A stretch of 64,000 bases of DNA from Arachidicoccus ginsenosidivorans (GTDB lineage Bacteria; Bacteroidota; Bacteroidia; Chitinophagales; Chitinophagaceae). Below, one piece after another: positions 1 through 64,000 of this stretch. Position numbers and translations under genes: made by a program. The stretch lies in contig NZ_CP042434.1 in NCBI RefSeq assembly GCF_007971385.1, positions 2,046,001-2,110,000 of the forward strand, written 5' to 3'. The number at the start of each line of letters is the position of its first letter. The first letter of the stretch is position 1. The notes under the pieces are model-generated. The model was not told where the DNA came from, did no database searches, and saw only the letters and a program-made list of their open reading frames with translations.

Positions 1-863
1 CCGAGGCCTTGATCCGCCCAATAACCGGGTACAGACATGGTTGCCCAATTTTTGATTTCCGGGCTATTGATGGAAATTTGTTGCCATCCTTGCCTTTCGC
101 CCTGGTCCTTGTCATTTAATGCTTTTCCCCAGGCGGCAGCCTTTGTCTGGTCGTTTTTTTCTATTGCAGCAATCAGGCTGTCACTTTTATATTTTTGAAG
201 TATATTGTTATCCTTTGGGTACTTTTTCACGACAGCCTCGGGTAACCATGCCTCTATCGGAGAGCCCCCTAAACTGATATTGATGATGCCAACGGCCTCA
301 CGGGTTTGCTGATGGAGCCTGCGGGCAAAGAAAAAACCAACTGCCGTAAAACTGCCTATATTTTCATGAGTGGCAGCAAGCCAGCTTCCTGACTGGTAAC
401 TAATTTCGGGTTTTTTAAAATTATAAGCAGTCGGTACTTTAAATTGCCGGATACGGGGGTAACTGCTATCTGCAAGCAAGGATGGATACTTTTCTGTTAC
501 ACTGGTTAGATCATGTTCCATATTGGACTGGCCGCTACAAACCCAAACTTCTCCGACCAGTATATCCTTAAGTATTATAGCTTCCTTTCCGCTGGTAATT
601 TTCATCTCATAAGGCCCTCCAGGAGCCAAGGCCGGGAGCGCTATTGTCCAGCGGCCGTCTGCGCCCGCCTTGGAGGCATAGCTGTGGCCTTTAAATTCCA
701 CCTTGACCCTGCTGCCGCTGCTCGCCCATCCCCATACAGGAACTGCCTGATGGCTCTGTAATACCATTCCATTACTACATAATGCAGGAAGCTTTAATTG
801 CGCCTGCAATAATAAACCAGGCAGTAATAATAGCAGACTGCCCACAATTTTTTTAAACATCAT
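1..863 (-). CDS. Sialate O-acetylesterase-type esterase (partial, C-terminus off the window)
   Basis: Secreted SGNH-family carbohydrate esterase, probably removing acetyl groups from xylan or other glycans in the periplasm. The start is the double ATG at 858-863, followed by a hydrophobic signal peptide ending near LLLQAQLKLPA. About 287 residues are open to the window edge. The catalytic serine block reads VCSGQSNME, the hallmark of this family, and HENIGSFTAVGFFFARRLH and INISLGGSPIEAWLP match its core. The final visible stretch (GWQQISI...GYWADQGL) looks like the inserted jelly-roll domain these proteins carry. It is the last gene of the leftward operon after GH3, GH10 and GH115, which suggests deacetylation of xylan. 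Sialic acid as substrate is less likely in this context. Family is seen in the sequence; substrate is inferred. Confidence 0.85.
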   Translation of the reverse strand, partial: MMFKKIVGSLLLLLPGLLLQAQLKLPALCSNGMVLQSHQAVPVWGWASSGSRVKVEFKGHSYASKAGADGRWTIALPALAPGGPYEMKITSGKEAIILKDILVGEVWVCSGQSNMEHDLTSVTEKYPSLLADSSYPRIRQFKVPTAYNFKKPEISYQSGSWLAATHENIGSFTAVGFFFARRLHQQTREAVGIINISLGGSPIEAWLPEAVVKKYPKDNNILQKYKSDSLIAAIEKNDQTKAAAWGKALNDKDQGERQGWQQISINSPEIKNWATMSVPGYWADQGL

Positions 864-910
864 CTAAAGGCTTAAATATGATTATTTATAAATTTCTTCA
901 ATCCTTTCCT

Positions 911-946
911 ATTCAAATTCAAATTCCAACTCCAATTCCAATTTTC
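911..946. repeat. Short degenerate hexanucleotide tract
   Basis: A low-complexity run of roughly six-base units (CAAATT, CAACTC, CAATTC, CAATTT) in the gap between the esterase and GH115 genes. The units are imperfect and few, so this looks like slippage-derived sequence. No function can be assigned. Confidence 0.4.
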
Positions 947-990
947 ACACCCTTTACCATTGCTAATCCTTACCTCGCCCTATCTGATCT

Positions 991-3936
991 CTAAGGATTA
1001 TAATAGGAAATGGGTGCTCCCAGAAAACTTTGCTTTTCTTTCCCAAAATCCAGTTCCATCTTTTGAATGACTACACCAGGAGAAATTGCCCAGATGGTCA
1101 GGGTATGTAAGCCGGCGTTCTTAATACTTACCTTGTCTGCAATCTTCCTAATACTGGCTGCCACTTCTTTTCTCCAGAGATTTTCCGATTCAAATCCCTT
1201 GTTGATATTAACAACTACAGGCGCCTGTGCGTCAATAGCATAGGCAAATTTAAGTCCCTCCGTATGCCAGATATTTAAAGTAGGTGAAAGATAAAACCGG
1301 ATATGCGCATCCCCGGAATCAAGGGTATAAAACCGGTAGCTGATACTGGGATTTTCCCGGCTCATTTTAAGGGGCGTAAAGTTTACCGGCATGGGCGTAA
1401 CGCCGCCCGCTGTTTTACCAAAGCCCTTTAAGGCCGTCCAGCGAATGCCCTGACCAAATTTTAAGCTGTCACTGGTATAGCCCAGCGCATCTATACTGAC
1501 AAGGTCTTTACCTTGAATATACGCCCCGTGTGGCAACTGACGAATATCTACCGGACTTAATACCACCGTTATTTTTTTATGCACGCCACCACTGCCTTTA
1601 ATATCAATGGCAGTCACCTGTTTAGTGGAAATTTTCGTCCAATCAACCTTAAGGTGAATCGCCCGACCGGCTGCTGCGGTTTTAACTATTCCTTTTTGAG
1701 CGTCCAGGCTGAGCAGTTTTTCGTTGGCAACTTTCACCGCATAATCGGCCGGCTGGTTTCCCATTGCGTACAACGTGATCTGACCAGGAGGTGTAGTGTT
1801 ATCCGAGGTGGGTACCTGATTTAGATAAAGCGTATCCGGGCCATCAATGCCAAGTATTGCTTTACCCTGCAGCGTGATTTCCCGGACAGCAGGCAGGCTG
1901 TTATGCTCGGGCTGCTGCCAATAAGTATAGCCGATATGGGTTTGATCCATAAAATGATTCCATTTTCCGCCTGCATTTATCTTATTATACCGGTATGTAA
2001 GCAGGCTATCCTGCAGGTAATAATACCGGACGCTATCTGCGAATTGATTGGTCACAGATCTGTGTTGGTCGGCATATAGATGATTTAACGCCTGTGCCCG
2101 GTAAAGCCGGTACAAATTCGCACTGGCTGCCACCTGAAAATCTACCAGCTCAAAATAAGCAGCCTTATAAGCTTCTGGAAGTTTATCATAAATGGCCCTG
2201 CTTTTTTGCGCCAGCGCATTATACGCATCAACCACCCTGTTCCATTCATTATAATTTTTAAGGCTGTACGTCCTGCTATTAAGGAGCTCTGGCTTTACCC
2301 GTGCATTGTATTTGGTATAAAGATGAATAATATCAGCTATTGGCTGAGCGAAGGTTTCTCCAAACTGCTGCTTAGCCCAATTGGTTGTATAGGCCGGCAG
2401 GTCGTCATAGTTAATGGCTTCTGGATTACGGGCATAATCCAGAAAAAACGAAATCGGGAATTCCATCGGTTTTAGATCACCTACATTGACAATCCAGATC
2501 TGATCGACCCCATAACTATATGCCAGGTGCATTTGCTCCCAGGTCCTCTCAATCGTATTGGTATTGATCCATTTATAATTTCTGGGATCTCCCACGTAGT
2601 CAAAATGATAATAAATCCCATATCCACCGGATCTATATTTAGCATTTAAGGCCGGCAGCTTTCTGAGATTTCCCCAGTTATCATCACAAAGCAAAAGCGT
2701 TATATCATCGGGCACCCGCATGCCTTTATCATAATACTCCTGTACTTCTTTATAGAGTGCCCAGAGCTGCGGTGTCTTGCTGGCAGGTTTTCCAGTTACA
2801 CTGGTTATGATCTGCCTTTGATCCTTAATAATTTTTTCCAGCAATGCAATATTGCTGCCTTCGGTCATCGGCATATCTCCATCACCACGCATACCGACTG
2901 TTACAATACTTTCATGGCTACCCATGTGCTGAATCCCCTTTTTCCAGAAATCCTGTAATACCTTTTGGTTTTCCTGATAATTCCATTCGCCTTTGCCATA
3001 TCTTTTCCATTCCTGTTGGGCGCGCAGCATGGGCTCATGATGGGAAGTCCCCATGACGATGCCATACTGATCCGCCAGCACTGGATTTAAAGTATCATCA
3101 TCATTAAAGGCATTGCCCCACATGGCCGGCCAAAGGTAATTGGCTTTTAACCTTAATAACAGCTCAAAAACTTTCGTGTAAAATTTATGATTAAAGCCCC
3201 CAAACTGTTCATGAACCCACCCTGACAAGGCTGGCGCTTCGTCATTTAAGAAAATGCCCCTGTATTTGACTTTTGGAGATGCCAGCACCATGGTTCGATC
3301 CAGACAGTATATATTTTGTTGATGGACAACAGGCACATCCCCCCAGTAATACCAGGGAGAAACCCCGATTTGTCTGGAAATCTCATAAATGCCATAAATC
3401 GTGCCCCGCTTATCACTTCCTGCAATCACGAGCGCCTGTTCTATGCCTGGGAACGGATGCGCCACAACACGCATCAGCGTTGCCTCCCATTTACCAGCCA
3501 CCTGATCTACCTGTATCTTCCCATTTTTAATCAATTGATCAATCACCGAGCTATGGCCAATGGTCCCAACAATAATAGCTGTATGACTACTGTTATTACC
3601 AATAGCATTATCCTGCATCTTCAGCAGCGTCGCCGGTGTACCGGTTACTCTTTTAAAATCCTGACTTAGGTTGTCTGCTGCTATCTGAACACCCTTCCAA
3701 TCATCTTCTGCCAAAACAATAGGCGCAACCTGACCTTGGCCTGCCAGGGCAAAGGCGACACTTGCCTGCTGCTGATCACTGCTAAAGCTAATCACCTGCT
3801 GCTGACCAAAACTATAGGAACTGCCCCAGCACATAAAGGCAATAAGCAAGTATATACCTTTGTTACCCATTTTTACGCAGATTACTTTTGCCATTACTCT
3901 TATTGTTGTGTTTATCCAATGACTTTTCATATTCAA
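991..3936 (-). CDS. GH115 family xylan alpha-1,2-glucuronidase
   Basis: Removes (4-O-methyl)glucuronic acid side chains from glucuronoxylan. The 981-residue protein is close to the usual GH115 length. Signature blocks are present: RGIFLNDEAPALSGWVHE, LRLKANYLWPAMWGNAFNDD, MGTSHHEPMLRAQQEW, and the later HIGYTYWQQPEHN. An N-terminal catalytic part is followed by a beta-rich C-terminal part after about residue 690. A signal peptide is evident (GIYLLIAFMCWGSSYSFGQ). The ATG at 3870 would give a cleaner signal peptide than the one at 3936. It lies 49 bases after the GH10 gene in the same direction. The pairing of xylanase, glucuronidase, GH3 and acetylesterase fits stepwise breakdown of acetylated glucuronoxylan. 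Family is certain; the exact linkage is inferred from characterised members. Confidence 0.93.
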   Translation of the reverse strand: MNMKSHWINTTIRVMAKVICVKMGNKGIYLLIAFMCWGSSYSFGQQQVISFSSDQQQASVAFALAGQGQVAPIVLAEDDWKGVQIAADNLSQDFKRVTGTPATLLKMQDNAIGNNSSHTAIIVGTIGHSSVIDQLIKNGKIQVDQVAGKWEATLMRVVAHPFPGIEQALVIAGSDKRGTIYGIYEISRQIGVSPWYYWGDVPVVHQQNIYCLDRTMVLASPKVKYRGIFLNDEAPALSGWVHEQFGGFNHKFYTKVFELLLRLKANYLWPAMWGNAFNDDDTLNPVLADQYGIVMGTSHHEPMLRAQQEWKRYGKGEWNYQENQKVLQDFWKKGIQHMGSHESIVTVGMRGDGDMPMTEGSNIALLEKIIKDQRQIITSVTGKPASKTPQLWALYKEVQEYYDKGMRVPDDITLLLCDDNWGNLRKLPALNAKYRSGGYGIYYHFDYVGDPRNYKWINTNTIERTWEQMHLAYSYGVDQIWIVNVGDLKPMEFPISFFLDYARNPEAINYDDLPAYTTNWAKQQFGETFAQPIADIIHLYTKYNARVKPELLNSRTYSLKNYNEWNRVVDAYNALAQKSRAIYDKLPEAYKAAYFELVDFQVAASANLYRLYRAQALNHLYADQHRSVTNQFADSVRYYYLQDSLLTYRYNKINAGGKWNHFMDQTHIGYTYWQQPEHNSLPAVREITLQGKAILGIDGPDTLYLNQVPTSDNTTPPGQITLYAMGNQPADYAVKVANEKLLSLDAQKGIVKTAAAGRAIHLKVDWTKISTKQVTAIDIKGSGGVHKKITVVLSPVDIRQLPHGAYIQGKDLVSIDALGYTSDSLKFGQGIRWTALKGFGKTAGGVTPMPVNFTPLKMSRENPSISYRFYTLDSGDAHIRFYLSPTLNIWHTEGLKFAYAIDAQAPVVVNINKGFESENLWRKEVAASIRKIADKVSIKNAGLHTLTIWAISPGVVIQKMELDFGKEKQSFLGAPISYYNP

Positions 3937-3985
3937 TAATATTTTACCAGCGTTGCGTTATTAGATTAAGTAATTGCATCTCTTT

Positions 3986-5125
3986 TTAAAAATCAGTGAC
4001 CCCCTGATAGGCCGGCTTCCTTTGCAAAGAGCGGTCAAACAATAAGGGGTAGTTATTACGTCCTGCCACGGGATAATAGTTCAGCCAGCTGTCTTTATCA
4101 GAAACATTCCAAAAAGTAACACTGGTAATCGTACCCTTATATTCTCTGAATACTTTAAAGATCATTTTATAAAAGGCAGTTTGCTTATCCTCTACCGCTC
4201 CCTTGTAAACAATATGATCCTTATTCTCTAATGCTCTTTTGTTTTTCTCCCATGGAAATACAGAGACGTCCAGTTCTGTAATCTGAATTTTTAAACCCAG
4301 GCTTTTAAACAGATCCAGGGCATTTCTAAGCGCCTGTTCTGTAGGCTGATAAATGGACCAATGGGCCTGGATGCCGATGCCCGTTATGGGCACTCCACGC
4401 TTTTTTAACCCTTTCAGCAAAGTATAAATGCGCTTTGCCTTCTCCGGAAATACCACGTTGTAATCATTATAATAAAGTTCAGCTTTAGGATCCGCCCTAT
4501 GGGCATACCAAAAGGCGCTGTCAATAAAAGAAGGACCACAGATCTTGAGCCAAGGGCTCTTTCTGAGTAGTTCTGCAGGATTATCGCTAATCGCTTCATT
4601 GACCACGTCCCAGGCATAAATATCTTTATGATAGCGCGTGACCACTGTCTGAATATGACTGCGCAAACGGGCAAATAAGCTGTCTTTTGTTACCGTTGCG
4701 CCGTTGCCGTCCTTAAAAAGCCAGCCCGGTGCTTGTTCATGCCAGCAAAGATTATGTCCCCTGACTTTTAAATGATGGGCCCTTGCAAAAGCAACAATAC
4801 TATCTGTCGGGCCAAAATTATACCTATTCTGCCTGGGATGGATCGGCCCCATCTTCATATCGTTTTCTGGGGTAATGCTATTAAATTCCTGTAATATCAA
4901 CCGCTGTTCAGCCCCATGAATATTATGGCTGTTCACCGCTACGCCGATCGGAAAATAATCCTTATAATAATCCTTCAGCCCCTTTTGGGTATTGCGGTGC
5001 GCTCCCTTATTAGTAGCGCTGTTTTTGGAGGCGCTTTTAGTGGTGGCAGCGGGATTGCCGCAACTACTCAGACACGCAGTGAGCAGTAGGGAGACAGAAA
5101 ACGATAACAAAGAATTTATACGCAT
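3986..5125 (-). CDS. GH10 endo-1,4-beta-xylanase lipoprotein
   Basis: Cuts the xylan backbone and is probably anchored to a membrane. From the ATG at 5123-5125 it has 379 residues. An earlier in-frame ATG at 5161 adds 12 residues but spoils the signal peptide. The lipobox is LTAC (Cys18) or LSSC (Cys22). GH10 hallmarks are in order: ENDMKMGPIHP, GHNLCWHEQAPGWL, WDVVNEAIS with acid/base Glu177, and QITELDVSVFPW with nucleophile Glu284, then a C-terminal VTFWNVSDKDSWL. It sits between the GH3 and GH115 genes of the leftward xylan operon. There is no carbohydrate-binding module, so this is a compact single-domain enzyme. Fold and chemistry are clear from the motifs; surface versus periplasmic location is not shown. 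Confidence 0.95.
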   Translation of the reverse strand: MRINSLLSFSVSLLLTACLSSCGNPAATTKSASKNSATNKGAHRNTQKGLKDYYKDYFPIGVAVNSHNIHGAEQRLILQEFNSITPENDMKMGPIHPRQNRYNFGPTDSIVAFARAHHLKVRGHNLCWHEQAPGWLFKDGNGATVTKDSLFARLRSHIQTVVTRYHKDIYAWDVVNEAISDNPAELLRKSPWLKICGPSFIDSAFWYAHRADPKAELYYNDYNVVFPEKAKRIYTLLKGLKKRGVPITGIGIQAHWSIYQPTEQALRNALDLFKSLGLKIQITELDVSVFPWEKNKRALENKDHIVYKGAVEDKQTAFYKMIFKVFREYKGTITSVTFWNVSDKDSWLNYYPVAGRNNYPLLFDRSLQRKPAYQGVTDF

Positions 5126-5204
5126 CAGTGTTGTTTTAATTGTAGAAAAATATCCAATCAAAAATCGGAGTCATTAATGCATGATAGTACAACCAGTAGC
5201 ATGT

Positions 5205-5232
5205 GAACCTCCCTTGTGAGACAAGGAGTGAC
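5205..5232. other. Small intercistronic hairpin between GH3 and GH10
   Basis: CCTTGT at 5212-5217 pairs with ACAAGG at 5221-5226 around a three-base loop in the 176-base gap between the two genes. There is no T-run beside it, so it is more likely an mRNA processing or stability element than a terminator. Confidence 0.3.
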
Positions 5233-5301
5233 AAGTAGTCACAATAAGGCGGCACATACTAAGCACATCACCTTTAATTAATTCCCAAAATATCGGATCA
5301 T

Positions 5302-7488
5302 TTACTTTACGTCAATAATCAATTTGCTCATGGCGGGCGCACCTAATTGCTGAGCACGCGAGATGGGCGCACTGCCGCCGACATATACCGTAAATTTACC
5401 ATTGGGCATTACTGCTTTCCCTTCATCGTCATAAACCATCAGATCGTCTGCCCCCAGCGTGAAACTTATCTTTTTAGTTTCACCTTGCTCAAGATGTATC
5501 CGTTTAAAATGCCTAAGGGTATATTTTGGCGTCTCAAAATCCTGTTTGGGTACGCTTACATATAGTTGCACGACTTCGTCGCTGGCCACCTGACTTTTAT
5601 TTTGCAGCGTAGCGGTGATGGTAATTTTATCCTCTGGGTTTTTAAAAGTGCTATGGTCAGCCTTTAAATCCTGATAAACAATAGCTGCATAGCTGAGTCC
5701 AAATCCAAAAGGATACATGGGCGTCTTATCCATATATCTATATGTACGACCTTTCATGGCATAATCCTGATAAGGCGGTAAATCGTCCAAAGACATGGGG
5801 AAGGTCACAGGTAGTTTGCCGGAAGGAGAGACTTTACCAAAGATAATATCCGCTACGGCATTGCCGCCCTCTTCTCCCGGATACCAGACCATGAGTAATG
5901 CATCAGAGAGCGAATCGACTGTTTTTAGGTTCATCGGGCTGCCACCTGTGACGATGGTTACGATCTTGCCCTGATAACCCTTTCTTAGTTTTTTTAGAAA
6001 ATCCACCTGATTTTGTGGAATATTATAATCGAGCCGGTCTCCAAAATGCTTAGAAGCGATGGCTTCTCCCTCTTCACCTTCCAAGGTTCCATCGATACCT
6101 AATACGACAAAAATGGCTTCGGCCTGTTGCGCATCGCCTGTTGTCCAGTCTATTGGATTGTCATTGGGCCGGTCCATTAAAATACCTTTGCGGTATTGCA
6201 GTTGACTGCCTTTGGCTATATGGCCTGCGATTCCCTCAAGAATGGTACTCATCTGATTATTTACACCATAGTAATTGCCTATCAGCGCTTCCATATTAGT
6301 GGCGTTGGGGCCAGTGATGTAATACTTTTTAAGATGGTTGGATAATGGCAATGTATTGGCCTTATTTTTCAACATGACCACAGATTCTACTGCGGCTTTA
6401 CGGGCTAATGCCCGGTGTGAATCACTATTAAGTTCATCTGGAGTTATTTTGTCATAAGGATTGCTGCCCACTGGATCTAATAGACCTAATTTGATCCTTG
6501 TACGTGTTACCGCAGCCAGGGCGCTATCTACTTTGGCCTCCGACGTTAATCCCTGTTTTATTGCATCTACCAGCGCATAATAAGTTGTTCCGCAGTTCAG
6601 ATCCAGGCCTTTATTAATAGCCAGGGCTGCCGCCTGGGCCGCAGTATTTACAATATGATGACCCTTATAAAGATCTTCTACCGCATCACAGTCGGATACA
6701 ATGTGTCCTTTAAAACCCCACCAGCCTCTAAGTACAGTATCAATCAAAAAACCACTGGCACTGCAGGCCTCACCATTCACGCGGTTATAGGCAGACATAA
6801 AAGATTCCACGCCGGCTTCCGCCAGCGCATGAAAAGCCGGAAAATAGGTTTGACGCATATCCTGCAGACTGACCTTTGCATCAAATTCATGCCGCAGCCT
6901 TTCCGGGCCACTATGAATGGCGTAGTGTTTGGCACAGGCTGCTGCCATCAGGTGCTCGGGGTCGTCTCCTTGCAGTCCTTCTACAAAAGCAACACCCATC
7001 TGAGAGGTCAGATATGGATCCTCTCCATAGGTTTCTTGGCCCCTGCCCCATCTGGGGTCCCTGAATATATTTATATTAGGACTCCAAAATGATAAACCGC
7101 CGTATTGGATCTCATAACCGTTTTTACGATTGATATTAAATTGTGCCCTGGCCTCTTTACCGATGGCTGTAGAAATTTGTTTTAATAAAACCGGATCAAA
7201 AGTAGCCGCCTCCCCGATGGCCTGGGGAAAAATCGTCGCTACGCCGGAACGTCCCAGTCCATGCAACGCCTCGTTCCACCAGTTATAAGCTGGCACACCC
7301 AGCCTTGGAATCGCTGGTGTACTGTTCATTAATTGATCAACTTTTTCCTTAAGCGTTAGTTTGGATATAAAATCATTAACCCGCTCGTTGACTGATTTGG
7401 AAGGATCCTTGAAAACCTGGCCATTAGAAACAGCAGCCATGGCTAAAAGGATGGATAATACACTAAGTTTAATGCAGAATCGTTTCAT
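5302..7488 (-). CDS. GH3 family beta-xylosidase/beta-glucosidase
   Basis: Periplasmic exo-acting enzyme that releases terminal sugars from oligosaccharides. The 728-residue protein has a signal peptide (MKRFCIKLSVLSILLAMAAVSNGQ). It has the GH3 barrel (NWWNEALHG, FSPNIN-like block WSPNINIFRDPRWGRG, CAKHYAIHSGPE), the nucleophile motif GHIVSDCDAV with Asp266, the alpha/beta sandwich, and a C-terminal fibronectin-III-like domain (VQLYVSVPKQDFETPKYTLRHFKRIHLEQGE). The RHEFDAKVSLQDMRQTYFPAF segment resembles bacterial beta-xylosidases more than cellobiases, and the xylanase and glucuronidase neighbours support that reading. It is the first gene of the leftward operon; a LacI-like palindrome lies 47 bases upstream. 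GH3 members have overlapping specificities, so xylosidase is an inference. Confidence 0.92.
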   Translation of the reverse strand: MKRFCIKLSVLSILLAMAAVSNGQVFKDPSKSVNERVNDFISKLTLKEKVDQLMNSTPAIPRLGVPAYNWWNEALHGLGRSGVATIFPQAIGEAATFDPVLLKQISTAIGKEARAQFNINRKNGYEIQYGGLSFWSPNINIFRDPRWGRGQETYGEDPYLTSQMGVAFVEGLQGDDPEHLMAAACAKHYAIHSGPERLRHEFDAKVSLQDMRQTYFPAFHALAEAGVESFMSAYNRVNGEACSASGFLIDTVLRGWWGFKGHIVSDCDAVEDLYKGHHIVNTAAQAAALAINKGLDLNCGTTYYALVDAIKQGLTSEAKVDSALAAVTRTRIKLGLLDPVGSNPYDKITPDELNSDSHRALARKAAVESVVMLKNKANTLPLSNHLKKYYITGPNATNMEALIGNYYGVNNQMSTILEGIAGHIAKGSQLQYRKGILMDRPNDNPIDWTTGDAQQAEAIFVVLGIDGTLEGEEGEAIASKHFGDRLDYNIPQNQVDFLKKLRKGYQGKIVTIVTGGSPMNLKTVDSLSDALLMVWYPGEEGGNAVADIIFGKVSPSGKLPVTFPMSLDDLPPYQDYAMKGRTYRYMDKTPMYPFGFGLSYAAIVYQDLKADHSTFKNPEDKITITATLQNKSQVASDEVVQLYVSVPKQDFETPKYTLRHFKRIHLEQGETKKISFTLGADDLMVYDDEGKAVMPNGKFTVYVGGSAPISRAQQLGAPAMSKLIIDVK

Positions 7489-7534
7489 GACAAATGATTA
7501 ATTTTAAGGAAAGGTAATCAATATTCTGAAATTG

Positions 7535-7544
7535 CAATCGATTG
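7535..7544. promoter_or_regulatory. Candidate LacI-type operator upstream of GH3
   Basis: CAATCGATTG is a perfect 10-bp palindrome with a central CG, as in operators of LacI/GalR-family repressors. It lies 47 bases upstream of the GH3 start, where the promoter of the xylan operon should be. No LacI-family gene is present in the window. A 10-bp palindrome can occur by chance, so this is a candidate only. Confidence 0.3.
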
Positions 7545-7965
7545 TCATATATATTATTAATAATTATATAATAGATGGCATGCTATAATACTATAAAATC
7601 AATCGGTTACCCGCAATATAATCGGGAGGTTGATGATGATTGTTTGTTGTTATTTGTTGTATTTGAATAGTCCCTGCAGGTTGGTAACTCAATTATCAGC
7701 ACTTCTTCGCAATAGTTCCTTATTATTCGCGTAACGCCCGCCTATATCCTGTTAAGTTTTAGTGGGACTGAAACTAGGTTTAACAATAAGTCGTAAATTT
7801 CGTATAATAATCAACAACGGCATATAAATATATATATGTGGCGTATTGATGTAACTTTTGGGAAATGAAGCCTTCAGCATTCGGTAATTTACTCGTAAGC
7901 AAATTGCTGCCTGCGAGGGAAAAATCCGGTATGGCCTTTCTCCAAAATAACAATACTAAAGGTAT

Positions 7966-8010
7966 CTTAACCTAGATTAAGTTTGCTGAGGACCATACTT
8001 AACCTAGGTT
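7966..8010. promoter_or_regulatory. Duplicated operator, probable MarR-type, for the VOC/hydrolase operon
   Basis: CTTAACCTAGATT at 7966-7978 is repeated as CTTAACCTAGGTT at 7998-8010, 32 bases apart (about three helical turns). The second copy contains the perfect palindrome AACCTAGGTT (8001-8010), which would sit over the -33 region of the TAACTTTG promoter. This geometry fits a dimeric repressor. In Bacillus, homologous mhqO/mhqD genes are controlled by the MarR-family repressor MhqR, so a quinone- or electrophile-sensing MarR protein is the best guess. No such regulator gene is in the window. Confidence 0.5.
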
Positions 8011-8034
8011 ATTTTAAAGGGTATAACCCCGGTG

Positions 8035-8042
8035 TAACTTTG
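8035..8042 (+). promoter_or_regulatory. Bacteroidota -7 element (TAACTTTG) for the VOC operon
   Basis: TAACTTTG matches the TAnnTTTG -7 element used by the Bacteroidota primary sigma factor and lies 23 bases before the ATG at 8066. The -33 TTG is not obvious. The palindrome at 8001-8010 occupies that position, consistent with repression there. Confidence 0.5.
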
Positions 8043-8065
8043 CAGTATCAAAAAAATTATGAATT

Positions 8066-9006
8066 ATGAATGACCATCAAGTATTAGGATTACACCACAT
8101 AACAGCCATCGCAAATGATGCAAAAAGAAACCTTGATTTTTATACCAAGGTACTGGGACTGCGCCTGGTAAAAAAAACCGTCAATTTCGATGACCCGGGC
8201 ACCTACCATTTTTATTATGGTAATGAATCAGGGACACCGGGCACGATCCTGACGTTTTTCCCCTGGGAAGGCATAGGTGCAGGACAAAACGGAACTGGCC
8301 TGGCCACGCATATTGGATTTAGTGTTGCCAAAGGGCCATCCCCTTTTGGAAAGAACGGCTGACAGCCTTTAAGGTTCCTTTCGAGGAGACCGAACTTTTT
8401 TCGCAAAAAACACTCTCCTTTAAGGATCCGGATGGACTCCAGTTGCAATTTATTGAACCTGCTTCACCAGACAACAAAGACAATCGGATACCTTGGGCCA
8501 CAACAGATATCCAAAGCCAGGTCGGGATAAAGGGTTTCTATAATGTGACACTGACTTTAGAAAAGGCGGATGCAACAGCCAAGGTACTGACAGATATTCT
8601 GGGTTACGAAGCTTCCAAACAAGAGGGGCAAAAATTACGCTTTATTCATCCGCATACTCAGACGGCTGGTGTTGTGGACCTCCTGGAAGCCCCCAACGGC
8701 CCCAGGGGTTACAATGCAGCTGGCACGAATCATCATATTGCCTTTAGGGTTAAAAACGATGATATTCTGATGGAGTACCGGGAAAAGGTTCTCGCCGCAG
8801 GCCTACAGATTACGCCCAAAATTGATCGGGATTATTTTTTCTCCCTATATTTTAGAGAACCCGGTGGAGTGCTCTTTGAACTCGCAACAGACAATCCTGG
8901 ATTTACTATAGACGAACCCCTGGAAACGCTGGGCAGCACTCTAAAGCTACCCAAACAATATGAAGGTATGCGCAGCAAAATAGAAAAAGTGCTGCCCAGA
9001 CTTTAA
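8066..9006 (+). CDS. Ring-cleaving dioxygenase-like VOC protein (MhqO type), frameshifted
   Basis: A two-domain glyoxalase/bleomycin-resistance (VOC) protein of the type annotated as ring-cleaving dioxygenase. Such proteins are linked to removal of quinones and hydroquinones. The first frame gives LGLHHITAIANDAKRNLDFY through FSVAKGPS and then stops. The second frame continues FWKERLTAF...FKDPDGLQLQFIEP...GTNHHIAFRV...GGVLFELATD to 9006. One extra base in the C4/T4 run at 8340-8347 restores PSPFWKERL and a protein of about 313 residues, collinear with the paralogue at 9435. Metal ligands (His in LHHIT and NHHIA, Glu in LFELATD) are present across the break. Under-calling of a homopolymer is more likely than true decay, because the second half is fully conserved. 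Confidence 0.8.
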
Positions 9007-9037
9007 TCCCTTATTATTACATATAAAAATCAATACC

Positions 9038-9337
9038 ATGGAAAGAACTGCAGTTGTATTACAGGATAACGGTTTTGGAGAAACCTTGTTATTCAGTGAT
9101 GATGCCATCGCCGGCAAAATGGACATTTCCGTTGCTGACAACCTCTTAACCGTTTATCACACCGAAGTTGGTGATGCCTATGGAGGTAAGGGGTATGGCA
9201 AAATTCTGCTCCAGGCCATGGTAGATTACGCCAGGACAAACAAATTAAAAGTGCGCCCGCTTTGCCCATTTGTCCACGCGCAATTTAAGCGCCACGAGTC
9301 AGACTATCAGGACATTTGGTTAAGAGAAGATGCATAA
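9038..9337 (+). CDS. Small GNAT family N-acetyltransferase (YidJ/Gcn5-like)
   Basis: A 99-residue minimal GNAT fold of the short class that contains only the acetyl-CoA-binding core. The AYGGKGYGKILLQAMVDYA segment holds the pyrophosphate-binding loop, and RPLCPFVHAQFKRHESDY is the conserved end of this class, with Cys and His. The substrate is unknown; proteins of this class are commonly annotated only as N-acetyltransferases. It lies between the two VOC genes with gaps of 31 and 97 bases, so it is co-transcribed with them. This suggests a role in the same electrophile response, but that is inferred from position alone. Confidence 0.8.
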   Translation: MERTAVVLQDNGFGETLLFSDDAIAGKMDISVADNLLTVYHTEVGDAYGGKGYGKILLQAMVDYARTNKLKVRPLCPFVHAQFKRHESDYQDIWLREDA

Positions 9338-9434
9338 TACATCTATCCCCATGCATTAACGTCTCACCAAATCAATAAATTTCAATGACAGCAGCGGGGT
9401 GCTGTCTTGAACTCAATTAACCGAAAGGAAAATC

Positions 9435-10403
9435 ATGCAAACGTTAATAACAGGTTTACACCATGTGACAGCCGTCCTAGGAGGCACTCAGACAAGTATG
9501 GATTTTTATGCAGGCATCTTGGGGCTGCGTCTCGTCAAAAAGACCGTCAACTTCGACGACCCAAATGTCTATCATCTATATTTTGGCGACTCGAAGGGTT
9601 CTCCAGGCAGCATTTTCACGGTATTCCCCTATGGAGAAAGCCTCAAAGAAGGTCGGCATGGACAAGGTAAAATCAACACCACCGCCTTCTCTTTACCTGC
9701 GGCTAGCCTGGCATTCTGGCAAAAGCGTCTGGATCAGTTTCATATTGCCCATAAACACGCACAGCAGCGTTATGAAGGGGAAGTATTTATCTATTTGGAA
9801 GATCCGGATGGCTTAGGTCTGGAACTCGTTTTTGACAATAAAGAAAACAGGCCAGGTAGCGGTTTTAATCCCAATATCCCGGCCAGCCATAGTATCCGGG
9901 GCCTCCATCATGTAGAACTCTGGCTGGATCATTTTGAAAAAACAGCGGCCTTGCTTACAACGGTTATGAACCACCGGCTACTGCAGGAAAGCGCCGGTCG
10001 GTTCAGATACGCAGTAGATGATTTGCCGGGAAAATATGTAGACATTCTTTGGGACAGCCAAGGCGGTCAAACACTTAAAGGGCTTAGCGGCAAAGGCATG
10101 GTCCACCATGTGGCATTTGCCACACCGGATAAAACAACTCAATTGGAACTTCAGGTGCGGTTACAACAAATGGGATTAAACCCCACGCAGGTGAAAGACC
10201 GCAAATATTTTTCATCAGTTTATTTTACAGAACCCGGTGGCGTCATCTTTGAAATTGCGACCTCCGGTCCAGGTTTTACCGTCGACGAAACGGCTGGCGA
10301 GCTGGGAACCCATTTACAGTTACCGGAACTTTTTGAATGGAACCGGACCTATTTGACCGGTAAGCTGACCACCGTTCATTATGACGCAGAAAAGTTTAAA
10401 TAA
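9435..10403 (+). CDS. Ring-cleaving dioxygenase-like VOC protein (MhqO type)
   Basis: Intact 322-residue paralogue of the gene at 8066. It has two VOC domains, roughly residues 5-135 (GLHHVTAVLGGTQTSMDFYAG to FIYLEDPDGLGLELVFD) and 155-285 (RGLHHVELWLDHFEKT to GGVIFEIATSGPGF). Candidate metal ligands are the His residues of LHHVT and VHHVAF and the Glu of FEIAT. Close relatives are thiol- and quinone-stress proteins; the true substrate is often unproven, and extradiol cleavage is a family-level assumption. It is followed 68 bases later by an MhqD-type hydrolase, reproducing the mhqO/mhqD pairing known from Firmicutes. Tandem duplication of this gene type is common in Bacteroidota. Confidence 0.88.
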   Translation: MQTLITGLHHVTAVLGGTQTSMDFYAGILGLRLVKKTVNFDDPNVYHLYFGDSKGSPGSIFTVFPYGESLKEGRHGQGKINTTAFSLPAASLAFWQKRLDQFHIAHKHAQQRYEGEVFIYLEDPDGLGLELVFDNKENRPGSGFNPNIPASHSIRGLHHVELWLDHFEKTAALLTTVMNHRLLQESAGRFRYAVDDLPGKYVDILWDSQGGQTLKGLSGKGMVHHVAFATPDKTTQLELQVRLQQMGLNPTQVKDRKYFSSVYFTEPGGVIFEIATSGPGFTVDETAGELGTHLQLPELFEWNRTYLTGKLTTVHYDAEKFK

Positions 10404-10471
10404 CCCTTTTAAACAAGGCCCTTAGGTTGTATAAACGAAACATCCATCAACCCCAATTAAACCTTAAAGTA

Positions 10472-11113
10472 ATGACACAAAACAATAATAAACATACATT
10501 GGATATTCACCTGCCTGACAAGGGCAAGTCCTTGCAGGAAGCTAAAAAAGCACTGATTATGATCCACGGCCGCGGGGCCGCCGCCGAGGATATGCTGGCT
10601 TTAAGTAATCACTTGCGGGTTCAGGATTATGCTATTTTGGCACCGCAAGCCACTAATTATACCTGGTATCCAAATTCTTTTTTAGTAGATACTGTACAAA
10701 ATGAGCCCTGGCTCAGTTCAGCGGTGGACATTATCCACCAAACCGTACAAAAAGTAATAAAAGCGGGTATCGCCCAGCAAGACATTTACTTTTTTGGATT
10801 CTCTCAAGGAGCCTGCCTGACCCTAGAATATATGGCTCGTAATGCTGGTCGTTATGGCGGGGCAGTGGCCATTATCGGTGGACTAATAGGTCAAAAGCTA
10901 AATAAAGATCAATATAAGGGAGATTTTAAAGGCACGCCCATATTTATTGGCACCAGCAATCCAGATTTTCACGTGCCAATAGAACGAGTATACGCCACCC
11001 AAAATATCCTAACGGATATGCACGCTGAAGTAACGCTAAAAGAATATGCTGGAATGGGACATACCATTAATCAGGAAGAAATAGATTTAGCCAATCAATT
11101 GATTTTTAAATAA
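10472..11113 (+). CDS. Alpha/beta hydrolase, phospholipase/carboxylesterase family (MhqD-like)
   Basis: Cytoplasmic serine hydrolase of about 213 residues. The start is taken at the ATG at 10472 (MTQNNNKHTLDIHLP); an upstream TTG at 10427 would add 15 unlikely residues. MIHGRGAAAEDML is the oxyanion region, FFGFSQGACLTLEY carries the nucleophilic Ser of GxSxG, SNPDFHVPIERVYAT carries the Asp region, and GMGHTINQEE carries the catalytic His. The family includes B. subtilis MhqD, induced by methylhydroquinone. The position after two MhqO-like proteins supports a shared role in quinone detoxification. It is the last gene of the operon, with a strong hairpin 50 bases downstream. Confidence 0.88.
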   Translation: MTQNNNKHTLDIHLPDKGKSLQEAKKALIMIHGRGAAAEDMLALSNHLRVQDYAILAPQATNYTWYPNSFLVDTVQNEPWLSSAVDIIHQTVQKVIKAGIAQQDIYFFGFSQGACLTLEYMARNAGRYGGAVAIIGGLIGQKLNKDQYKGDFKGTPIFIGTSNPDFHVPIERVYATQNILTDMHAEVTLKEYAGMGHTINQEEIDLANQLIFK

Positions 11114-11162
11114 GCAAAACGCTATAGGAAGTGTAAGGAGGTTGAATTACAACAAAACAAAA

Positions 11163-11220
11163 AACGAATCAGCCCTATAGTGGCATTGTTCATACAATAC
11201 TGCTATAGGGCTGATTCGTT
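11163..11220. terminator. Bidirectional terminator hairpin between the hydrolase and feoB
   Basis: An 18-base arm starting AACGAATCAGCCC (11163-11180) pairs perfectly with 11203-11220. Additional pairing extends into the 22-base loop. It lies between two convergent genes. The A-rich flank on the left supplies a U-run for leftward transcripts; the right side has fewer T residues. Confidence 0.75.
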
Positions 11221-11248
11221 GAATCCCTTTTACGCGCCATACCACCAT

Positions 11249-13391
11249 TTACCGCAGCAGCAAAAAGGTAATCCAGCTACAGACATAGGCCAGCGCTGTC
11301 ATATATGCGAGTTGGATCATCGGCCATTTCCAGGATTTGGTTTCTCTTTTGACGACGGCCAGTGTACTCATGCACTGCATGGCTAAGACATAGAAAATAA
11401 TCAAGGACATGGCAGTGGCCAGTGTATAGACTTTAGAGCCGTCGGACCTTTTAGCATTCTCCATTTTCTCTTGGAGCGTTGCCGTATTATTCTCATCCAC
11501 ACTGTATAAAGTAGCCATGGTACCCACAAAGACCTCTCTGGCAGCAAAGGAGGTAATCAGTGCAATACCGATCTTCCAGTCATACCCCAAAGGACGGATT
11601 ACCGGTTCTATTGATTTGCCCAGAATACCCGCATAAGAATTTTCCAGTTTTTCTGTGCCATATTCCCTGTCCAAATCCTCAATAGCCGTCGAATTAACAG
11701 GCACCGCTGCTATAAGCGCTGTTTTTGCATGTTCATACTTTTCCGTTACCGTATGCATTCTTTTGGACGGCCCATACGAACTTAAAAACCAAATCAAAAG
11801 ACTGATCACCATAATAACCTTCCCTGCTTCCAGTACAAATATCTTCGCTTTTTCTACCATGGTGACCCCCACGTTTTCCATCTTGGGGCTCTGTATACTG
11901 GTAATTCAAGGATAAAGAAACTTTTCTCTTTGATTTTAATGATCCATTTTAAAACCAGACTGACAATGAGTGCCATCACTACCCCTAACAGGTACATAAA
12001 CATCATAATCAATCCTCTGGCAGAAAAGATACCCAGATAATAAGTATCCGGCACCACCAGGCCAATCAAAATTGTATAGACCGGCAGGCGGGCACTACAA
12101 CTCATTAGTGGCGTAATCATAATGGTCAGCAGCCGTTCTTTCTTATTTTCAATATTACGGGTGCTCATGATGCCGGGGATCGCACAGGCAAACCCACTGA
12201 TCATTGGCATTACACTCTTGCCATTCAGCCCGACCTTACGCATCAGTTTATCCATTAGAAAACTAATACGGGCCATATAACCGGAATCTTCCAAAAGTGT
12301 TATCAGGCCAAACAGAATCATGATCTGGGGCACAAAAATGACAATCCCCCCAGGCCGGCTAATAAGCCGTTACAAAGCAGATCACTCCACCAGGCTTCGG
12401 GCAAAACGGAGGCCGTCCATCCGGTCAGTTCAGAAAATCCCCAGTCAATGGCATCCATTGGGTAAGATGCCAGCCAAAAAATACTCTGAAACAGGATAAA
12501 TAATACAACGAGTAAAATCACATACCCCCACACTCTGTGCAGTAGTAAATTATCCAGTTTATCGGTGAAAATCTTTTTTTGCAGCGGATCTGGTTCCACC
12601 ACAAATTGTTGCATAATCTTGCGGATTCTGGTGTATCGCTGCAAGATCTCTTCTGCCTGGACTTTATTGGGTGAAAAGTGGTGTTTTTCATCCACTTGCT
12701 GGATGGCCTCCTTCTTTTCGTTAGAAAAGGCCAGGTTTTTATAATTAGCCAAATAATGTATGGCCAAATAATCATTAACTTCTGGCATCAAAGCCTGTAA
12801 ATCCGCAACAGCTTCAGGCGCCAGGGCTTTATTGTCAATAAAATCAGGTGCCGGCGCAGAAACGCTTTGCGACAACACATGACTGATCACCTTTTTTAAT
12901 TCTCCGATCCCTTTATTGGTCCTTGGATTAACCGGTACTACCGGAATATTCAGTTCTCTGGAAAGTTCATCCACATCAATGCGGATGCCTTTTTTCTGGG
13001 CCAGGTCATTCATGGTAAGGGCCACAACGACCGGACATTTGAGATCCACCAATTGGGAGCAAAACAGCAGATTCCGCTTTAAGTTACTGGCATCCATCAC
13101 CAGTAAGAGCAAATCCAGATCCTGTACCTTTTCTACATCCATCATAACCCGATAGGCTACCCATTCATCCTCTCTTCTGGGATACAAACTATAGGTCCCT
13201 GGCAGGTCAATAATTTTTGCCTGGCCATGTCCGCCGATCTGGGTAGAGCCCACTTTCTTATCGACCGTAACGCCCGGGAAATTCCCGACCTTTTGGTTAA
13301 GGCCCGTCAGGGCATTAAACAAAGAGGTTTTACCGCTATTGGGATTGCCCGTCAGCGCGATCTGAATCGTCTTTTTTCCGGTTCTTAACAT
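11249..13391 (-). CDS. feoB: Ferrous iron transport protein B, two frameshifts
   Basis: Inner-membrane Fe(II) transporter with a cytosolic G domain. From the start at 13391, GNPNSGKTSLFNALTG is G1, GNFPGVTVDKK is G2, DLPGTYSLYP is G3 and TMND is G4. The membrane part includes EDSGYMARISFLMD, GFACAIPGIMSTR and SCSARLPVY, all FeoB hallmarks, then SFAAREVFVGTMATLY near the end. The frame breaks at a run of six C (12346-12351) and at TTTT (11874-11877). One added base at each joins the parts (GLGG-IVIFVPQ and RWK-NVGVTMVE) into about 714 residues. A real double loss in an otherwise perfect gene is unlikely. There is no feoA beside it. A TAAATTTG -7 element on the minus strand at 13399-13406 leaves almost no leader. 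Confidence 0.92.
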
Positions 13392-13477
13392 TGCGGGGCA
13401 AATTTACCATTCTTAGGCGTGATTCCATTTACGATTTTGGGAAACTATCTGATTTCTCGGTTTCTTTTAGCTTTCTA

Positions 13478-13507
13478 TTGGCCTTTTTGTTATAAATCCT
13501 AACTTTG
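13478..13507 (+). promoter_or_regulatory. Promoter TTG-N19-TAACTTTG giving a near-leaderless mRNA
   Basis: TTG at 13478-13480, a 19-base spacer and TAACTTTG at 13500-13507 match the Bacteroidota consensus exactly. The ATG at 13512 begins only five bases after the -7 element. Transcription should therefore start at or within a few bases of the start codon, leaving little or no room for a ribosome-binding site. Confidence 0.6.
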
Positions 13508-13511
13508 GTCT

Positions 13512-13958
13512 ATGAAACCTGGCAAGAGCTTTTTACTGGACACCCAAGACTCCTACGACGAGTTCTTCGAGGATAGCTGTCTGATTGGGCTGGTCACTTC
13601 CGTTAAAAGCTATAAATTTTGCTTGCGCGTCAATAAACTCCTGAATTTTGATTTTCGGCTCAATACTGATATTGAGATTTTATTGAATAAAAAGAACCGG
13701 AATTATTATTTCCCTGTCTATCAATCCAATGTAAAACATAGCTTTACCAAGCATTTTCTGTACAGCAACAGAAACGATGGCGAGATATTACTCCCAGAGT
13801 TTAAGCATATTGACTTTATCTGGTTGATAAAAGGTCAGGTCGGTCCTGGTGATGAGTTCGGGCAGATGCTATCCTTAGTTAAATCTATCCAGGATGTGCA
13901 GTTGGCCACGGAAATTGATTATATGTACCTTGAACATAAAGAACATCTGATTTTTTAA
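13512..13958 (+). CDS. IPExxxVDY family protein, unknown function
   Basis: A 148-residue cytoplasmic protein without a signal peptide or membrane segment. The C-terminal motif region SIQDVQLATEIDYMYLEHKEHLIF resembles the IPExxxVDY motif that names a small Bacteroidota family, though the first residues are degenerate here (IQDVQLATEIDY). An N-terminal block with alternating aromatic and acidic residues (FFEDSCLIGLVTSVKSYKFCLRVNKLL) is also typical. No catalytic residues can be named and the function is unknown. It is transcribed rightward, divergent from feoB, from its own promoter. Confidence 0.6.
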   Translation: MKPGKSFLLDTQDSYDEFFEDSCLIGLVTSVKSYKFCLRVNKLLNFDFRLNTDIEILLNKKNRNYYFPVYQSNVKHSFTKHFLYSNRNDGEILLPEFKHIDFIWLIKGQVGPGDEFGQMLSLVKSIQDVQLATEIDYMYLEHKEHLIF

Positions 13959-14216
13959 TCCTCCTGATTGTAACTCGTATCACTCCCGCTTTATAGTATT
14001 TATTTTTAGGGAAGAACGAATAAGTGAGCCATAATGCTTTAATACTAAAAAAGGCCTCCTCATAGCTTTTTTATGCTGTAATAACCCGCGTTTTTATATA
14101 CAAAGCATTAGACTATTAATGCCTTGCGGTAAACTAACATTTATTAGGTTATTAACACCCAGCGGCTATTTAATCGTCAAAAAAGCCCTATATTGCGGCC
14201 AATCAAACGCCTTTTT

Positions 14217-15739
14217 ATGACCCAAAATGAACATATCCACGTTGAAACAGAAATCGGCACCTTAAAAAGACTGATTATACACAGTCCCGATGGCGGCATC
14301 GGAAAAGTAGTCCCTGCAAAATTTAAAGAATGGTTATATGACGATACGGTTCATTTATCCCAAATGCGCCGTGAATACAATCAATATATCAAACTGCTAC
14401 TGCACTTTACCGACCCTGAAAAGGCTGCCTATGTGATGGATTTTGAAAAGACCCAAAAGGACAAAATACAACCGGATTGTTATAAACCGGACAACCCGGC
14501 CTATTTTAATAGTAAAAACGTGCTGGATGCCCAGTTCTTACTCTCGGAACTCCTTCAGGAAGACAGCCTGCGTCAGCGGCTGATTTCTGCGGTATGCGGC
14601 TGGGAAGGCAGCAGTTCGTTAACGGAGAAAAAACTGATGGCCGTGGACCGCTCCGAGGACCTGGCCAAGGCCTTGATAACAGGCATTATCAAGGAAGGCG
14701 GTGAAGATACCGGAGAATTTATTTTTGCACCCCTGCCCAATTTTATATTTACCAGAGATATCGCCATTGCAGTCAATGACCATTTATTACTCAGTAATGC
14801 AGCCAGCCCTGCCAGAGAAAGAGAATCACTATTAATGAAGTTTATCGCACAATATTCTTTATTTAAAAATCAAAGTGAAAAATTGATTGAGATCTCTGAA
14901 CCAAGCAATTTTTTCCTCTTAAGCCAGGAAGAACAGGCACTTCAAAAAACCAGTCTGGAAGGTGGTGACGTAATGATGATCTCACCTAATCATCTGCTGA
15001 TCGGCTGTAGTGAACGTACTACGCCCGCTGGTGTCAATGAAGCAATCCATAATATTTTTGCCGATGCCAGCACGGGCATCGAAAAATATCGGTGATTAAA
15101 ATTCCGCAGCACCGGGCCATGATGCATATCGACACCGTCTTTACCCAAGTCAGAAAAGATACCTGGGTACTTTTCGGGCCCTTTTCTGAAAAAATCATGC
15201 AGCTGGACAAAAGAAGCCAGTATAGTTATATAAAAAGATTACACACGGATCATCATGAGGAAAGTGGCTTTAAAATTGAGATTCTGCGCTTTCAGAAGCC
15301 GTTATCAGAGTCCTATGCCCCGTATAAAAACTATGAAGTCAATATTCACCCCCATATTACCGGCCTGGAATCCCTGCTAAGGGATATCAGTGTGCATGAT
15401 TTTGGGGTGGATCCGGATAAGGTTCAGATCATCTATAGTGGCAACAATACTTTCCCCTATGATGAAAGGGAACAATGGACAGACTCCTGTAATCTGTTGG
15501 CTTTGAAAGATGGCGTCGTTGTGGGCTATGACCGCAATGAACTCACCATTAATACCTTTAAAAGGCGAGGCTTCTCCATTAAAAATGCAGCCGAACTCAA
15601 CGATGAGCTGGGCTTTGGGAAATTAAAGGCAGCAGACATTGAGAATACACTGATTTTGCTGCCCTCTGCTGAACTTTCCAGGGCCAGAGGTGGTTCTCAC
15701 TGTATGAGTCAACCACTGCTCAGAGACATGCTGCCTTAA
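14217..15739 (+). CDS. Arginine deiminase family protein, frameshifted
   Basis: Converts arginine to citrulline and ammonia if it acts as a true deiminase. The start is the ATG at 14217 (MTQNEHIHVETEIGTLKRL); an upstream TTG at 14193 is less likely. Family motifs are in order: LIIHSPDG, PNFIFTRDIAIAV (the FTRD block), SLEGGDVMMIS, then RAMMHIDTVFTQV with the catalytic His, and SRARGGSHCMSQPL with the catalytic Cys. The frame breaks at AAAAA 15082-15086. One more A gives GIEKISVIKIPQHR and a 507-residue protein. It lies 157 bases before ctlX in the same direction; together they could take arginine to ornithine without ornithine carbamoyltransferase or carbamate kinase. At about 507 residues it is longer than classical ArcA (about 410). 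Confidence 0.82.
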
Positions 15740-15896
15740 TCAACAGCTAAGTGCATAGCGGACAATAATAGCCCTTCCAATATTTTGCATAAATCTTTAT
15801 ATAATTATATAGTTGGTTATTGTAGCAGCGTTTGAATGGGCATAAGCTTCGTTAATGTACCTTTAGCCTCCAATTAATTATTATTTTCTTATATAT

Positions 15897-16844
15897 ATGC
15901 TGGATAAAAATTTAATATTTCCACAGATCTGTTCTACTGTACTCATGGTCAGGCCAGCCAGCTTTGGCTTTAACAGCCAGACGGCTTTAAATAATGCCTA
16001 CCAGCAAAATCCGGGAGATAGTCAGGCGGCCACTGCCACCCAAAAACAAGCACTACTGGAATTTGACCGGTATGTTACCACCTTAAGAGCGCATGATATC
16101 ACGGTTGAAGTGATTCAAGACAGCAAAACGCCGGTTAAACCAGATGCTATTTTCCCCAATAACTGGTTTTGTACCTTACCTAGTGGCAAAGTCATTATCT
16201 TCCCAATGTTCGCCCGGAACCGAAGAGAAGAAAAAAGAGAAGAAATCCTGCAAATGCTCAAGCAGCAATATCAAGTCAGTGATTTTGAAGATTGGAGTGA
16301 ATATGAGGCCGAGAACTTCTTTTTAGAAGGCACTGGATCCATGATCTTTGATCATCCAAATAAGACAGTGTACGGCTGTCTTTCTGCCAGGACCCATAAA
16401 CCCTTACTGGAGACCTTTGCAAGGGCCCATGGCTATAAGCCCATATACTTCAATGCCAGTGATGAAAATGGCACACCTATCTATCACACCAATGTCATGA
16501 TGCATATTGGCACTACTTATGCGGTTATCTGTCTGGAATCGATTAAAAATAAAGCAGAGCGCATCCGGATAGCTCAGGAACTTCAACGCAGCGGACATGA
16601 AGTTATCCAGATAACCCTGGATCAGGTAGCCCACTTTGCAGGTAATATGCTACAGGTAGCAAGCAAATCCGGTCAATCCTATATCCTGATGAGTCAATCT
16701 GCATACAATATACTTTCTTCAGAGCAAAAGCAGATTTTGTCGATTCACAGTGAGCCGCTGGCTGTTGATATCTCGACCATTGAAACCGTAGGTGGGGGCA
16801 GTGCCCGTTGCATGGTGGCTGAGATATTTCTTCAAAAAGCATAA
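15897..16844 (+). CDS. ctlX: Citrulline utilization hydrolase CtlX
   Basis: A 315-residue pentein-fold enzyme. CtlX-type proteins hydrolyse citrulline to ornithine, ammonia and CO2. Diagnostic blocks are STVLMVRPASFGFNSQTA at the N-terminus, KPDAIFPNNWFC with the catalytic Asp, FFLEGTGSMIFD, YHTNVMMHIGTTYAVICLES with the catalytic His, and VGGGSARCMVAEIF with the catalytic Cys. All four expected residues are present, so the enzyme should be active. The genomic partner is the upstream arginine deiminase. The start codon is the ATG at 15897, directly after an AT-rich stretch with no Shine-Dalgarno. Family assignment is from motif recognition; citrulline as substrate is inferred from characterised relatives. 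Confidence 0.85.
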   Translation: MLDKNLIFPQICSTVLMVRPASFGFNSQTALNNAYQQNPGDSQAATATQKQALLEFDRYVTTLRAHDITVEVIQDSKTPVKPDAIFPNNWFCTLPSGKVIIFPMFARNRREEKREEILQMLKQQYQVSDFEDWSEYEAENFFLEGTGSMIFDHPNKTVYGCLSARTHKPLLETFARAHGYKPIYFNASDENGTPIYHTNVMMHIGTTYAVICLESIKNKAERIRIAQELQRSGHEVIQITLDQVAHFAGNMLQVASKSGQSYILMSQSAYNILSSEQKQILSIHSEPLAVDISTIETVGGGSARCMVAEIFLQKA

Positions 16845-16873
16845 AATGAATGAGTACGCATAAAATTATCCCT

Positions 16874-17593
16874 ATGAGCCTACATAATTTTCGGCAGTCA
16901 AACAGCCCTTTTAATAAGATTAATCAGTATTGCTTATTACTTATATCTACACTGTTAATGGCTGGTTGTACCTGTAATAATAATAAGCAAGGAACCAGTA
17001 ATGCAGACAGTCTGGAAATTTTAAAAGCAGACAGTCTGGCCATGGAAGGACGCACGTCCAGCCATCAGTTTACTTTTGACAGCCAGACTACCGGCTGGCT
17101 GTCTGCTACCATGGGCGGTAGAAAAGTAGATACAACAGATTTTAAAAACGGGCACCCGCCTGGTCCCACTGCGGACAGTACCGCTGCCGGCTCTGATGCC
17201 GCCATTGGCCTTTTCGGGGATTCTGTGAATTTTAATCCAGACAATAAATACTATGAGCAATATGCCTCGGTCCTTCGCTTCTCTCCAGACAGCAGCTATA
17301 TTTTAGATTTTGGCTCCTATGGGAGTATCCCTGTTAAAAACAAGGCGGGGCGCACCAGCCTGGAAGGTGGGGAACCAGATACCAAGATTATGGTGGGTAT
17401 TCCTGGCCAGCACAAAGAGTGGCAGGTTATGTTTGCCGGGCCCGGCACCGTCATTTTGGACGCCAAATGGAAAAATGACCATCAGTTTATGCTCTTATAC
17501 TCCCAACAAGCAGATAAAGACCGGATTGACACAACGCTTTTAATGGGTGACATGCATACGCGCAGCTTGCATTGGTATCAACTGCGTAAATAG
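16874..17593 (+). CDS. Lipoprotein of unknown function
   Basis: About 239 residues from the ATG at 16874; an ATG at 16850 in the same frame adds eight residues. A hydrophobic segment ends in the lipobox LMAGC, so the protein is membrane-anchored. The mature part begins with low-complexity TCNNNKQGTSNADSLEILKADSLAM, with a repeated ADSL. It then forms a beta-rich domain (SSYILDFGSYG, KEWQVMFAGPGTVILDAKW, FMLLYSQQ) that ends in a short charged tail. No family is recognised. It starts 30 bases after ctlX (or six from the earlier ATG) and may be co-transcribed with it, but no functional link can be shown. Confidence 0.7.
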   Translation: MSLHNFRQSNSPFNKINQYCLLLISTLLMAGCTCNNNKQGTSNADSLEILKADSLAMEGRTSSHQFTFDSQTTGWLSATMGGRKVDTTDFKNGHPPGPTADSTAAGSDAAIGLFGDSVNFNPDNKYYEQYASVLRFSPDSSYILDFGSYGSIPVKNKAGRTSLEGGEPDTKIMVGIPGQHKEWQVMFAGPGTVILDAKWKNDHQFMLLYSQQADKDRIDTTLLMGDMHTRSLHWYQLRK

Positions 17594-17660
17594 AAATATA
17601 ACCCTGATTTTAAACACAATACCCGCTTTATTTTTGGCAAAAATCCCCTATTTTTAGGAG

Positions 17661-18163
17661 GTGAAACTACTTTATAATTTGTTAACACGCCGCCGATTAT
17701 CGGCAGCACTGACTGGAATAACGCTACTGATAATCAGTTCATGTGCGCTCACCCGACCTGCATTGCAGGAGGATCAGGTAGCAGGTATCTATAGTGCCGT
17801 AACTGATTTTTCCAGGGACGTCCAAAACATGAATGGCGCAAAAGAAACCATGGTTTATAAAAAAGGCAGAGAAGAAAATTGAAATTTCTAACCAACCATA
17901 CTTTTATCAAAACCATTCATTATTCCAGTGACCGGGTGGCCGATCAAATCGTAATGGGACAATGGGAATTAGCTGATAATCAAATTATTCACGCATATGG
18001 CAAAGAAACCATGGGTGCTTTTTCTGAATATTACCAAATGGAAGGCTCCCCAGGCAAACTGATTCGTCTGGATGAAAAAAAACAGAAACTTGCCCCTGAA
18101 TATGCCCCATTTTTTACCTATTACAAGCAAAACCCCGACAAGGTCATAACCGGTTCAAAATAA
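17661..18163 (+). CDS. Small lipoprotein, possibly NlpE-like, frameshifted
   Basis: The first frame begins at GTG 17661 after GGAG and carries a signal sequence with a lipobox-like LIISSC, then stops after YKKGREEN. One more A in AAAA at 17875-17878 gives KKGREEKLKFLTNHTFIKTIHY and continues to 18163, for about 168 residues. The second half (QWELADNQIIHAYGKE then KLIRLDEKKQKLAPEY) resembles the core of NlpE-type lipoproteins, but the CxxC copper motif of NlpE is absent, so this is a weak match. It lies directly upstream of rplS but has its own start, and rplS has its own promoter. Confidence 0.55.
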
Positions 18164-18165
18164 TT

Positions 18166-18196
18166 TTGTAGATTGTTTCATTTATGCCTACCTTTG
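18166..18196 (+). promoter_or_regulatory. rplS promoter (TTG-N20-TACCTTTG)
   Basis: TTG at 18166-18168 and TACCTTTG at 18189-18196 are separated by 20 bases and match the Bacteroidota housekeeping promoter. The -7 element ends 22 bases before the rplS ATG at 18219. This is the clearest promoter in the window. Confidence 0.75.
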
Positions 18197-18218
18197 CAGT
18201 CCTTAAAATTTTTAAGCT

Positions 18219-18578
18219 ATGAACGCAGCAGTGAACTATGTACACGAGCAACTGACACAGGTCAAAGAATTTCCGAAGTTTAAAGCTGGTGACAATGTTA
18301 CCGTAAACTATAAAATTGTGGAAGGTGGTAAAGAGAGAATCCAGAGCTTCCGTGGTGATGTTTTGAAAATCCAGGGCAATGGCGCAACTGCTACTTTCAC
18401 TGTCCGCAAAATTTCTAACAGCATTGGTGTAGAAAGAACTTTCCCGTTCACCTCTCCCAACGTTGACTCTATCGTTTTGAATAAAGTTGGTAAAGTTCGC
18501 CGTGCGAAACTGTACTTCCTGCGTGAAAGAAGCGGTAAAAGTGCTAGAATTAAAGAAAAACGTTTCTCAAATATCTAA
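18219..18578 (+). CDS. rplS: 50S ribosomal protein L19
   Basis: A 119-residue component of the large ribosomal subunit at the interface with the small subunit. It has the standard L19 pattern: [52 protein letters not shown], then [22 protein letters not shown] and a basic tail [10 protein letters not shown]. Length and sequence are normal. It is monocistronic here, with a strong promoter just upstream. The usual neighbours rimM, trmD and rpsP are not adjacent, a common situation in Bacteroidota. Confidence 0.98.
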
Positions 18579-18918
18579 TCTGCTGCGCCCAGCTATTTTA
18601 AGCGGCAACACGCTAAATAGCCATAAAACAGCAAAAGCCTAGGTAGTCAAATTCAGATGACGGCTGAGACTACAGCGCTACTGCAGCGTTCCTACAGCTG
18701 GTCACCTGATGATTTAAGAACGAAGGTTAATAGAAACAAAGCTATTAAACGCTACTAAGTTAGATTTGTAACAAAAGGTCAGCAAAGTCAAATTGAAGCG
18801 TCAAAGTAAGCTTAACAGATCTAACTTTTTCTTTCCCTAAAATAGGGGGATCAATCAATAGAAAAGTCTTCAAAGCGACTAATTAAGCGTTTAGAGAACC
18901 GAACAAACATATTTACAT
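18579..18918 (+). ncRNA. Possible structured RNA downstream of rplS
   Basis: This 340-base stretch has no convincing open frame but contains potential helices. AAGTTAGATTTG (18757-18768) pairs over 12 positions, one of them G-U, with CAGATCTAACTT (18816-18827), directly followed by a T-rich run. An AGCGCT/AGCGTT pair near 18690 and CCCTA-AAA-TAGGG near 18836 form smaller hairpins. Conserved RNase P RNA, 6S RNA and tmRNA blocks were looked for and not seen. It could be an extended 3' UTR of rplS or an uncharacterised small RNA. No family can be named. Confidence 0.25.
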
Positions 18919-18967
18919 AAATAAGCGACCGAGTTGAAACAATATATTTTCAAGTCGGTCGCTTATT
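18919..18967. terminator. Long terminator hairpin downstream of rplS
   Basis: The arm AAATAAGCGACCGA (18919-18932) pairs with TCGGTCGCTTATTT at the right end (18954-18967), and the stem continues inward (GTTGAAA/TTTTCAAG) with one mismatch. It lies between rplS and the convergent lipoprotein gene at 19048, so it can serve both directions. Confidence 0.65.
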
Positions 18968-19047
18968 TACATTTAGTATTTGTAATACCGACTGGCTTGT
19001 CCGCCTATGGGTAGCGCACTTTAAACCAACTGGCACTTCTGCCTGAT

Positions 19048-19560
19048 TTAGTTTTTGTGCAACACCAAATCTCCGTTAAACTGATTATCAACAATTAACA
19101 GTAGCAATGGGTGAATAGAAAACCCCAGTGAGTCTCCCTGGGTTTCTTTATAATTGAAGACAACTTTTCCGTCACTTTGGGTTAAACTTACCGGTATAAT
19201 CTCCGTTTTTATATTGGTCGTCGGATGACTCAGCGCAATGACGTACTCTTTGTCAAAATCAATGGGCGTCGGTTTACCATTCGTGCCCATTGTGGAGGCC
19301 TTCCCAAAATAGGTATCAAAAATGGCTCGAGTCGTTATTTTGGCAGGTATTGAATCCTTTACGGAGTTATTGATAAAATAGTTTTCTGCTATAATAAAGG
19401 GAACGCTGTCCGCCGCTGCAACACTGGACTGCTGCCCTGACGTATCCTGCAAACTAATGCTGTCTTTATCACTTTTTTCCTGACCTGTGCTATTGCAGGC
19501 AGCAATGCTCATATACATAGCACTTAAGGCAATGGCCATCGGTAAAATATTTCTTCTCAT
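19048..19560 (-). CDS. Lipoprotein of unknown function, possible PrcB-type C-terminal domain
   Basis: A 170-residue protein. The signal peptide ends in the lipobox-like SIAAC, followed by a polar linker rich in Ser, Asp and Gln (residues 25-50). The globular part has AENYFINNSVKDSIPAK, FDTYFGKAS, then PIDFDKEYVIALSHPTTNIKTEI and KVVFNYKETQGDS. The pattern of a short helical part followed by IDFxKEYVIAL resembles PrcB-type domains, but I would not call this without a profile search. It is transcribed leftward alone; the hairpin at 18919-18967 lies downstream. Confidence 0.6.
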   Translation of the reverse strand: MRRNILPMAIALSAMYMSIAACNSTGQEKSDKDSISLQDTSGQQSSVAAADSVPFIIAENYFINNSVKDSIPAKITTRAIFDTYFGKASTMGTNGKPTPIDFDKEYVIALSHPTTNIKTEIIPVSLTQSDGKVVFNYKETQGDSLGFSIHPLLLLIVDNQFNGDLVLHKN

Positions 19561-19773
19561 CTATTCAAAAATTTTATTGCGTATTTACGCGTTCTTAAAC
19601 CCCGAAACTCTGGCAGACAGCTGATTATCAACACCTTTCGTCTTCCAAAATAAATCAGGACATCTAAGATAAACAATAATAATGAGTAAATCCGCATCCC
19701 TGCGGTAAATTTATAAGAATCGTCAAGCAAGTTATCTGAACATTATTAGAAAATTACGAGGCCCCAAAATAAA
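19561..19773. other. Intergenic region upstream of the lipoprotein gene
   Basis: About 210 bases between the lipoprotein start and the gcvH terminator. It is AT-rich, with no open frame or structured element recognised. It should contain the promoter of the leftward lipoprotein gene, but no clear TAnnTTTG element was picked out. Confidence 0.4.
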
Positions 19774-19825
19774 GTGGCTTGCGGTTGGTCTAGCGTTAAA
19801 ACGCGCTAGACCAACCGCAAGCCAC
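19774..19825 (-). terminator. Terminator of gcvH, 22-bp perfect stem
   Basis: The 22-base arm 19774-19795, beginning GTGGCTTGCGGTTGG, is perfectly complementary to 19804-19825, with an eight-base loop. On the minus strand it is followed by TTTATTTTGG, so it ends leftward transcripts from gcvH. The stem is unusually long and perfect for an intrinsic terminator. Confidence 0.75.
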
Positions 19826-19886
19826 CATAAGCTCATTAAACACTGCCGTTTTAAACGGCTGTTCTAAAGGGTTTTATTAAATATTT

Positions 19887-20266
19887 TTAGGATACCAGTG
19901 CCTGATAAGCATCGCTGTCCAGCAGTCCTTCCAGGTCAGTAGAATTTTCTAATTCAATTTTTACCATCCAGCCTTTGCCATATGGATCTGTATTCACCAG
20001 TTCGGGCTGATTTTCCAACTCAGGGTTAACTTCCAGGATTTTACCATTAATGGGTAAAAACAGATCGCTGACGGTTTTAACAGCTTCTACTGTACCAAAC
20101 ACTTCATCCGCTTTCAGGGAGTCCCCACAGAATTAATATCAACAAATACAATATCGCCGAGTTCGCCCTGGGCAAATTCAGTGATGCCAACCAACGCCTG
20201 ATTACCATCCAGCGCTTTTATCCATTCATGGTCTTTTGTGTACTTTAATTCAGAAGGAAAATTCAT
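19887..20266 (-). CDS. gcvH: Glycine cleavage system H protein, frameshifted
   Basis: Lipoyl-carrying shuttle protein of the glycine cleavage system. The N-terminal part from the ATG at 20264-20266 reads [19 protein letters not shown], then [18 protein letters not shown], and stops after VGTP. The remainder ([24 protein letters not shown]) is in another frame. One more base in CCCC at 20123-20126 gives [13 protein letters not shown] and a normal 126-residue protein. The lipoylated lysine is in VEAVKTVSD, and the tail [21 protein letters not shown] is typical. It has its own terminator, and a TACGTTTG element on the minus strand at 20287-20294. Since gcvH is rarely lost, an assembly error is the likely cause. 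Confidence 0.92.
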
Positions 20267-20360
20267 AGTTATTTATTTTTATTGCACAAACGTACAGGAA
20301 ATTTAAAAAAAATGTAGCGGGTCAGGCAAAATTATTTTCACGCGCCCGCTACAAAATAGA

Positions 20361-21551
20361 TTATTTAAGTTTTGCCAGTGCATCCGCTATTCTTGCCCAG
20401 CCTTTTTCGATATTTTCGATGCTGTTTGCAAACGAAAAACGAACACAATTGGGTTCTCCAAAGGCAGCGCCCATCACAGAGGAAACATGTGCGGTATTCA
20501 GTAAATACATGGAGAAGTCTGCAGAATCTTTAATAGTGGTATTTCCATCAGATTTTCCATAATATTCATGCACATCCGGGAAAATATAAAAAGCGCCTTC
20601 AGGATCTGTGCATTTTAGCCCAGGTATTGTTTTTACAAGTTCCAGTACACGCTTTTTACGACGTGTAAATTCAGCGGCCATATCTCTAGACGGCTGTAAA
20701 TCTCCTGTCAAGGCCGCAATCGCCGCCCGCTGAGTAATGGAACAAGTACCACTTGTCGTCTGACCCTGTATTTTTTCCATGGCCTTAGCCACTGTCGTGT
20801 TAGAGGCAGTATAGCCTAAACGCCATCCGGTCATAGCAAAGCCTTTACTAAGCCCATTGACTATAATTACCCTGTCTTTCAGATCCGCAAACTGAGCAAT
20901 GCTCTGGTGCTCGCCTACATAATTTATATATTCATAGATCTCATCAGAGATAATAAAAATCTCCGGATAGGCCCTAAAAACTTCAGCTAATGCCGCTAAC
21001 TCTTCTTTATTGTAAACCGCACCAGAAGGGTTGCAGGGAGAAGAGAACAGGAAGACTTTCGTCTTAGGCGTGATGGCTGCTTTTAACTGCTCAGGTGAGA
21101 TTTTAAACCCACTTTCAGGGGTTGTACGAACTTCCACGACTTTCCCTCTGGCAATTTTTACCAGTTCAGAATATGTTACCCAATAAGGTGTAGGGATAAT
21201 GACTTCATCGTCATCATCTGTAATGGCTAAAATAGCATTTGCCAGGCTTTGTTTGGCTCCCGTAGAAACCACAATCTGGGTAGGTTCATACGCCAGCTGA
21301 TTGTCTCTTTTAAGTTTTGTCACTACCGCTTCTCTTAAATCCAGGAAGCCGGGAACAGGGGTATAATGACTCCAGTTGTCTTCAATGGCTTTAATCGCAG
21401 CGTCTTTAACATGCTTTGGCGTGTCAAAATCAGGTTCACCCAAACTCAGATCAATAACATCGATTCCCTGAGCTCTTAACTCACGGCCCATTTTGGCCAT
21501 CTTGAGGGTCTCCGGCTCCGCAAACCGGTCGAGAAGAGAAGAAAGTTGCAT
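20361..21551 (-). CDS. Pyridoxal-phosphate-dependent class I aminotransferase (aspartate aminotransferase type)
   Basis: Transfers amino groups between aspartate and 2-oxoglutarate or related pairs. From the ATG at 21549-21551 (MQLSSLLDRFAEPETLKMA) there are 396 residues; an upstream TTG or ATG would add 26 residues of non-typical sequence. Motifs: IDLSLGEPDFDTP, STGAKQSLANAI, SPCNPSGAVY, ISDEIYEYI with the PLP-binding Asp, NGLSKGFAMTGWRLGY with the Schiff-base Lys, and a C-terminal CVRFSFANSIENIEKG with the substrate-carboxylate Arg. It matches the AspC-like 1-gamma subgroup common in Bacteroidota. A TATCTTTG element at 21582-21589 (minus) fits a promoter. Confidence 0.9.
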   Translation of the reverse strand: MQLSSLLDRFAEPETLKMAKMGRELRAQGIDVIDLSLGEPDFDTPKHVKDAAIKAIEDNWSHYTPVPGFLDLREAVVTKLKRDNQLAYEPTQIVVSTGAKQSLANAILAITDDDDEVIIPTPYWVTYSELVKIARGKVVEVRTTPESGFKISPEQLKAAITPKTKVFLFSSPCNPSGAVYNKEELAALAEVFRAYPEIFIISDEIYEYINYVGEHQSIAQFADLKDRVIIVNGLSKGFAMTGWRLGYTASNTTVAKAMEKIQGQTTSGTCSITQRAAIAALTGDLQPSRDMAAEFTRRKKRVLELVKTIPGLKCTDPEGAFYIFPDVHEYYGKSDGNTTIKDSADFSMYLLNTAHVSSVMGAAFGEPNCVRFSFANSIENIEKGWARIADALAKLK

Positions 21552-21653
21552 AGTTTTATATTTGCTTATTGATGATTGACGCAAAGATATATAATAATTG
21601 TGCTCAGGCGGGTTATTAACCCAACACAATTTTCGGCCTTTTACATCCAGATT

Positions 21654-22391
21654 TTACTGTTCAGACACCAATACTTTGGGTTGCCGCATATACTCCCCAG
21701 TGGATAAGCTGTCATATCCTTCATAATAGATCGTGTAAAACTTTCCTTTTTCTATGGCCATCGTGAAGGAATCAATGATCACACCGGGATCATTGGTCTT
21801 CAAAAACAAAAACAAATAGGTATCTGTAAAAATAGTCGTGTATTGACCCAGTCTGCTATTCAGGCTATTGTCCAGATAAGTTCTACCCACGCCCAAATAA
21901 GGTAAAATGGTATCAAATCTGGTGGTTGTCCCTCTTCTTTTCAACCTTACGATGGACATCGAAGTTGTGTCCGGTGCAAAGTTAAAAAATCGGAGTTTAG
22001 CTGAGTCATACAAAGGGGCAACATCATCATCCGTTATAACAGAGAGCTTAACTCCGTTTGTCCGATTACTGCTGTCGGGGATTAGAAACAGTGAATACTT
22101 TTCACCGGCCTGCAGATATTGATTGCCGTTAATCAAGGTATCCTGATTGCCATTTTCATGGATTAATAACTTATAAAAGCCGGCGGGTCCGTTTAAAAAT
22201 GCGGAGAACGTATCATAAGGGATATTTTCTGCCAGAACCTCATTATTTAATTCCAGATCAAAGCTTTTGCCTGGCATGGCATTGATCAGTCTTATTCTGG
22301 TAGGGGCCTGATTGCCAGTAACAGAAGACTTGGTACAGGCCCAGACAGTGGCTCCGATAAAAATGGTAAGTATAATATAGATGCGTTTCAT
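21654..22391 (-). CDS. DUF4397-type lipoprotein
   Basis: About 245 residues from the ATG at 22389-22391 (MKRIYIILTIFIGATVWACTK), which gives a clean lipoprotein signal with Cys19. A longer upstream frame overlapping sdaA is unlikely to be used. The start of the mature part, TRIRLINAMPGKSFDLELNN, then FLNGPAGFYKLLIHENG, matches the beta-sandwich repeats of DUF4397. A second half (LRFFNFAPDTTSMSIVRLK) repeats the theme. Function is unknown; such proteins are cell-surface or periplasmic. It is 86 bases from the end of sdaA in the same direction and may be co-transcribed with it. Confidence 0.75.
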   Translation of the reverse strand: MKRIYIILTIFIGATVWACTKSSVTGNQAPTRIRLINAMPGKSFDLELNNEVLAENIPYDTFSAFLNGPAGFYKLLIHENGNQDTLINGNQYLQAGEKYSLFLIPDSSNRTNGVKLSVITDDDVAPLYDSAKLRFFNFAPDTTSMSIVRLKRRGTTTRFDTILPYLGVGRTYLDNSLNSRLGQYTTIFTDTYLFLFLKTNDPGVIIDSFTMAIEKGKFYTIYYEGYDSLSTGEYMRQPKVLVSEQ

Positions 22392-22476
22392 CCAGTGTAT
22401 TAAAGAGTTGCTTATAATTACAAATATAACGACAAATAAATGGTGGCAAAGATCCCCTAAAAATTGCAGTAGTCCT

Positions 22477-23907
22477 TTAACACTCACTTAGTCCCAGTGG
22501 AATGTGAACGGCCAGACCGCCATCCGAAGTTTCTTTGTATTTACTATTCATATCCAGGGCAGTATCCCACATGGTCTTTACTACCTTATCCAGGGAAACC
22601 TTTGCATAATCCGGTCCGCTTTGAAGGGCCAGCTGGGAGGCCGTGATAGCTTTGATGGCACCCATCGTATTTCTTTCAATACAAGGGATTTGCACCAGGC
22701 CACCTATGGGGTCACAGGTGAGGCCAAGATGGTGTTCCATGGCAATTTCAGCGGCCATCAGGCTCTGTTTTTGCGTACCTCCCAGCGCCTCAGCCAGCGC
22801 TGCTGCCGCCATTGCGGATGAAACGCCGATTTCAGCCTGACAGCCACCCATGGCTGCGGAGATCGTCGCACCTTTTTTAAAGATACAGCCGATTTCAGAG
22901 GCCGTTAACAAAAACTGGATGATTTTTTCCTCATCTACATCCTGGCAAAAAGCAATATAATACATCAAAACTGCCGGGATAACCCCTGCTGCGCCATTGG
23001 TGGGCGCAGTAACAACCCGTCCGAAGGCGGCATTCTCCTCATTGACAGCCAGTGCAAAACAGCTCATCCAATCCAGAATCTCATTAAAATTACCTTTGGA
23101 TTGTCTGACTATACTGAGCCACTCATCATAGTTTGTATAAGTTGCTTTCTTTGTCAGTCGTTTATTCAGCTCAAAGGCCCTGCGCCTGACATTTAACCCA
23201 CCAGGCAGAATGCCCTGATGGTGGCAACCTCTATAAATACAGGCTTTCATAGTCTCCCAGATATGCAGCACCCCAGCTCTTGTCTCCTCTTCCGCCCGCC
23301 AGATGGATTCATTTTCTAAGACAACATCATGAATCGCCATACCGGTTTTCATGCACCAAAAGATGAGATCTTTCGCATCCTGAATAGGAAAGGGCAACTC
23401 CACTAGTTGACTGGCATCTGGTCCTATCTGGCCTTCTTTCACCACAAATCCACCGCCAATAGAATACCAGGTCTCACTCAGATCTTCGCCATTTTCAAAG
23501 CGGATTAAAAAAGTCAGTGCGTTGGGATGGAAGGGCAAAGACTCACTAAACAAAAATGCAATATCTTGCTTAGGATCAAAATCAATCAAATGGCTTCCGC
23601 CCAGATTTAATCTTTTTTCCTCAGCGATCTCGTCCATTTTAATCGTAATCAAGCCAACATCTGTCGTTTCCGGGTCTTCCCCTAGGAGCCCCATTTTTAC
23701 AGCGATATCCGTTCCGTGCCCATGGCCCGTTTTTGCCAGAGAGCCGTACAGCAATACCTCAATATGGCTTACTTTTTCCATAAGTCCGCGCCCTTTGATC
23801 TCCTCCAGCACCCTAAGTGCCGCTTTCCAAGGACCCAGCGTATGCGAGCTGGAAGGCCCCACCCCAATTTTAAACATATCAAATACCGATATTGCCTCGT
23901 TTGCCAT
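22477..23907 (-). CDS. sdaA: L-serine ammonia-lyase, iron-sulfur type, single chain
   Basis: Deaminates L-serine to pyruvate with a 4Fe-4S cluster. About 476 residues from the ATG at 23905-23907; a TTG two codons earlier is an alternative. The N-terminal beta domain has [25 protein letters not shown]. The alpha domain has [53 protein letters not shown]. The three cysteines of CQAE, TCDP and IPCIER are the expected cluster ligands. The C-terminus [20 protein letters not shown] is standard. This is the fused beta-alpha form rather than separate subunits. It sits in a leftward run with the DUF4397 lipoprotein but is otherwise isolated. Confidence 0.95.
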
Positions 23908-24048
23908 AGCCAAATGACGAATTTAGATTTAGTAATGCCTTTTGTTACAACGTTATTATTTACATGTATCCAACCTGCAAAACTAACAATTGTTCCCGAT
24001 AAACGGACAGTGGAGTACGTTAAATTCATAAGTTTCTAGGAAAATCTC

Positions 24049-25284
24049 CTACCCGTTCCCTTTATCCAAATCCGACAAAAAATCCAGCAACTTCGTTTGA
24101 TCAACATGCTCCATTACCACAATTTTATACCAGGAGGCAGGTCCTGTATGTTTATCTGGAACCAGGTAGTATTTTTCCGCTATTGCCGTTTGCAGGTCCT
24201 CACTGTAAATGGTCACAATATTCATATACTTATGCCGGTAATATCGAATCCCTCTTTTTTCCAGTTCCTTACAAAACCAGCTGGTGCGGTTGAGCAATAC
24301 CTGTATTTTTTCCTGCCACCCGTAATACCCATAAGTCATAAGAATCATCCAGACAGCCACGGCATTCGCACCGGAGCGACTGCCAGAGAGCGTTATATCC
24401 ATGCCATTTACATAGGCCGCCTGCTCAGTATACACATACTGCATCAGATTTTTTCTTGCTAAAAAAATGCCGGTGCCATAGGGTGCCTGCAACATTTTAT
24501 GGGCGTCTAAGGTGATGGAGCTAATATCCGGGTTTTTAAAATCTAACTTTATCTCACTTGTGGCCACCGGGTAGATAAAGCCTCCAAAGGCGCCATCTAC
24601 ATGTAGTTTAAATGGCAGCCCTGCCGCCTTTAATACCGAAGTATAAATGTCAGGATCATCCACGCTTCCAAACATGGTGGTCGCCATATTGGCGACTACG
24701 ATAAAATAGCGGACGCCTTGCTGCATTGCCACACGAACCTTCGCTTCAACAGCTGCCTTTTCTATTAAACGGGTCGTGTGTTCAACTGGCACTGTAATAT
24801 GATGCAGTCCAAAAATTCCGGCCCCTTTGGCAATGGAATAATGCGTGTCCTCAGATGCGATAAGGGCGATTTGCCGGGGCTGAGCCAGATACTCCTTTTG
24901 AAAATAATTGCGATAAATCCAGATAGCCTGCAAATTAGCCTCTGTACCTCCAGAGGCAATATAACCATCTGTGCTTTTTTCTGCTGCACCCAGCAGATCT
25001 TCACTTAACAAACTAATAACCTCTTTTTCCAGCTGTTGAGTGCCTTTAAAAAATGGTTCTGACTCTCCCAATGTATGACAACCGATATGGTTTGGATTGT
25101 GGACATAGAGTCTAAGCCAGGGAGAGTCTTTTAAAAAACTGGCCTGGCCATAGAACACCTTATCGTCTAAGGTAGATGCCGGCACCCCCAGGGAGCCACC
25201 TTCCCAGTAATTGACATTTTGTTTCAAGGCTTGACTGATAATACTGTCTTGCGTAGCAGCGGAAAGTTTTTTCCAGTATTTCAT
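24049..25284 (-). CDS. PLP-dependent decarboxylase family protein (MfnA-like)
   Basis: A 411-residue fold-type I PLP enzyme of the group II decarboxylase superfamily. Visible motifs: GYIASGGTEANLQAIW for PLP phosphate binding, SEDTHYSIAKGAGI with the His that stacks on PLP, LHVDGAFGGFIYP with the Asp, and ITLDAHKMLQAPYGTGIF with the Schiff-base Lys. The overall arrangement resembles archaeal MfnA (tyrosine/aspartate decarboxylase) and bacterial relatives that may make beta-alanine. Substrate cannot be decided from the sequence. The start at 25284 fits a protein beginning MKYWKKLSAATQDSII. No pathway neighbours are present. Confidence 0.75.
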   Translation of the reverse strand: MKYWKKLSAATQDSIISQALKQNVNYWEGGSLGVPASTLDDKVFYGQASFLKDSPWLRLYVHNPNHIGCHTLGESEPFFKGTQQLEKEVISLLSEDLLGAAEKSTDGYIASGGTEANLQAIWIYRNYFQKEYLAQPRQIALIASEDTHYSIAKGAGIFGLHHITVPVEHTTRLIEKAAVEAKVRVAMQQGVRYFIVVANMATTMFGSVDDPDIYTSVLKAAGLPFKLHVDGAFGGFIYPVATSEIKLDFKNPDISSITLDAHKMLQAPYGTGIFLARKNLMQYVYTEQAAYVNGMDITLSGSRSGANAVAVWMILMTYGYYGWQEKIQVLLNRTSWFCKELEKRGIRYYRHKYMNIVTIYSEDLQTAIAEKYYLVPDKHTGPASWYKIVVMEHVDQTKLLDFLSDLDKGNG

Positions 25285-25428
25285 GGTTTTAATCGTCTTT
25301 TTTTCTTTAGTTATTTTCGTTCATTAACCGGCGATTGCCGGTAAATGACTTTTTGTACTTGCCAAAGCGCGTTTATATGCCACAAATTATACCGCTGCTT
25401 TGTTTGTATTATTAATACTATTATATAC

Positions 25429-26331
25429 CTATACCAAATATGTTACACCTTCCTGGCTCAGATCAGTATAAGGGAATACGGCTCTGGCCTCCGCTTCAAA
25501 TGGTTGTACCCCTTTAAACTTACTGCTAAAATGCCCGAGTAATAACCGGCCTACTTCAGCCCGCTCAGCAATCATGGCTGCTTGTTTTGCCGTAGAATGA
25601 AAGCGATTTTTGGCCTGCTCAGCAAAATCATCCAGATAAGTGGATTCATGATAGAGTACATCCACTTGTTTAATAAAAGGCAAAAAGCTGTCCGTAAATA
25701 AGGTATCCGCACAATAGGCATAACTCAGGTTTTTTCTGCCAGGCACCGTAAGCATTTCATTTTTGAGCAAGCGGCCATCCTTGGTCTGATAATCCGCGCC
25801 CCATTGTAATTTTTCAAAATAAGCCTGTGGGACCTCATATTGCCTGGTCAGATCGGGATCGATCTTTCTGGGCGCATGATTTTCCCGGATCAGAAAACCA
25901 TAGCAGGGAATTTTGTGCTCCACGGGAAAAGTTTCTATCCGGTATTTAGCAGTTTGTACCAGCACTGCCGGGCCTTCTAATGGATGAAAAATCAACTCAT
26001 AAGGCAAAATGGAATCCGACACACTTAATTGCAGATCAATCAACTCTTTTAAAGGAGCCGGACCATACAGATGCAGAGGCGTGGTACGGTTGATCAGGGC
26101 CATTGAGCTGATCAGACCGATCAAACCAAAATAATGATCTCCGTGTAAATGAGAAATGAAGATCCGGGTAATCCTGCTACGTTTGACATGGTAGTTTTTG
26201 ATCTGCATCTGCGTACCTTCCCCACAATCCAGTAATAGCACCTCCCCGGCGATTGTGACCGCCTGGGCTGTCGGATGCCGGTCATGAGCCGGCACAGCAG
26301 AATTGTTTCCTAATATGGTTACGCCAAACAT
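25429..26331 (-). CDS. rnz: Ribonuclease Z
   Basis: Endonuclease that matures tRNA 3' ends. 300 residues from the ATG at 26329-26331 (MFGVTILGNNSAVPAHDRH); an upstream ATG at 26382 adds 17 atypical residues. The metallo-beta-lactamase motifs are present: LLLDCGEGTQMQIKNY, FISHLHGDHYFGL (HxHxDH), and GRLLLGHFSSKFKG near the C-terminus. The insert PCYGFLIRENHAPRKID is typical of the exosite arm in RNase Z. Length is normal. It is read leftward, downstream of obgE by 115 bases, and the two may share a transcript. Confidence 0.94.
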   Translation of the reverse strand: MFGVTILGNNSAVPAHDRHPTAQAVTIAGEVLLLDCGEGTQMQIKNYHVKRSRITRIFISHLHGDHYFGLIGLISSMALINRTTPLHLYGPAPLKELIDLQLSVSDSILPYELIFHPLEGPAVLVQTAKYRIETFPVEHKIPCYGFLIRENHAPRKIDPDLTRQYEVPQAYFEKLQWGADYQTKDGRLLKNEMLTVPGRKNLSYAYCADTLFTDSFLPFIKQVDVLYHESTYLDDFAEQAKNRFHSTAKQAAMIAERAEVGRLLLGHFSSKFKGVQPFEAEARAVFPYTDLSQEGVTYLV

Positions 26332-26446
26332 ACGATAAATATAATATTGCCTGCTTTTGCAGGATTCAGGCTTGTTACCCAATCAATCATCCTGCTTGGC
26401 ATTGATTTTCAAAATAAAGTAGCAGTAACGGCTGTCCAATTGATAA

Positions 26447-27451
26447 CTATTCGCTTTGCGTCATATTGAGCTTTGCCCAGAGCAGATCTTTTAGCTCTAC
26501 GATGCCAAAGCCAGTCACAGAAGAAATAAAAATATGGGGCAGCTTTTCTGGCAGTTCCTTTGCGATCTCCCTTTTTAATTCCTCATCCAGCATATCCGAT
26601 TTGCTGATCGCTATCAGCATATCTTTTTGCAATAGTTCGGGGTTGAACTGCTCCAGCTCATTATAAAGGACCGCAAATTCCTTTGCATGATCCTCACTAT
26701 CAGCGGGAATTAAAAATAATAATACCGCATTTCGTTCAATATGTCTTAAAAACCGGTGCCCCAGTCCTTTGCCTTCCGAGGCCCCTTCAATAATCCCAGG
26801 CAAATCTGCCATACAAAAAGACCTGCCATCCCGGTAGGGCACCATACCCAAATTCGGTATGAGTGTTGTAAAAGCATAATTGGCAATTTTAGGTTTAGCG
26901 GCGCTTACCACTGAGAGCAAGGTGGATTTACCCGCATTGGGAAAGCCCACAAGTCCTACATCTGCCAAGACCTTTAATTCCAGAAGTTTATATCCCTCAA
27001 CACCTTCTTCTCCTGGCTGGGAATGTTCTGGCACCTGATTGGTAGGCGTGGCAAAATGCTGGTTTCCCTGCCCGCCGCGACCACCACGCAGCCAGATAAC
27101 CTCCTGACCATCTTCCAGTATCTCCGCTTCGATTTCTCCCGTTTCTTCATCCCTGGCAATAGTGCCCAAAGGAACTTCAATAATCACATCCTTTCCAAAA
27201 CGACCAGTACAATTATTTTTCATCCCATTCTCCCCGTCATCGGCCACAACATTTTTAAAATAACGCAGATGAAGTAAGGTCCATAACTGTTTATTACCTC
27301 TGAGAATTACATGCCCGCCGCGGCCACCATCTCCCCCATCGGGACCAGCCTTGGCATTAAATTTTGTCCGCATAAAATGCGTAATACCTCTGCCGCCCTT
27401 ACCACTGTGGCAAAAAACACGGATATAATCAATAAAATTCTTTTCTGACAT
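26447..27451 (-). CDS. obgE: GTPase ObgE/CgtA
   Basis: Ribosome-associated GTPase needed for 50S assembly. The 334 residues begin with the glycine-rich Obg domain ([43 protein letters not shown]). The G domain follows: [18 protein letters not shown] is G1, FTTLIPNLG is G2, [18 protein letters not shown] is G3, SKSD is G4 and SSVTG is G5. There is no C-terminal OCT extension, as is usual in Bacteroidota. A TATTTTTG element on the minus strand at 27487-27494 lies upstream. Confidence 0.96.
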
Positions 27452-27634
27452 GGATCGGACTTTCTGTTATAGCAGCGAAGATATATCAAAAATAGGCGTT
27501 TTTAGCGATTAGCCGTGCATTAAAGCAGCAAAGCGTCTACCTTAACAGGATTAAGGCCTTGACATGGTTTATCAAAAAAAGGGGTATTTTTAACACCTGC
27601 TAAAGATTTAACTAAAAAAAACGTAAAAACGGTT

Positions 27635-30600
27635 ATGCGGCATATATGCAAATGGCGGGTTATCCTTATGGGGCTTTTTCTTCTGGGAGGTTGCTCCTGT
27701 TTTGCCTTGCAGCGTCAACTCAGCTTTACCCACTTAGACATCGGTGACGGCCTGATTCACAACCAGGTCAATTGTATCATGAAAGATGCCAAAGGTTTTG
27801 TATGGCTTGGCACCCCCTCAGGCCTGAGCCGTTATGATGGCAGACATTTTATAAATTTCAGGCACAACAGTAATGACAGCACAAGCCTGACTGATAATTA
27901 TATAGAAAGTATTTATAATTTGCCAGGAGGCTATCTTTGGATTAAATCCAGATCTTCCAGTGATATATTTGATCCCCGTAAAATGCGCTTTTCTCATGAT
28001 AAAAATGCTTTTTTAAAAGCCCTGGGGCTGCCCGCAGGCGAGGTGCAGCAAATCAGACGCATTTCAACAGATAAATATCTGTTTATTTATAAGGACAAGG
28101 GTGTCGTCTTATATGAATCTCCCAATTATTTGCAAGTCCTACCTAAAATCACCTTTTTCCCTGCAAGTCCGGTTTTTATAACTGCAGATGCCACTGTTGA
28201 CCGCAGCGGTAAAATTTGGGTAATCTCTCAAACAGGGATTTTGATCAGTTTTGAACCGTCACTCGGTAAATGGCAGGTAGCCGCAAAGCTGGCAAAGGCC
28301 CCTCAAGGCGACAAAACAAAACTCAGTCAGCCTACGCAATCTTACCGGGTATTTGCAGACAGCAAAGGCGCTGTCTGGATATACAATAGCGGCAGACCTG
28401 GGGCTTTATTTACACTGCAGCGGGGAGAAAGCAATTTCAAAGTATACCAGGAAAACAAATTAAGCTCAGGTAATGCCCCCGGCCTGAATAATAATATCAT
28501 TAATGCTTTGACCGAGGATGACCAGGGCAATATATGGGTTGGCACCGATCATGGCGGTATCAATATCATTAATCCCCATAATGGATCCGTCCGTTATTTG
28601 ATGAACAACCCTGAAAACCAAAAGTCCTTAGCCCAGAACTGTATATATGATCTGTATAAGGATGACAACGGCCTGATCTGGGTAGGCACCTATAAAAAGG
28701 GAGTGTGTTATTATAATGAGAGGATGGACAGGTTCCCTTTGTATAGTCATGATCCCAACCAGACGGGGCCCAGGCGCACACTTCCATTTGAAGATGTCAA
28801 CCGGTTCGTGGAAGATGAAAGCGGGAATCTGTGGATCGGCACCAATGGGGGTGGACTTATTTATTATAACCAGCAGGATTCCACCTTTAAAAGATTTACG
28901 CATAAAGCAGGAGATCCAAGTAGCTTATGTGCGGATGTCATTGTTGGTCTATGCTATGACAGTCAGCACCGGCTTTGGATCGGCACCTATTATGGTGGAC
29001 TCGATTGCTACCAGAATGGACGCTTCACACACTACCGCCACCACGAGGATAATCCGCAAAGTTTAAGTGATGATAGGGTCTGGGATATCATTGAAGACAA
29101 AAACAAAGCCATCTGGATCGCCACCTTGGGTGGTGGTCTTCAAAAAATGGATCCGGCAACAGGCATTTTCACGACTTATCCTCCCAGCCACCCGAATCTG
29201 GATGGTAGCGCCTATGTGGTGACCCTGGATCAATTAAGTAATGGCGACCTTTGGGCCGGCACCGCCGCCGGCATTGATATCTATCCAAAGAGTGGCGGCC
29301 AGCCCAGGCACCTGGGCAATATAGCTGGCAACCAACAGTCCCTGAGTAACGACAATATCAATACCATCTATGAAGATCAAAAAGGCGATGTTTGGGTGGG
29401 CACCAGAGAAGGTCTCAATTGCATAGATCCCAAAACAGGTTTTATCCGAAGATTTACGACCCAGGACGGCCTACCTGATAACACAATACTGACCATTTTA
29501 GAAGATCAGCAACATTATCTTTGGATGAGTACACCAAACGGGCTCATTCGTTTTAGGCCACCGGCCACCATGACCGACTCCATCAAAGCCAGTGCTTTTC
29601 GAAAATTTGATGAGTCAGACGGGTTGCAAGGCCGGGAGTTCAATGAGAAGTCCGCCTTTAAGACTAAGGCGGGCCTATTGATTTTTGGAGGGGCAGGAGG
29701 CTTTAATATGTTTAATCCTGGGGACATTCATATCGATTATCATACACCACCTATCGTTTTCACGGAACTTCAGATTGGGGGCAAGACCACAGCCATCGAT
29801 AAGAAATACAGTGGCCGGACGATCTTAAAAAATGCCCCTTCCTGGACAAGTCACCTGACACTTCCCTACGGCGCCAGTGACTTCTCTTTGTCATTTATGG
29901 CGCTTGGTTATGGGCACTCCTCCAGAATCAAATATGCCTACCGCCTCAAAGGATTTAATGAGGATTGGATTTTAATAGAAAATAACGCAGATAACCGGGC
30001 AACTTATACCAATTTAAATCCTGGCGATTATACGCTGGAGGTGAAAAGCTGCAATCAGGATGGCATCTGGAATAACCGTCCCACGACCATGCAATTAAGT
30101 ATTCTGCCTCCTTTTTGGAAAACCTCCTGGGCCTATCTGATTTATCTGTTACTACTGGCAGGCGTACTATACATGGCCAGAAGTATTTTGCTTTATCGGG
30201 CAAGGATGCGTTTTGAATTAGATCGGCAGCGACAGCAGGCCAGTCATACCCATGATATGGATATGCTGAAGATTCGCTTTCTCACTAATATCAGCCATGA
30301 GTTCAGAACACCGCTCAGCCTGATCTTAGCACCGCTGGAAAAATTGATGAAGGAAGTCCAGGAGCCTGCCTTAAAAACGCAATTGGATATGGTCAGACGC
30401 AATGCAAAAAGATTATTGCACCTGGTCAGTCAGCTGCTTGATCTCAGAAAAATGGAAGTGCAGGAGATCGCCCTTCATCCAACCAGGGCAGATATTGTAA
30501 GCTTTGTAAAAGATACCGCCATCTCATTCACAGATATCGCAGAAAAGAAAAACATTAATTTTACCATAATCAGCCTCCCTACCGGCCTTCAGGCTAATTT

Positions 30601-32119
30601 CGATCCGGATAAACTAGAAAGGATCTTGTTTAATTTGCTCTCCAATGCGTTTAAGTTCACCCCGGAAGGTGGAACCATTACACTTACTATGGCACAAGAA
30701 ACTACGCCAAACGAAGTACAGATGGCCGATACAGAGGGCCAGGTTAATAATAAAGACCTGGCTAGTGAGAAGCTAAGTGAAAAGGTCAATGAAAAAAATT
30801 GGATAAGCATAGCGATCCAGGATAATGGTATTGGTATCCCTGATGATAAGCTCCATCAGATTTTTGAAAGGTTTTTCCAGCATGCATTGCCCTATCAGAT
30901 GGTCAATGCAGGTAGTGGCATAGGGCTATCTATCACTCAGGAATTTGTTCGTCTGCATGGGGGCAGGATCGAAGTATCCTCGTTAGAAGGCAAAGGGAGT
31001 TGCTTTACGGTCTACTTACCCCTGATGTCCTATGCAGGAACTGACTTAGTAGCAGAAAAAGAATTAACTACTGCAACTTCTTATACTGCTGGCATAGCTA
31101 TAGAAAATGCCTTGCAACAGCGCTCACTTACACCTGTTGATAACGATGCAGAAAGAGAAGTAGTGGAAAACGATGAACAGAAAGCTGGACAGGCAACTGA
31201 AGGGGGGCACATGGCGTAAAGATGCATATTGAGTTATTACATGCAGATCAGCATTCCGAAGCCACTAATGATGGAAAATCCGGCAAAAACAAGCTGGATG
31301 GCCGCAAAAAAACGATATTACTGGTGGAAGATCATGAGGATTTTAGATTTTATCTGAAAGATAACCTGGGGTACAGTTTAATATTTTGCAGGCCGCTGAC
31401 GGGCAGAAGGGATGGGATCTGTGTTTGAGCGCCCGACCAGACCTTGTGGTCAGTGATATCATGATGGAAGGAATGGATGGGTTACAACTTTGCCGAAAAA
31501 TCAAAAAAGACCCCCGAACATCATCCATTCCAGTGATTTTACTCTCCGCCAAGGCCGCAGCATCGCAGCAAGTGGAAGGACTCAAGCACGGTGCCAATGA
31601 TTATATGACCAAGCCTTTTAATTTTGAAGTACTCCAGGCCCGTATTATGAATTTGCTCAGTCAGGTCAAACAAAGCAAAAAAGATACGCCTGCAAAAATA
31701 GAGATCCAGCCCAAAAACACACCCATTGACAGTCAGCAAGAGCAGTTTTTGCAGGCAGCCAAACAGGCCGTTGAGGCAGCAATGGATGATAGTGATTTTC
31801 TGTAGAACAACTCAGTCAGGCTTTATATGTAAGCCGGGTTACCTTATATAAGAAACTGGTGGCCATAACAGGTAAGACGCCGATAGAATTTATCCGAACC
31901 CTTAAGGTTAAAAAAGCCGCCATATATCTTCAAAAGGGCATGAACGTCGCTCAGGCAGCCTATGAAGTGGGCTATAATAACCCCAAAAACTTCACAAAGC
32001 ATTTTAAGCAAGTATTCGGGATGCTGCCCTCTGAGTATAGCCAGCAGATGAAAGAACAGAAAATGGATGACTTTGCTAAGCCTGACCCAGATCCAGACCC
32101 GGATCCAAATAAAAGCTAA
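27635..32119 (+). CDS. Hybrid two-component system sensor/regulator (HTCS), three frameshifts
   Basis: Membrane sensor that combines glycan sensing, kinase and DNA-binding parts in one chain. Approximate residues after correction: signal peptide 1-28; two seven-bladed Reg_prop propeller halves (repeated IWVGTxxGG and LWIGTxxGG) 30-690; Y_Y_Y domain 740-815; membrane helix 832-853; HisKA with NISHEFRTPLS (His near 888); HATPase with NAFKFTPEGG, DNGIGIPD and GSGIGLSI; receiver 1227-1345 with KTILLVEDHEDF and phospho-Asp in VVSDIMMEG; AraC HTH 1389-1476 (AAYEVGYNNPKNFTKHFK). Breaks at G6 31202-31207, G4 31368-31371 and T4 31796-31799 are each repaired by one base, giving about 1495 residues. It almost certainly controls the GH31-susCD genes downstream. 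The linker before the receiver is long and a DPDPDPDP tail is unusual. Confidence 0.92.
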
Positions 32120-32164
32120 CCGGTAAATTTTTACACTTTCTAATTGCCTGCATCAAAAATGCAC

Positions 32165-32204
32165 AAAAGCACGCGCACCTTAAGATGATGCGCTTGCTTT
32201 TTTT
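32165..32204 (+). terminator. Terminator of the HTCS gene
   Basis: AAAAGCACGCGCA (32165-32177) pairs with TGCGCTTGCTTTT (32189-32201) with one mismatch, followed by a run of seven T ending at 32204. It lies 45 bases after the HTCS stop codon. Confidence 0.75.
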
Positions 32205-32364
32205 ATGCAACAGATGTGGCTGCATGCATTCCGGCCCACAACCCAAAAGGTACTAACGGAGCTTCATCTGTTAATTGCACTATAACGATTGCTGGGAAAC
32301 AAAATGTCCCGTTAAAGGCAGAATTTTCAAAAAAAACGAGAGTTATTTAGCTAAAATCTACCTC

Positions 32365-32464
32365 CTTAACAAAATCGGCCCCTTAAAGAAACATCCTATT
32401 ACCCTGGCTTAACAAAATAGGCCTCAATTATGAATAGGGAAGTCGGTTGTTAGTCTTTGTTAAG
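32365..32464. promoter_or_regulatory. CTTAACAAA motif array, candidate HTCS binding sites
   Basis: CTTAACAAAATCGGCC at 32365-32380 is repeated with one change as CTTAACAAAATAGGCC at 32408-32423, 43 bases on (about four helical turns). A third, inverted copy CTTAACAAAG lies at 32455-32464. The array sits 84 bases or more before the GH31 start, in the regulatory gap between the HTCS gene and the genes it should control. AraC-type HTH domains of HTCS proteins usually bind direct repeats near the susC or first-gene promoter. Binding is inferred. Confidence 0.5.
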
Positions 32465-32547
32465 GATAGCTTTGGATTGTTAATAGAAAACAAATGTAAA
32501 AGCATTTAAAAATCATTTTATCCATTATCATAACAATCCTATAAAGC

Positions 32548-35475
32548 ATGCGAGCGCGTACATCACTCATTAAGAAGAAAAGACAGACAGGCAATAGCAC
32601 AAAATTATACCGCTTACCAATAATAGCCCTTTTGGTATTTGCTATCTGCGGATATGGCCTAAAAGCACAATCTTCTAAAAATCATCACTATACTAAAATT
32701 GCCAACGGCATTATCCTTAATCCAATCCAAGGGCCAAACCCCGGTCAGTATCTTAAACTGCAATTCGTGACACCGACCACGCTCCATGTAAGTATAAAAA
32801 CGGACAACCACTTTGACTCAAATCCCACCCTAATGGTTGAAAATCGGCCAATAAACACAGTTGATTTTCAGATTAGCACCAGGCAGGGCGGCCAGCAGCT
32901 TGTTCTAAAATCCAGTAAGCTGCAGTCAGCCGTTGACCTGACAACCGGCCTGGTCAGCTACCTGGATAAAAACGGCAAAACCTTATTGGAAGAAGCAGGT
33001 GCCCGCAGTTTTCAACCCGTTAGCATCGGCGCAGCTGGTTATTACGGTATTACCCAGGTTTTCAATAATATCCAAAACGTTCCTTTGTATGGACTTGGTG
33101 GTAATCAATTGGGCTATACCGATATGCGGGGAAAAGACTTGGAAATGATTCAATACAACTCCAATGTATTTAACCCATTTTTAGTGAGCACTGGTCATTT
33201 TGCCCTTTTTTGGAATAATACCTCCATCACCTATTACGGGCACCCTGAAAAATTTAAGGACTTAAATAGCCTGCAGCTATTCGATAAATCAGGGAAACCG
33301 GGTGCACTTACCGCTACGTATATTACGGATAGTACAAAACCTGAGCGCAGCATTACCCGTCTGGAAAATACCATTGGCTATCAGTTCGCTAAGGACACCG
33401 CTTCCTTACCTGCCGGCTTTAAGATGGATAACCGCTCCAAAGTTATCTGGGAGGGCCAAATTGCCTCAAGCGACGCTACTGCCATGCATGATTTTATCCT
33501 GAAGTTTGGCGGTTACATCAAAGTCTGGCTAAACGATTCCCTTGCCCTTGACTGGTGGCGTCAGGCCTGGAATCCGGCAGAAGCTCCTTTTAGATTAAAT
33601 ATGGAGACAAATAAAAATACAATATAAAAGTCGTCTGGTGTCCGGACGGCGGCGCCTCCTTTGCCGCCATCCGGCAAAAAACCGCTGTTAAAAACCAGGA
33701 CCGTCAGATTCGCTTTCATTCCGAGGCAGGCAAGCAGATTGACTATTACGTGATGACCGGTCAGAATATCGACAGCCTGATCGGTGGTTACCGCAGTTTG
33801 ACTGGCAAGGCACCTATTATGCCAAAATGGGCCTATGGTTTTTGGCAAAGCAAAGAACATTATAATAGTCAAAAGAGATCTTAAACACTGCTCGGCAGTT
33901 TCGGGAAAGACAGATCCCCATTGACAATATTGTTCAGGACTGGTATTATTGGAAAAAAGACGATTGGGGCTCACAACGTTTTGACAGCTCCCGCTACCCG
34001 GATCCTGCAGCGATGATATCCCAACTACATCACAAATACAACCTGCATTTTATGATCTCTGTATGGCCAAAATTCTATCAGGGTTCAAAATATTTTAAAG
34101 ATTTCTGGGACAACAACTGGCTTTATAAACAAAACGTGCTGGATAAACGCGCTGATTGGATGGGCTATGTTTCTACTTTCTATGACGCCTTTAATCCAAA
34201 AGCTGGAAAAGCCTTCTGGAATATCGTTAAAAAGAGCATTTACAGTAAAGGCGTAGACGCCTGGTGGCTGGACGCTACCGAACCGGACATTGTGGATAAT
34301 ATTACCAATGCGCACAGAATGGAACTAATGACCCCCACCTACAAGGTCGCCCCCAGATTAATTTTAATGCCTATGCCCTGGCCCAGGATAAAACCTTTTA
34401 TGAAGGGCAAAGGCAGGCAGATCCCAATAAACGCGTCTTTATCCTGACCCGGTCAGCTACCGGCGGTTCCCAGCGTTACGCAGCAGCGACCTGGAGCGGC
34501 GACATCGGCGCCACCTGGCAGGAAATGCATCGCCAGATCGCAACAGGCATCAGTTTTTCCATGACCGGGATTCCATACTGGAGTATGGATATCGGTGGCT
34601 TTGCAGTTGAAAACAAATTTCAACATCCAAGCGAGGCTTTAACCGCCGACTGGCGGGAGCTACAAACAAGGTGGTATCAGTTTGGCACTTTTAGTCCAAT
34701 TTTCAGATCGCATGGCCAGGCACCTGCCAGAGAAATGTTCCATATCGCACCGGAAAATCATCCTGCCTATAAATCCATGTTGTATTACGATCAGCTCAGA
34801 TACCGGTTAATGCCATATATCTATTCACTGGGAGCGGCGACTTACTTTAAAAACTATACGCTGATGCGTGGACTCGCCATGGATTTTGCAGAAGACAGCA
34901 AGGCCGAAGCAGTAGCAGATGCCTTTATGTTTGGGCCCGCGCTGCTGATCGAACCGGTTACAAAGCCTGGTTCCACGACAAAAACGGTCTATTTGCCCAA
35001 AATAGAAGGAGCTGACAATAATAAATGGTACTGCCTTTATGATGGTAAAGGTTATACAGGAGGCCAGACCATTCAGGCCGTAGCACCCTATGAGCGTATG
35101 CCGGTATTTGTACCAGCAGGAAGCATTTTACCCATAGGCCCCATAACCCAGCACACTGGGCCTATGGCTGACACCTTAGATATCTACATTTATACTGGTA
35201 AAGATGCAGACTTTACCTTATACCAGGATCAGGGTACTACTTACGACTATCAAAATGGAGACTACCAAAAAATCCGTCTCCATTATAACGACAAAACCAG
35301 TACCCTTAAAATTGACGCCAGCACCGGCCACTATAAAGGCCCGGGCTCTACTGGCAAGGAGTTTCGGATTCATATGGTCAGTATGGCACACCAGATCGGC
35401 ATTGACACAAAATCTCCTCCAGCAAAGACGATTCATTACAAGGGACAAACCATAAGCGTCTTATTACAACCATGA
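32548..35475 (+). CDS. GH31 glycosidase with PA14 insert, probable alpha-xylosidase, three frameshifts
   Basis: Secreted exo-alpha-glycosidase. After correction it has about 976 residues: signal peptide (LLVFAICGYGLKAQ), N-terminal beta domain, a PA14-like insert near residues 298-375 (VIWEGQIASSDATAMHDF...VWLNDSLALDWW), then the catalytic barrel. WWLDATEPDI carries the nucleophile Asp near 576, and ATWSGDIGATW the acid/base Asp near 653. GIPYWSMDIGGF and FSPIFRSHGQ are typical. Breaks at A5 33613-33617, A4 33871-33874 and C5 34350-34354 are each healed by one base (NKKYNIKVVW, NSQKEILNTA, VAPQINFNAY). PA14-containing GH31 enzymes include xyloglucan alpha-xylosidases, so this substrate is favoured, but alpha-glucan or other targets are possible. 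It opens the PUL, 154 bases before susC. Confidence 0.85.
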
Positions 35476-35629
35476 GGATAGCAGTTCATTAAAAATGACT
35501 TGTAAAACATGCTAAGACTAATCAACGAGCAACATATATAACCACTGTACATGCGCTAACAAAAAAAATAGAAGCAATAAACATTAAAACATTCAATCAT
35601 TTCTTACATCATCTAAATCACGACCAATT

Positions 35630-38600
35630 ATGCCCAATAAAAAATTAAATATTAAGATGAAGGCCGGCTCAGGAGCCTTCGAATGGTCAGCAAGCATTGG
35701 CCTTCAGAGGCTGCTGATGGCGCTACTGATTTGCGCCATCTCGGCACTGCCAGCGGCCGCACAAAAGGTATTTTCCGGAAAGGTGGTTTCCAAAACAGAT
35801 GGCCAACCACTAAGCGGCGTATCCGTACAGCTTAAAAACGCAGCCGGCAATTTTAGTCAGGGCGTTATTACAGACGCAACTGGCAGCTATACACTCTCAG
35901 CTCAACCAGATGCCACCGTGCGGTTTAGCCGTATTGGGTTCTCCACCCTGGAGATGAATGCAGCCTCCCTGCCGGATATTGTAGAGCTCACAGAGACCAG
36001 TCAGAACCTGGACGCAGTGGTTGTCGTTGGATACGGCACGCAAAGAAAAAAGGATTTAACCGGCGCCACCGTTCATCTGGGCGGCAATGATCTTGCTGAG
36101 AACCATACCATAAATACCCTGCAAAACCTACAGGGAAAGGCACCGGGTGTGCAAGTTACGGCCACCTCCGGTCAACCCGGCGATGGCGTAAAAATCCGTA
36201 TTCGCGGTATTGGCACCAATGGCAACACCAACCCGCTTTACGTCGTAGATGGTATGCCCACTGCTGACATCTCTTATCTGAACCCTGCGGACATTGCCTC
36301 TTTAGATATCTTAAAGGATGCAGCTTCTGCGGCCATCTATGGCACCAGAGCAGCAAACGGCGTGGTGCTGATCACCACCGTCAAAGGTGGTAGCGGTGCC
36401 ACACGCACCTCACTGCACGCTTATTACGGTCTGCAAAATCCCATTAAAGAGCAGTCTCTATTAAATGCAAAGCAATATGCCATTATCATGAATGAGTCTG
36501 CCGTCAATTCTGGCAAAGAGCCTTATTATTTTTTCAATCAGGCTGAGATCGATTCAATGGGAACAGGCACCGACTGGCAAAAAGCGGCCACCAATAAAAA
36601 TGCGCCTCTGGAGAATTACGATGTAAGTTTCTCTGGTGGCAATGGCATCTCTAATTACGCCAGCTCTTTATCTTACCAAAAACAGCAAGGCATTATTGGC
36701 CTATCCGGTAAATCCTATTATGAAAGGTTCGGCTTTAGAATCAATTCAGATCATAAAGTTTACAAGGACATCCTAAAGTTCGGCGAAAACCTCTCTTATA
36801 CCCATTCCAACCAGAGTGGTATCGGTACGGGTAATATTTATGGCAACTCCATCAGAGGGCTACTCAACACCAGTCCAACCTTCCCGGCTTACAACCCTGA
36901 TGGCAGCTTTGGGACTTCCCAGATGAGTTCCGAAGAGCTCAACCCGGTAGCTGCAATGGTGACCCTTAACCACAATAAGACGATTACCGATCGTATTATG
37001 GGCAATGCTTATCTGGAAGCCAAGTTCTTACAGCACTTCACTTTAAGATCCAGCTTCGGTATTGATTTGTCCTTTTATTCTACCAATAGTTTTATCCCGG
37101 TTTATGATTTAGCCGCCAATAGCTCCTCTACTACCTCAGAGGCAGATCAAGGCCTCTATCGCAATTTTACCTGGAACTGGGACAACACCTTGACCTATGA
37201 CAATCAGTTCGGCAGGCATAAACTCAATGTACTCGTCGGTACCAGTGCGCAGGAATTTGCCGGCTTTACTGTAAGTGGCAGCAAACAGGACCTGTCTATA
37301 CCTGACTTCGACCATGCCATTATTGACAACGGCAAAGATGGCACCCAAAAAGCCTATGGCTCCAGAAGCGAATATGCATTGAATTCCTATATGGCACGTG
37401 TCAACTATAGTTTTGCCGACAAATACCTGCTCTCCGCTATTGTCAGAAGGGACGGTTCTACCAATTTTGGAGAAAACAACCGCTGGGGCACCTTCCCCTC
37501 CTTTTCAGCCGGCTGGATTTTAACCAACGAAGCGTTTTTAAAATCCGCAAACTGGCTGAACTTTTTGAAACTTCGTGCTGGTTGGGGAAGAAATGGCAAC
37601 GACCAGATTAGATCCTTTGCTTATTTAGCGACTGTATCTTCTAAAAATATTGGCTATTATTTTGGCGGTCAGGATGCTGCATCCATCAGTGTGGGCACCG
37701 CCCCTACGAATGTGGCCAACCCTGATTTAAAATGGGAGGCTTCTGAGCAAGAAGATATTGGTTTTGATGCCACCCTATTCAATCATTTTAATCTGACGTT
37801 TGACTGGTACAGAAAAACCAGCAAAGACTGGTTGGTACAGCCCCCTATACCGGATATTGTTGGAACGGGTGCCCCTTATATCAATGGCGGCGATATCCAA
37901 AATCAGGGTATAGAAATCGCGCTCAACTATAATGCACAACTCGGAGACGTTAATTTAACGGTAGGTGGCAATATCGCCTTTAATAAAAATAAAGCAATCA
38001 GTGTTCCTAATATGGATGGGATCATCCATGGTGCCTCAAATATACTGTCTTCCAGCACAGAAGAGTTCTACCGGATCCAAAACGGGTTCCCTGTCGGTTA
38101 TTTCTGGGGCTACAAAACAGCTGGTTTATTCCAGACTCAGGCTGATGTAGCCAGCTATACGGGAGCCAGTGGTCTTATACAACCTGGCGCAGTCCCGGGA
38201 GACGTAAAATTTGTGGACCTGAATGGCGACGGAAGCATTACAACGGCAGACAAAACCATGATCGGTGACCCAAATCCTGATTTTACCTATGGAGGTAATA
38301 TCGCCGCCAGTTATAAAGGATTTGATTTAAACCTGAACATCACGGGCGTAAGCGGTAATCAGATAGTAGACGGTACCCGTGCCAATGACCGTTCCTATAA
38401 CAACTACAGCACCACAATACTGGAGCGTTGGCATGGCGCCGGCACTTCTAACACCACCCCTAGAGTAACCCTTGGGGATGAAGCCAATAAAAACTATAAA
38501 AACTTCTCAGACCTTTATATCCAAAATGGTGATTTTATGCGGTTAAAAAGCCTGTCAATTGGTTATGATTTTAAAAAGGGAATATTGCCAAATCTTCCAT

Positions 38601-38785
38601 TTGACCAGTTCCGATTTTATGTATCCGCCACCAATTTGTTTACCATTACCCAATATACAGGTATAGATCCGGAAGTAGGTTATGGCAACACTGAAGACGA
38701 TGGCAACAATTGGTCCTCTGGTATTGACCTGGGTTATTATCCACAACCCAGGACCATTCTGTTCGGCCTTGATGTTCGCTTTTAA
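35630..38785 (+). CDS. SusC/RagA family TonB-linked outer membrane protein
   Basis: TonB-dependent importer of oligosaccharides across the outer membrane. The 1051 residues comprise an N-terminal signal (LLMALLICAISALPAAAQ), a carboxypeptidase-regulatory-like domain (FSGKVVSKTDGQPLSGVSVQL), the TonB-box region VVVVGYGTQRKKDLTGAT, a plug (LQNLQGKAPGVQV, KIRIRGIGTNGNTNPLYVVDG, LKDAASAAIYGTRAANGVVLI), and the large barrel ending in the aromatic-terminal YPQPRTILFGLDVRF. No STN domain is present. It pairs with the SusD gene 28 bases downstream. The GH31 in front suggests xylose-containing or alpha-linked oligosaccharides as cargo. Confidence 0.96.
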   Translation: MPNKKLNIKMKAGSGAFEWSASIGLQRLLMALLICAISALPAAAQKVFSGKVVSKTDGQPLSGVSVQLKNAAGNFSQGVITDATGSYTLSAQPDATVRFSRIGFSTLEMNAASLPDIVELTETSQNLDAVVVVGYGTQRKKDLTGATVHLGGNDLAENHTINTLQNLQGKAPGVQVTATSGQPGDGVKIRIRGIGTNGNTNPLYVVDGMPTADISYLNPADIASLDILKDAASAAIYGTRAANGVVLITTVKGGSGATRTSLHAYYGLQNPIKEQSLLNAKQYAIIMNESAVNSGKEPYYFFNQAEIDSMGTGTDWQKAATNKNAPLENYDVSFSGGNGISNYASSLSYQKQQGIIGLSGKSYYERFGFRINSDHKVYKDILKFGENLSYTHSNQSGIGTGNIYGNSIRGLLNTSPTFPAYNPDGSFGTSQMSSEELNPVAAMVTLNHNKTITDRIMGNAYLEAKFLQHFTLRSSFGIDLSFYSTNSFIPVYDLAANSSSTTSEADQGLYRNFTWNWDNTLTYDNQFGRHKLNVLVGTSAQEFAGFTVSGSKQDLSIPDFDHAIIDNGKDGTQKAYGSRSEYALNSYMARVNYSFADKYLLSAIVRRDGSTNFGENNRWGTFPSFSAGWILTNEAFLKSANWLNFLKLRAGWGRNGNDQIRSFAYLATVSSKNIGYYFGGQDAASISVGTAPTNVANPDLKWEASEQEDIGFDATLFNHFNLTFDWYRKTSKDWLVQPPIPDIVGTGAPYINGGDIQNQGIEIALNYNAQLGDVNLTVGGNIAFNKNKAISVPNMDGIIHGASNILSSSTEEFYRIQNGFPVGYFWGYKTAGLFQTQADVASYTGASGLIQPGAVPGDVKFVDLNGDGSITTADKTMIGDPNPDFTYGGNIAASYKGFDLNLNITGVSGNQIVDGTRANDRSYNNYSTTILERWHGAGTSNTTPRVTLGDEANKNYKNFSDLYIQNGDFMRLKSLSIGYDFKKGILPNLPFDQFRFYVSATNLFTITQYTGIDPEVGYGNTEDDGNNWSSGIDLGYYPQPRTILFGLDVRF

Positions 38786-38813
38786 TTCTACCACCACACG
38801 TAAAATAAACAAA

Positions 38814-40394
38814 ATGAAAAAGATAAATATAATTGTGCTGCTTACCCTGGTCTCCCTGCAGTTTTCCTGTTCCAAATCCTTTTTGGAAAGAACACCCATC
38901 GATGCTAAAGTAGAATCCGATTTTTATAAAACCCCTGATGATGCCTTTGAAGCATTGGTGTCTGCATATTCCATGCTGGATGTTAGCGGAGACAACAGCA
39001 TTATCTTAAGTTCAGAAATCGCCTCCGATGATTGCTTTGGTGGTGCAGGAACTGCTGATAATGGAGTTGTCCAATGGGACCGGTTTGCCTCTTATAATGA
39101 CCACAATGCGGAGGCCTGGAAAAAGTATTATGAGGGCATTTACCGGACCAATCAGTTTTTGAAAAAAGTAGATGGGGTCGACTTTTCAACAAACCCCGAT
39201 CTTAAAAAGCAATATATAGGAGAAGCAAAATTTCTGCGCGCCTATTATTATTTTGATCTGGTACGTATGTTTGGGCATGTCCCACTGATTACTGAACCGA
39301 TCGAAGGCGATAATTATGCTATCGCTCAGGCTAGTCCAGATAGTGTATACACGCTGATCAGTAGTGACCTGCAGGAGGCCATTACAGACCTGACCCCTTC
39401 TGCTGTGCCCTACAATCAGATCAATGCGGCCGATTACGGCAGGGCTACAAAGTGGGCAGCCGAAGCCTTGATGGGCCGAGTCTTCCTTTATTATACTGGC
39501 TATTACAGCAAAACCGCTTTACCTGATGGTTATACCAAAGACCAGGCAACGGCCGCCATTGATGATGTCATAAGTAGTAGCGGTTATGGCTTAGTGGCAC
39601 ATTTTAAGGATTTGTGGAGGGCAGCATCCCTGACGGATTTTGCCGGCCAGAATAACAAAGAAGCCGTATTTGCGATCCAATACACTAGCGCCGGAAAAGG
39701 CGATTGGAATCTGCAAAACGGAAATCGCTTCCAGGTGATGATCGGCATCAGAAATCAAGTGCTGGATCCTTATTATAAGGGTTGGGGATTTGGGACGGTC
39801 AATCCGGCGCTGTGGAATGATTATAAAGATGGCGATACGAGAAAAACAGCGACAATTATCTCCATCGCCGATGAAGGATACACCGGCACTTACGCAGTGG
39901 GAGATCAGTCGCAGTATACCGGATATTTCTGGAAAAAATACCAACCCGTCGGCGGAGCCGACAGGCCTGACGCCAACGGCGGAGATTTCCAGATTGATAA
40001 CTATGACAACTATGTAGTGATCCGCTTTGCCGATGTATTATTAATGGGCGCAGAACTTAATCTGGATAAAAACCTATCAAAAGCCCAAGGGTATTTAAAT
40101 CAAGTTAGAGACCGCGCCTTTGAAGACACGCAGCACAGAGTAACTTTGGCCGCAGGCGCTCAGGGCATTAAAACCATTATGGAAGAGCGGCGTTTAGAAC
40201 TGGCACTTGAAGGCCAACGCTATTGGGATTTACTTCGTCAGGGAATGACAGTGGCCAAAGCCGCGATTGACAACAACTCAACTGATCCAGACTTCCAGGT
40301 AAGTTTCCCGACGGCAACCGAAGGTCTATTTGAGATTCCACAGACACAAATCGGTTTATCTAACGGCACCCTTGTTCAAAATCCCGGTTATTAA
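38814..40394 (+). CDS. SusD/RagB family nutrient-binding lipoprotein
   Basis: Surface lipoprotein lid that captures glycans for its SusC partner. 526 residues from the ATG at 38814 (MKKINIIVLLTLVSLQFSCSKSF), 28 bases after susC; the open frame extends further upstream inside susC but lacks a signal peptide there. The lipobox Cys is in LQFSC. SusD hallmarks: FLERTPIDAKVESDFYKTPDDA, YRTNQFLKKVDGV, EAKFLRAYYYFDLVRMFGHVPL, AAEALMGRVFLYY, and the C-terminal RDRAFEDTQHRVT, IMEERRLELALEGQRYWDLLRQG. The fold is mainly TPR helices with a variable binding face. Confidence 0.96.
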   Translation: MKKINIIVLLTLVSLQFSCSKSFLERTPIDAKVESDFYKTPDDAFEALVSAYSMLDVSGDNSIILSSEIASDDCFGGAGTADNGVVQWDRFASYNDHNAEAWKKYYEGIYRTNQFLKKVDGVDFSTNPDLKKQYIGEAKFLRAYYYFDLVRMFGHVPLITEPIEGDNYAIAQASPDSVYTLISSDLQEAITDLTPSAVPYNQINAADYGRATKWAAEALMGRVFLYYTGYYSKTALPDGYTKDQATAAIDDVISSSGYGLVAHFKDLWRAASLTDFAGQNNKEAVFAIQYTSAGKGDWNLQNGNRFQVMIGIRNQVLDPYYKGWGFGTVNPALWNDYKDGDTRKTATIISIADEGYTGTYAVGDQSQYTGYFWKKYQPVGGADRPDANGGDFQIDNYDNYVVIRFADVLLMGAELNLDKNLSKAQGYLNQVRDRAFEDTQHRVTLAAGAQGIKTIMEERRLELALEGQRYWDLLRQGMTVAKAAIDNNSTDPDFQVSFPTATEGLFEIPQTQIGLSNGTLVQNPGY

Positions 40395-40417
40395 TCCACC
40401 TTACAAAAACAATAATA

Positions 40418-41308
40418 ATGAATCTACATACCAATAAGCAAAAAAGCTTAATAGGCAGAACCACACAAAAAGCCACCTCGCTTTTGTATGGTCTGAGTGC
40501 TGCCTTTCTGTTAGCTGCCCTGCTGGGTTTATACAGCTGCAGCCCATCAGTCAAAAAAGTATCCATGCCTGCACCCATCAGCAGTAGTGCACTTAGTTAT
40601 ACCGTAACGCAAAACCCAGATAAAGACAATGAAGTTTATCTGGAAAGCAAAACTTCGGCCGCCATCCCCTTTTGGGATTATGGTAGCGGCACTTCCACCA
40701 AAGGGCTCGATACCATTATCTACCCCTTCTCCGGAGATTATACCATCCATTACAGTGTAAGTTCTGCCGGGGGATTTGTCATGGGTGATTCTACAACAAT
40801 TCACGTTACGAGTACCGACCTTAGTTACCTGACCGATCCAAGCTGGGGCTTTATTGCTGGTGCAACCGGTAAAACCTGGGTACTGGATATGGCAAGACCC
40901 GTTGGATGGTATGGTAGTGATTATGCTAAACATAATGGAAGCGCGGACGACTGGTCCTGGCATCCGGATTATGCAGGCAATGAATGGGTGATGGCTAGCA
41001 GGGATTATGGCAGCATGCATTTTGATCTGAACAACGGCAAAAATTATAGTGTCACTATTATTGATGCTGATGGTAAAGCCACCACCAAGACCGGCACATT
41101 TGATATTAATACAAGTGCGGGGACCATCAAACTAAATGGTGCGGAGCTATTGTATGGCGGTGATTATCATGGGCAGGCTTCTAATTGGCAAAATATCGCC
41201 ATTCTGGACATGAGTGACACCTCAATTACACTGGGCGTATGGCGGGACCAGCCCAATCCGGGCGACGGCCCTTGCTGGATCGGCTTTACCTATAAATTAA
41301 AAAATTAG
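40418..41308 (+). CDS. SusE/SusF-like surface glycan-binding lipoprotein
   Basis: A 296-residue lipoprotein, 23 bases after susD. The signal segment LLYGLSAAFLLAALLGLYSC precedes the anchor Cys. An N-terminal PKD-like beta domain (KDNEVYLESKTSAAIPFWDYGSG, then YPFSGDYTIHYSVSSAGG) is followed by a C-terminal beta-sandwich rich in Trp (KTWVLDMARPVGWYGSDY, DDWSWHPDYAGNEWV), as expected for carbohydrate binding. This layout is common for the third gene of susCD loci, although sequence conservation is low. The likely role is surface glycan binding. A terminator follows 41 bases after the stop. Confidence 0.78.
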   Translation: MNLHTNKQKSLIGRTTQKATSLLYGLSAAFLLAALLGLYSCSPSVKKVSMPAPISSSALSYTVTQNPDKDNEVYLESKTSAAIPFWDYGSGTSTKGLDTIIYPFSGDYTIHYSVSSAGGFVMGDSTTIHVTSTDLSYLTDPSWGFIAGATGKTWVLDMARPVGWYGSDYAKHNGSADDWSWHPDYAGNEWVMASRDYGSMHFDLNNGKNYSVTIIDADGKATTKTGTFDINTSAGTIKLNGAELLYGGDYHGQASNWQNIAILDMSDTSITLGVWRDQPNPGDGPCWIGFTYKLKN

Positions 41309-41349
41309 AATAATCACCACCCACTTTTTAAAGACCAACCACAAAAATG

Positions 41350-41386
41350 GCCACCGCAAACGATTTGCAGGTGGCTATTTTTTTTT
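41350..41386 (+). terminator. Terminator of the GH31-susCDE operon
   Basis: GCCACCGCAAA (41350-41360) pairs with TTTGC-A-GGTGGC (41364-41375) with one bulged base and a three-base loop, followed by a run of nine T at 41378-41386. A classic intrinsic terminator that closes the PUL. Confidence 0.85.
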
Positions 41387-41537
41387 GAGGATTGTTATAA
41401 TGCTATACACCGATATAGTCTGCAACCAGTGCCTGGCATAATGGATCAATATAAATACAGCAATCATGTTGCGTTACCCCATGGCATCCACATTACAGCC
41501 ATCACTTTGTTGCGCTGTCTAACAGAAGCCTTCAGTT

Positions 41538-42827
41538 TTACTTAGAACGCTTCATCCGCTGCAACATTTTTTCCTGATTTTCCCTGAGTTCTGGCGCCAT
41601 ATACGACTTAATTAAATTCCCCTTTGTATCTAGTCTGGCAGTAAAAACCACTTTATTATCATCATTTTTAACTTCGATATCCATGAATTTATCTGATACA
41701 GTTACATTTTCTACCTGATGTTGTCCAAGCACCAGCATATAGTATTTGTTCCCCTGAAACTCCCCGGGCTTAAACCATCCGAATCGGTGCCAATGACCGG
41801 CTAAAATAATATTGATACCAGCCTTGTTGGCCAGTGCAGTCCATTTTTCGTTTTCTCCACCAGTAAAGCCCCACTGGGGTTGATGCATTAATATGACCTT
41901 AAAAGGAGCGCTTTTTAGAGATTCGCTGGTTTGAATATGCCTGTTAAACCACTCATACTCATCGTGCCTGTACTGCTTAAAATCATTTAAGCCGGCATAC
42001 ACACTAGTTGTATCATCTTTATCCTCTCCCGTATCAAGGACCACAAAATGAAGCGGACCATTATCGGTGCTGTAATAATATTTACCATCTTCTATTGGTG
42101 GCAAATATTTAAATAATTTTCTCGCAAATTGTCCTCGATTCTCATGATTACCCCTTACATATAACATCGGTTTTGAATGTGCTAAAGGGCGCGTTAGCGG
42201 GGTTATTGCACTGGCAAATAACTGTTGCCTGTTTTGGGCATAATCCACAACATCACCGTCATTAACCAAGAAGTCCGTTTTATCCCAATCAATAATTTTC
42301 ATATAATTTCTGATCCAATCCACGTGTTCGTGTGTATCGGTGATCAGGCTAAAGGAAACCGTTTTTGAATTGGAATTACTAAAAGTAGTAAATGAATACG
42401 TGGGACTGTTAGTCCATTTACCCATTTCAGGCCAATAAGGCCTCAAATCTAAAACCCTCCTTGAAACGACCTGGTAATGATAAACAGTACCCGGACTTAA
42501 ATTTTCTAACCGAATTGAATGCATTTTGCCTACAGGAACTAATCCATACTTCTGGCTCTGGGCGATTTGTTTTGCGCCTTCCTCTCCGTTTTTCCAATAC
42601 ACTATTTTGGCAGCGCTTTCACCAGCTGTATAAAAACATATGGTAATCCCAGTTTGTGTTGGATTTAGAAGATAAGGACCGTGTTGTGTTACAGTCTTTG
42701 TATCATAAACAGGGTAAGGTGCATTTGCTCCTTGCGCATCTAAACTTTTATTCGGAACACAGACAGCACCCATTACCAACGCCAGTAACAAAAAAAGATT
42801 CGCCTTTAGCTTAAATATACTTTTCAT
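41538..42827 (-). CDS. Secreted purple-acid-phosphatase-like metallophosphoesterase
   Basis: A 429-residue exported protein with signal peptide (LKANLFLLLALVMGAVCVPNKSLDAQ). A fibronectin-III-like N-terminal domain (PYLLNPTQTGITICFYTAGES through VYHYQVVSR) precedes the metallophosphoesterase domain. Metal-binding motifs: LITDTHEHVDW, VNDGDVVDY, YVRGNHENRG, ILMHQPQWG, and ILAGHWHRFGW. This combination is that of purple acid phosphatases and related phosphohydrolases. The second motif has the usual GDxxD. The substrate is unknown. It is transcribed leftward, convergent with the PUL, with no visible partner. Confidence 0.85.
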   Translation of the reverse strand: MKSIFKLKANLFLLLALVMGAVCVPNKSLDAQGANAPYPVYDTKTVTQHGPYLLNPTQTGITICFYTAGESAAKIVYWKNGEEGAKQIAQSQKYGLVPVGKMHSIRLENLSPGTVYHYQVVSRRVLDLRPYWPEMGKWTNSPTYSFTTFSNSNSKTVSFSLITDTHEHVDWIRNYMKIIDWDKTDFLVNDGDVVDYAQNRQQLFASAITPLTRPLAHSKPMLYVRGNHENRGQFARKLFKYLPPIEDGKYYYSTDNGPLHFVVLDTGEDKDDTTSVYAGLNDFKQYRHDEYEWFNRHIQTSESLKSAPFKVILMHQPQWGFTGGENEKWTALANKAGINIILAGHWHRFGWFKPGEFQGNKYYMLVLGQHQVENVTVSDKFMDIEVKNDDNKVVFTARLDTKGNLIKSYMAPELRENQEKMLQRMKRSK

Positions 42828-43359
42828 TTAAAATAGTTTTTGCGTCTATTTAATTTTATAGATTTTAGATTTGGTCTTTTATCAATTTGGATAAATCATC
42901 AAAGGATACCCTTCCCTTTTATAAGTAACACGTTAACAAAATAAAGAATCTTTTTTACCTTTTGCTCACCTCCAAACAAAAACACATACTTAGTCACTTC
43001 AATTTCAATGCATCAAACGATTGCACAATTTTTATTAAAGATCTTAAAATATAAACTGTGGTTTGGATTTTGGGGATGTATACAGGCCAGCGCAGTTAAA
43101 TTTACTGTTCTATAATCAGCAACTCAAAAATATCAACCGCCACAGTATTCACAAGTTCAGGGCCATCCGTTTGTTAATTGCAAGTCTTTGCAAAACCAGC
43201 GCGGTATATTTATAAACAAAAAAGCAGATATGGAATAGATTATCTTAATTAAAATAAAGGCTAAATTAATAATATTATGTAACTTTATAAATGTGGGGGA
43301 TTCGATTCCCCCTTCTCCTTTTGTTCTTTTATTTAACTGTCATAGAAAAGATGTTCTTT
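42828..43359. other. 532-base AT-rich intergenic region
   Basis: Lies between divergent genes. It contains a small possible open frame of 35 codons starting at 43007 with no recognisable similarity. A tRNA- or tmRNA-like 3' fragment is at 43295-43318. AT content rises clearly here and stays high to about 47100, marking the left edge of an accessory islet. No promoter was recognised with confidence; TAACTTTA at 43279 is one base off the -7 consensus. Confidence 0.5.
43295..43318 (+). other. Remnant resembling the 3' end of a tRNA or tmRNA
   Basis: GGGGG-ATTCGATT-CCCCC followed by TTCTCC reproduces the T-arm and 3' acceptor strand of a tRNA-like molecule: T-loop TTCGATT, with a five-base stem apart from an A-C mismatch at the conserved first pair. 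Nothing upstream could form the rest of a tRNA. Such 3' fragments are typical leftovers of integrase attachment sites in tRNA or ssrA genes. It sits exactly where the AT-rich islet begins. Confidence 0.4.
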
Positions 43360-44858
43360 ATGAGAAAAAATATACCAATAATACAATTTCTAATAACATT
43401 TGGAATTTGCATTATCCTACTTTTAATTATTAATGCCTGTAATAAAAACAAACAGGACTCATACCAAATAAAAAACGCTTTGACTTGGCTTCAAAAAAAT
43501 GGCGGTAACTTTAAAAATCAAAAAATTGGCTTAAAACTTCAAAATGGTCAACAATCAATAGGGAGACTTGATTGGAATAAAACAAAGGAATATTTAAATC
43601 AAGGAATTAAGTACATTGAAATCCCCTTCGTATTTGATAATATCGGAGAAAAAGTCCCATTGGATACATTTGCAGCATATACAACATATCATCTTGTTAT
43701 CCGTGAAAATAAAACTACAGATTATGAAGGAGCCATTCAAATTACCCAAGTCAATACTAAAATGAAAAATATAAAGATCTCTCAATATTAGCTTCTTTAC
43801 AGTTTTATTATTCATTAATCGGTGAGCCAATTAATTCATATATGCTGCAAAATGGTAAATCTAAAATCCACAATATTCGCATATCAAGTGCAGATGCAGG
43901 AAAACCCCACTTTAAAAATTTTTCTATAAAACGAACCAGTAATCGGGAAGGAGGGAATGGTTCAATAATGGTAGCTCAACCTAATCCTGAAATACCAACG
44001 CCAAGTTGCACAACCTACTTCTATTCATATTGGATACAATACGATCCAATAGAATTTTATGACGGTTCAATCATGGTAATTTCATCGCAATTTGTATCAG
44101 GAAGTTATACAATATGTGACGACGGAGGTATCCCTCCTGGTTGGAATCCACCCAATGATAATCCATTACCAAGTGGCGGCGGAAATGGAGGCATCGGAGG
44201 GTCACCTTACCCGCCAAAATTAGATCTTCCTGAGTTGCCACCATATATTGTTGATAGTATATATATTGATAGTAGTATCATTAATAGCCCTTGTATGGAT
44301 TCTGCATTAACAAAAGTGCTCAACAGTCGAGATTCAATCGCATTTTTAATCCATAATACTTTTGGAGGTTCTGGTTATCTCAATTTGACTTTTATGAAGG
44401 CTCAAACATTACTGTCAGATAAAGGAAACGCCATTCCTGGTCAAACACGATATAGTAATAATGGCAAAGAAGATACAATTTTATTGAACTACAGTCAACT
44501 AGCAGGTTCTTCACAAGAATATGTTGCAGGAGTTATTATACATGAAATGGTTCACGCCTTTCTTGACCAAAAAAACGACAGCCTTTTAAAAGAACAAACC
44601 CAACAGCATAGCGAAATCGCACTTCATTATGTAGATCAAATGGCTAATTTGTTGATCAATATATTCCCCAATTTGCCCCTTTCCGATGCGCAAGCATTAT
44701 CTATAGATGGACTTTCTGACATTACCTATCCATTAACCTTTCAAGAATTATTAACTCAATATGGCTTTAATTCTAATGAGAATAGTACAGAAAGTATCGG
44801 TTACCATACCATGCCTTATTCTGTGCCTGGTGGATATAAAGGGACTAGATGTAATTAA
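43360..44858 (+). CDS. Secreted/lipoprotein of unknown function with HExxH zinc motif, frameshifted
   Basis: The first frame starts at the ATG at 43360 (MRKNIPIIQFLITFG) with a lipoprotein signal ending LLLIINAC, and runs to 43791. The second is open from about 43761 to 44858. One more A at 43773-43775 joins them as MKNIKDLSILASLQFYYS, giving about 499 residues. The distal part has GSIMVAQPNPEIPTPSCTTY, a Gly/Pro-rich linker (GIPPGWNPP, SGGGNGGIGG), and VAGVIIHEMVHAFLDQKND, an HEMVH motif as in zinc metallopeptidases. The joining is less certain than elsewhere because the run is only three A. Codon use is AT-rich relative to neighbours. Likely an accessory secreted peptidase-like protein; function unknown. 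Confidence 0.55.
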
Positions 44859-44876
44859 CTATTTAACTCAATATAT

Positions 44877-45613
44877 ATGACTAAAAATACATTACAAATA
44901 ATTTTAATTTTATTATTCCTTTTCTTCATAAAGAATGTATCTGGCCAAAAGGCAATTCAATTGGATAAGGAAACCATTGAGTTTATGGACTTTATTCGCG
45001 ACAGCACACTTAAAATAGATTCCTGGTCCAACAACCCATATTTTTCACCTATCCCTAACGCCGCCATGTTTACGCTTCCTGCATTTAGATATTACTGGAA
45101 GTCTCCAAGAGACATCCATTTAACCGAGCAGGAATTAAATGCTATCTTCAAGAAAATTAAAGACTCCTCAATATATCTACTTACACAAGATCAGTTGAAG
45201 CTTGGCAACAAATATGGTAACCTCACCGGCTATTATTACCATCAGTTACAAACCCTGAAATATAGAATACAACATTATCTTTTTGGAGATCAGCAAAGCA
45301 TTCCGCCATATTGTTTAAAGAAATTGGATATTGATTCCACCTTATTCCATATAAAAACCTATCAGGCAGTTGCCTCAGACATTAAAAGATACAATTTACT
45401 GGTGGATTCGTGCAAAAAGTATATCAATAAGGAGACCATGGCCAGCAGCTATCAATTCTCCAAACCAATTTTTCTTAGAAATGGCCTTTTATGTATTTTT
45501 ATATATAGTTATCAAGCCGAGGGCATATTGATATTTACCTAAAAGACAAATCTGGGTGGCATCTTCTCCAAAACTTGGTGAAATTCCAAGCGGAAATCGG
45601 ATGGTCCGAGTAA
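44877..45613 (+). CDS. Secreted protein of unknown function, frameshifted near the end
   Basis: Starts 18 bases after the preceding gene and is probably co-transcribed with it. A signal peptide (LQIILILLFLFFIKNVSGQ) leads a mixed protein with no recognised family. The frame stops at 45542, but one more T in TTT at 45534-45536 continues ILIFYLKDKSGWHLLQNLVKFQAEIGWSE to 45613. Such a C-terminal strand pattern is commonly seen in small secreted Bacteroidota proteins. About 245 residues result. The pairing with the HEMVH protein suggests a two-gene secreted unit in an accessory islet. I do not recognise the protein. Confidence 0.5.
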
Positions 45614-45953
45614 GTTTCTTTTTCATGGACATTTTACACTAATAGCCCAGCAAATATTATGTAGCCCACAAAGTAACCAAGACAAAAAACCGCCCCCCAA
45701 AATACGCTTTTAACTTTTAATGCCAGAATTTGTAAAAATCCAAATTTTGCCAAATTCAAGTATCCCCCTTTTTGGTGTACGCTAGTTTTTTCTATCCAGA
45801 ATTCTAAATATCATTGAAGCTAATCCAGAAATTCTCAAAACGTAACAGTGAACAGCCATCTTAAATATAGTGTACTATAAATAATCCCCTTCGATTACAT
45901 TAAATTAAGGCAAATAAGTTTTTAACTATAATGACAAAATAGCCAATCATAAT
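45614..45953. other. 340-base AT-rich intergenic region
   Basis: Between the two-gene secreted unit and the convergent truncated ATPase gene. No open frame, repeat or clear terminator was found. It contains a short TTCGATT at 45891 that weakly echoes the tRNA-like remnant at 43295, too short to be called an attachment site. Confidence 0.4.
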
Positions 45954-46949
45954 TTAAAAATCATGCACCCAGGACGCCAGTGAAATGACATTTATCCCAT
46001 CCTGCCTAGTATAGCTGATACCCGTCCCTGTAATAATATTGAGTGATTTTGGAGGCCTCGCTTTGCTAAGGTCCAAGTTGCTGGCAAATTTAAGGAGACT
46101 TACTGCAGCTTTTTCAATCTCACCGGTACCTAACTTGATTTCAAAAGCACACCAATCACCATTATATTTTTGAACAATGCTGTCCACTTCCAGCCCACTT
46201 GAATCGCGGTAGTGATATACTTTTGCGTCATTGACCTGTCCATAAACCCTAAGTTCGTGTGTAACTAAAGATTCAAACAAAAATCCGGTAATTTTCAAAT
46301 CACTGAATAAGCTTTCTTTATCTAGTCCAAGTACCGCCACCGCCAGGCAAACATCCGTAAAATGTCGTTTAGGTGACTTTCGAAGAGATGCAGAAGAACG
46401 TATATGCGTATTCCACGCTGGTTGATCTTCCACAATCATAAGTCTGTTTAAAGTATCCAGATAATCATAAATAGTTGGGCGTGAGATTTGAATATTATCC
46501 CTGAGTAGTATATCCCTTTTCAAAGCAGAAATATCTACTATTGTAGCTGTATTCCTGGCAATAGCTTTGAGTAGACTTCTTACTTTAACAGGGTCGTGCT
46601 TTACGCTAGAAACAAGGTTCATATTTCCCTCAATAAATTCTTTTACATAAGCTTGATTTACTTCTATTGCTTGATGAAGCCCGCTGCCTAAATGCTCAGC
46701 CAACCCACCAATAATTATTTTCTCGATAATAAATTCTAAATCCATCGGATCGTCATATATATCAATGTTCGCCTTTTTACCACCTTCCAACAATTGTCTC
46801 AGACTCACTTTGCCTGTTGCAAACCCCATTTCCTGCCACGACATCGTATGCATACCTCTGATCGTAATCCGGCCAGTCCCAGAGAGCCTTCTATCTGGCG
46901 TTGTCTTTATTTTTAATTCCCGAGCCAATGCCCTAGCTTTAGTAGCCAT
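45954..46949 (-). pseudogene. AAA/DUF4143 ATPase, 5'-truncated (no P-loop), nuclease-like end intact
   Basis: The 331 residues correspond to the middle and end of AAA_14/DUF4143 ATPases. TGRITIRGMHTMSWQEMG matches the block that normally follows the ATPase core, then winged-helix sequence (NIQISRPTIYDYLDTLNRLMIVED) and the DUF4143 end (HYRDSSGLEVDSIVQ, WCAFEIKLGTGEIEKAA). That end has the D...ExK pattern of PD-(D/E)XK nucleases. Walker A and B, normally in the first 130 residues, are absent: the gene starts at a plausible ATG (46947-46949) immediately downstream of its repeat array. An internal deletion has probably removed the ATPase domain. It could still make a short nuclease-like protein, but decay is more likely. 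Confidence 0.7.
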
Positions 46950-46981
46950 AAAACATTGATTTTAAACAAAATATTAAAAAC

Positions 46982-47050
46982 ACTTTACAAAATTTGAGCA
47001 TTTTACTTTACAAATTTGGAGCGATTTACTTTACATATTTGGAGCTTCTG
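46982..47050. repeat. Three tandem 23-bp repeats upstream of the truncated DUF4143 gene
   Basis: Units begin at 46982, 47005 and 47028, each 23 bases, with the core ACTTTACAAATTTGGAGC (unit 2). Units 1 and 3 differ at a few positions. Read on the minus strand, the gene's strand, each gives GCTC(C)AAAT..TGTAAAG. The period is about two helical turns, so bound proteins would lie on one face of the DNA. The array ends 32 bases before the gene's ATG. It is probably an operator or recognition array for the ATPase family encoded next to it; compare the array at 60692. Confidence 0.75.
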
Positions 47051-47548
47051 ATTTTGATTTCGATAAATCATATATGAACCATACCTGTATGCCCTCTTAT
47101 TCCCATTCGCCCCTGATGCAGATCTAATCAGCGGGTTACACTTTTAAACGTCTTACATTAATTAAGGCGTTTTTTTACGTCTATGTATAGCGCTGCTAAC
47201 CTGTTTTCCCTTTATTAATTCTGAACCTATTTTTTTTGAAGGCAAATCTTCCATATGACAGTATTCAAAATTCCTATCGCGGCAACTATGATTGCAATGT
47301 ACAAAAATCTCCTTGGAAGTTTATAAGTATATGGCAAAATACACCACTCAAATAAAGCCCCAAAAAGCCTTCAGCAAAAGCAAATTACCCGGTATAAGGC
47401 AATTTTGACCGTCAAATAAAACAGACAACCCCCTTGCACATAATGAGCACTCGACATATTACACCTACAGCAATCACTTAATTCAGGCTTGCTTAATCCT
47501 GTTTGTAAAAATCTTATTACCCCCCTAAGTGGCAGACTTCCCCACAAA
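47051..47548. other. Intergenic region with a possible rightward terminator
   Basis: About 500 bases, AT-rich, with no supported gene. AAACGTCTT at 47146-47154 pairs with AAGGCGTTT at 47164-47172 (one G-U) and is followed by a T-run to 47176. This terminator-like hairpin faces rightward although no rightward gene lies nearby, so it may be a relic of deleted sequence. A 75-codon frame at 47371-47598 overlaps the prfA terminator and is not credible. Confidence 0.4.
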
Positions 47549-47595
47549 AAACGGAAAAGGAATTGCATTAAGCTAATGCTATTCCTTTTCCGTTT
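47549..47595 (-). terminator. Terminator of prfA
   Basis: Read leftward, a 15-bp stem beginning AAACGGAAAAGGAAT closes on its complement, with six further pairs (GCATTA/TAATGC) inside and a three-base tip. It is followed by TTTTTGTGGGG on the minus strand. It lies 35 bases beyond the prfA stop codon. Confidence 0.85.
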
Positions 47596-47630
47596 CAATA
47601 ACTTATTTATACCTTAAACGTTCTCTAATC

Positions 47631-48701
47631 TTATTTAGGCTCGTTTCCTGCCATCTTTTCCGCATTCTCTGCTACCTGGAGCGCATCAATAAACTCATCC
47701 AATTCTCCACCAATAACAGCGTCCAGATTATAAGAGGTAAGACCAATTCTATGATCCGTAACGCGGCCCTGTGGCCAGTTATAAGTTCTGATCTTAGCGC
47801 TTCTGTCCCCTGTACTGACAAGGGTCTTTCTTTGCCTGGAAATCTCTTCTTCCTGTTTACGTACCTGCTCCTCATAAAGCTTGGTACGCATCATTTCCAT
47901 AGCCTTCAATCGGTTGCCCAACTGCGTTCTTTCCGTCTGGCAGATAATAACTGTTCCGGTCGCAATATGCGTCAGCATCACTTTTGTTTCTACCTTATTG
48001 ACATTCTGACCACCCGCACCACCACTTCTGGAAGTCTCCATCTTAACGTCACTATCCTTCAGCTCAAAATCAATTTCTTCCGCTTCAGGCATCACCGCTA
48101 CGGTTGCTGCGGAGGTATGCACACGTCCCTGGGTTTCTGTACTCGGTACGCGCTGTACACGATGAACACCACTTTCAAATTTCAGGGTGCCATAGACATC
48201 CTCACCGATCACCTCAATCATAGCCTCTTTATAACCGCCTACAGTCCCTTCGCTGGCACTGGCAATAGAAGTCTTCCAACCTCTTTTGTTACAATAACGG
48301 ATATACATATCCAACAGGTCTCCTGCAAATAAGGAGGCCTCATCACCTCCAGTTCCGGCCCTGATTTCAATAATCGCATTTTTATTATCCTGCGGATCTT
48401 TAGGGATCAAGAGTCTGGTCAGTTTTTCTTCCAACTGTTCTTTTTGATCCTCCAGTTCCGGTAATTCCATTTTAGCGAGTTCTCTTAGATCCTCGTCAGA
48501 TCCATTGATAGCCTCTTTGGCAAAACTCAGGTTATCCAGTACATTCAGGTACTTTTTATATTCCACGACAATCTTTTCCAGATCCCGGTATTCTTTGCTG
48601 AGCTTACTGAACTCCTTTTGATTGCTGATAATCTCTGGATTAGTCAGTGCCACTCCTAGCTGCTCAAATCTGGCATTTATCGCTTCTAATTGATCTAGCA
48701 T
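47631..48701 (-). CDS. prfA: Peptide chain release factor 1
   Basis: Recognises UAA and UAG stop codons and releases the peptide. 356 residues, full length. The codon-recognition PxT motif is in [18 protein letters not shown], which is the RF1 pattern rather than the SPF of RF2. The catalytic GGQ is in [17 protein letters not shown]. The C-terminus [21 protein letters not shown] is standard. The prmC/hemK methyltransferase gene often found next to prfA is absent here. The promoter TAATTTTG and a leader hairpin lie upstream, and a strong terminator lies downstream, so the gene is monocistronic. Confidence 0.98.
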
Positions 48702-48718
48702 ATGATATATAAATTATA

Positions 48719-48758
48719 ACCAGGGCGGCCATCAGCCGCCTGGCAGGGCGCAAAATTA
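48719..48758 (-). promoter_or_regulatory. prfA promoter element and leader hairpin
   Basis: TAATTTTG on the minus strand (48751-48758) is a TAnnTTTG -7 element, 50 bases before the prfA ATG. The leader between them holds a GC-rich stem formed by CCAGGCGGC and its near-complement GCCGCCCTGG (about 48719-48743) with a short loop. The hairpin would sit in the 5' UTR and could affect translation or stability. Confidence 0.5.
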
Positions 48759-48920
48759 CTGTTTTGTTCCCTGAAAACAGCAGAGTGGCAGAAGAATTCC
48801 GGTCAGAAGGCCGCTTTAAAGCAATATTAACCTCCTAAACAAGCAAATCTACCTGTCAAGTCTGCAATAAACTGTTAAAGCCTCTCTCCTTCCTTATTCA
48901 GCATAATCTAGCCTGTTTCT

Positions 48921-49343
48921 CTATTCCGGGCTTTTATCAAAGACCCGACGTTCGTCCGCCGGCAAGATGTCAATTTGCAGCAGCAGTGCATCTTTAGGTA
49001 AAAGCAAGGGGGCTCTTTCCGGCCATTCTACAAAACATCTGGCGCCACTGGTCAAGGTTTCTTCCACACCTGCAGCCACAATTTCCTGTTCATCCGCCAA
49101 TCGGTACCAATCCATATGGAAAATATTGCCTTCTATTGGACTTACGTACTCATTAACGATGGCAAAAGTAGGGCTGGAAACAACGTCCTTACAGCCCAGC
49201 ACTTTGTTACATAACTCCTTGATTAGCGTCGTCTTTCCAGCCCCCATGGGTGCATAAAAAGCCCAGATTTTCTTATCCTTATGTTCCCGCCAAAGATGCT
49301 CGGCGACTTTGTCTATTTGTGATATGTGGTAGGTTATTTCCAT
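48921..49343 (-). CDS. tsaE: tRNA threonylcarbamoyladenosine biosynthesis ATPase TsaE
   Basis: Small ATPase required with TsaB and TsaD for the t6A modification of tRNAs. About 140 residues from the ATG at 49341-49343 (MEITYHISQIDKVAEHLW); six residues could be added from an earlier ATG at 49361. Motifs: FYAPMGAGKTTLIKELC is Walker A, VSSPTFAIVNEY is switch I, and FHMDWYRLADEQEIVAAG is the Walker B region. CFVEWPERA is a family signature. It is transcribed leftward, upstream of prfA by 219 bases and separated by the prfA promoter, so probably independent. Confidence 0.93.
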   Translation of the reverse strand: MEITYHISQIDKVAEHLWREHKDKKIWAFYAPMGAGKTTLIKELCNKVLGCKDVVSSPTFAIVNEYVSPIEGNIFHMDWYRLADEQEIVAAGVEETLTSGARCFVEWPERAPLLLPKDALLLQIDILPADERRVFDKSPE

Positions 49344-49489
49344 AAGGCAAATATCAAACAAAAAGACACAGATTCGATAATTGTTAACAGATTTTCAATA
49401 GAAATATATATGTTTTTCTAAATTGATAACATATTTTTTCTATATTTTTAGCACAGCAAAATTATTTCATCTCACAAATTCCAAAAAAT

Positions 49490-50140
49490 ATGCAAAGACG
49501 AGAGGCACTCAGAAATGTAGCACTGCTAGTCGGCGGCGGCATCGTTTTGTCCGGGACAACGATGAGCGTTTTATTCGACAGTTGCTCCAGCCCCAAAAAG
49601 AAAGCCGGCGCACTGGTATCGGAGGATCAGCAAAAGGTCATCACAGAAGTCGCAGATATTATTATTCCTACCACCTCTTGTCCCGGTGCGAAAGCGGCCG
49701 GAGTGGGTCCTTTTATCACTTTAATGATAAAGGATTGTTACCCAGAGAACGTACAAAAAGATTTTGTAAACGGTCTGGAAGCCTTCATTAAAGAGGCAAA
49801 ATCCGAACTGGGTAAAGACTTCTTAAAAGCCAGCCGTCAAGAACAAGAAAAAGCAGTGGCCACTTTAAGGGAGAAAACCATTGCCCAGAAGAAAAAGGAC
49901 GACAAAGATCCTAATAACACCATCAAAATTGATGTACCCACAGCAGGTTCATTTGTAAAAACAGCCGCCAAGACCAGCGACAGAAAGAATCATTATTTCT
50001 TTGAACTGGCCAGAGACCTCACACTCTTAGGCTATTTTTCCTCTGAAATCGGTGCCACAAAGGCCAGAGCCTATGTGGCCGTTCCAGGACGTTATGACGG
50101 TTGTGTTGATCTGAAACCTGGCCAAAAAGCCTGGGCATAA
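49490..50140 (+). CDS. Gluconate 2-dehydrogenase subunit 3 family protein, Tat-exported
   Basis: Small subunit of a membrane-associated sugar dehydrogenase. The 216 residues start MQRREALRNVALLVGGG with a twin-arginine (RR) signal, followed by the gamma-subunit fold: QQKVITEVADIIIPTTSCPGAKAAGVGPFI, then a helical part and FFELARDLTLLGYFSSEIGAT near the end. The large GMC subunit next door has no export signal. In related enzymes the small subunit carries the Tat signal and takes the catalytic subunit along, and the same is likely here. First gene of the cluster; start of the operon. Confidence 0.9.
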   Translation: MQRREALRNVALLVGGGIVLSGTTMSVLFDSCSSPKKKAGALVSEDQQKVITEVADIIIPTTSCPGAKAAGVGPFITLMIKDCYPENVQKDFVNGLEAFIKEAKSELGKDFLKASRQEQEKAVATLREKTIAQKKKDDKDPNNTIKIDVPTAGSFVKTAAKTSDRKNHYFFELARDLTLLGYFSSEIGATKARAYVAVPGRYDGCVDLKPGQKAWA

Positions 50141-50262
50141 CCTTAGGATATATAGCCGTACAGCAATAGTTATCACTTGATAATCATTGCCTAAACAAGC
50201 ATAAACGGCACACCACGCATCTTTCATCATTTCTATATCTACGTTAGAAAAAACCATTATTC

Positions 50263-51963
50263 ATGAATCTAAATACAGAAGCAAAAAAAGGCAGCACCTA
50301 CGACGCAATCGTTATCGGTTCGGGTATCAGCGGTGGCTGGGCTGCAAAAGAGCTCACAGAAAAAGGTTTAAAAGTATTACAGCTGGAACGCGGCCGTAAT
50401 ATTGAACATATTAAGGACTACACTACAGCAACGCTGCCCCCCTGGGAATTTCCACACAGAGGATGGCTCACAGAAGAAGAAAAAGCTTCTCATTATGTAC
50501 AGTCAAGGGATTACCCCTACTCAGAATACAACGAAAGCTTTTGGGTGAACGACGAAGAGTGTCCTTATACCGAAGTAAAGCGCTTTGATTGGTTCAGAGG
50601 CTATCATGTCGGCGGCCGTTCCCTGATGTGGGGGCGCCAGAGTTACCGACTCAGCGATATGAACTTTGAAGACAACTTAAAGGATGGTCATGGATGTGAC
50701 TGGCCTATCCGTTATAAAGATATTGCACCCTGGTATGACTATGCCGAAAAATTTGCAGGCATCAGTGGACAGGCAGAAGGCTTTCCCGGATTCCCGGACG
50801 GTCATTATATGCCGCCCATGGAAATGAACTGCGTTGAAAAATCCGTCAAAAAGCGCTTTGATGAGGTCTATAAAAGGTCGCGAATCGTGACCATTGGCCG
50901 TACCGCCAATATCACCCAGAATCATAATGGCCGTACCGCCTGTCAGTACAGAAACCTCTGTAGCAGAGGCTGTCCATTCGGGGCTTATTTCAGTACACAA
51001 TCTGCCACCCTGCCAGCAGCAGTGGCCACAGGCAATCTGACCCTTCGCCCATTCTCCATTGTCAATCAAATACTCTACGACAAAGACACTAAAAAGGCCA
51101 AAGGCGTATTGGTGATCGATGCCGAGACCAATGAAACCATGGAATTCTACGCAAAGATCATCTTTGTCAATGCCTCTACATTAGGAACCGCCTTTATTTT
51201 ACTGAATTCTACTTCTGAAGCGCACCCCGAAGGGCTGGGCAACGGTAGTGGCCAGCTGGGCCATAACCTGATGGATCACCATTTCAGGTGTGGTGCTTCT
51301 GGAAGAGCCGAAGGATTTGATGATAAATATTATTATGGACGTCGTGCCAACGGTATTTACGTCCCCAGGTATCGTAATATGGGTGGCGACAAAAGAGACT
51401 ATGTCCGTGGATTTGGTTACCAGGGCGGCGCCAGCCGCGGCACCTGGCATGAGAATATTCCAGAAATGGCCATCGGGGGTGAATATAAAGATCTTATCAG
51501 TACACCCGGCACCTGGAGTATGGGACTTGGCGGTTTTGGAGAAATGCTCCCATATTATGAAAACAAGGTTTATATTGATAAATCCAAAAAAGACAAATGG
51601 GGTCAAGCCGTATTGGCCATTGATTGCGAGTACAAAGAGAATGAAAAGAAAATGCGCGTAGATATGATCAATGACGCTGCAGAAATGCTGGAAGCAGCCG
51701 GCATCAAAGATATCCATACCTATGACAGCGGTTGCGATCCCGGAATGGCCATCCATGAAATGGGTACAGCCAGAATGGGCAGAGATCCAAAAACTTCAGT
51801 TCTCAATGGCTTCAACCAGATGCATGAAGTGAAAAATGTCTTTGTCACAGATGGTTCCTGTATGCCTTCCACAGCCTGTCAAAATCCGTCGCTTACTTAT
51901 ATGGCACTGACAGCCAGAGCTTGTGACTATGCCGTCAAGGAATTGAAAAAACAGAACATATAA
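50263..51963 (+). CDS. GMC-family FAD dehydrogenase with 3Fe-4S motif (probable glucoside 3-dehydrogenase)
   Basis: 566-residue catalytic subunit. The FAD-binding Rossmann motif VIGSGISGGWAAKEL lies at residues 17-31. A cysteine motif CQYRNLCSRGC (Cys227, Cys233, Cys237; C-x5-C-x3-C) has the same spacing as the 3Fe-4S ligands of FAD-glucose dehydrogenases. The C-terminal GMC_oxred_C block is GMAIHEMGTARMGRDP with the active-site His, then DGSCMPSTACQNPSLTYMALTARA. Enzymes of this class with a subunit-3 partner oxidise the 3-OH of glucose-type sugars. No cytochrome c subunit gene is adjacent, so the electron acceptor is unknown. No signal peptide of its own; export is probably by the Tat partner upstream. 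Confidence 0.88.
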   Translation: MNLNTEAKKGSTYDAIVIGSGISGGWAAKELTEKGLKVLQLERGRNIEHIKDYTTATLPPWEFPHRGWLTEEEKASHYVQSRDYPYSEYNESFWVNDEECPYTEVKRFDWFRGYHVGGRSLMWGRQSYRLSDMNFEDNLKDGHGCDWPIRYKDIAPWYDYAEKFAGISGQAEGFPGFPDGHYMPPMEMNCVEKSVKKRFDEVYKRSRIVTIGRTANITQNHNGRTACQYRNLCSRGCPFGAYFSTQSATLPAAVATGNLTLRPFSIVNQILYDKDTKKAKGVLVIDAETNETMEFYAKIIFVNASTLGTAFILLNSTSEAHPEGLGNGSGQLGHNLMDHHFRCGASGRAEGFDDKYYYGRRANGIYVPRYRNMGGDKRDYVRGFGYQGGASRGTWHENIPEMAIGGEYKDLISTPGTWSMGLGGFGEMLPYYENKVYIDKSKKDKWGQAVLAIDCEYKENEKKMRVDMINDAAEMLEAAGIKDIHTYDSGCDPGMAIHEMGTARMGRDPKTSVLNGFNQMHEVKNVFVTDGSCMPSTACQNPSLTYMALTARACDYAVKELKKQNI

Positions 51964-52009
51964 TGTACTGTACCATAAATTAGATGAAAACACCCTTAGA
52001 GAAAGGGGG

Positions 52010-52031
52010 GCGGGTATGGTAACATACCCGC
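52010..52031 (+). terminator. Intercistronic hairpin after the GMC gene
   Basis: GCGGGTATG (52010-52018) pairs perfectly with CATACCCGC (52023-52031) around a four-base loop, followed by TTTAAAATT. Weak as a terminator because the T-run is short; it could be a partial terminator or an mRNA-stability element inside the operon. The next gene starts 20 bases later. Confidence 0.5.
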
Positions 52032-52050
52032 TTTAAAATTACCGTATATT

Positions 52051-53208
52051 TTGAGTGAAAAATTAAGAATGGGCATGATCGGAGGCGGGATGGGTGCTTT
52101 TATAGGTGCCGTTCACAGAAAGGCCGCCGCCATGGATGGACTCATTGAACTTAGCTGCGGCGCGTTCAGTAATTCTCCGGAAAAATCAAAGGCCTCCGGT
52201 AAGGAACTTGGTCTGCCAGAAAGCAGGGTCTACCCAGATTTTAGGACAATGATCGAACAGGAGAAAAAACTACCTGCAGACCAAAGGATGCATTTTGTCT
52301 CCATCGTCACGCCTAATTTTGCCCACTTTGAACCCGCCATGTTAGCCCTCGAAAATGGTTTTCATGTGGTAATAGAAAAACCCATGACTTTTACATTAGA
52401 AGAGGCCAGGCAACTGGCCGCAAAAGTAAAAGAAACCGGGTTATTACTTTGTCTCACCCATACCTATGCCGGCTACCCTATGGTAAAACAGGCAAGATAT
52501 ATGGTGGAGCAAGGGCTATTTGGCAAGATCCGTAAGGTGTACGTCGAGTATCCGCAAGGATGGCTCAGCGAGCTCTCTGAAAAAGAAGGCAATGCTCAGG
52601 CCGCCTGGCGTACTGACCCGACTAAAAGTGGCAAGGCCGGCGCCATGGGTGACATCGGCACGCACGCTGCCCATCTGGCAGAATATATAACCGGCCAGAA
52701 AATTCAAAAGCTTTCAGCAGACATTCAGACGATTGTCCCGGGAAGAGCGCTCGATGATGACGGTGCGGCACTGCTTCGTTTTGACAGCGGAGCCAGCGGC
52801 GTTCTGATTGCCACACAGGTAGCTGCAGGCGAGGAAAACAACCTTAGCATCCGGGTTTACGGTGAAAAAGGTGGTCTTAGCTGGCGCCAGATGGAACCAA
52901 ATTCCCTTGAAGTCCTCTGGCAGGATAAACCCAAAGAAGTATATCGGGCCGGACAGGGTTATCTAAGTCCAGTCGCTTTACATAACTGCCGCACGCCGGC
53001 AGGGCACCCGGAAGGTTATATAGAGGCCTTCGCCAATCTCTACCGCAACTTTGCCCTTACCTTACAAGCCCGACTATCCGGAGAGGAACCAGACACGACT
53101 TTGGTGGACTTCCCGGATGTAGAAGACGGCGTCAGAGGTATGGCATTTATAGACAACATTATTGCTTCCGGTAAATCGGATAGCAAATGGACAGATTTTA
53201 AGATTTAA
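52051..53208 (+). CDS. Gfo/Idh/MocA family oxidoreductase (cytoplasmic)
   Basis: NAD(P)-dependent sugar dehydrogenase fold, 385 residues. The start is a TTG at 52051 (TTG AGT GAA AAA), giving [19 protein letters not shown] as in homologues; an ATG at 52069 would cut the first strand of the Rossmann fold. The nucleotide-binding GGGMGAFIG is followed by [34 protein letters not shown] with the catalytic EKP, and [16 protein letters not shown]. No signal peptide, in contrast to the related gene at 54313. Probably reduces a 3-keto sugar or a derivative in the cytoplasm. Starts 20 bases after the hairpin at 52010. Confidence 0.85.
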
Positions 53209-53222
53209 AAATATTTTATAGC

Positions 53223-54278
53223 ATGCAGACAATCAAAGGGCCCGGTATCTTTTTAGCACAGTTTATTGGTGATCAGGCCCCTTTTAACAGCCTGGACAGT
53301 ATTTGCGGCTGGGCAGCAGGACTTGGATATAAAGCCATTCAGCTGCCTACGACAGATGCCCGTTTTATCGACCTGCATAAGGCAGCAGAGAGTAAGAGCT
53401 ATGCGGATGAGATTCAAGGTGTCGTGCAGAGCCATGGCCTGGAGATCTCTGAGCTCTCTACGCATATCCAGGGGCAACTGGTGGCCGTACATCCTGTATA
53501 TGACGACTTGTTTGACGGATTTGCACCGGAAGCTTACCGTAAAAATCCCAAAGAACGTACAAAGTGGGCCATAAGTCAATTGCACGACGCCGCAAAGGCC
53601 TCTCAGCACCTGGGGCTGAATGCACATGCAACCTTTAGCGGCTCTTTACTTTGGCCACTGATCTATCCTTGGCCACAAAGGCCAGCGGGCATTGTTGAAG
53701 AAGGTTTCAAGGAGTTGGCTGCCCGCTGGCTGCCCATCCTTGACAGTTTTGATAAAGCTGGCGTAGATCTTTGTTACGAGACCCACCCCAGCGAGGATTT
53801 ACACGATGGCATCACCTTCGAAATGTTCCTTGAAAGGGTCGGCAACCATCCCAGAGCCAACTTGCTCTATGATCCCTCTCACTTTATCCTGCAGGGGTTA
53901 AAATATCTTGACTTCATCGATATCTACCATGAACGCATCAAAATGTTCCATGTAAAAGATGCAGAGTTCAATCCGACTGGCAAACAAGGTGTGTATGGCG
54001 GTTACCAGAACTGGATTGATCGCGCAGGCCGGTTCCGCTCTCTAGGGGATGGTCAGGTAGATTTTAAAAGCATTTTCAGCAAATTATCCAGGTATGATTT
54101 TAAGGGTTGGGCCGTACTGGAGTGGGAATGTGCCCTTAAGGATGCAGAGGTCGGCGCTGCCGAAGGCGCCGTCTTTATCAAGGACCACATTATCCCTGTA
54201 ACCAATAAAGTTTTCGATGATTTTGCTTCCTCTGGCACCGATGCCAGCTTTAATCAGTCTTTTTTAGGTCTTTCTTAA
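53223..54278 (+). CDS. Sugar phosphate isomerase/epimerase (TIM barrel, cytoplasmic)
   Basis: 351-residue AP-endonuclease-2-type TIM barrel, 14 bases after the Gfo/Idh gene. Metal-ligand segments: DLCYETHPSEDLHDG, NLLYDPSHFILQG, IKMFHVKDAEFNPTG and VLEWECALKDAEVGA. These place Glu, Asp, His and Glu in the pattern of metal-dependent xylose-isomerase-like barrels. No signal peptide. Several enzymes of this fold act on 3-keto sugars, for example in C-glycoside cleavage, so a role in opening or isomerising the keto product is plausible. Annotation beyond the fold is inference. Confidence 0.85.
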   Translation: MQTIKGPGIFLAQFIGDQAPFNSLDSICGWAAGLGYKAIQLPTTDARFIDLHKAAESKSYADEIQGVVQSHGLEISELSTHIQGQLVAVHPVYDDLFDGFAPEAYRKNPKERTKWAISQLHDAAKASQHLGLNAHATFSGSLLWPLIYPWPQRPAGIVEEGFKELAARWLPILDSFDKAGVDLCYETHPSEDLHDGITFEMFLERVGNHPRANLLYDPSHFILQGLKYLDFIDIYHERIKMFHVKDAEFNPTGKQGVYGGYQNWIDRAGRFRSLGDGQVDFKSIFSKLSRYDFKGWAVLEWECALKDAEVGAAEGAVFIKDHIIPVTNKVFDDFASSGTDASFNQSFLGLS

Positions 54279-54312
54279 ATATATTCCTTTCATCTTAAAT
54301 CTGATATACATT

Positions 54313-55788
54313 ATGAACAACAAAGACGACAAAAGTGTAACGCAAAAAAATGCGGACTCCCGTCGAAAATTTATTAAAAACGCCGCCGCCATCGGCGCCG
54401 GTGTCTGGATCGTTCCCCGCCATGTACTGGGCGGAAAGGGCTATATTGCCCCAAGTGATAAATTAAGAGTTGCCAGCGTGGGTGCTGGTGGCAAAGGACA
54501 ATCCGATATCGCCATGTTCGCCAAGAGTGGCGAGGCAGATATCGCCTTTCTTTGTGATGTAGATACCCGCAGAGCAGCCACTAGTGTTAAGAACTTCCCT
54601 AAGGCGAAATTCTATAAAGATTGGCGTGTACTCTTTGATAAAGAGCTCAATAACTTTGATGCGGTCTCCGTATCCACGCCAGATCATAACCATGCCATTA
54701 TTGCGCTGGGAGCAATGCAACGTGGCAAACATGTTTATGTACAAAAACCACTTACCCACGATATCCATGAAGCGCGTGTACTGACTGCAGCCGCTAAAAA
54801 ATATAAAGTCGTCACGCAAATGGGCAACCAGGGCGGTTCAAACGACGGCACACGTTTACTTAGCGAGTGGTATGATGCTGGTCTGATTGGTGATGTGCAT
54901 ACGGTATATGTATGGACAGATCGCCCGGTATGGCCTCAGGGCATCCCCTGGCCATCCGCCAATGCTGATGTGCCAAAAGAATTAGACTGGGATCTTTGGC
55001 TCGGAACAGCTCCTCAGGCTAATTATGTAGATAAGCTGGTTCCGTTTAATTGGAGAGGCTGGTGGGATTACGGTACCGGCGCCCTGGGAGACATGGGATG
55101 TCACCTGATGGAAGCCGCCTTCCGTACGTTGAACCTTAAATATGCGACTGAAGTTCAGGCCAGTGTAGGCTCTGTCTATGTAGATGAATTCAAAAGAGGC
55201 TATTTCCCAAAAAGTTGCCCACCTTCCAGCCACGTTACCCTTAAGTTCCCTAAAACGGATAAAACAAAAGGTGACATCGAAGTGCACTGGATGGATGGCG
55301 GTATTCAGCCCACCCGTCCGGAAGAACTGGGCGCCAATGAACCTTTCGGCGATGGAGGAAACGGAACACTCTTTATTGGTACCAAAGGCAAGATGCTGGC
55401 CGACACCTACAGTGAAAATGCCCGCTTATTGCCGTTAAGCCGTAATGAAGAGGTGAAAAAGATGCATATCCCGCAAAAATATGCCCGTGTTCCTGGTGGC
55501 GCAAACGGCCACTACAAACAATGGGTAGAGGCCGCAAAAGCCGGTTATGGCAAAAAAGAAGTGAGTTCTCCATTTGAAACCGCTGGACCTTTGACAGAGG
55601 CCTTACTGATGGCGAATCTCGCCATACGGGGCTTTGATGTGAAGCGTATCGAAGGGGACAAAACTTCATTCCCTGGCCGTTATGTGAAACTACTCTGGGA
55701 TAATGACAATATGCGCATTACCAACTTCGATGAAGTCAATGCCTTCGTAAAACGCGATTACAGAGAAGGCTGGAGATTAGGTATGTAA
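54313..55788 (+). CDS. Gfo/Idh/MocA family oxidoreductase, Tat-exported
   Basis: 491 residues. A twin-arginine signal (SRRKFIKNAAAIGAGVWIV) leads the Rossmann fold: LRVASVGAGGKGQSDIAMF, DIAFLCDVDTRR, FDAVSVSTPDHNHAIIALGAM, KHVYVQKPLTHDIHEARVL with the QKP variant of the catalytic EKP motif. The C-terminal half contains LGTAPQANYVDKLVPFNWRGWWDYGTGALGDMG and AKAGYGKKEVSSPFETAGPL, typical of the exported glycoside-acting branch. Exported members may act on 3-keto glycosides or transform sugars with a tightly bound cofactor. The Lys of KPL is retained. Confidence 0.87.
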   Translation: MNNKDDKSVTQKNADSRRKFIKNAAAIGAGVWIVPRHVLGGKGYIAPSDKLRVASVGAGGKGQSDIAMFAKSGEADIAFLCDVDTRRAATSVKNFPKAKFYKDWRVLFDKELNNFDAVSVSTPDHNHAIIALGAMQRGKHVYVQKPLTHDIHEARVLTAAAKKYKVVTQMGNQGGSNDGTRLLSEWYDAGLIGDVHTVYVWTDRPVWPQGIPWPSANADVPKELDWDLWLGTAPQANYVDKLVPFNWRGWWDYGTGALGDMGCHLMEAAFRTLNLKYATEVQASVGSVYVDEFKRGYFPKSCPPSSHVTLKFPKTDKTKGDIEVHWMDGGIQPTRPEELGANEPFGDGGNGTLFIGTKGKMLADTYSENARLLPLSRNEEVKKMHIPQKYARVPGGANGHYKQWVEAAKAGYGKKEVSSPFETAGPLTEALLMANLAIRGFDVKRIEGDKTSFPGRYVKLLWDNDNMRITNFDEVNAFVKRDYREGWRLGM

Positions 55789-55882
55789 TTTCTGCATAGG
55801 TTTTTATGAGTCAGTTCGACAAATAAAATCAAATAAAAGAAGTTTAATATTTAATATTTTCAATAAATATCAATAATTTAGC

Positions 55883-55910
55883 AGGGGGCCATGAGCCCCC
55901 TCATTTTTTT
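55883..55910 (+). terminator. Terminator-like hairpin between the Tat oxidoreductase and permease genes
   Basis: AGGGGGC (55883-55889) pairs with GCCCCCT (55895-55901) around CATGA, followed by CA and seven T (55904-55910). A convincing intrinsic terminator, yet it lies inside a run of co-directional functionally linked genes 20 bases before the permease ATG. It may reduce, not end, transcription of the downstream genes. Confidence 0.7.
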
Positions 55911-55930
55911 ACACTTGCAAAAAATATTAC

Positions 55931-57175
55931 ATGAAATCATCAATCAGGTTTAAGCTTTCCTTTATGATGTTTCTGGAGTTCTTCGTTTGGGGTGGTTGGT
56001 TTGTCACCCTGGCCACTTATCTGATCTCCAATCTACAGGCCAATGATGCCCAGATTTCTTCTGCCTTTTCCACTCAGTGCTTTGGTGCCATTATCGCCCC
56101 CTTTATTATCGGTCTGATTGCAGACCGTTATTTTAATGCAGAGCGCATCCTGGGAATACTACACATTGCAGGCGCCCTGTTAATGTTCAAAATGTATACA
56201 GCCACCGACTTCGCTGGTTTCTACCCCTATGTTTTTGTTTATATGATCTTGTATATGCCAACACTGGCACTGGTGAATTCTGTTTCCTTCAATCAGATGA
56301 CCAATCCTGAAAAAGACTTTGGGAATATCCGTGTATGGGGTACGCTGGGCTGGATCGTAGCTGGTCTGCTCATCAGCTATGCCTTTCATTGGGACAATGA
56401 GACCTCCCTGAAAGAAGGACTCATGAAAAATACATTTTTGATGACTGCCATTGCCTCTCTGGCACTTGGGCTGTTCAGTTTTGCATTGCCCAAGACCCCT
56501 CCAAAAGCGAAGAAAGGAGAAAAGGTCAGTATCCGGGAAGTTTTGGGACTGGACGCCTTAAAATTATTAAAAGACCGTAATTATTTGATCTTTTTTGTTT
56601 CTTCAGTCCTGATCTGTGTGCCACTGGCATTTTATTACCAGTACGCCAATACCTTCCTGTCAGAAATCGGACTGGCCAATCCGACCGGCAAAATGACCTT
56701 TGGGCAGATGTCTGAAGTGCTCTTCATGTTATTGCTACCTGTCTTCTTTACAAAATTTGGCCTTAAAAAAACCCTGATTCTTGCGATGGCCGCCTGGGTC
56801 ATCCGTTATCTTTGTTTTGCCTATGGCAATGCAGGAGAGCTCTCCTTTATGCTGATTATAGGCATTGCCCTGCATGGCGCCTGCTATGACTTCTTCTTTG
56901 TCACCGGGCAAATTTATACCGATAACAAAGCAGGAGAAAAGCATAAAAGTGCCGCGCAGGGATTGATCACACTGGCCACTTATGGCGTAGGGATGCTGGT
57001 GGGCTTTTACATCGCAGGTGTGATCTCTGAGATGTACAAAAGCCAGGGCGGTGATACAGCGCAGATTTGGCAGCATATCTGGACCTTCCCGGCCATCATT
57101 GCCTTTATCGTTATGGCTTTATTCGCCATCTTCTTTAAAACGGAGAAAAAATTACCCGTTGAAAAGATCAGCTAA
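55931..57175 (+). CDS. MFS permease, nucleoside:H+ symporter (NupG) family
   Basis: 414-residue inner-membrane transporter with about 12 hydrophobic segments. MMFLEFFVWGGWFVTLATYL at the N-terminus and IIAPFIIGLIADRYFNAERIL are signature blocks of the nucleoside-permease family, as is the loop NPEKDFGNIRVWGTLGWIVAG. Relatives in Bacteroidota are commonly found in sugar-oxidation clusters and may carry sugars, sugar acids or keto sugars instead of nucleosides. In this cluster the likely cargo is the product of the exported dehydrogenases. Specificity is unresolved. Confidence 0.88.
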   Translation: MKSSIRFKLSFMMFLEFFVWGGWFVTLATYLISNLQANDAQISSAFSTQCFGAIIAPFIIGLIADRYFNAERILGILHIAGALLMFKMYTATDFAGFYPYVFVYMILYMPTLALVNSVSFNQMTNPEKDFGNIRVWGTLGWIVAGLLISYAFHWDNETSLKEGLMKNTFLMTAIASLALGLFSFALPKTPPKAKKGEKVSIREVLGLDALKLLKDRNYLIFFVSSVLICVPLAFYYQYANTFLSEIGLANPTGKMTFGQMSEVLFMLLLPVFFTKFGLKKTLILAMAAWVIRYLCFAYGNAGELSFMLIIGIALHGACYDFFFVTGQIYTDNKAGEKHKSAAQGLITLATYGVGMLVGFYIAGVISEMYKSQGGDTAQIWQHIWTFPAIIAFIVMALFAIFFKTEKKLPVEKIS

Positions 57176-57184
57176 TTTAAGGAA

Positions 57185-57202
57185 GGGGACCGTCAGGTCC
57201 CC
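57185..57202 (+). other. GC-rich intercistronic hairpin after the permease gene
   Basis: GGGGACC (57185-57191) pairs with GGTCCCC (57196-57202) around a four-base loop, with extra C residues after. No T-run, so a stability element or weak pause signal is more likely than a terminator. Confidence 0.4.
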
Positions 57203-57267
57203 CCTCCAGATTCGTCTAAATATTTTAAATAATTTTCTGAGGATACGAACTAATTAAACTCATCATT

Positions 57268-58176
57268 ATGCAAAAGCAGGATAGAAGAACCGCATTAAAA
57301 AACATCGTAACCGGCACAGCAGCCATCGGTGCAGCCACCATACTCCCCGGTCTGGCTGGCAGCGCCACAGCAAAGGCAGGCAATAAAATGAAAACCAATG
57401 AAAACACAGCCTTAAAAGGCAATATCCATCACTCTGTATGTGCATGGTGTTATTCAGGCATATCACTGGATGAACTCTGTCAGTTCTCAAAGAAGATCGG
57501 CATAACCGGTATCGACCTGATGGGACCAAAAGAGTGGCCTACGCTTAAAAAATACGGCCTGGATTCACCCATGTGTAACGGTGCAGAGATCAACCTGACA
57601 GATGGATTTAATGATACCAAGTTCCATGATCAGCTAATTAAAAATTACACAGAAATGATCCCTAAGGTCGCCGCTGCAGGTTATAAAAACCTGATCTGTT
57701 TTAGCGGTAGCAAAAGAGGCATGGATGATGAAACAGGTTGGCAAAACTGTGTAGACGGTTTGTCCAAAATACTTCCACTTGCAGAAAAGCACGGTGTTGT
57801 ACTAGTAATGGAACTACTCAACTCCAAGGTCAATCATAAGGATTATCAATGTGATCGTACCAGTTGGGGCGCAGAACTCTGCAAACGGCTCGGTAGCGAA
57901 AACTTCAAATTATTATATGATATCTATCATATGCAGATAGATGAAGGGGATGTCATTCATACCATCAATACCCACCATCAGTTTATCGCCCATTACCATA
58001 CAGGTGGGGTACCTGGCCGTAATGAGATTGATGATACCCAGGAACTTTATTATCCGGCCATTATGCGGGCTATCGTCGCCACCGGTTATAAAGGCTATGT
58101 AGCTCAGGAATTTGTTCCAAAAAATCCAGACAAACTGGCCTCCTTGCAAAAGGCCATTCAGATCTGCGATGTATAA
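57268..58176 (+). CDS. Hydroxypyruvate isomerase-like TIM barrel, exported
   Basis: 302 residues. The N-terminus QDRRTALKNIVTGTAAIGAATIL is a twin-arginine-type signal. The mature barrel resembles Hyi-family proteins: HSVCAWCYSGISLDELCQF, IDLMGPKEWPTLKKYGLD, VLVMELLNSKVNHKDYQCD with Glu, LLYDIYHMQIDEGDVI with Asp and His, IAHYHTGGVPGRNEIDD with His, and GYVAQEFVPK with Glu. These are the expected metal ligands. Being exported, it is not a metabolic hydroxypyruvate isomerase in the classic sense; conversion of a keto sugar in the periplasm is more likely. Confidence 0.83.
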   Translation: MQKQDRRTALKNIVTGTAAIGAATILPGLAGSATAKAGNKMKTNENTALKGNIHHSVCAWCYSGISLDELCQFSKKIGITGIDLMGPKEWPTLKKYGLDSPMCNGAEINLTDGFNDTKFHDQLIKNYTEMIPKVAAAGYKNLICFSGSKRGMDDETGWQNCVDGLSKILPLAEKHGVVLVMELLNSKVNHKDYQCDRTSWGAELCKRLGSENFKLLYDIYHMQIDEGDVIHTINTHHQFIAHYHTGGVPGRNEIDDTQELYYPAIMRAIVATGYKGYVAQEFVPKNPDKLASLQKAIQICDV

Positions 58177-58247
58177 TATGGAGTGAATATCACAAAGAGC
58201 AAACACATCAAACACGCTCCTATAACTTCATCCATAAAATTAAAAAA

Positions 58248-59141
58248 ATGACAACTAGAAGAAGTTTTCTAAAACAAACCGGCATTGTTACCGCCGGTGC
58301 CTGGCTCATGCCTTCACTTGCCTGTAAATCGGGCATGCCCAAAAATGATGTGGGCATTCAGTTATACACCGTCAGGGACATCCTGCCAAAGGATCAAAAA
58401 GGCGTACTGGCTCAAGTAGCAAAAGCGGGTTATACCAGTGTTGAACCCTTTGGATTTTCCAAGGACAATGGCTATTTTGGGATGTCCACCAAGGACCTTA
58501 AAAAGGTGCTCGATGACAACGGCCTGAAAGCACCCAGTGGCCATTATGACATCAACAGTTATTTTGCAAATGGTAGCAGACAGGATCTGGATGCCTGTAT
58601 CAGAGCCTGTCACGATCTGAACAGTGAATTTCTAACCATTCCCAGTCTGCCGGACGAGGCCAAAAAAGATCCGGATACCTGTAAACAAACTGCAGAGACC
58701 ATGACTAAGGTCGCAGAACTACTCAAAAAAGAAGGCCTGAAACTCGCATACCACAATCACAACACAGAATTTACTCCTTTTGGGGACACTTATGGATATG
58801 AGATCTTTCTAAAAGACTCTGATCCGGCACTAGTATTCTTTGAAATGGATCTGTATTGGTTGGTAAGAGCCGGTAAAAAGCCAGATGATTTGTTTAAAGA
58901 GTTCCCAGGGCGTTTCCCAATGTGGCACGTGAAAGATATGGACAAGGCCAAACCGGACGAAAACACCGAAATCGGTAACGGCAGTATTAACTTTGTAGAT
59001 ATTTTCGAGCACTCAAAAGAGTCCGGTATGAAGCATTTCTTTTTAGAACAAGAAAACAATTACAAGCCCGATATTATAGGCTCTATCAAGACAAGCAATA
59101 AATATATCAGAGAGACCCTGATTCCCAAATTGCCCAAATAA
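58248..59141 (+). CDS. Sugar phosphate isomerase/epimerase, Tat-type lipoprotein
   Basis: 297 residues. TTRRSFLKQTGIVTAGAWLM is a Tat signal and PSLACKS gives a possible lipobox Cys, so this may be a Tat-exported lipoprotein. The TIM barrel has VGIQLYTVRDILPKDQKG, YTSVEPFGFSKDNG, LKLAYHNHNTEFTPFG, FEMDLYWLVRAGKKP and MWHVKDMDKAKPDE with ligand Glu, Asp and His, then HFFLEQENNY. Related proteins are annotated as xylose-isomerase-like barrels of unknown substrate. Last gene of the cluster, followed by a terminator hairpin. Confidence 0.83.
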   Translation: MTTRRSFLKQTGIVTAGAWLMPSLACKSGMPKNDVGIQLYTVRDILPKDQKGVLAQVAKAGYTSVEPFGFSKDNGYFGMSTKDLKKVLDDNGLKAPSGHYDINSYFANGSRQDLDACIRACHDLNSEFLTIPSLPDEAKKDPDTCKQTAETMTKVAELLKKEGLKLAYHNHNTEFTPFGDTYGYEIFLKDSDPALVFFEMDLYWLVRAGKKPDDLFKEFPGRFPMWHVKDMDKAKPDENTEIGNGSINFVDIFEHSKESGMKHFFLEQENNYKPDIIGSIKTSNKYIRETLIPKLPK

Positions 59142-59172
59142 TCCAGGATTTTATTTAATTACCTTTCTATTG

Positions 59173-59210
59173 AAGGCATGCATACATTTACAAATGAATG
59201 CATGCCTTTT
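59173..59210. terminator. Bidirectional terminator after the sugar cluster
   Basis: AAGGCATGCAT (59173-59183) pairs perfectly with ATGCATGCCTT (59198-59208), followed by a further short T-run. An inner CATTT/AAATG helix extends the stem. It lies between the convergent isomerase gene and the ATPase gene at 59258. Confidence 0.7.
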
Positions 59211-59257
59211 CTGTATTAGGCGGATTCAAGTTACGCTAATCCATACATTCAGGGCCA

Positions 59258-60682
59258 TTAATCCATAAACAAATCTTCCAATGTCAGACTATTTTGCACA
59301 AGCGTCCTGGCATATGGATTATGGATGAGTCCAAACGGAGTAATAAACGTCATAAAAATAGATTTTTTTGTTCCGCTAACACTTCTGAATAATTCTACTT
59401 TGTTCATAAGCTCATCGGCATACTTTTTTGTGATAGTGAACATTTTATTTGAAAACTTAATCTCACATAGATTTATCACATCGTCTCTTCGATCAATGAT
59501 TAAATCAATTTGACAGCCCTTCTTTTCATAAGAACCTGTCCAGGAGGATAACAAAGTTTGAACCCCTGCTATGCCTAATGCTTTTTTTATTTGGTTGGCA
59601 TGCTGCAAGCAAAGCATCTCAAATGCATATCCACTCCAGGCACGTTTACTAGGATCGTCTACAGCTAGTATCCAATCACTTTTAATCAGGCGCTTTTTGC
59701 CATCCATAAAATTCAGGTAAAATAATGAAAAGAAATCCACTAGCTGAAACAATCTATTTTGATTTTTGCCGCCAAAAGGCAGATAATCTTTGACAAAATC
59801 ACTTTCCGCAAGCTCATTTAATAGTCGTGTTGTGCTACCCGCATTAGGCAATTTGGAAAGTTTTATTAATTCACCTCGAGTTAGCCCCTTTCGCGCCGTA
59901 CTTAAAGCTCTAATGATCGCCAAATGGCTATCTGCATTTTTGAATAATGAATAATATAAATCTTCAAATTCAGTACTTAACCTACCATTTGAATTGAAAC
60001 ATAAAGATTGAATATTTTGTGCTGCACTTTGTCTGGTATCCACCATATCTAAATAAAATGGAATTCCTCCTAGCGCCATATACAACTGTACAATTTCATA
60101 TTTAACATAAGCGCCTTCCTTGGCCTTAAAGAACGCTTCACACTCATATAGATTAAAGGGTTCTAATTTCAATTTTGATGTTAGCCTATGGTGCAAACCG
60201 CCTCTATTTCTGATAAGTCGATGGATCATCCATGACGCAGCAGATCCACATACAATAAGGGCAATATTCTTAGTACTTGCATAAGAATTCCAGAAGTATT
60301 CCAATGCCTGAATAAAATTCGATTTATGCGTATCAAACCAAGGCAACTCATCTAAAAAAACAACCAGCTTCTCCTTTTTGTCTAAAGAGTCCAATAATTG
60401 CTGTAGCAACTCAAAGGCGTCAAACCAGTCTTTAGGCATTTGTACATTTGCGCCTTCCGCCCCATAATGCAATAATCGATTGTAAAAGTTTTTCAATTGA
60501 ATTTTCATGGTTGAATTAGCAGTACCAGTCATATAAAAATCGAACTGTTGCCCAAAAAACTCCTTGATAAGGTAGGTTTTTCCCACTCGCCTTCTACCGT
60601 ATACAGCCAGAAATTCCGGCCGATCAGAATGGCAAATTCGTTGTAATTCCTTAATTTCTATGTGTCGACCAATAATTTTCAT
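59258..60682 (-). CDS. AAA family ATPase with DUF234-type PD-(D/E)XK C-terminal domain
   Basis: 474 residues from the ATG at 60680-60682 (MKIIGRHIEIKELQRICHS); a further upstream ATG at 60712 would read through part of the repeat array. AVYGRRRVGKTYLIKEFF is Walker A, KLVVFLDELPWFDTHKSN is Walker B, and IALIVCGSAASWM is a sensor region. A winged-helix part (STARKGLTRGELIKLS) precedes the C-terminal domain. There, KKGCQIDLIIDRRDDVINLCEIKFS gives the D...ExK pattern of PD-(D/E)XK nucleases. The family (archaeal-type ATPase/DUF234) has no firm biochemical function. All motifs are intact, unlike the relative at 45954. It is preceded at once by a 51-bp tandem repeat array that overlaps its promoter. 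Confidence 0.85.
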   Translation of the reverse strand: MKIIGRHIEIKELQRICHSDRPEFLAVYGRRRVGKTYLIKEFFGQQFDFYMTGTANSTMKIQLKNFYNRLLHYGAEGANVQMPKDWFDAFELLQQLLDSLDKKEKLVVFLDELPWFDTHKSNFIQALEYFWNSYASTKNIALIVCGSAASWMIHRLIRNRGGLHHRLTSKLKLEPFNLYECEAFFKAKEGAYVKYEIVQLYMALGGIPFYLDMVDTRQSAAQNIQSLCFNSNGRLSTEFEDLYYSLFKNADSHLAIIRALSTARKGLTRGELIKLSKLPNAGSTTRLLNELAESDFVKDYLPFGGKNQNRLFQLVDFFSLFYLNFMDGKKRLIKSDWILAVDDPSKRAWSGYAFEMLCLQHANQIKKALGIAGVQTLLSSWTGSYEKKGCQIDLIIDRRDDVINLCEIKFSNKMFTITKKYADELMNKVELFRSVSGTKKSIFMTFITPFGLIHNPYARTLVQNSLTLEDLFMD

Positions 60683-60691
60683 TTTCAATAA

Positions 60692-60809
60692 TTTAAGCCA
60701 AAGATAAGGCATTGCTGGCTTAAAGCCATCATTTTTACCTCATTTGAGCCAATAATGGCCTATTATTGGCTCAAACAGCATTTTTTACCCCCCTTTAAGC
60801 CAACAATAA
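60692..60809. repeat. 51-bp tandem repeat array overlapping the ATPase promoter
   Basis: TTTAAGCCAAAGATAA (60692), TTTGAGCCAATAAT (60743) and TTTAAGCCAACAATAA (60794) begin units spaced exactly 51 bases apart. Each of the first two units also holds an inverted copy, TGGCTTAAA at 60716 and TGGCTCAAA at 60767, again 51 apart. Unit 2 thereby makes a 33-bp near-palindrome (60743-60775). On the minus strand the first half-site overlaps TATCTTTG (60699-60706), a TAnnTTTG -7 element just before the ATPase ATG. A protein bound there would control the ATPase gene. Confidence 0.75.
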
Positions 60810-60921
60810 TATATTTTACTAAATATAATAACGCATATCACTGTATACGCATTAAACATTTAGCCTTTTTTACACTTTTGTCTCAAATCAATACAAGAAG
60901 CATATACTCCCTATTGTAACG

Positions 60922-60929
60922 TACTTTTG
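60922..60929 (+). promoter_or_regulatory. copA -7 element (TACTTTTG)
   Basis: TACTTTTG matches TAnnTTTG and lies 24 bases before the copA ATG at 60954. A matching -33 TTG at the proper distance is not obvious; copper induction through a regulator may compensate. No CsoR, CueR or CopY gene is in the window. Confidence 0.45.
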
Positions 60930-60953
60930 TAACTGGAGCTATAATAAATTAAA

Positions 60954-63179
60954 ATGGACAATCAAATTGAATGGAAAGTCCGCGGCATGACCTGTACCAA
61001 CTGCGCCATGTCCGTGGATAAACAACTCAAATCATTAGGCCTACAGGGCGTAGAAGTAGATTTTATGCAGTCTGTTGTGCGCTTTCAGCATACTACAAAC
61101 GATCATATCCCATTACAAAAAATTCAGGATGGGATTCAAGGACTGGGTTTTAAGGTAGAAAATGCTGGGAGTAATACCGCTGCAGCAAAGGAAAGCCTCA
61201 CAGAAAAGTTACTGGGCACGCCTTTTAAACGCTTTATCGCCTGTCTGATCTTTACCATACCACTCTGGTTGCATATGGTGGTTCAGCTGCCAATTTTGCA
61301 TCAGCCTTTGTTTCAACTGATATTAGCCACTATCGTTTTGGTCATTGGATTGGTATATTTAGGCCGTAGCGCCTGGCATAGCCTGAAGAGCAAAGTTGCC
61401 AATATGAATGTCCTGGTCATTTTGGGCGCGCTGGCAGCCTTTGGATATAGCCTTTATGGCACGCTTACTGGGGAGCCGGAAGCCTTTTTATTCTATGAAA
61501 CCAGTGCCACCATCATTACGCTGGTTTTTATGGGTAACTGGCTGGAATCCCGAACGGTTGCCAAAACCCAGGCCTCTATTAAAAGTCTGATGCTACAGCA
61601 GACCGTTCAGGCCAATATGCTAACCTACGCTGCTGATGGCTCAGAAATTGTTTTTCAAGTTTTAAGCGAAGACCTGAAAGTCGGGGACCTGATACTGATA
61701 AAATCGGGCGAACTAGTTCCCATGGATGCCAAGATTCTCTCAGGCGAAGGGGACGTCGATGAATCCATTCTTACCGGAGAATCCCTGCCTGTCCACAAAG
61801 GCAAGGGCGAACTACTCATTGGCAATAGTCAGTTAGTCTCTGGTAACCTAAAGGCTTATATTAGCGCAACGGGTAAAGATACCGTACTGCAACATATGCT
61901 TCGTCTGGTAGAAAAAGCACAGCATCAAAAAGCGCCTATGCAATTGCTAGCCGATAAAATCAGTGCGGTCTTTGTGCCCGTCGTATTGGGGCTTGCCGCA
62001 TTAGGGTTTTTACTGAACTATTTTATTGCAGATGCCGGTTTTACCAGTTCTCTTATGCGGGCCATTGCCATGCTGGTTATCGCCTGCCCCTGCGCGATGG
62101 GGCTGGCCACTCCTGCAGGCATCGCCGTAGGTCTTGGCCGCGCCACCAAAAAAGGTATCCTTTTTAAAAACGCCCATGCCCTGGAAAATTTCCAAAAAAT
62201 TAAAAACATCGTCTTTGACAAAACCGGAACACTCACGACCGGTAAATTGCAGGTGGATGATTTTAACCATACCAGTACCATAAGCGAGTCAGCATTCAAG
62301 CAGATTTTGTTTAACCTGGAAAAATACGCCAGTCATCCGCTCGCAACAGCCATCATGCAAGCCTTTAAGCCCACATCAAAGCCCCATCCTGCAAACGGCG
62401 CCAATGCGCCTACGCAGATTTCCTTTGCCAAAGTAGAAGAAATCAAGGGAGAGGGGATGCGAGGTACCACCAAAGACGGTGTGCAATATATGGCCGTCTC
62501 CGCCCGTAAGGCAAAAGCCATCTTAGCTGCGGCCAATATAGATAAAGCCGCTGACAGCCAAAATGATCCAATTCAACTAATTGAACCGCATCATCACATA
62601 TATCTGCTTCGGGAAACAGAAATTCTTGGTTGGGTAAGTTTTAAAGATACAATCCGGCCGGAAGCGCTGCCAACCATCCAAACCCTTAAAAACGCTGGCT
62701 TTACAACCTATATGATTAGCGGAGACAGTGAAATTAACTGTCAGACAGTAGCGGAGCAGCTGGGTATCGATCATGTTTATAGCGAACAGTCTCCTGAACA
62801 AAAGCAAATGGCTGTGCGCAAAATCAAAGAGGAGGCACCCGTCGCCATGATTGGTGATGGCATCAATGACAGCCCGGCGCTAGCGGAAGCCACCGTAGGG
62901 GTATCGCTAGGTAATGCCACACAAATTGCCATTATGACTGCGGACGTACTGCTCATTAGAAATGGCATCGGTAGCCTGCCACTCGCACTGGGTCTGGGTA
63001 AACACACCTATTCCACCATCCGGCAGAATTTAATTTGGGCCTTCGCCTATAATGTAGTGGCACTGCCTATCGCCGGCCTAGGATTGCTCAGTCCTTCCTT
63101 TGCCGCACTGGCCATGGGGCTCAGCGATGTTGTACTTGGATTTAACTCCATCAGACTCAGCTGGAAAAAAGTCTGCTAA
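60954..63179 (+). CDS. copA: Copper-translocating P-type ATPase
   Basis: 741-residue P1B-1 ATPase that exports Cu(I). A single N-terminal heavy-metal-associated domain has VRGMTCTNCAMSVDKQL (CxxC). Core motifs: VDESILTGESLPV (TGES), VIACPCAMGLATPAG (CPC metal site), VFDKTGTLTTGK (phosphorylated Asp), ASHPLATAIMQ (HP), EIKGEGMRGTTKDG and MIGDGINDSPALAEA (hinge). The CPC motif with no His-rich tail points to Cu(I), though some related pumps serve Ag or cytochrome oxidase assembly. Length is normal for the type. It is monocistronic, with its own promoter element and a perfect terminator. Confidence 0.93.
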   Translation: MDNQIEWKVRGMTCTNCAMSVDKQLKSLGLQGVEVDFMQSVVRFQHTTNDHIPLQKIQDGIQGLGFKVENAGSNTAAAKESLTEKLLGTPFKRFIACLIFTIPLWLHMVVQLPILHQPLFQLILATIVLVIGLVYLGRSAWHSLKSKVANMNVLVILGALAAFGYSLYGTLTGEPEAFLFYETSATIITLVFMGNWLESRTVAKTQASIKSLMLQQTVQANMLTYAADGSEIVFQVLSEDLKVGDLILIKSGELVPMDAKILSGEGDVDESILTGESLPVHKGKGELLIGNSQLVSGNLKAYISATGKDTVLQHMLRLVEKAQHQKAPMQLLADKISAVFVPVVLGLAALGFLLNYFIADAGFTSSLMRAIAMLVIACPCAMGLATPAGIAVGLGRATKKGILFKNAHALENFQKIKNIVFDKTGTLTTGKLQVDDFNHTSTISESAFKQILFNLEKYASHPLATAIMQAFKPTSKPHPANGANAPTQISFAKVEEIKGEGMRGTTKDGVQYMAVSARKAKAILAAANIDKAADSQNDPIQLIEPHHHIYLLRETEILGWVSFKDTIRPEALPTIQTLKNAGFTTYMISGDSEINCQTVAEQLGIDHVYSEQSPEQKQMAVRKIKEEAPVAMIGDGINDSPALAEATVGVSLGNATQIAIMTADVLLIRNGIGSLPLALGLGKHTYSTIRQNLIWAFAYNVVALPIAGLGLLSPSFAALAMGLSDVVLGFNSIRLSWKKVC

Positions 63180-63204
63180 TACACTATTGCTTTATCCTAT
63201 TCAC

Positions 63205-63251
63205 CGCCCTCAACATGTATTGCTGTTAAACAGCAATACATGTTGAGGGCG
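63205..63251 (+). terminator. Terminator of copA, 22-bp perfect stem
   Basis: The 22-base arm from 63205 (CGCCCTCAACATGTATTGC) to 63226 is perfectly complementary to 63230-63251 with a three-base loop. A weak T-run (TTTT) follows after a few bases. The stem is long and perfect, like that of gcvH at 19774. Confidence 0.7.
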
Positions 63252-63289
63252 CCTGATTTTAGCTCAAACAAGGCTATTGCCATTTTATG

Positions 63290-63299
63290 CAAACGTTTG
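63290..63299. promoter_or_regulatory. Candidate LacI-family operator upstream of GH35
   Basis: CAAACGTTTG is a perfect 10-bp palindrome with a central CG, within TGCAAACGTTTGT, close to the LacI/GalR consensus. It lies 141 bases before the GH35 ATG and 111 bases after copA. Compare CAATCGATTG before the xylan operon. Chance occurrence cannot be excluded. Confidence 0.35.
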
Positions 63300-63439
63300 T
63301 CTCCCTGAAAATGGCTTTTGCGTGTAAACATTCGTTAATTTCATGGGTCAGACATAATCACTTGGTAATTTATAGTGCCCGGTTGGTCTCCACTAGCTGA
63401 TCAGGCACTAAACTCTATTTTTTAAAACTATTTAGGATA

Positions 63440-64000
63440 ATGATGAATCAAAAGAAAAACTTCCTGGCGCTCTTCTTAGGCTTATTTTTGTTTTGTGCCT
63501 ATGGCTTTGGGCAGAAAAGCAATGCCAAACACAGTTTTGAGATTAAAAACGGCTCCTTTGTATACGATGGCAAACCCATCCAGATACATTCCGGAGAAAT
63601 GCACTTTGCCAGAATTCCCCACCAGTATTGGCACCAGCGGTTAAAAATGCTGAAAGCCATGGGCATGAATACTGTGGCAACTTATGTTTTCTGGAATTTC
63701 CAGGAAACAGCACCCGGCGTCTGGAATTTTAAAGGCGATCATGACCTGGCAGGCTTTGTAAAAGCAGCAGGGGAAGAAGGCCTGATGGTAATTCTTCGTC
63801 CCGGTCCATATGCCTGTGCTGAATGGGAGTTTGGCGGATTCCCATGGTGGTTGCAAAAAACCCCTGGTATGGTGGTCAGAACCAACAATCAACCTTTTTT
63901 AGATTCCTGTAAACTATATTTTACCAAAATCGCCGATCAGGTCAGGAACCTTCAGATTACCCATGGTGGCCCGATCATTATGGTTCAGGCAGAAAATGAA
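63440..64000 (+). CDS. GH35 beta-galactosidase (partial, C-terminus off the window)
   Basis: 187 residues are visible, from the ATG at 63440 (a second ATG follows directly). A signal peptide (FLALFLGLFLFCAYGFGQ) is followed by the GH35 start: FEIKNGSFVYDGKPIQIHSGEMHFARIP, WHQRLKMLKAMGMNTVATYVFWNFQE, GLMVILRPGPYACAEWEFGGFPWWL. The window ends at IIMVQAENE, where the acid/base Glu lies. Secreted exo-beta-galactosidase acting on plant glycans such as galactan or xyloglucan side chains. Fits the plant-cell-wall theme of the window. Confidence 0.93.
   Translation, partial: MMNQKKNFLALFLGLFLFCAYGFGQKSNAKHSFEIKNGSFVYDGKPIQIHSGEMHFARIPHQYWHQRLKMLKAMGMNTVATYVFWNFQETAPGVWNFKGDHDLAGFVKAAGEEGLMVILRPGPYACAEWEFGGFPWWLQKTPGMVVRTNNQPFLDSCKLYFTKIADQVRNLQITHGGPIIMVQAENE

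Follow-up and report, generated by a model that had tools for sequence, protein, structure and literature searches.

PDC-S27 and PDC-S01 are the described systems closest to the locus considered here. Both are ATPase domains fused to PD-(D/E)XK members and rank among the most frequent candidate defence genes, and most PDCs still await experimental validation (PMC12988326). Two papers treat PDC-S27 as a defence candidate (PMC12988326, PMC13356809), and the passages concerned give no function or regulation for either group. The words 'promoter' and 'operator' are absent from the main text of PMC12988326, where the four listed occurrences of 'repeat' concern other matters. Arrays of the kind reported below were not found described in the titles and abstract beginnings of the open-access papers listed, which is weak evidence because some result lists were far longer and most subscription journals lie outside this literature.

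Other systems share some features with gene A, a full-length PDC-S27 match. STAND NTPases, such as NLR resistosomes and CED-4, have the same ATPase fold; the bacterial Avs proteins are also STAND NTPases, and both NLR and Avs proteins carry C-terminal sensor repeats. Gene A differs from STAND NTPases in its winged helix, its nuclease-like domain and the DNA sites at its own promoter. In autoregulated toxin-antitoxin modules and in restriction-modification systems with C-proteins, a potentially toxic module is controlled by palindromes at its own promoter. Gene A resembles them in being a potentially toxic module with palindromes at its own promoter, but no separate antitoxin or controller is seen, repression would fall to the ATPase-nuclease itself, and the arrays are longer, with a five-turn period. 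Archaeal Orc1/Cdc6 proteins, whose sites are the origin recognition boxes, have in common with gene A the AAA+ domain, the winged helix and inverted sites adjoining the gene; gene A differs from them by the extra nuclease-like domain and by sites that lie in the promoter region and mostly differ among copies.

Relative to what is described for PDC-S27 and PDC-S01, the new element is the cognate array. The explanation favoured here, which we hold with somewhat better than even confidence, is that each ATPase-nuclease would bind its own array and repress itself, gene and array forming one self-contained cassette.

Gene A and the array ahead of it

Gene A lies in the window, which is the whole stretch of 64,000 nucleotides that was analysed. 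The features of the gene and of its array are the following.

59258..60682, minus strand: gene A, a 474-aa AAA+ ATPase / winged helix / PD-(D/E)XK protein (PDC-S27), from PADLOC, Pfam and AF2
60044..60667, minus strand: ATPase_2 domain (AAA+, STAND/ORC-like), residues 6-213, from Pfam, alignment and fold comparison
59741..59935, minus strand: winged-helix domain, residues 250-314, from the secondary structure of the AF2 model
59804..59839, minus strand: predicted recognition helix, residues 282-293, from the AF2 model and the covariation of residue 283 in the best-sampled clade
59261..59650, minus strand: PD-(D/E)XK nuclease-like domain, residues 345-474, from alignment and fold comparison
60692..60706, plus strand: half-site 1, closest to gene A, TTTAAGCCAAAGATA, from sequence
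60699..60706, minus strand: -7-like promoter box TATCTTTG inside half-site 1, from sequence and from the position of such boxes at homologues
60711..60724, minus strand: half-site 2, inverted, from sequence
60743..60756, plus strand: half-site 3, palindrome partner of half-site 4, from the 14-bp perfect arms
60762..60775, minus strand: half-site 4, inverted, from the 14-bp perfect arms
60794..60807, plus strand: half-site 5, from sequence
60811..60823, minus strand: half-site 6, weak and inverted, from the consensus rule alone (at least 8 of 13 matches)

The first-pass annotation had read ATPase, winged-helix and nuclease-like parts in the protein, and both fold prediction and conserved motifs bear it out. 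The PADLOC profile for PDC-S27, PDLC04984, is matched over its full length (E=1e-194, gene A residues 1-472 on profile positions 1-473 of 474) and Pfam ATPase_2 is matched at E=4e-19. The start codon is most likely the ATG at 60682 and not that at 60712, because homologues align from MKIIGR. In the AlphaFold2 model (mean pLDDT 94.4, pTM 0.91), the AAA+ domain and the winged helix are followed by an alpha/beta domain at the C-terminus. Walker A reads GRRRVGKT and Walker B FLDE, and the residues G29, R30, G34, K35, T36, D111 and E112 are invariant in a 72-protein alignment. Among solved structures, two archaeal AAA+ ATPases come nearest (2qen, Z 20.9; 2fna, Z 20.2), followed by the STAND proteins CED-4 (Z 17.2) and the wheat resistosome (Z 16.1), and also by ORC/Cdc6 proteins, including Orc/Cdc6 bound to origin DNA (2qby, Z 13.9). 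A sequence profile of TnsC matches as well (E=0.0013), and the NCBIfam orc1/cdc6 model TIGR02928 gives 12.7 bits on gene A, far under its cut-off of 181.3.

The winged helix consists, in the model, of helices 250-260, 269-276 and 282-293 and two strands, and an HTH_IclR match in this region (E=0.003) is under Pfam's cut-off. Folded separately, the C-terminal domain (pLDDT 89.3) resembles NucS/EndoMS (Z 9.6 and 9.0) and further PD-(D/E)XK nucleases such as FokI (Z 7.4), with weak Foldseek matches (best E 1.6e-3), and the residues E355, D393, E407 and K409 (E / D / ExK) are invariant across 72 aligned proteins. By model and alignment, this domain is a PD-(D/E)XK fold with the catalytic set, and a candidate nuclease. 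As for the DUF234/DUF4143 label proposed at first pass, its first half holds weakly, DUF234 being found on gene A at E 0.049 (and at E<=0.01 in 32 of the 72 proteins of alignment A2), but the second half does not, as DUF4143 (PF13635) is absent from the gene A matches at E<=1 and reaches E<=0.01 in 7 of the 72 proteins.

The array is composed of six half-sites of about 14 bp in alternating orientation (60692-60823), with a unit of 51 bp and a weak outermost half-site. The repeat coordinates and the 51-base spacing of the earlier annotation were recovered, with 25-nt direct repeats at 60681, 60732 and 60783 (spacing 51 and 51; the outer two 68% and 76% identical to the middle one) and inverted arms at 60692-60700/60716-60724, paired at 9 of 9 positions, and at 60743-60756/60762-60775, paired at 14 of 14, the latter forming a palindrome with perfect 14-bp arms. 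Its description as a tandem array stands for the 51-bp period but not for the pattern, which is one of palindromes and alternating half-sites and not a plain tandem repeat. The reported overlap with the gene's own -7 element was also seen, since TATCTTTG, which we take to fit the Bacteroidota -7 box consensus, lies within half-site 1.

Arrays were scored by the best triple of site, inverted site and site in the 240 bp upstream of a gene, with the period left free between 30 and 79 and a threshold of 31 of 39 matches. Gene A reaches 35 of 39 at period 51, a value that no dinucleotide shuffle of this 240-bp stretch attained in 300 trials (shuffle maximum 33). TRF at a score of at least 30 does not report the gene A array, because the repeating parts are half-sites and not whole 51-mers. 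The 5.77-Mb home genome contains two occurrences of the dyad TTTRAGCCA-N8-20-TGGCTYAAA, both at the gene A array.

Arrays and cassettes across the family

Arrays of this kind are general among PDC-S27 homologues. A first set of 100 placed loci was reduced to 95 by dropping two L040 duplicates and the loci L040, L046 and L056, which are fragments or lack the gene start; the broken home-genome copies C, E, F and G are counted within the 95, while home copy D, two small home-genome fragments, the G005 fragment L044 and three further matches are outside. Of the 95 homologues, 70 have an array triple upstream; the threshold was also reached by 6 of 93 downstream regions, 1 of 95 mid-gene regions and 13 of 475 shuffles, which preserve dinucleotides. 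A second search in another collection took the best 80 of at least 582 relatives, giving 88 loci (L225-L312), of which four had too little upstream DNA; arrays were present at 53 of the remaining 84, against 4 of 82 downstream regions, and at 48 of 79 once the 5 loci common to both sets were removed.

The first-pass annotation had named two outcomes that would count against a link between gene and repeats. As to the first, homologues free of upstream repeats, most of those examined do carry an array, though 25 of the 95 loci in the first set and 31 of the 79 in the second are below threshold. As to the second, repeats equally frequent at unrelated genes, triples are rare there, occurring at 1 of 47 upstream regions of neighbouring genes and at 3 of the 42 genes of the 64-kb window, and two of these three are the gene A array viewed from both flanking genes. 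The best period is 51-55 bp in 57 of the 70 first-set arrays and in 41 of the 48 of the second set, with a peak at 52-54 bp, about five helical turns. Moreover, a palindrome score of at least 12 within 350 bp was obtained upstream in 61 of 95 loci, downstream in 17, mid-gene in none and in 6 of 950 dinucleotide-preserving shuffles, and some of the 17 downstream palindromes may be terminators.

Arrays were also found at homologues in other phyla. Among the plasmid and phage homologues, that of a Malaciobacter plasmid scores 31 at period 51 and that of Wolbachia phage WO (L122) 33 at period 56, while a Butyrivibrio plasmid homologue (L119; palindrome plus third half-site, 33 at period 62) and a Phocaeicola plasmid homologue (L120; 32 at period 77) are off the 51-55 peak; L117, L118 and L123 are under the array threshold (29, 30 and 29). 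In phage WO, the gene directly follows a head-tail preconnector gene, and its 56-bp palindromic array (about 1400-1489) lies shortly ahead of the start codon; the viral contigs L309 and L310 have the same array, and both are near-copies of a first-set locus. Five distant relatives of 24-27% identity (Desulfosarcina, Rhodothermus, a Fusobacteriota plasmid, Natrialba and Rhizobium), judged by eye and by triple score, show triples of 25 to 31 and at most short repeats or palindromes, and are not counted as support.

Some loci have repeats of other forms. L034 carries two near-identical palindromes with perfect arms of 22-24 bp at about -294 and -76, thus 218 bp apart where the usual spacing is about 52 bp. 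Repeats of a different kind are seen at L047 (13-bp tandem repeats, about -280 to -188) and at L065 (7-bp tandem repeats, about -330 to -147).

Gene and array are absent together from this site in two related genomes. In the window, they have a xylose-isomerase-like gene on one side and a heavy-metal P-type ATPase gene on the other. In G003, 167 bp separate a gene similar to this isomerase-like one (72-73% nucleotide identity) from the P-type ATPase gene, and the site shows neither a match to ATPase A nor an array (best triple 28). In G005, the P-type ATPase gene and the neighbour that flanks the cassette of G001 (66% nucleotide identity over 850 positions) are both present, again with neither an ATPase A match nor an array at this site (best triple 24). 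Presence is patchy, with matches in 9 of 60 family genomes at E<=1e-60 and in 45 of 294 at E<=1e-80, weaker relatives being outside these thresholds. Patchy presence, broken copies and empty sites give indirect support to the idea that the cassette may be selfish.

A tRNA gene is present in 7 of 60 loci (mostly of about 4.4 kb), several times within a few hundred bp of the ATPase gene; this is a raw count, and the proximity possibly reflects an insertion preference of the ATPase gene. Viral contigs gave 0, 1 and 1 stretches for three array patterns. The array motif in phages without the gene was rejected as a candidate, one match being inside a 186-codon ORF and the other terminator-like between phage ORFs, with no ATPase encoded in either case.

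An initiator similar to ORC/Cdc6 or TnsC could also use the array, as an origin, partition or transposition site with iteron-like repeats for replication, segregation or movement. The fold match to 2qby and the TnsC profile match are consistent with such a role, as are the plasmid- and phage-borne homologues, of which one, on a plasmid, has a ParB-family gene about 1.2 kb upstream and another adjoins helicase-related and DUF1896 genes, and also the empty sites and broken copies. However, no replication or transposition gene adjoins gene A, and the array is one-sided and differs between copies. Furthermore, the other annotated plasmid and phage loci have neighbours unrelated to replication, a comparison that covers annotated plasmid and phage loci, as two further records and the chromosomal neighbours of other homologues come without annotation. 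An origin, partition or transposition site is thus considered unlikely. On the Malaciobacter mytili plasmid pAMYT (L121), a ParB-family gene and a helix-turn-helix regulator are located immediately upstream of the homologue, a lead for partition or replication.

Mostly gene-specific half-sites and their covariation with the protein

The home genome holds about seven copies of the gene and two fragments, of which A and B alone are intact by their open frames. Half-sites differ among most of these copies; they are not all distinct, because those of B and of the broken copy G are similar and both have a TGGACAA core. The exact dyad of paralogue B occurs three times in the 5.77-Mb home genome, always at B, and for the broken copies, the upstream triples score 37 at E and 33 at G, and, below the array threshold, 29 at C, 28 at D and 26 at F. 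Many first-set half-sites follow a frame of about TAGTTTTGG(C/A)N..TATAAA with variable bases after GG, and some second-set half-sites are quite unlike it. The array sequence is mostly private to each gene, and each ATPase probably switches itself via this private DNA address, as far as can be judged from sequence.

The covariation check proposed at first pass could be carried out, and the more alike two proteins are, the more alike their half-sites tend to be (r=0.50, Mantel p=0.001) over 57 loci, namely those of the 95 with an array score of at least 29, a half-site score of at least 12 and an intact protein. Gene A and its near relatives are outside this set, since they were set in the opposite orientation by the motif model. 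In sliding windows corrected for overall identity, the peak is at AAA+ residues 86-125 (partial r up to 0.28), with lesser windows at residues 166-185 (0.18) and at the recognition helix, residues 281-300 (0.16). The AAA+ domain takes part in DNA recognition in ORC proteins, and the peak suggests that it may take part in site recognition here too.

The strongest residue-base pair tested joins residue 283, the second residue of the predicted recognition helix in the model, with the base following TGGC. This residue tops the 474 columns for base 10 being G, and over 8 independent tree pairs the two agree in 6.7, disagree in 0.3 and show no difference in 1.0 on average (median p 0.031). A one-residue rule was drawn up, by which G, W or N at 283 goes with G, R with C, and T or S with T (or with C after GGA). 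In 31 further loci, one of which (locus L283) is a near-copy of a first-set locus, the rule held for R to C in 2 of 2, T to T in 3 of 3, N to G in 1 of 1, S to T in 4 of 7 and G to G in 3 of 15; in 15 non-overlapping second-set loci, the counts were G to G 1 of 5, S to T 1 of 5, N to G 1 of 2, R to C 1 of 1 and T to T 1 of 1. Gene A and its syntenic relative L029 in G001 (66% identical) both have S283, yet the base differs. As a general code the rule fails outside the best-sampled clade, and it is kept as partial. A further pairing, of residue 170 with base 9, was abandoned as a second code position, since these two go together in 0.5 of 5 independent pairs. The winged helix is therefore implicated by these comparisons, but not decoded, because the rule at residue 283 is not general.

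The same half-sites could be operators of another, host-encoded regulator and track the family since promoters travel with their genes. The TTTTGGC..TATAAA frame common to many first-set half-sites fits a shared regulator, and binding of the array by the protein itself is a prediction. Against this stand the exact dyads of A and B, which are found at no other place in the home genome, the mostly different sites used by copies in the same genome, the tracking of protein sequence by the half-sites and the arrays at homologues in other phyla, and a host regulator is accordingly judged very unlikely.

Proposed self-repression from the array

In the case of self-repression, which remains our preferred explanation, the protein would bind its own array, probably with one protomer per half-site. 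Since the sites alternate in orientation every 26 bp or so, the units recur about every five helical turns, and the bound protein would form an oligomeric assembly. Binding would repress the gene, because the gene-proximal half-site contains the -7-like box, and repression would leave a potentially toxic enzyme scarce and parked. If binding were lost, through infection, DNA damage or dilution, expression would rise and set free the enzyme, whose nuclease activity could serve in defence. As the copies mostly have different half-sites, cross-regulation between them would be limited.

At homologues, TAnnTTTG boxes in sense orientation are most frequent 20-60 nt ahead of the first aligned codon, a position in favour of such repression. 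Points against it are that the -7-like box, present within 80 nt of the gene in 37 of 61 arrays, overlaps a half-site in 31 of these 37, a value that exceeds the placement expectation of 25.3 only modestly, and that a full -33/-7 pair was found in just 5 of 61 arrays (0.7 in shuffles).

That the array is instead transcribed and acts as RNA, its tandem hairpins serving the protein as guide or antitoxin RNA in the manner of type III toxin-antitoxin systems, would suit hairpin-forming repeats directly ahead of the gene and the excess of G.U over A.C among mismatched dyad positions (129 against 95 in 204 dyads), but it is highly improbable, as this excess is small and inconsistent by locus (27 against 18) where constraint on an RNA should favour G.U strongly, the probable promoter box at the gene-proximal end would leave the array upstream of the transcript, and a period near five helical turns is expected of DNA and not of RNA.

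If self-repression by the ATPase-nuclease is true, these genes would encode a large, naturally occurring group of ATPase-nucleases that bind DNA, mostly with orthogonal specificities, and that carry their own off-switch. The arrays give, from sequence alone, a probable DNA target for each protein, so that binding, specificity and regulation are directly testable in vitro.

A broader and rather doubtful proposal concerns the STAND/AAA+ ATPase-nuclease superfamily as a whole, in which the array at a gene's own promoter could be both assembly platform and sensor. The protein would be kept in an inactive state as an oligomer, phased with the helix, on sites that are private and diverge fast, and disturbance of the array by an invader (titration, transcription, replication or damage) would de-repress the gene and release the assembled nuclease. 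DUF4143 ATPases would do likewise on single palindromes, or on direct repeats whose periods are about two and three turns of the helix.

In the sister family of DUF4143 (PDC-S01) ATPases, 59 loci were sampled, 46 scored and 43 had a usable ORF. A palindrome score of at least 10 within 100 bp was reached upstream in 25 of 43, downstream in 5, mid-gene in none and in 4 of 430 shuffles, which here preserve base composition alone. Sixteen of the loci are not blind, because they were chosen after 22 upstream regions had been viewed; among the 28 that were not hand-picked, 19 reach the same score. Direct triples scoring at least 29 were present upstream in 9 of the 43 loci, downstream in one and mid-gene in none, and their periods were 18, 22-23 and 32-33 bp. 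The window itself encodes a DUF4143 (PDC-S01) protein at 45954-46949 (minus strand), whose best-profile match starts at position 120 and which seems, from its sequence, to lack the P-loop part. Ahead of this gene, at 46982-47045, there are nearly three 23-bp direct repeats (TRF score 93).
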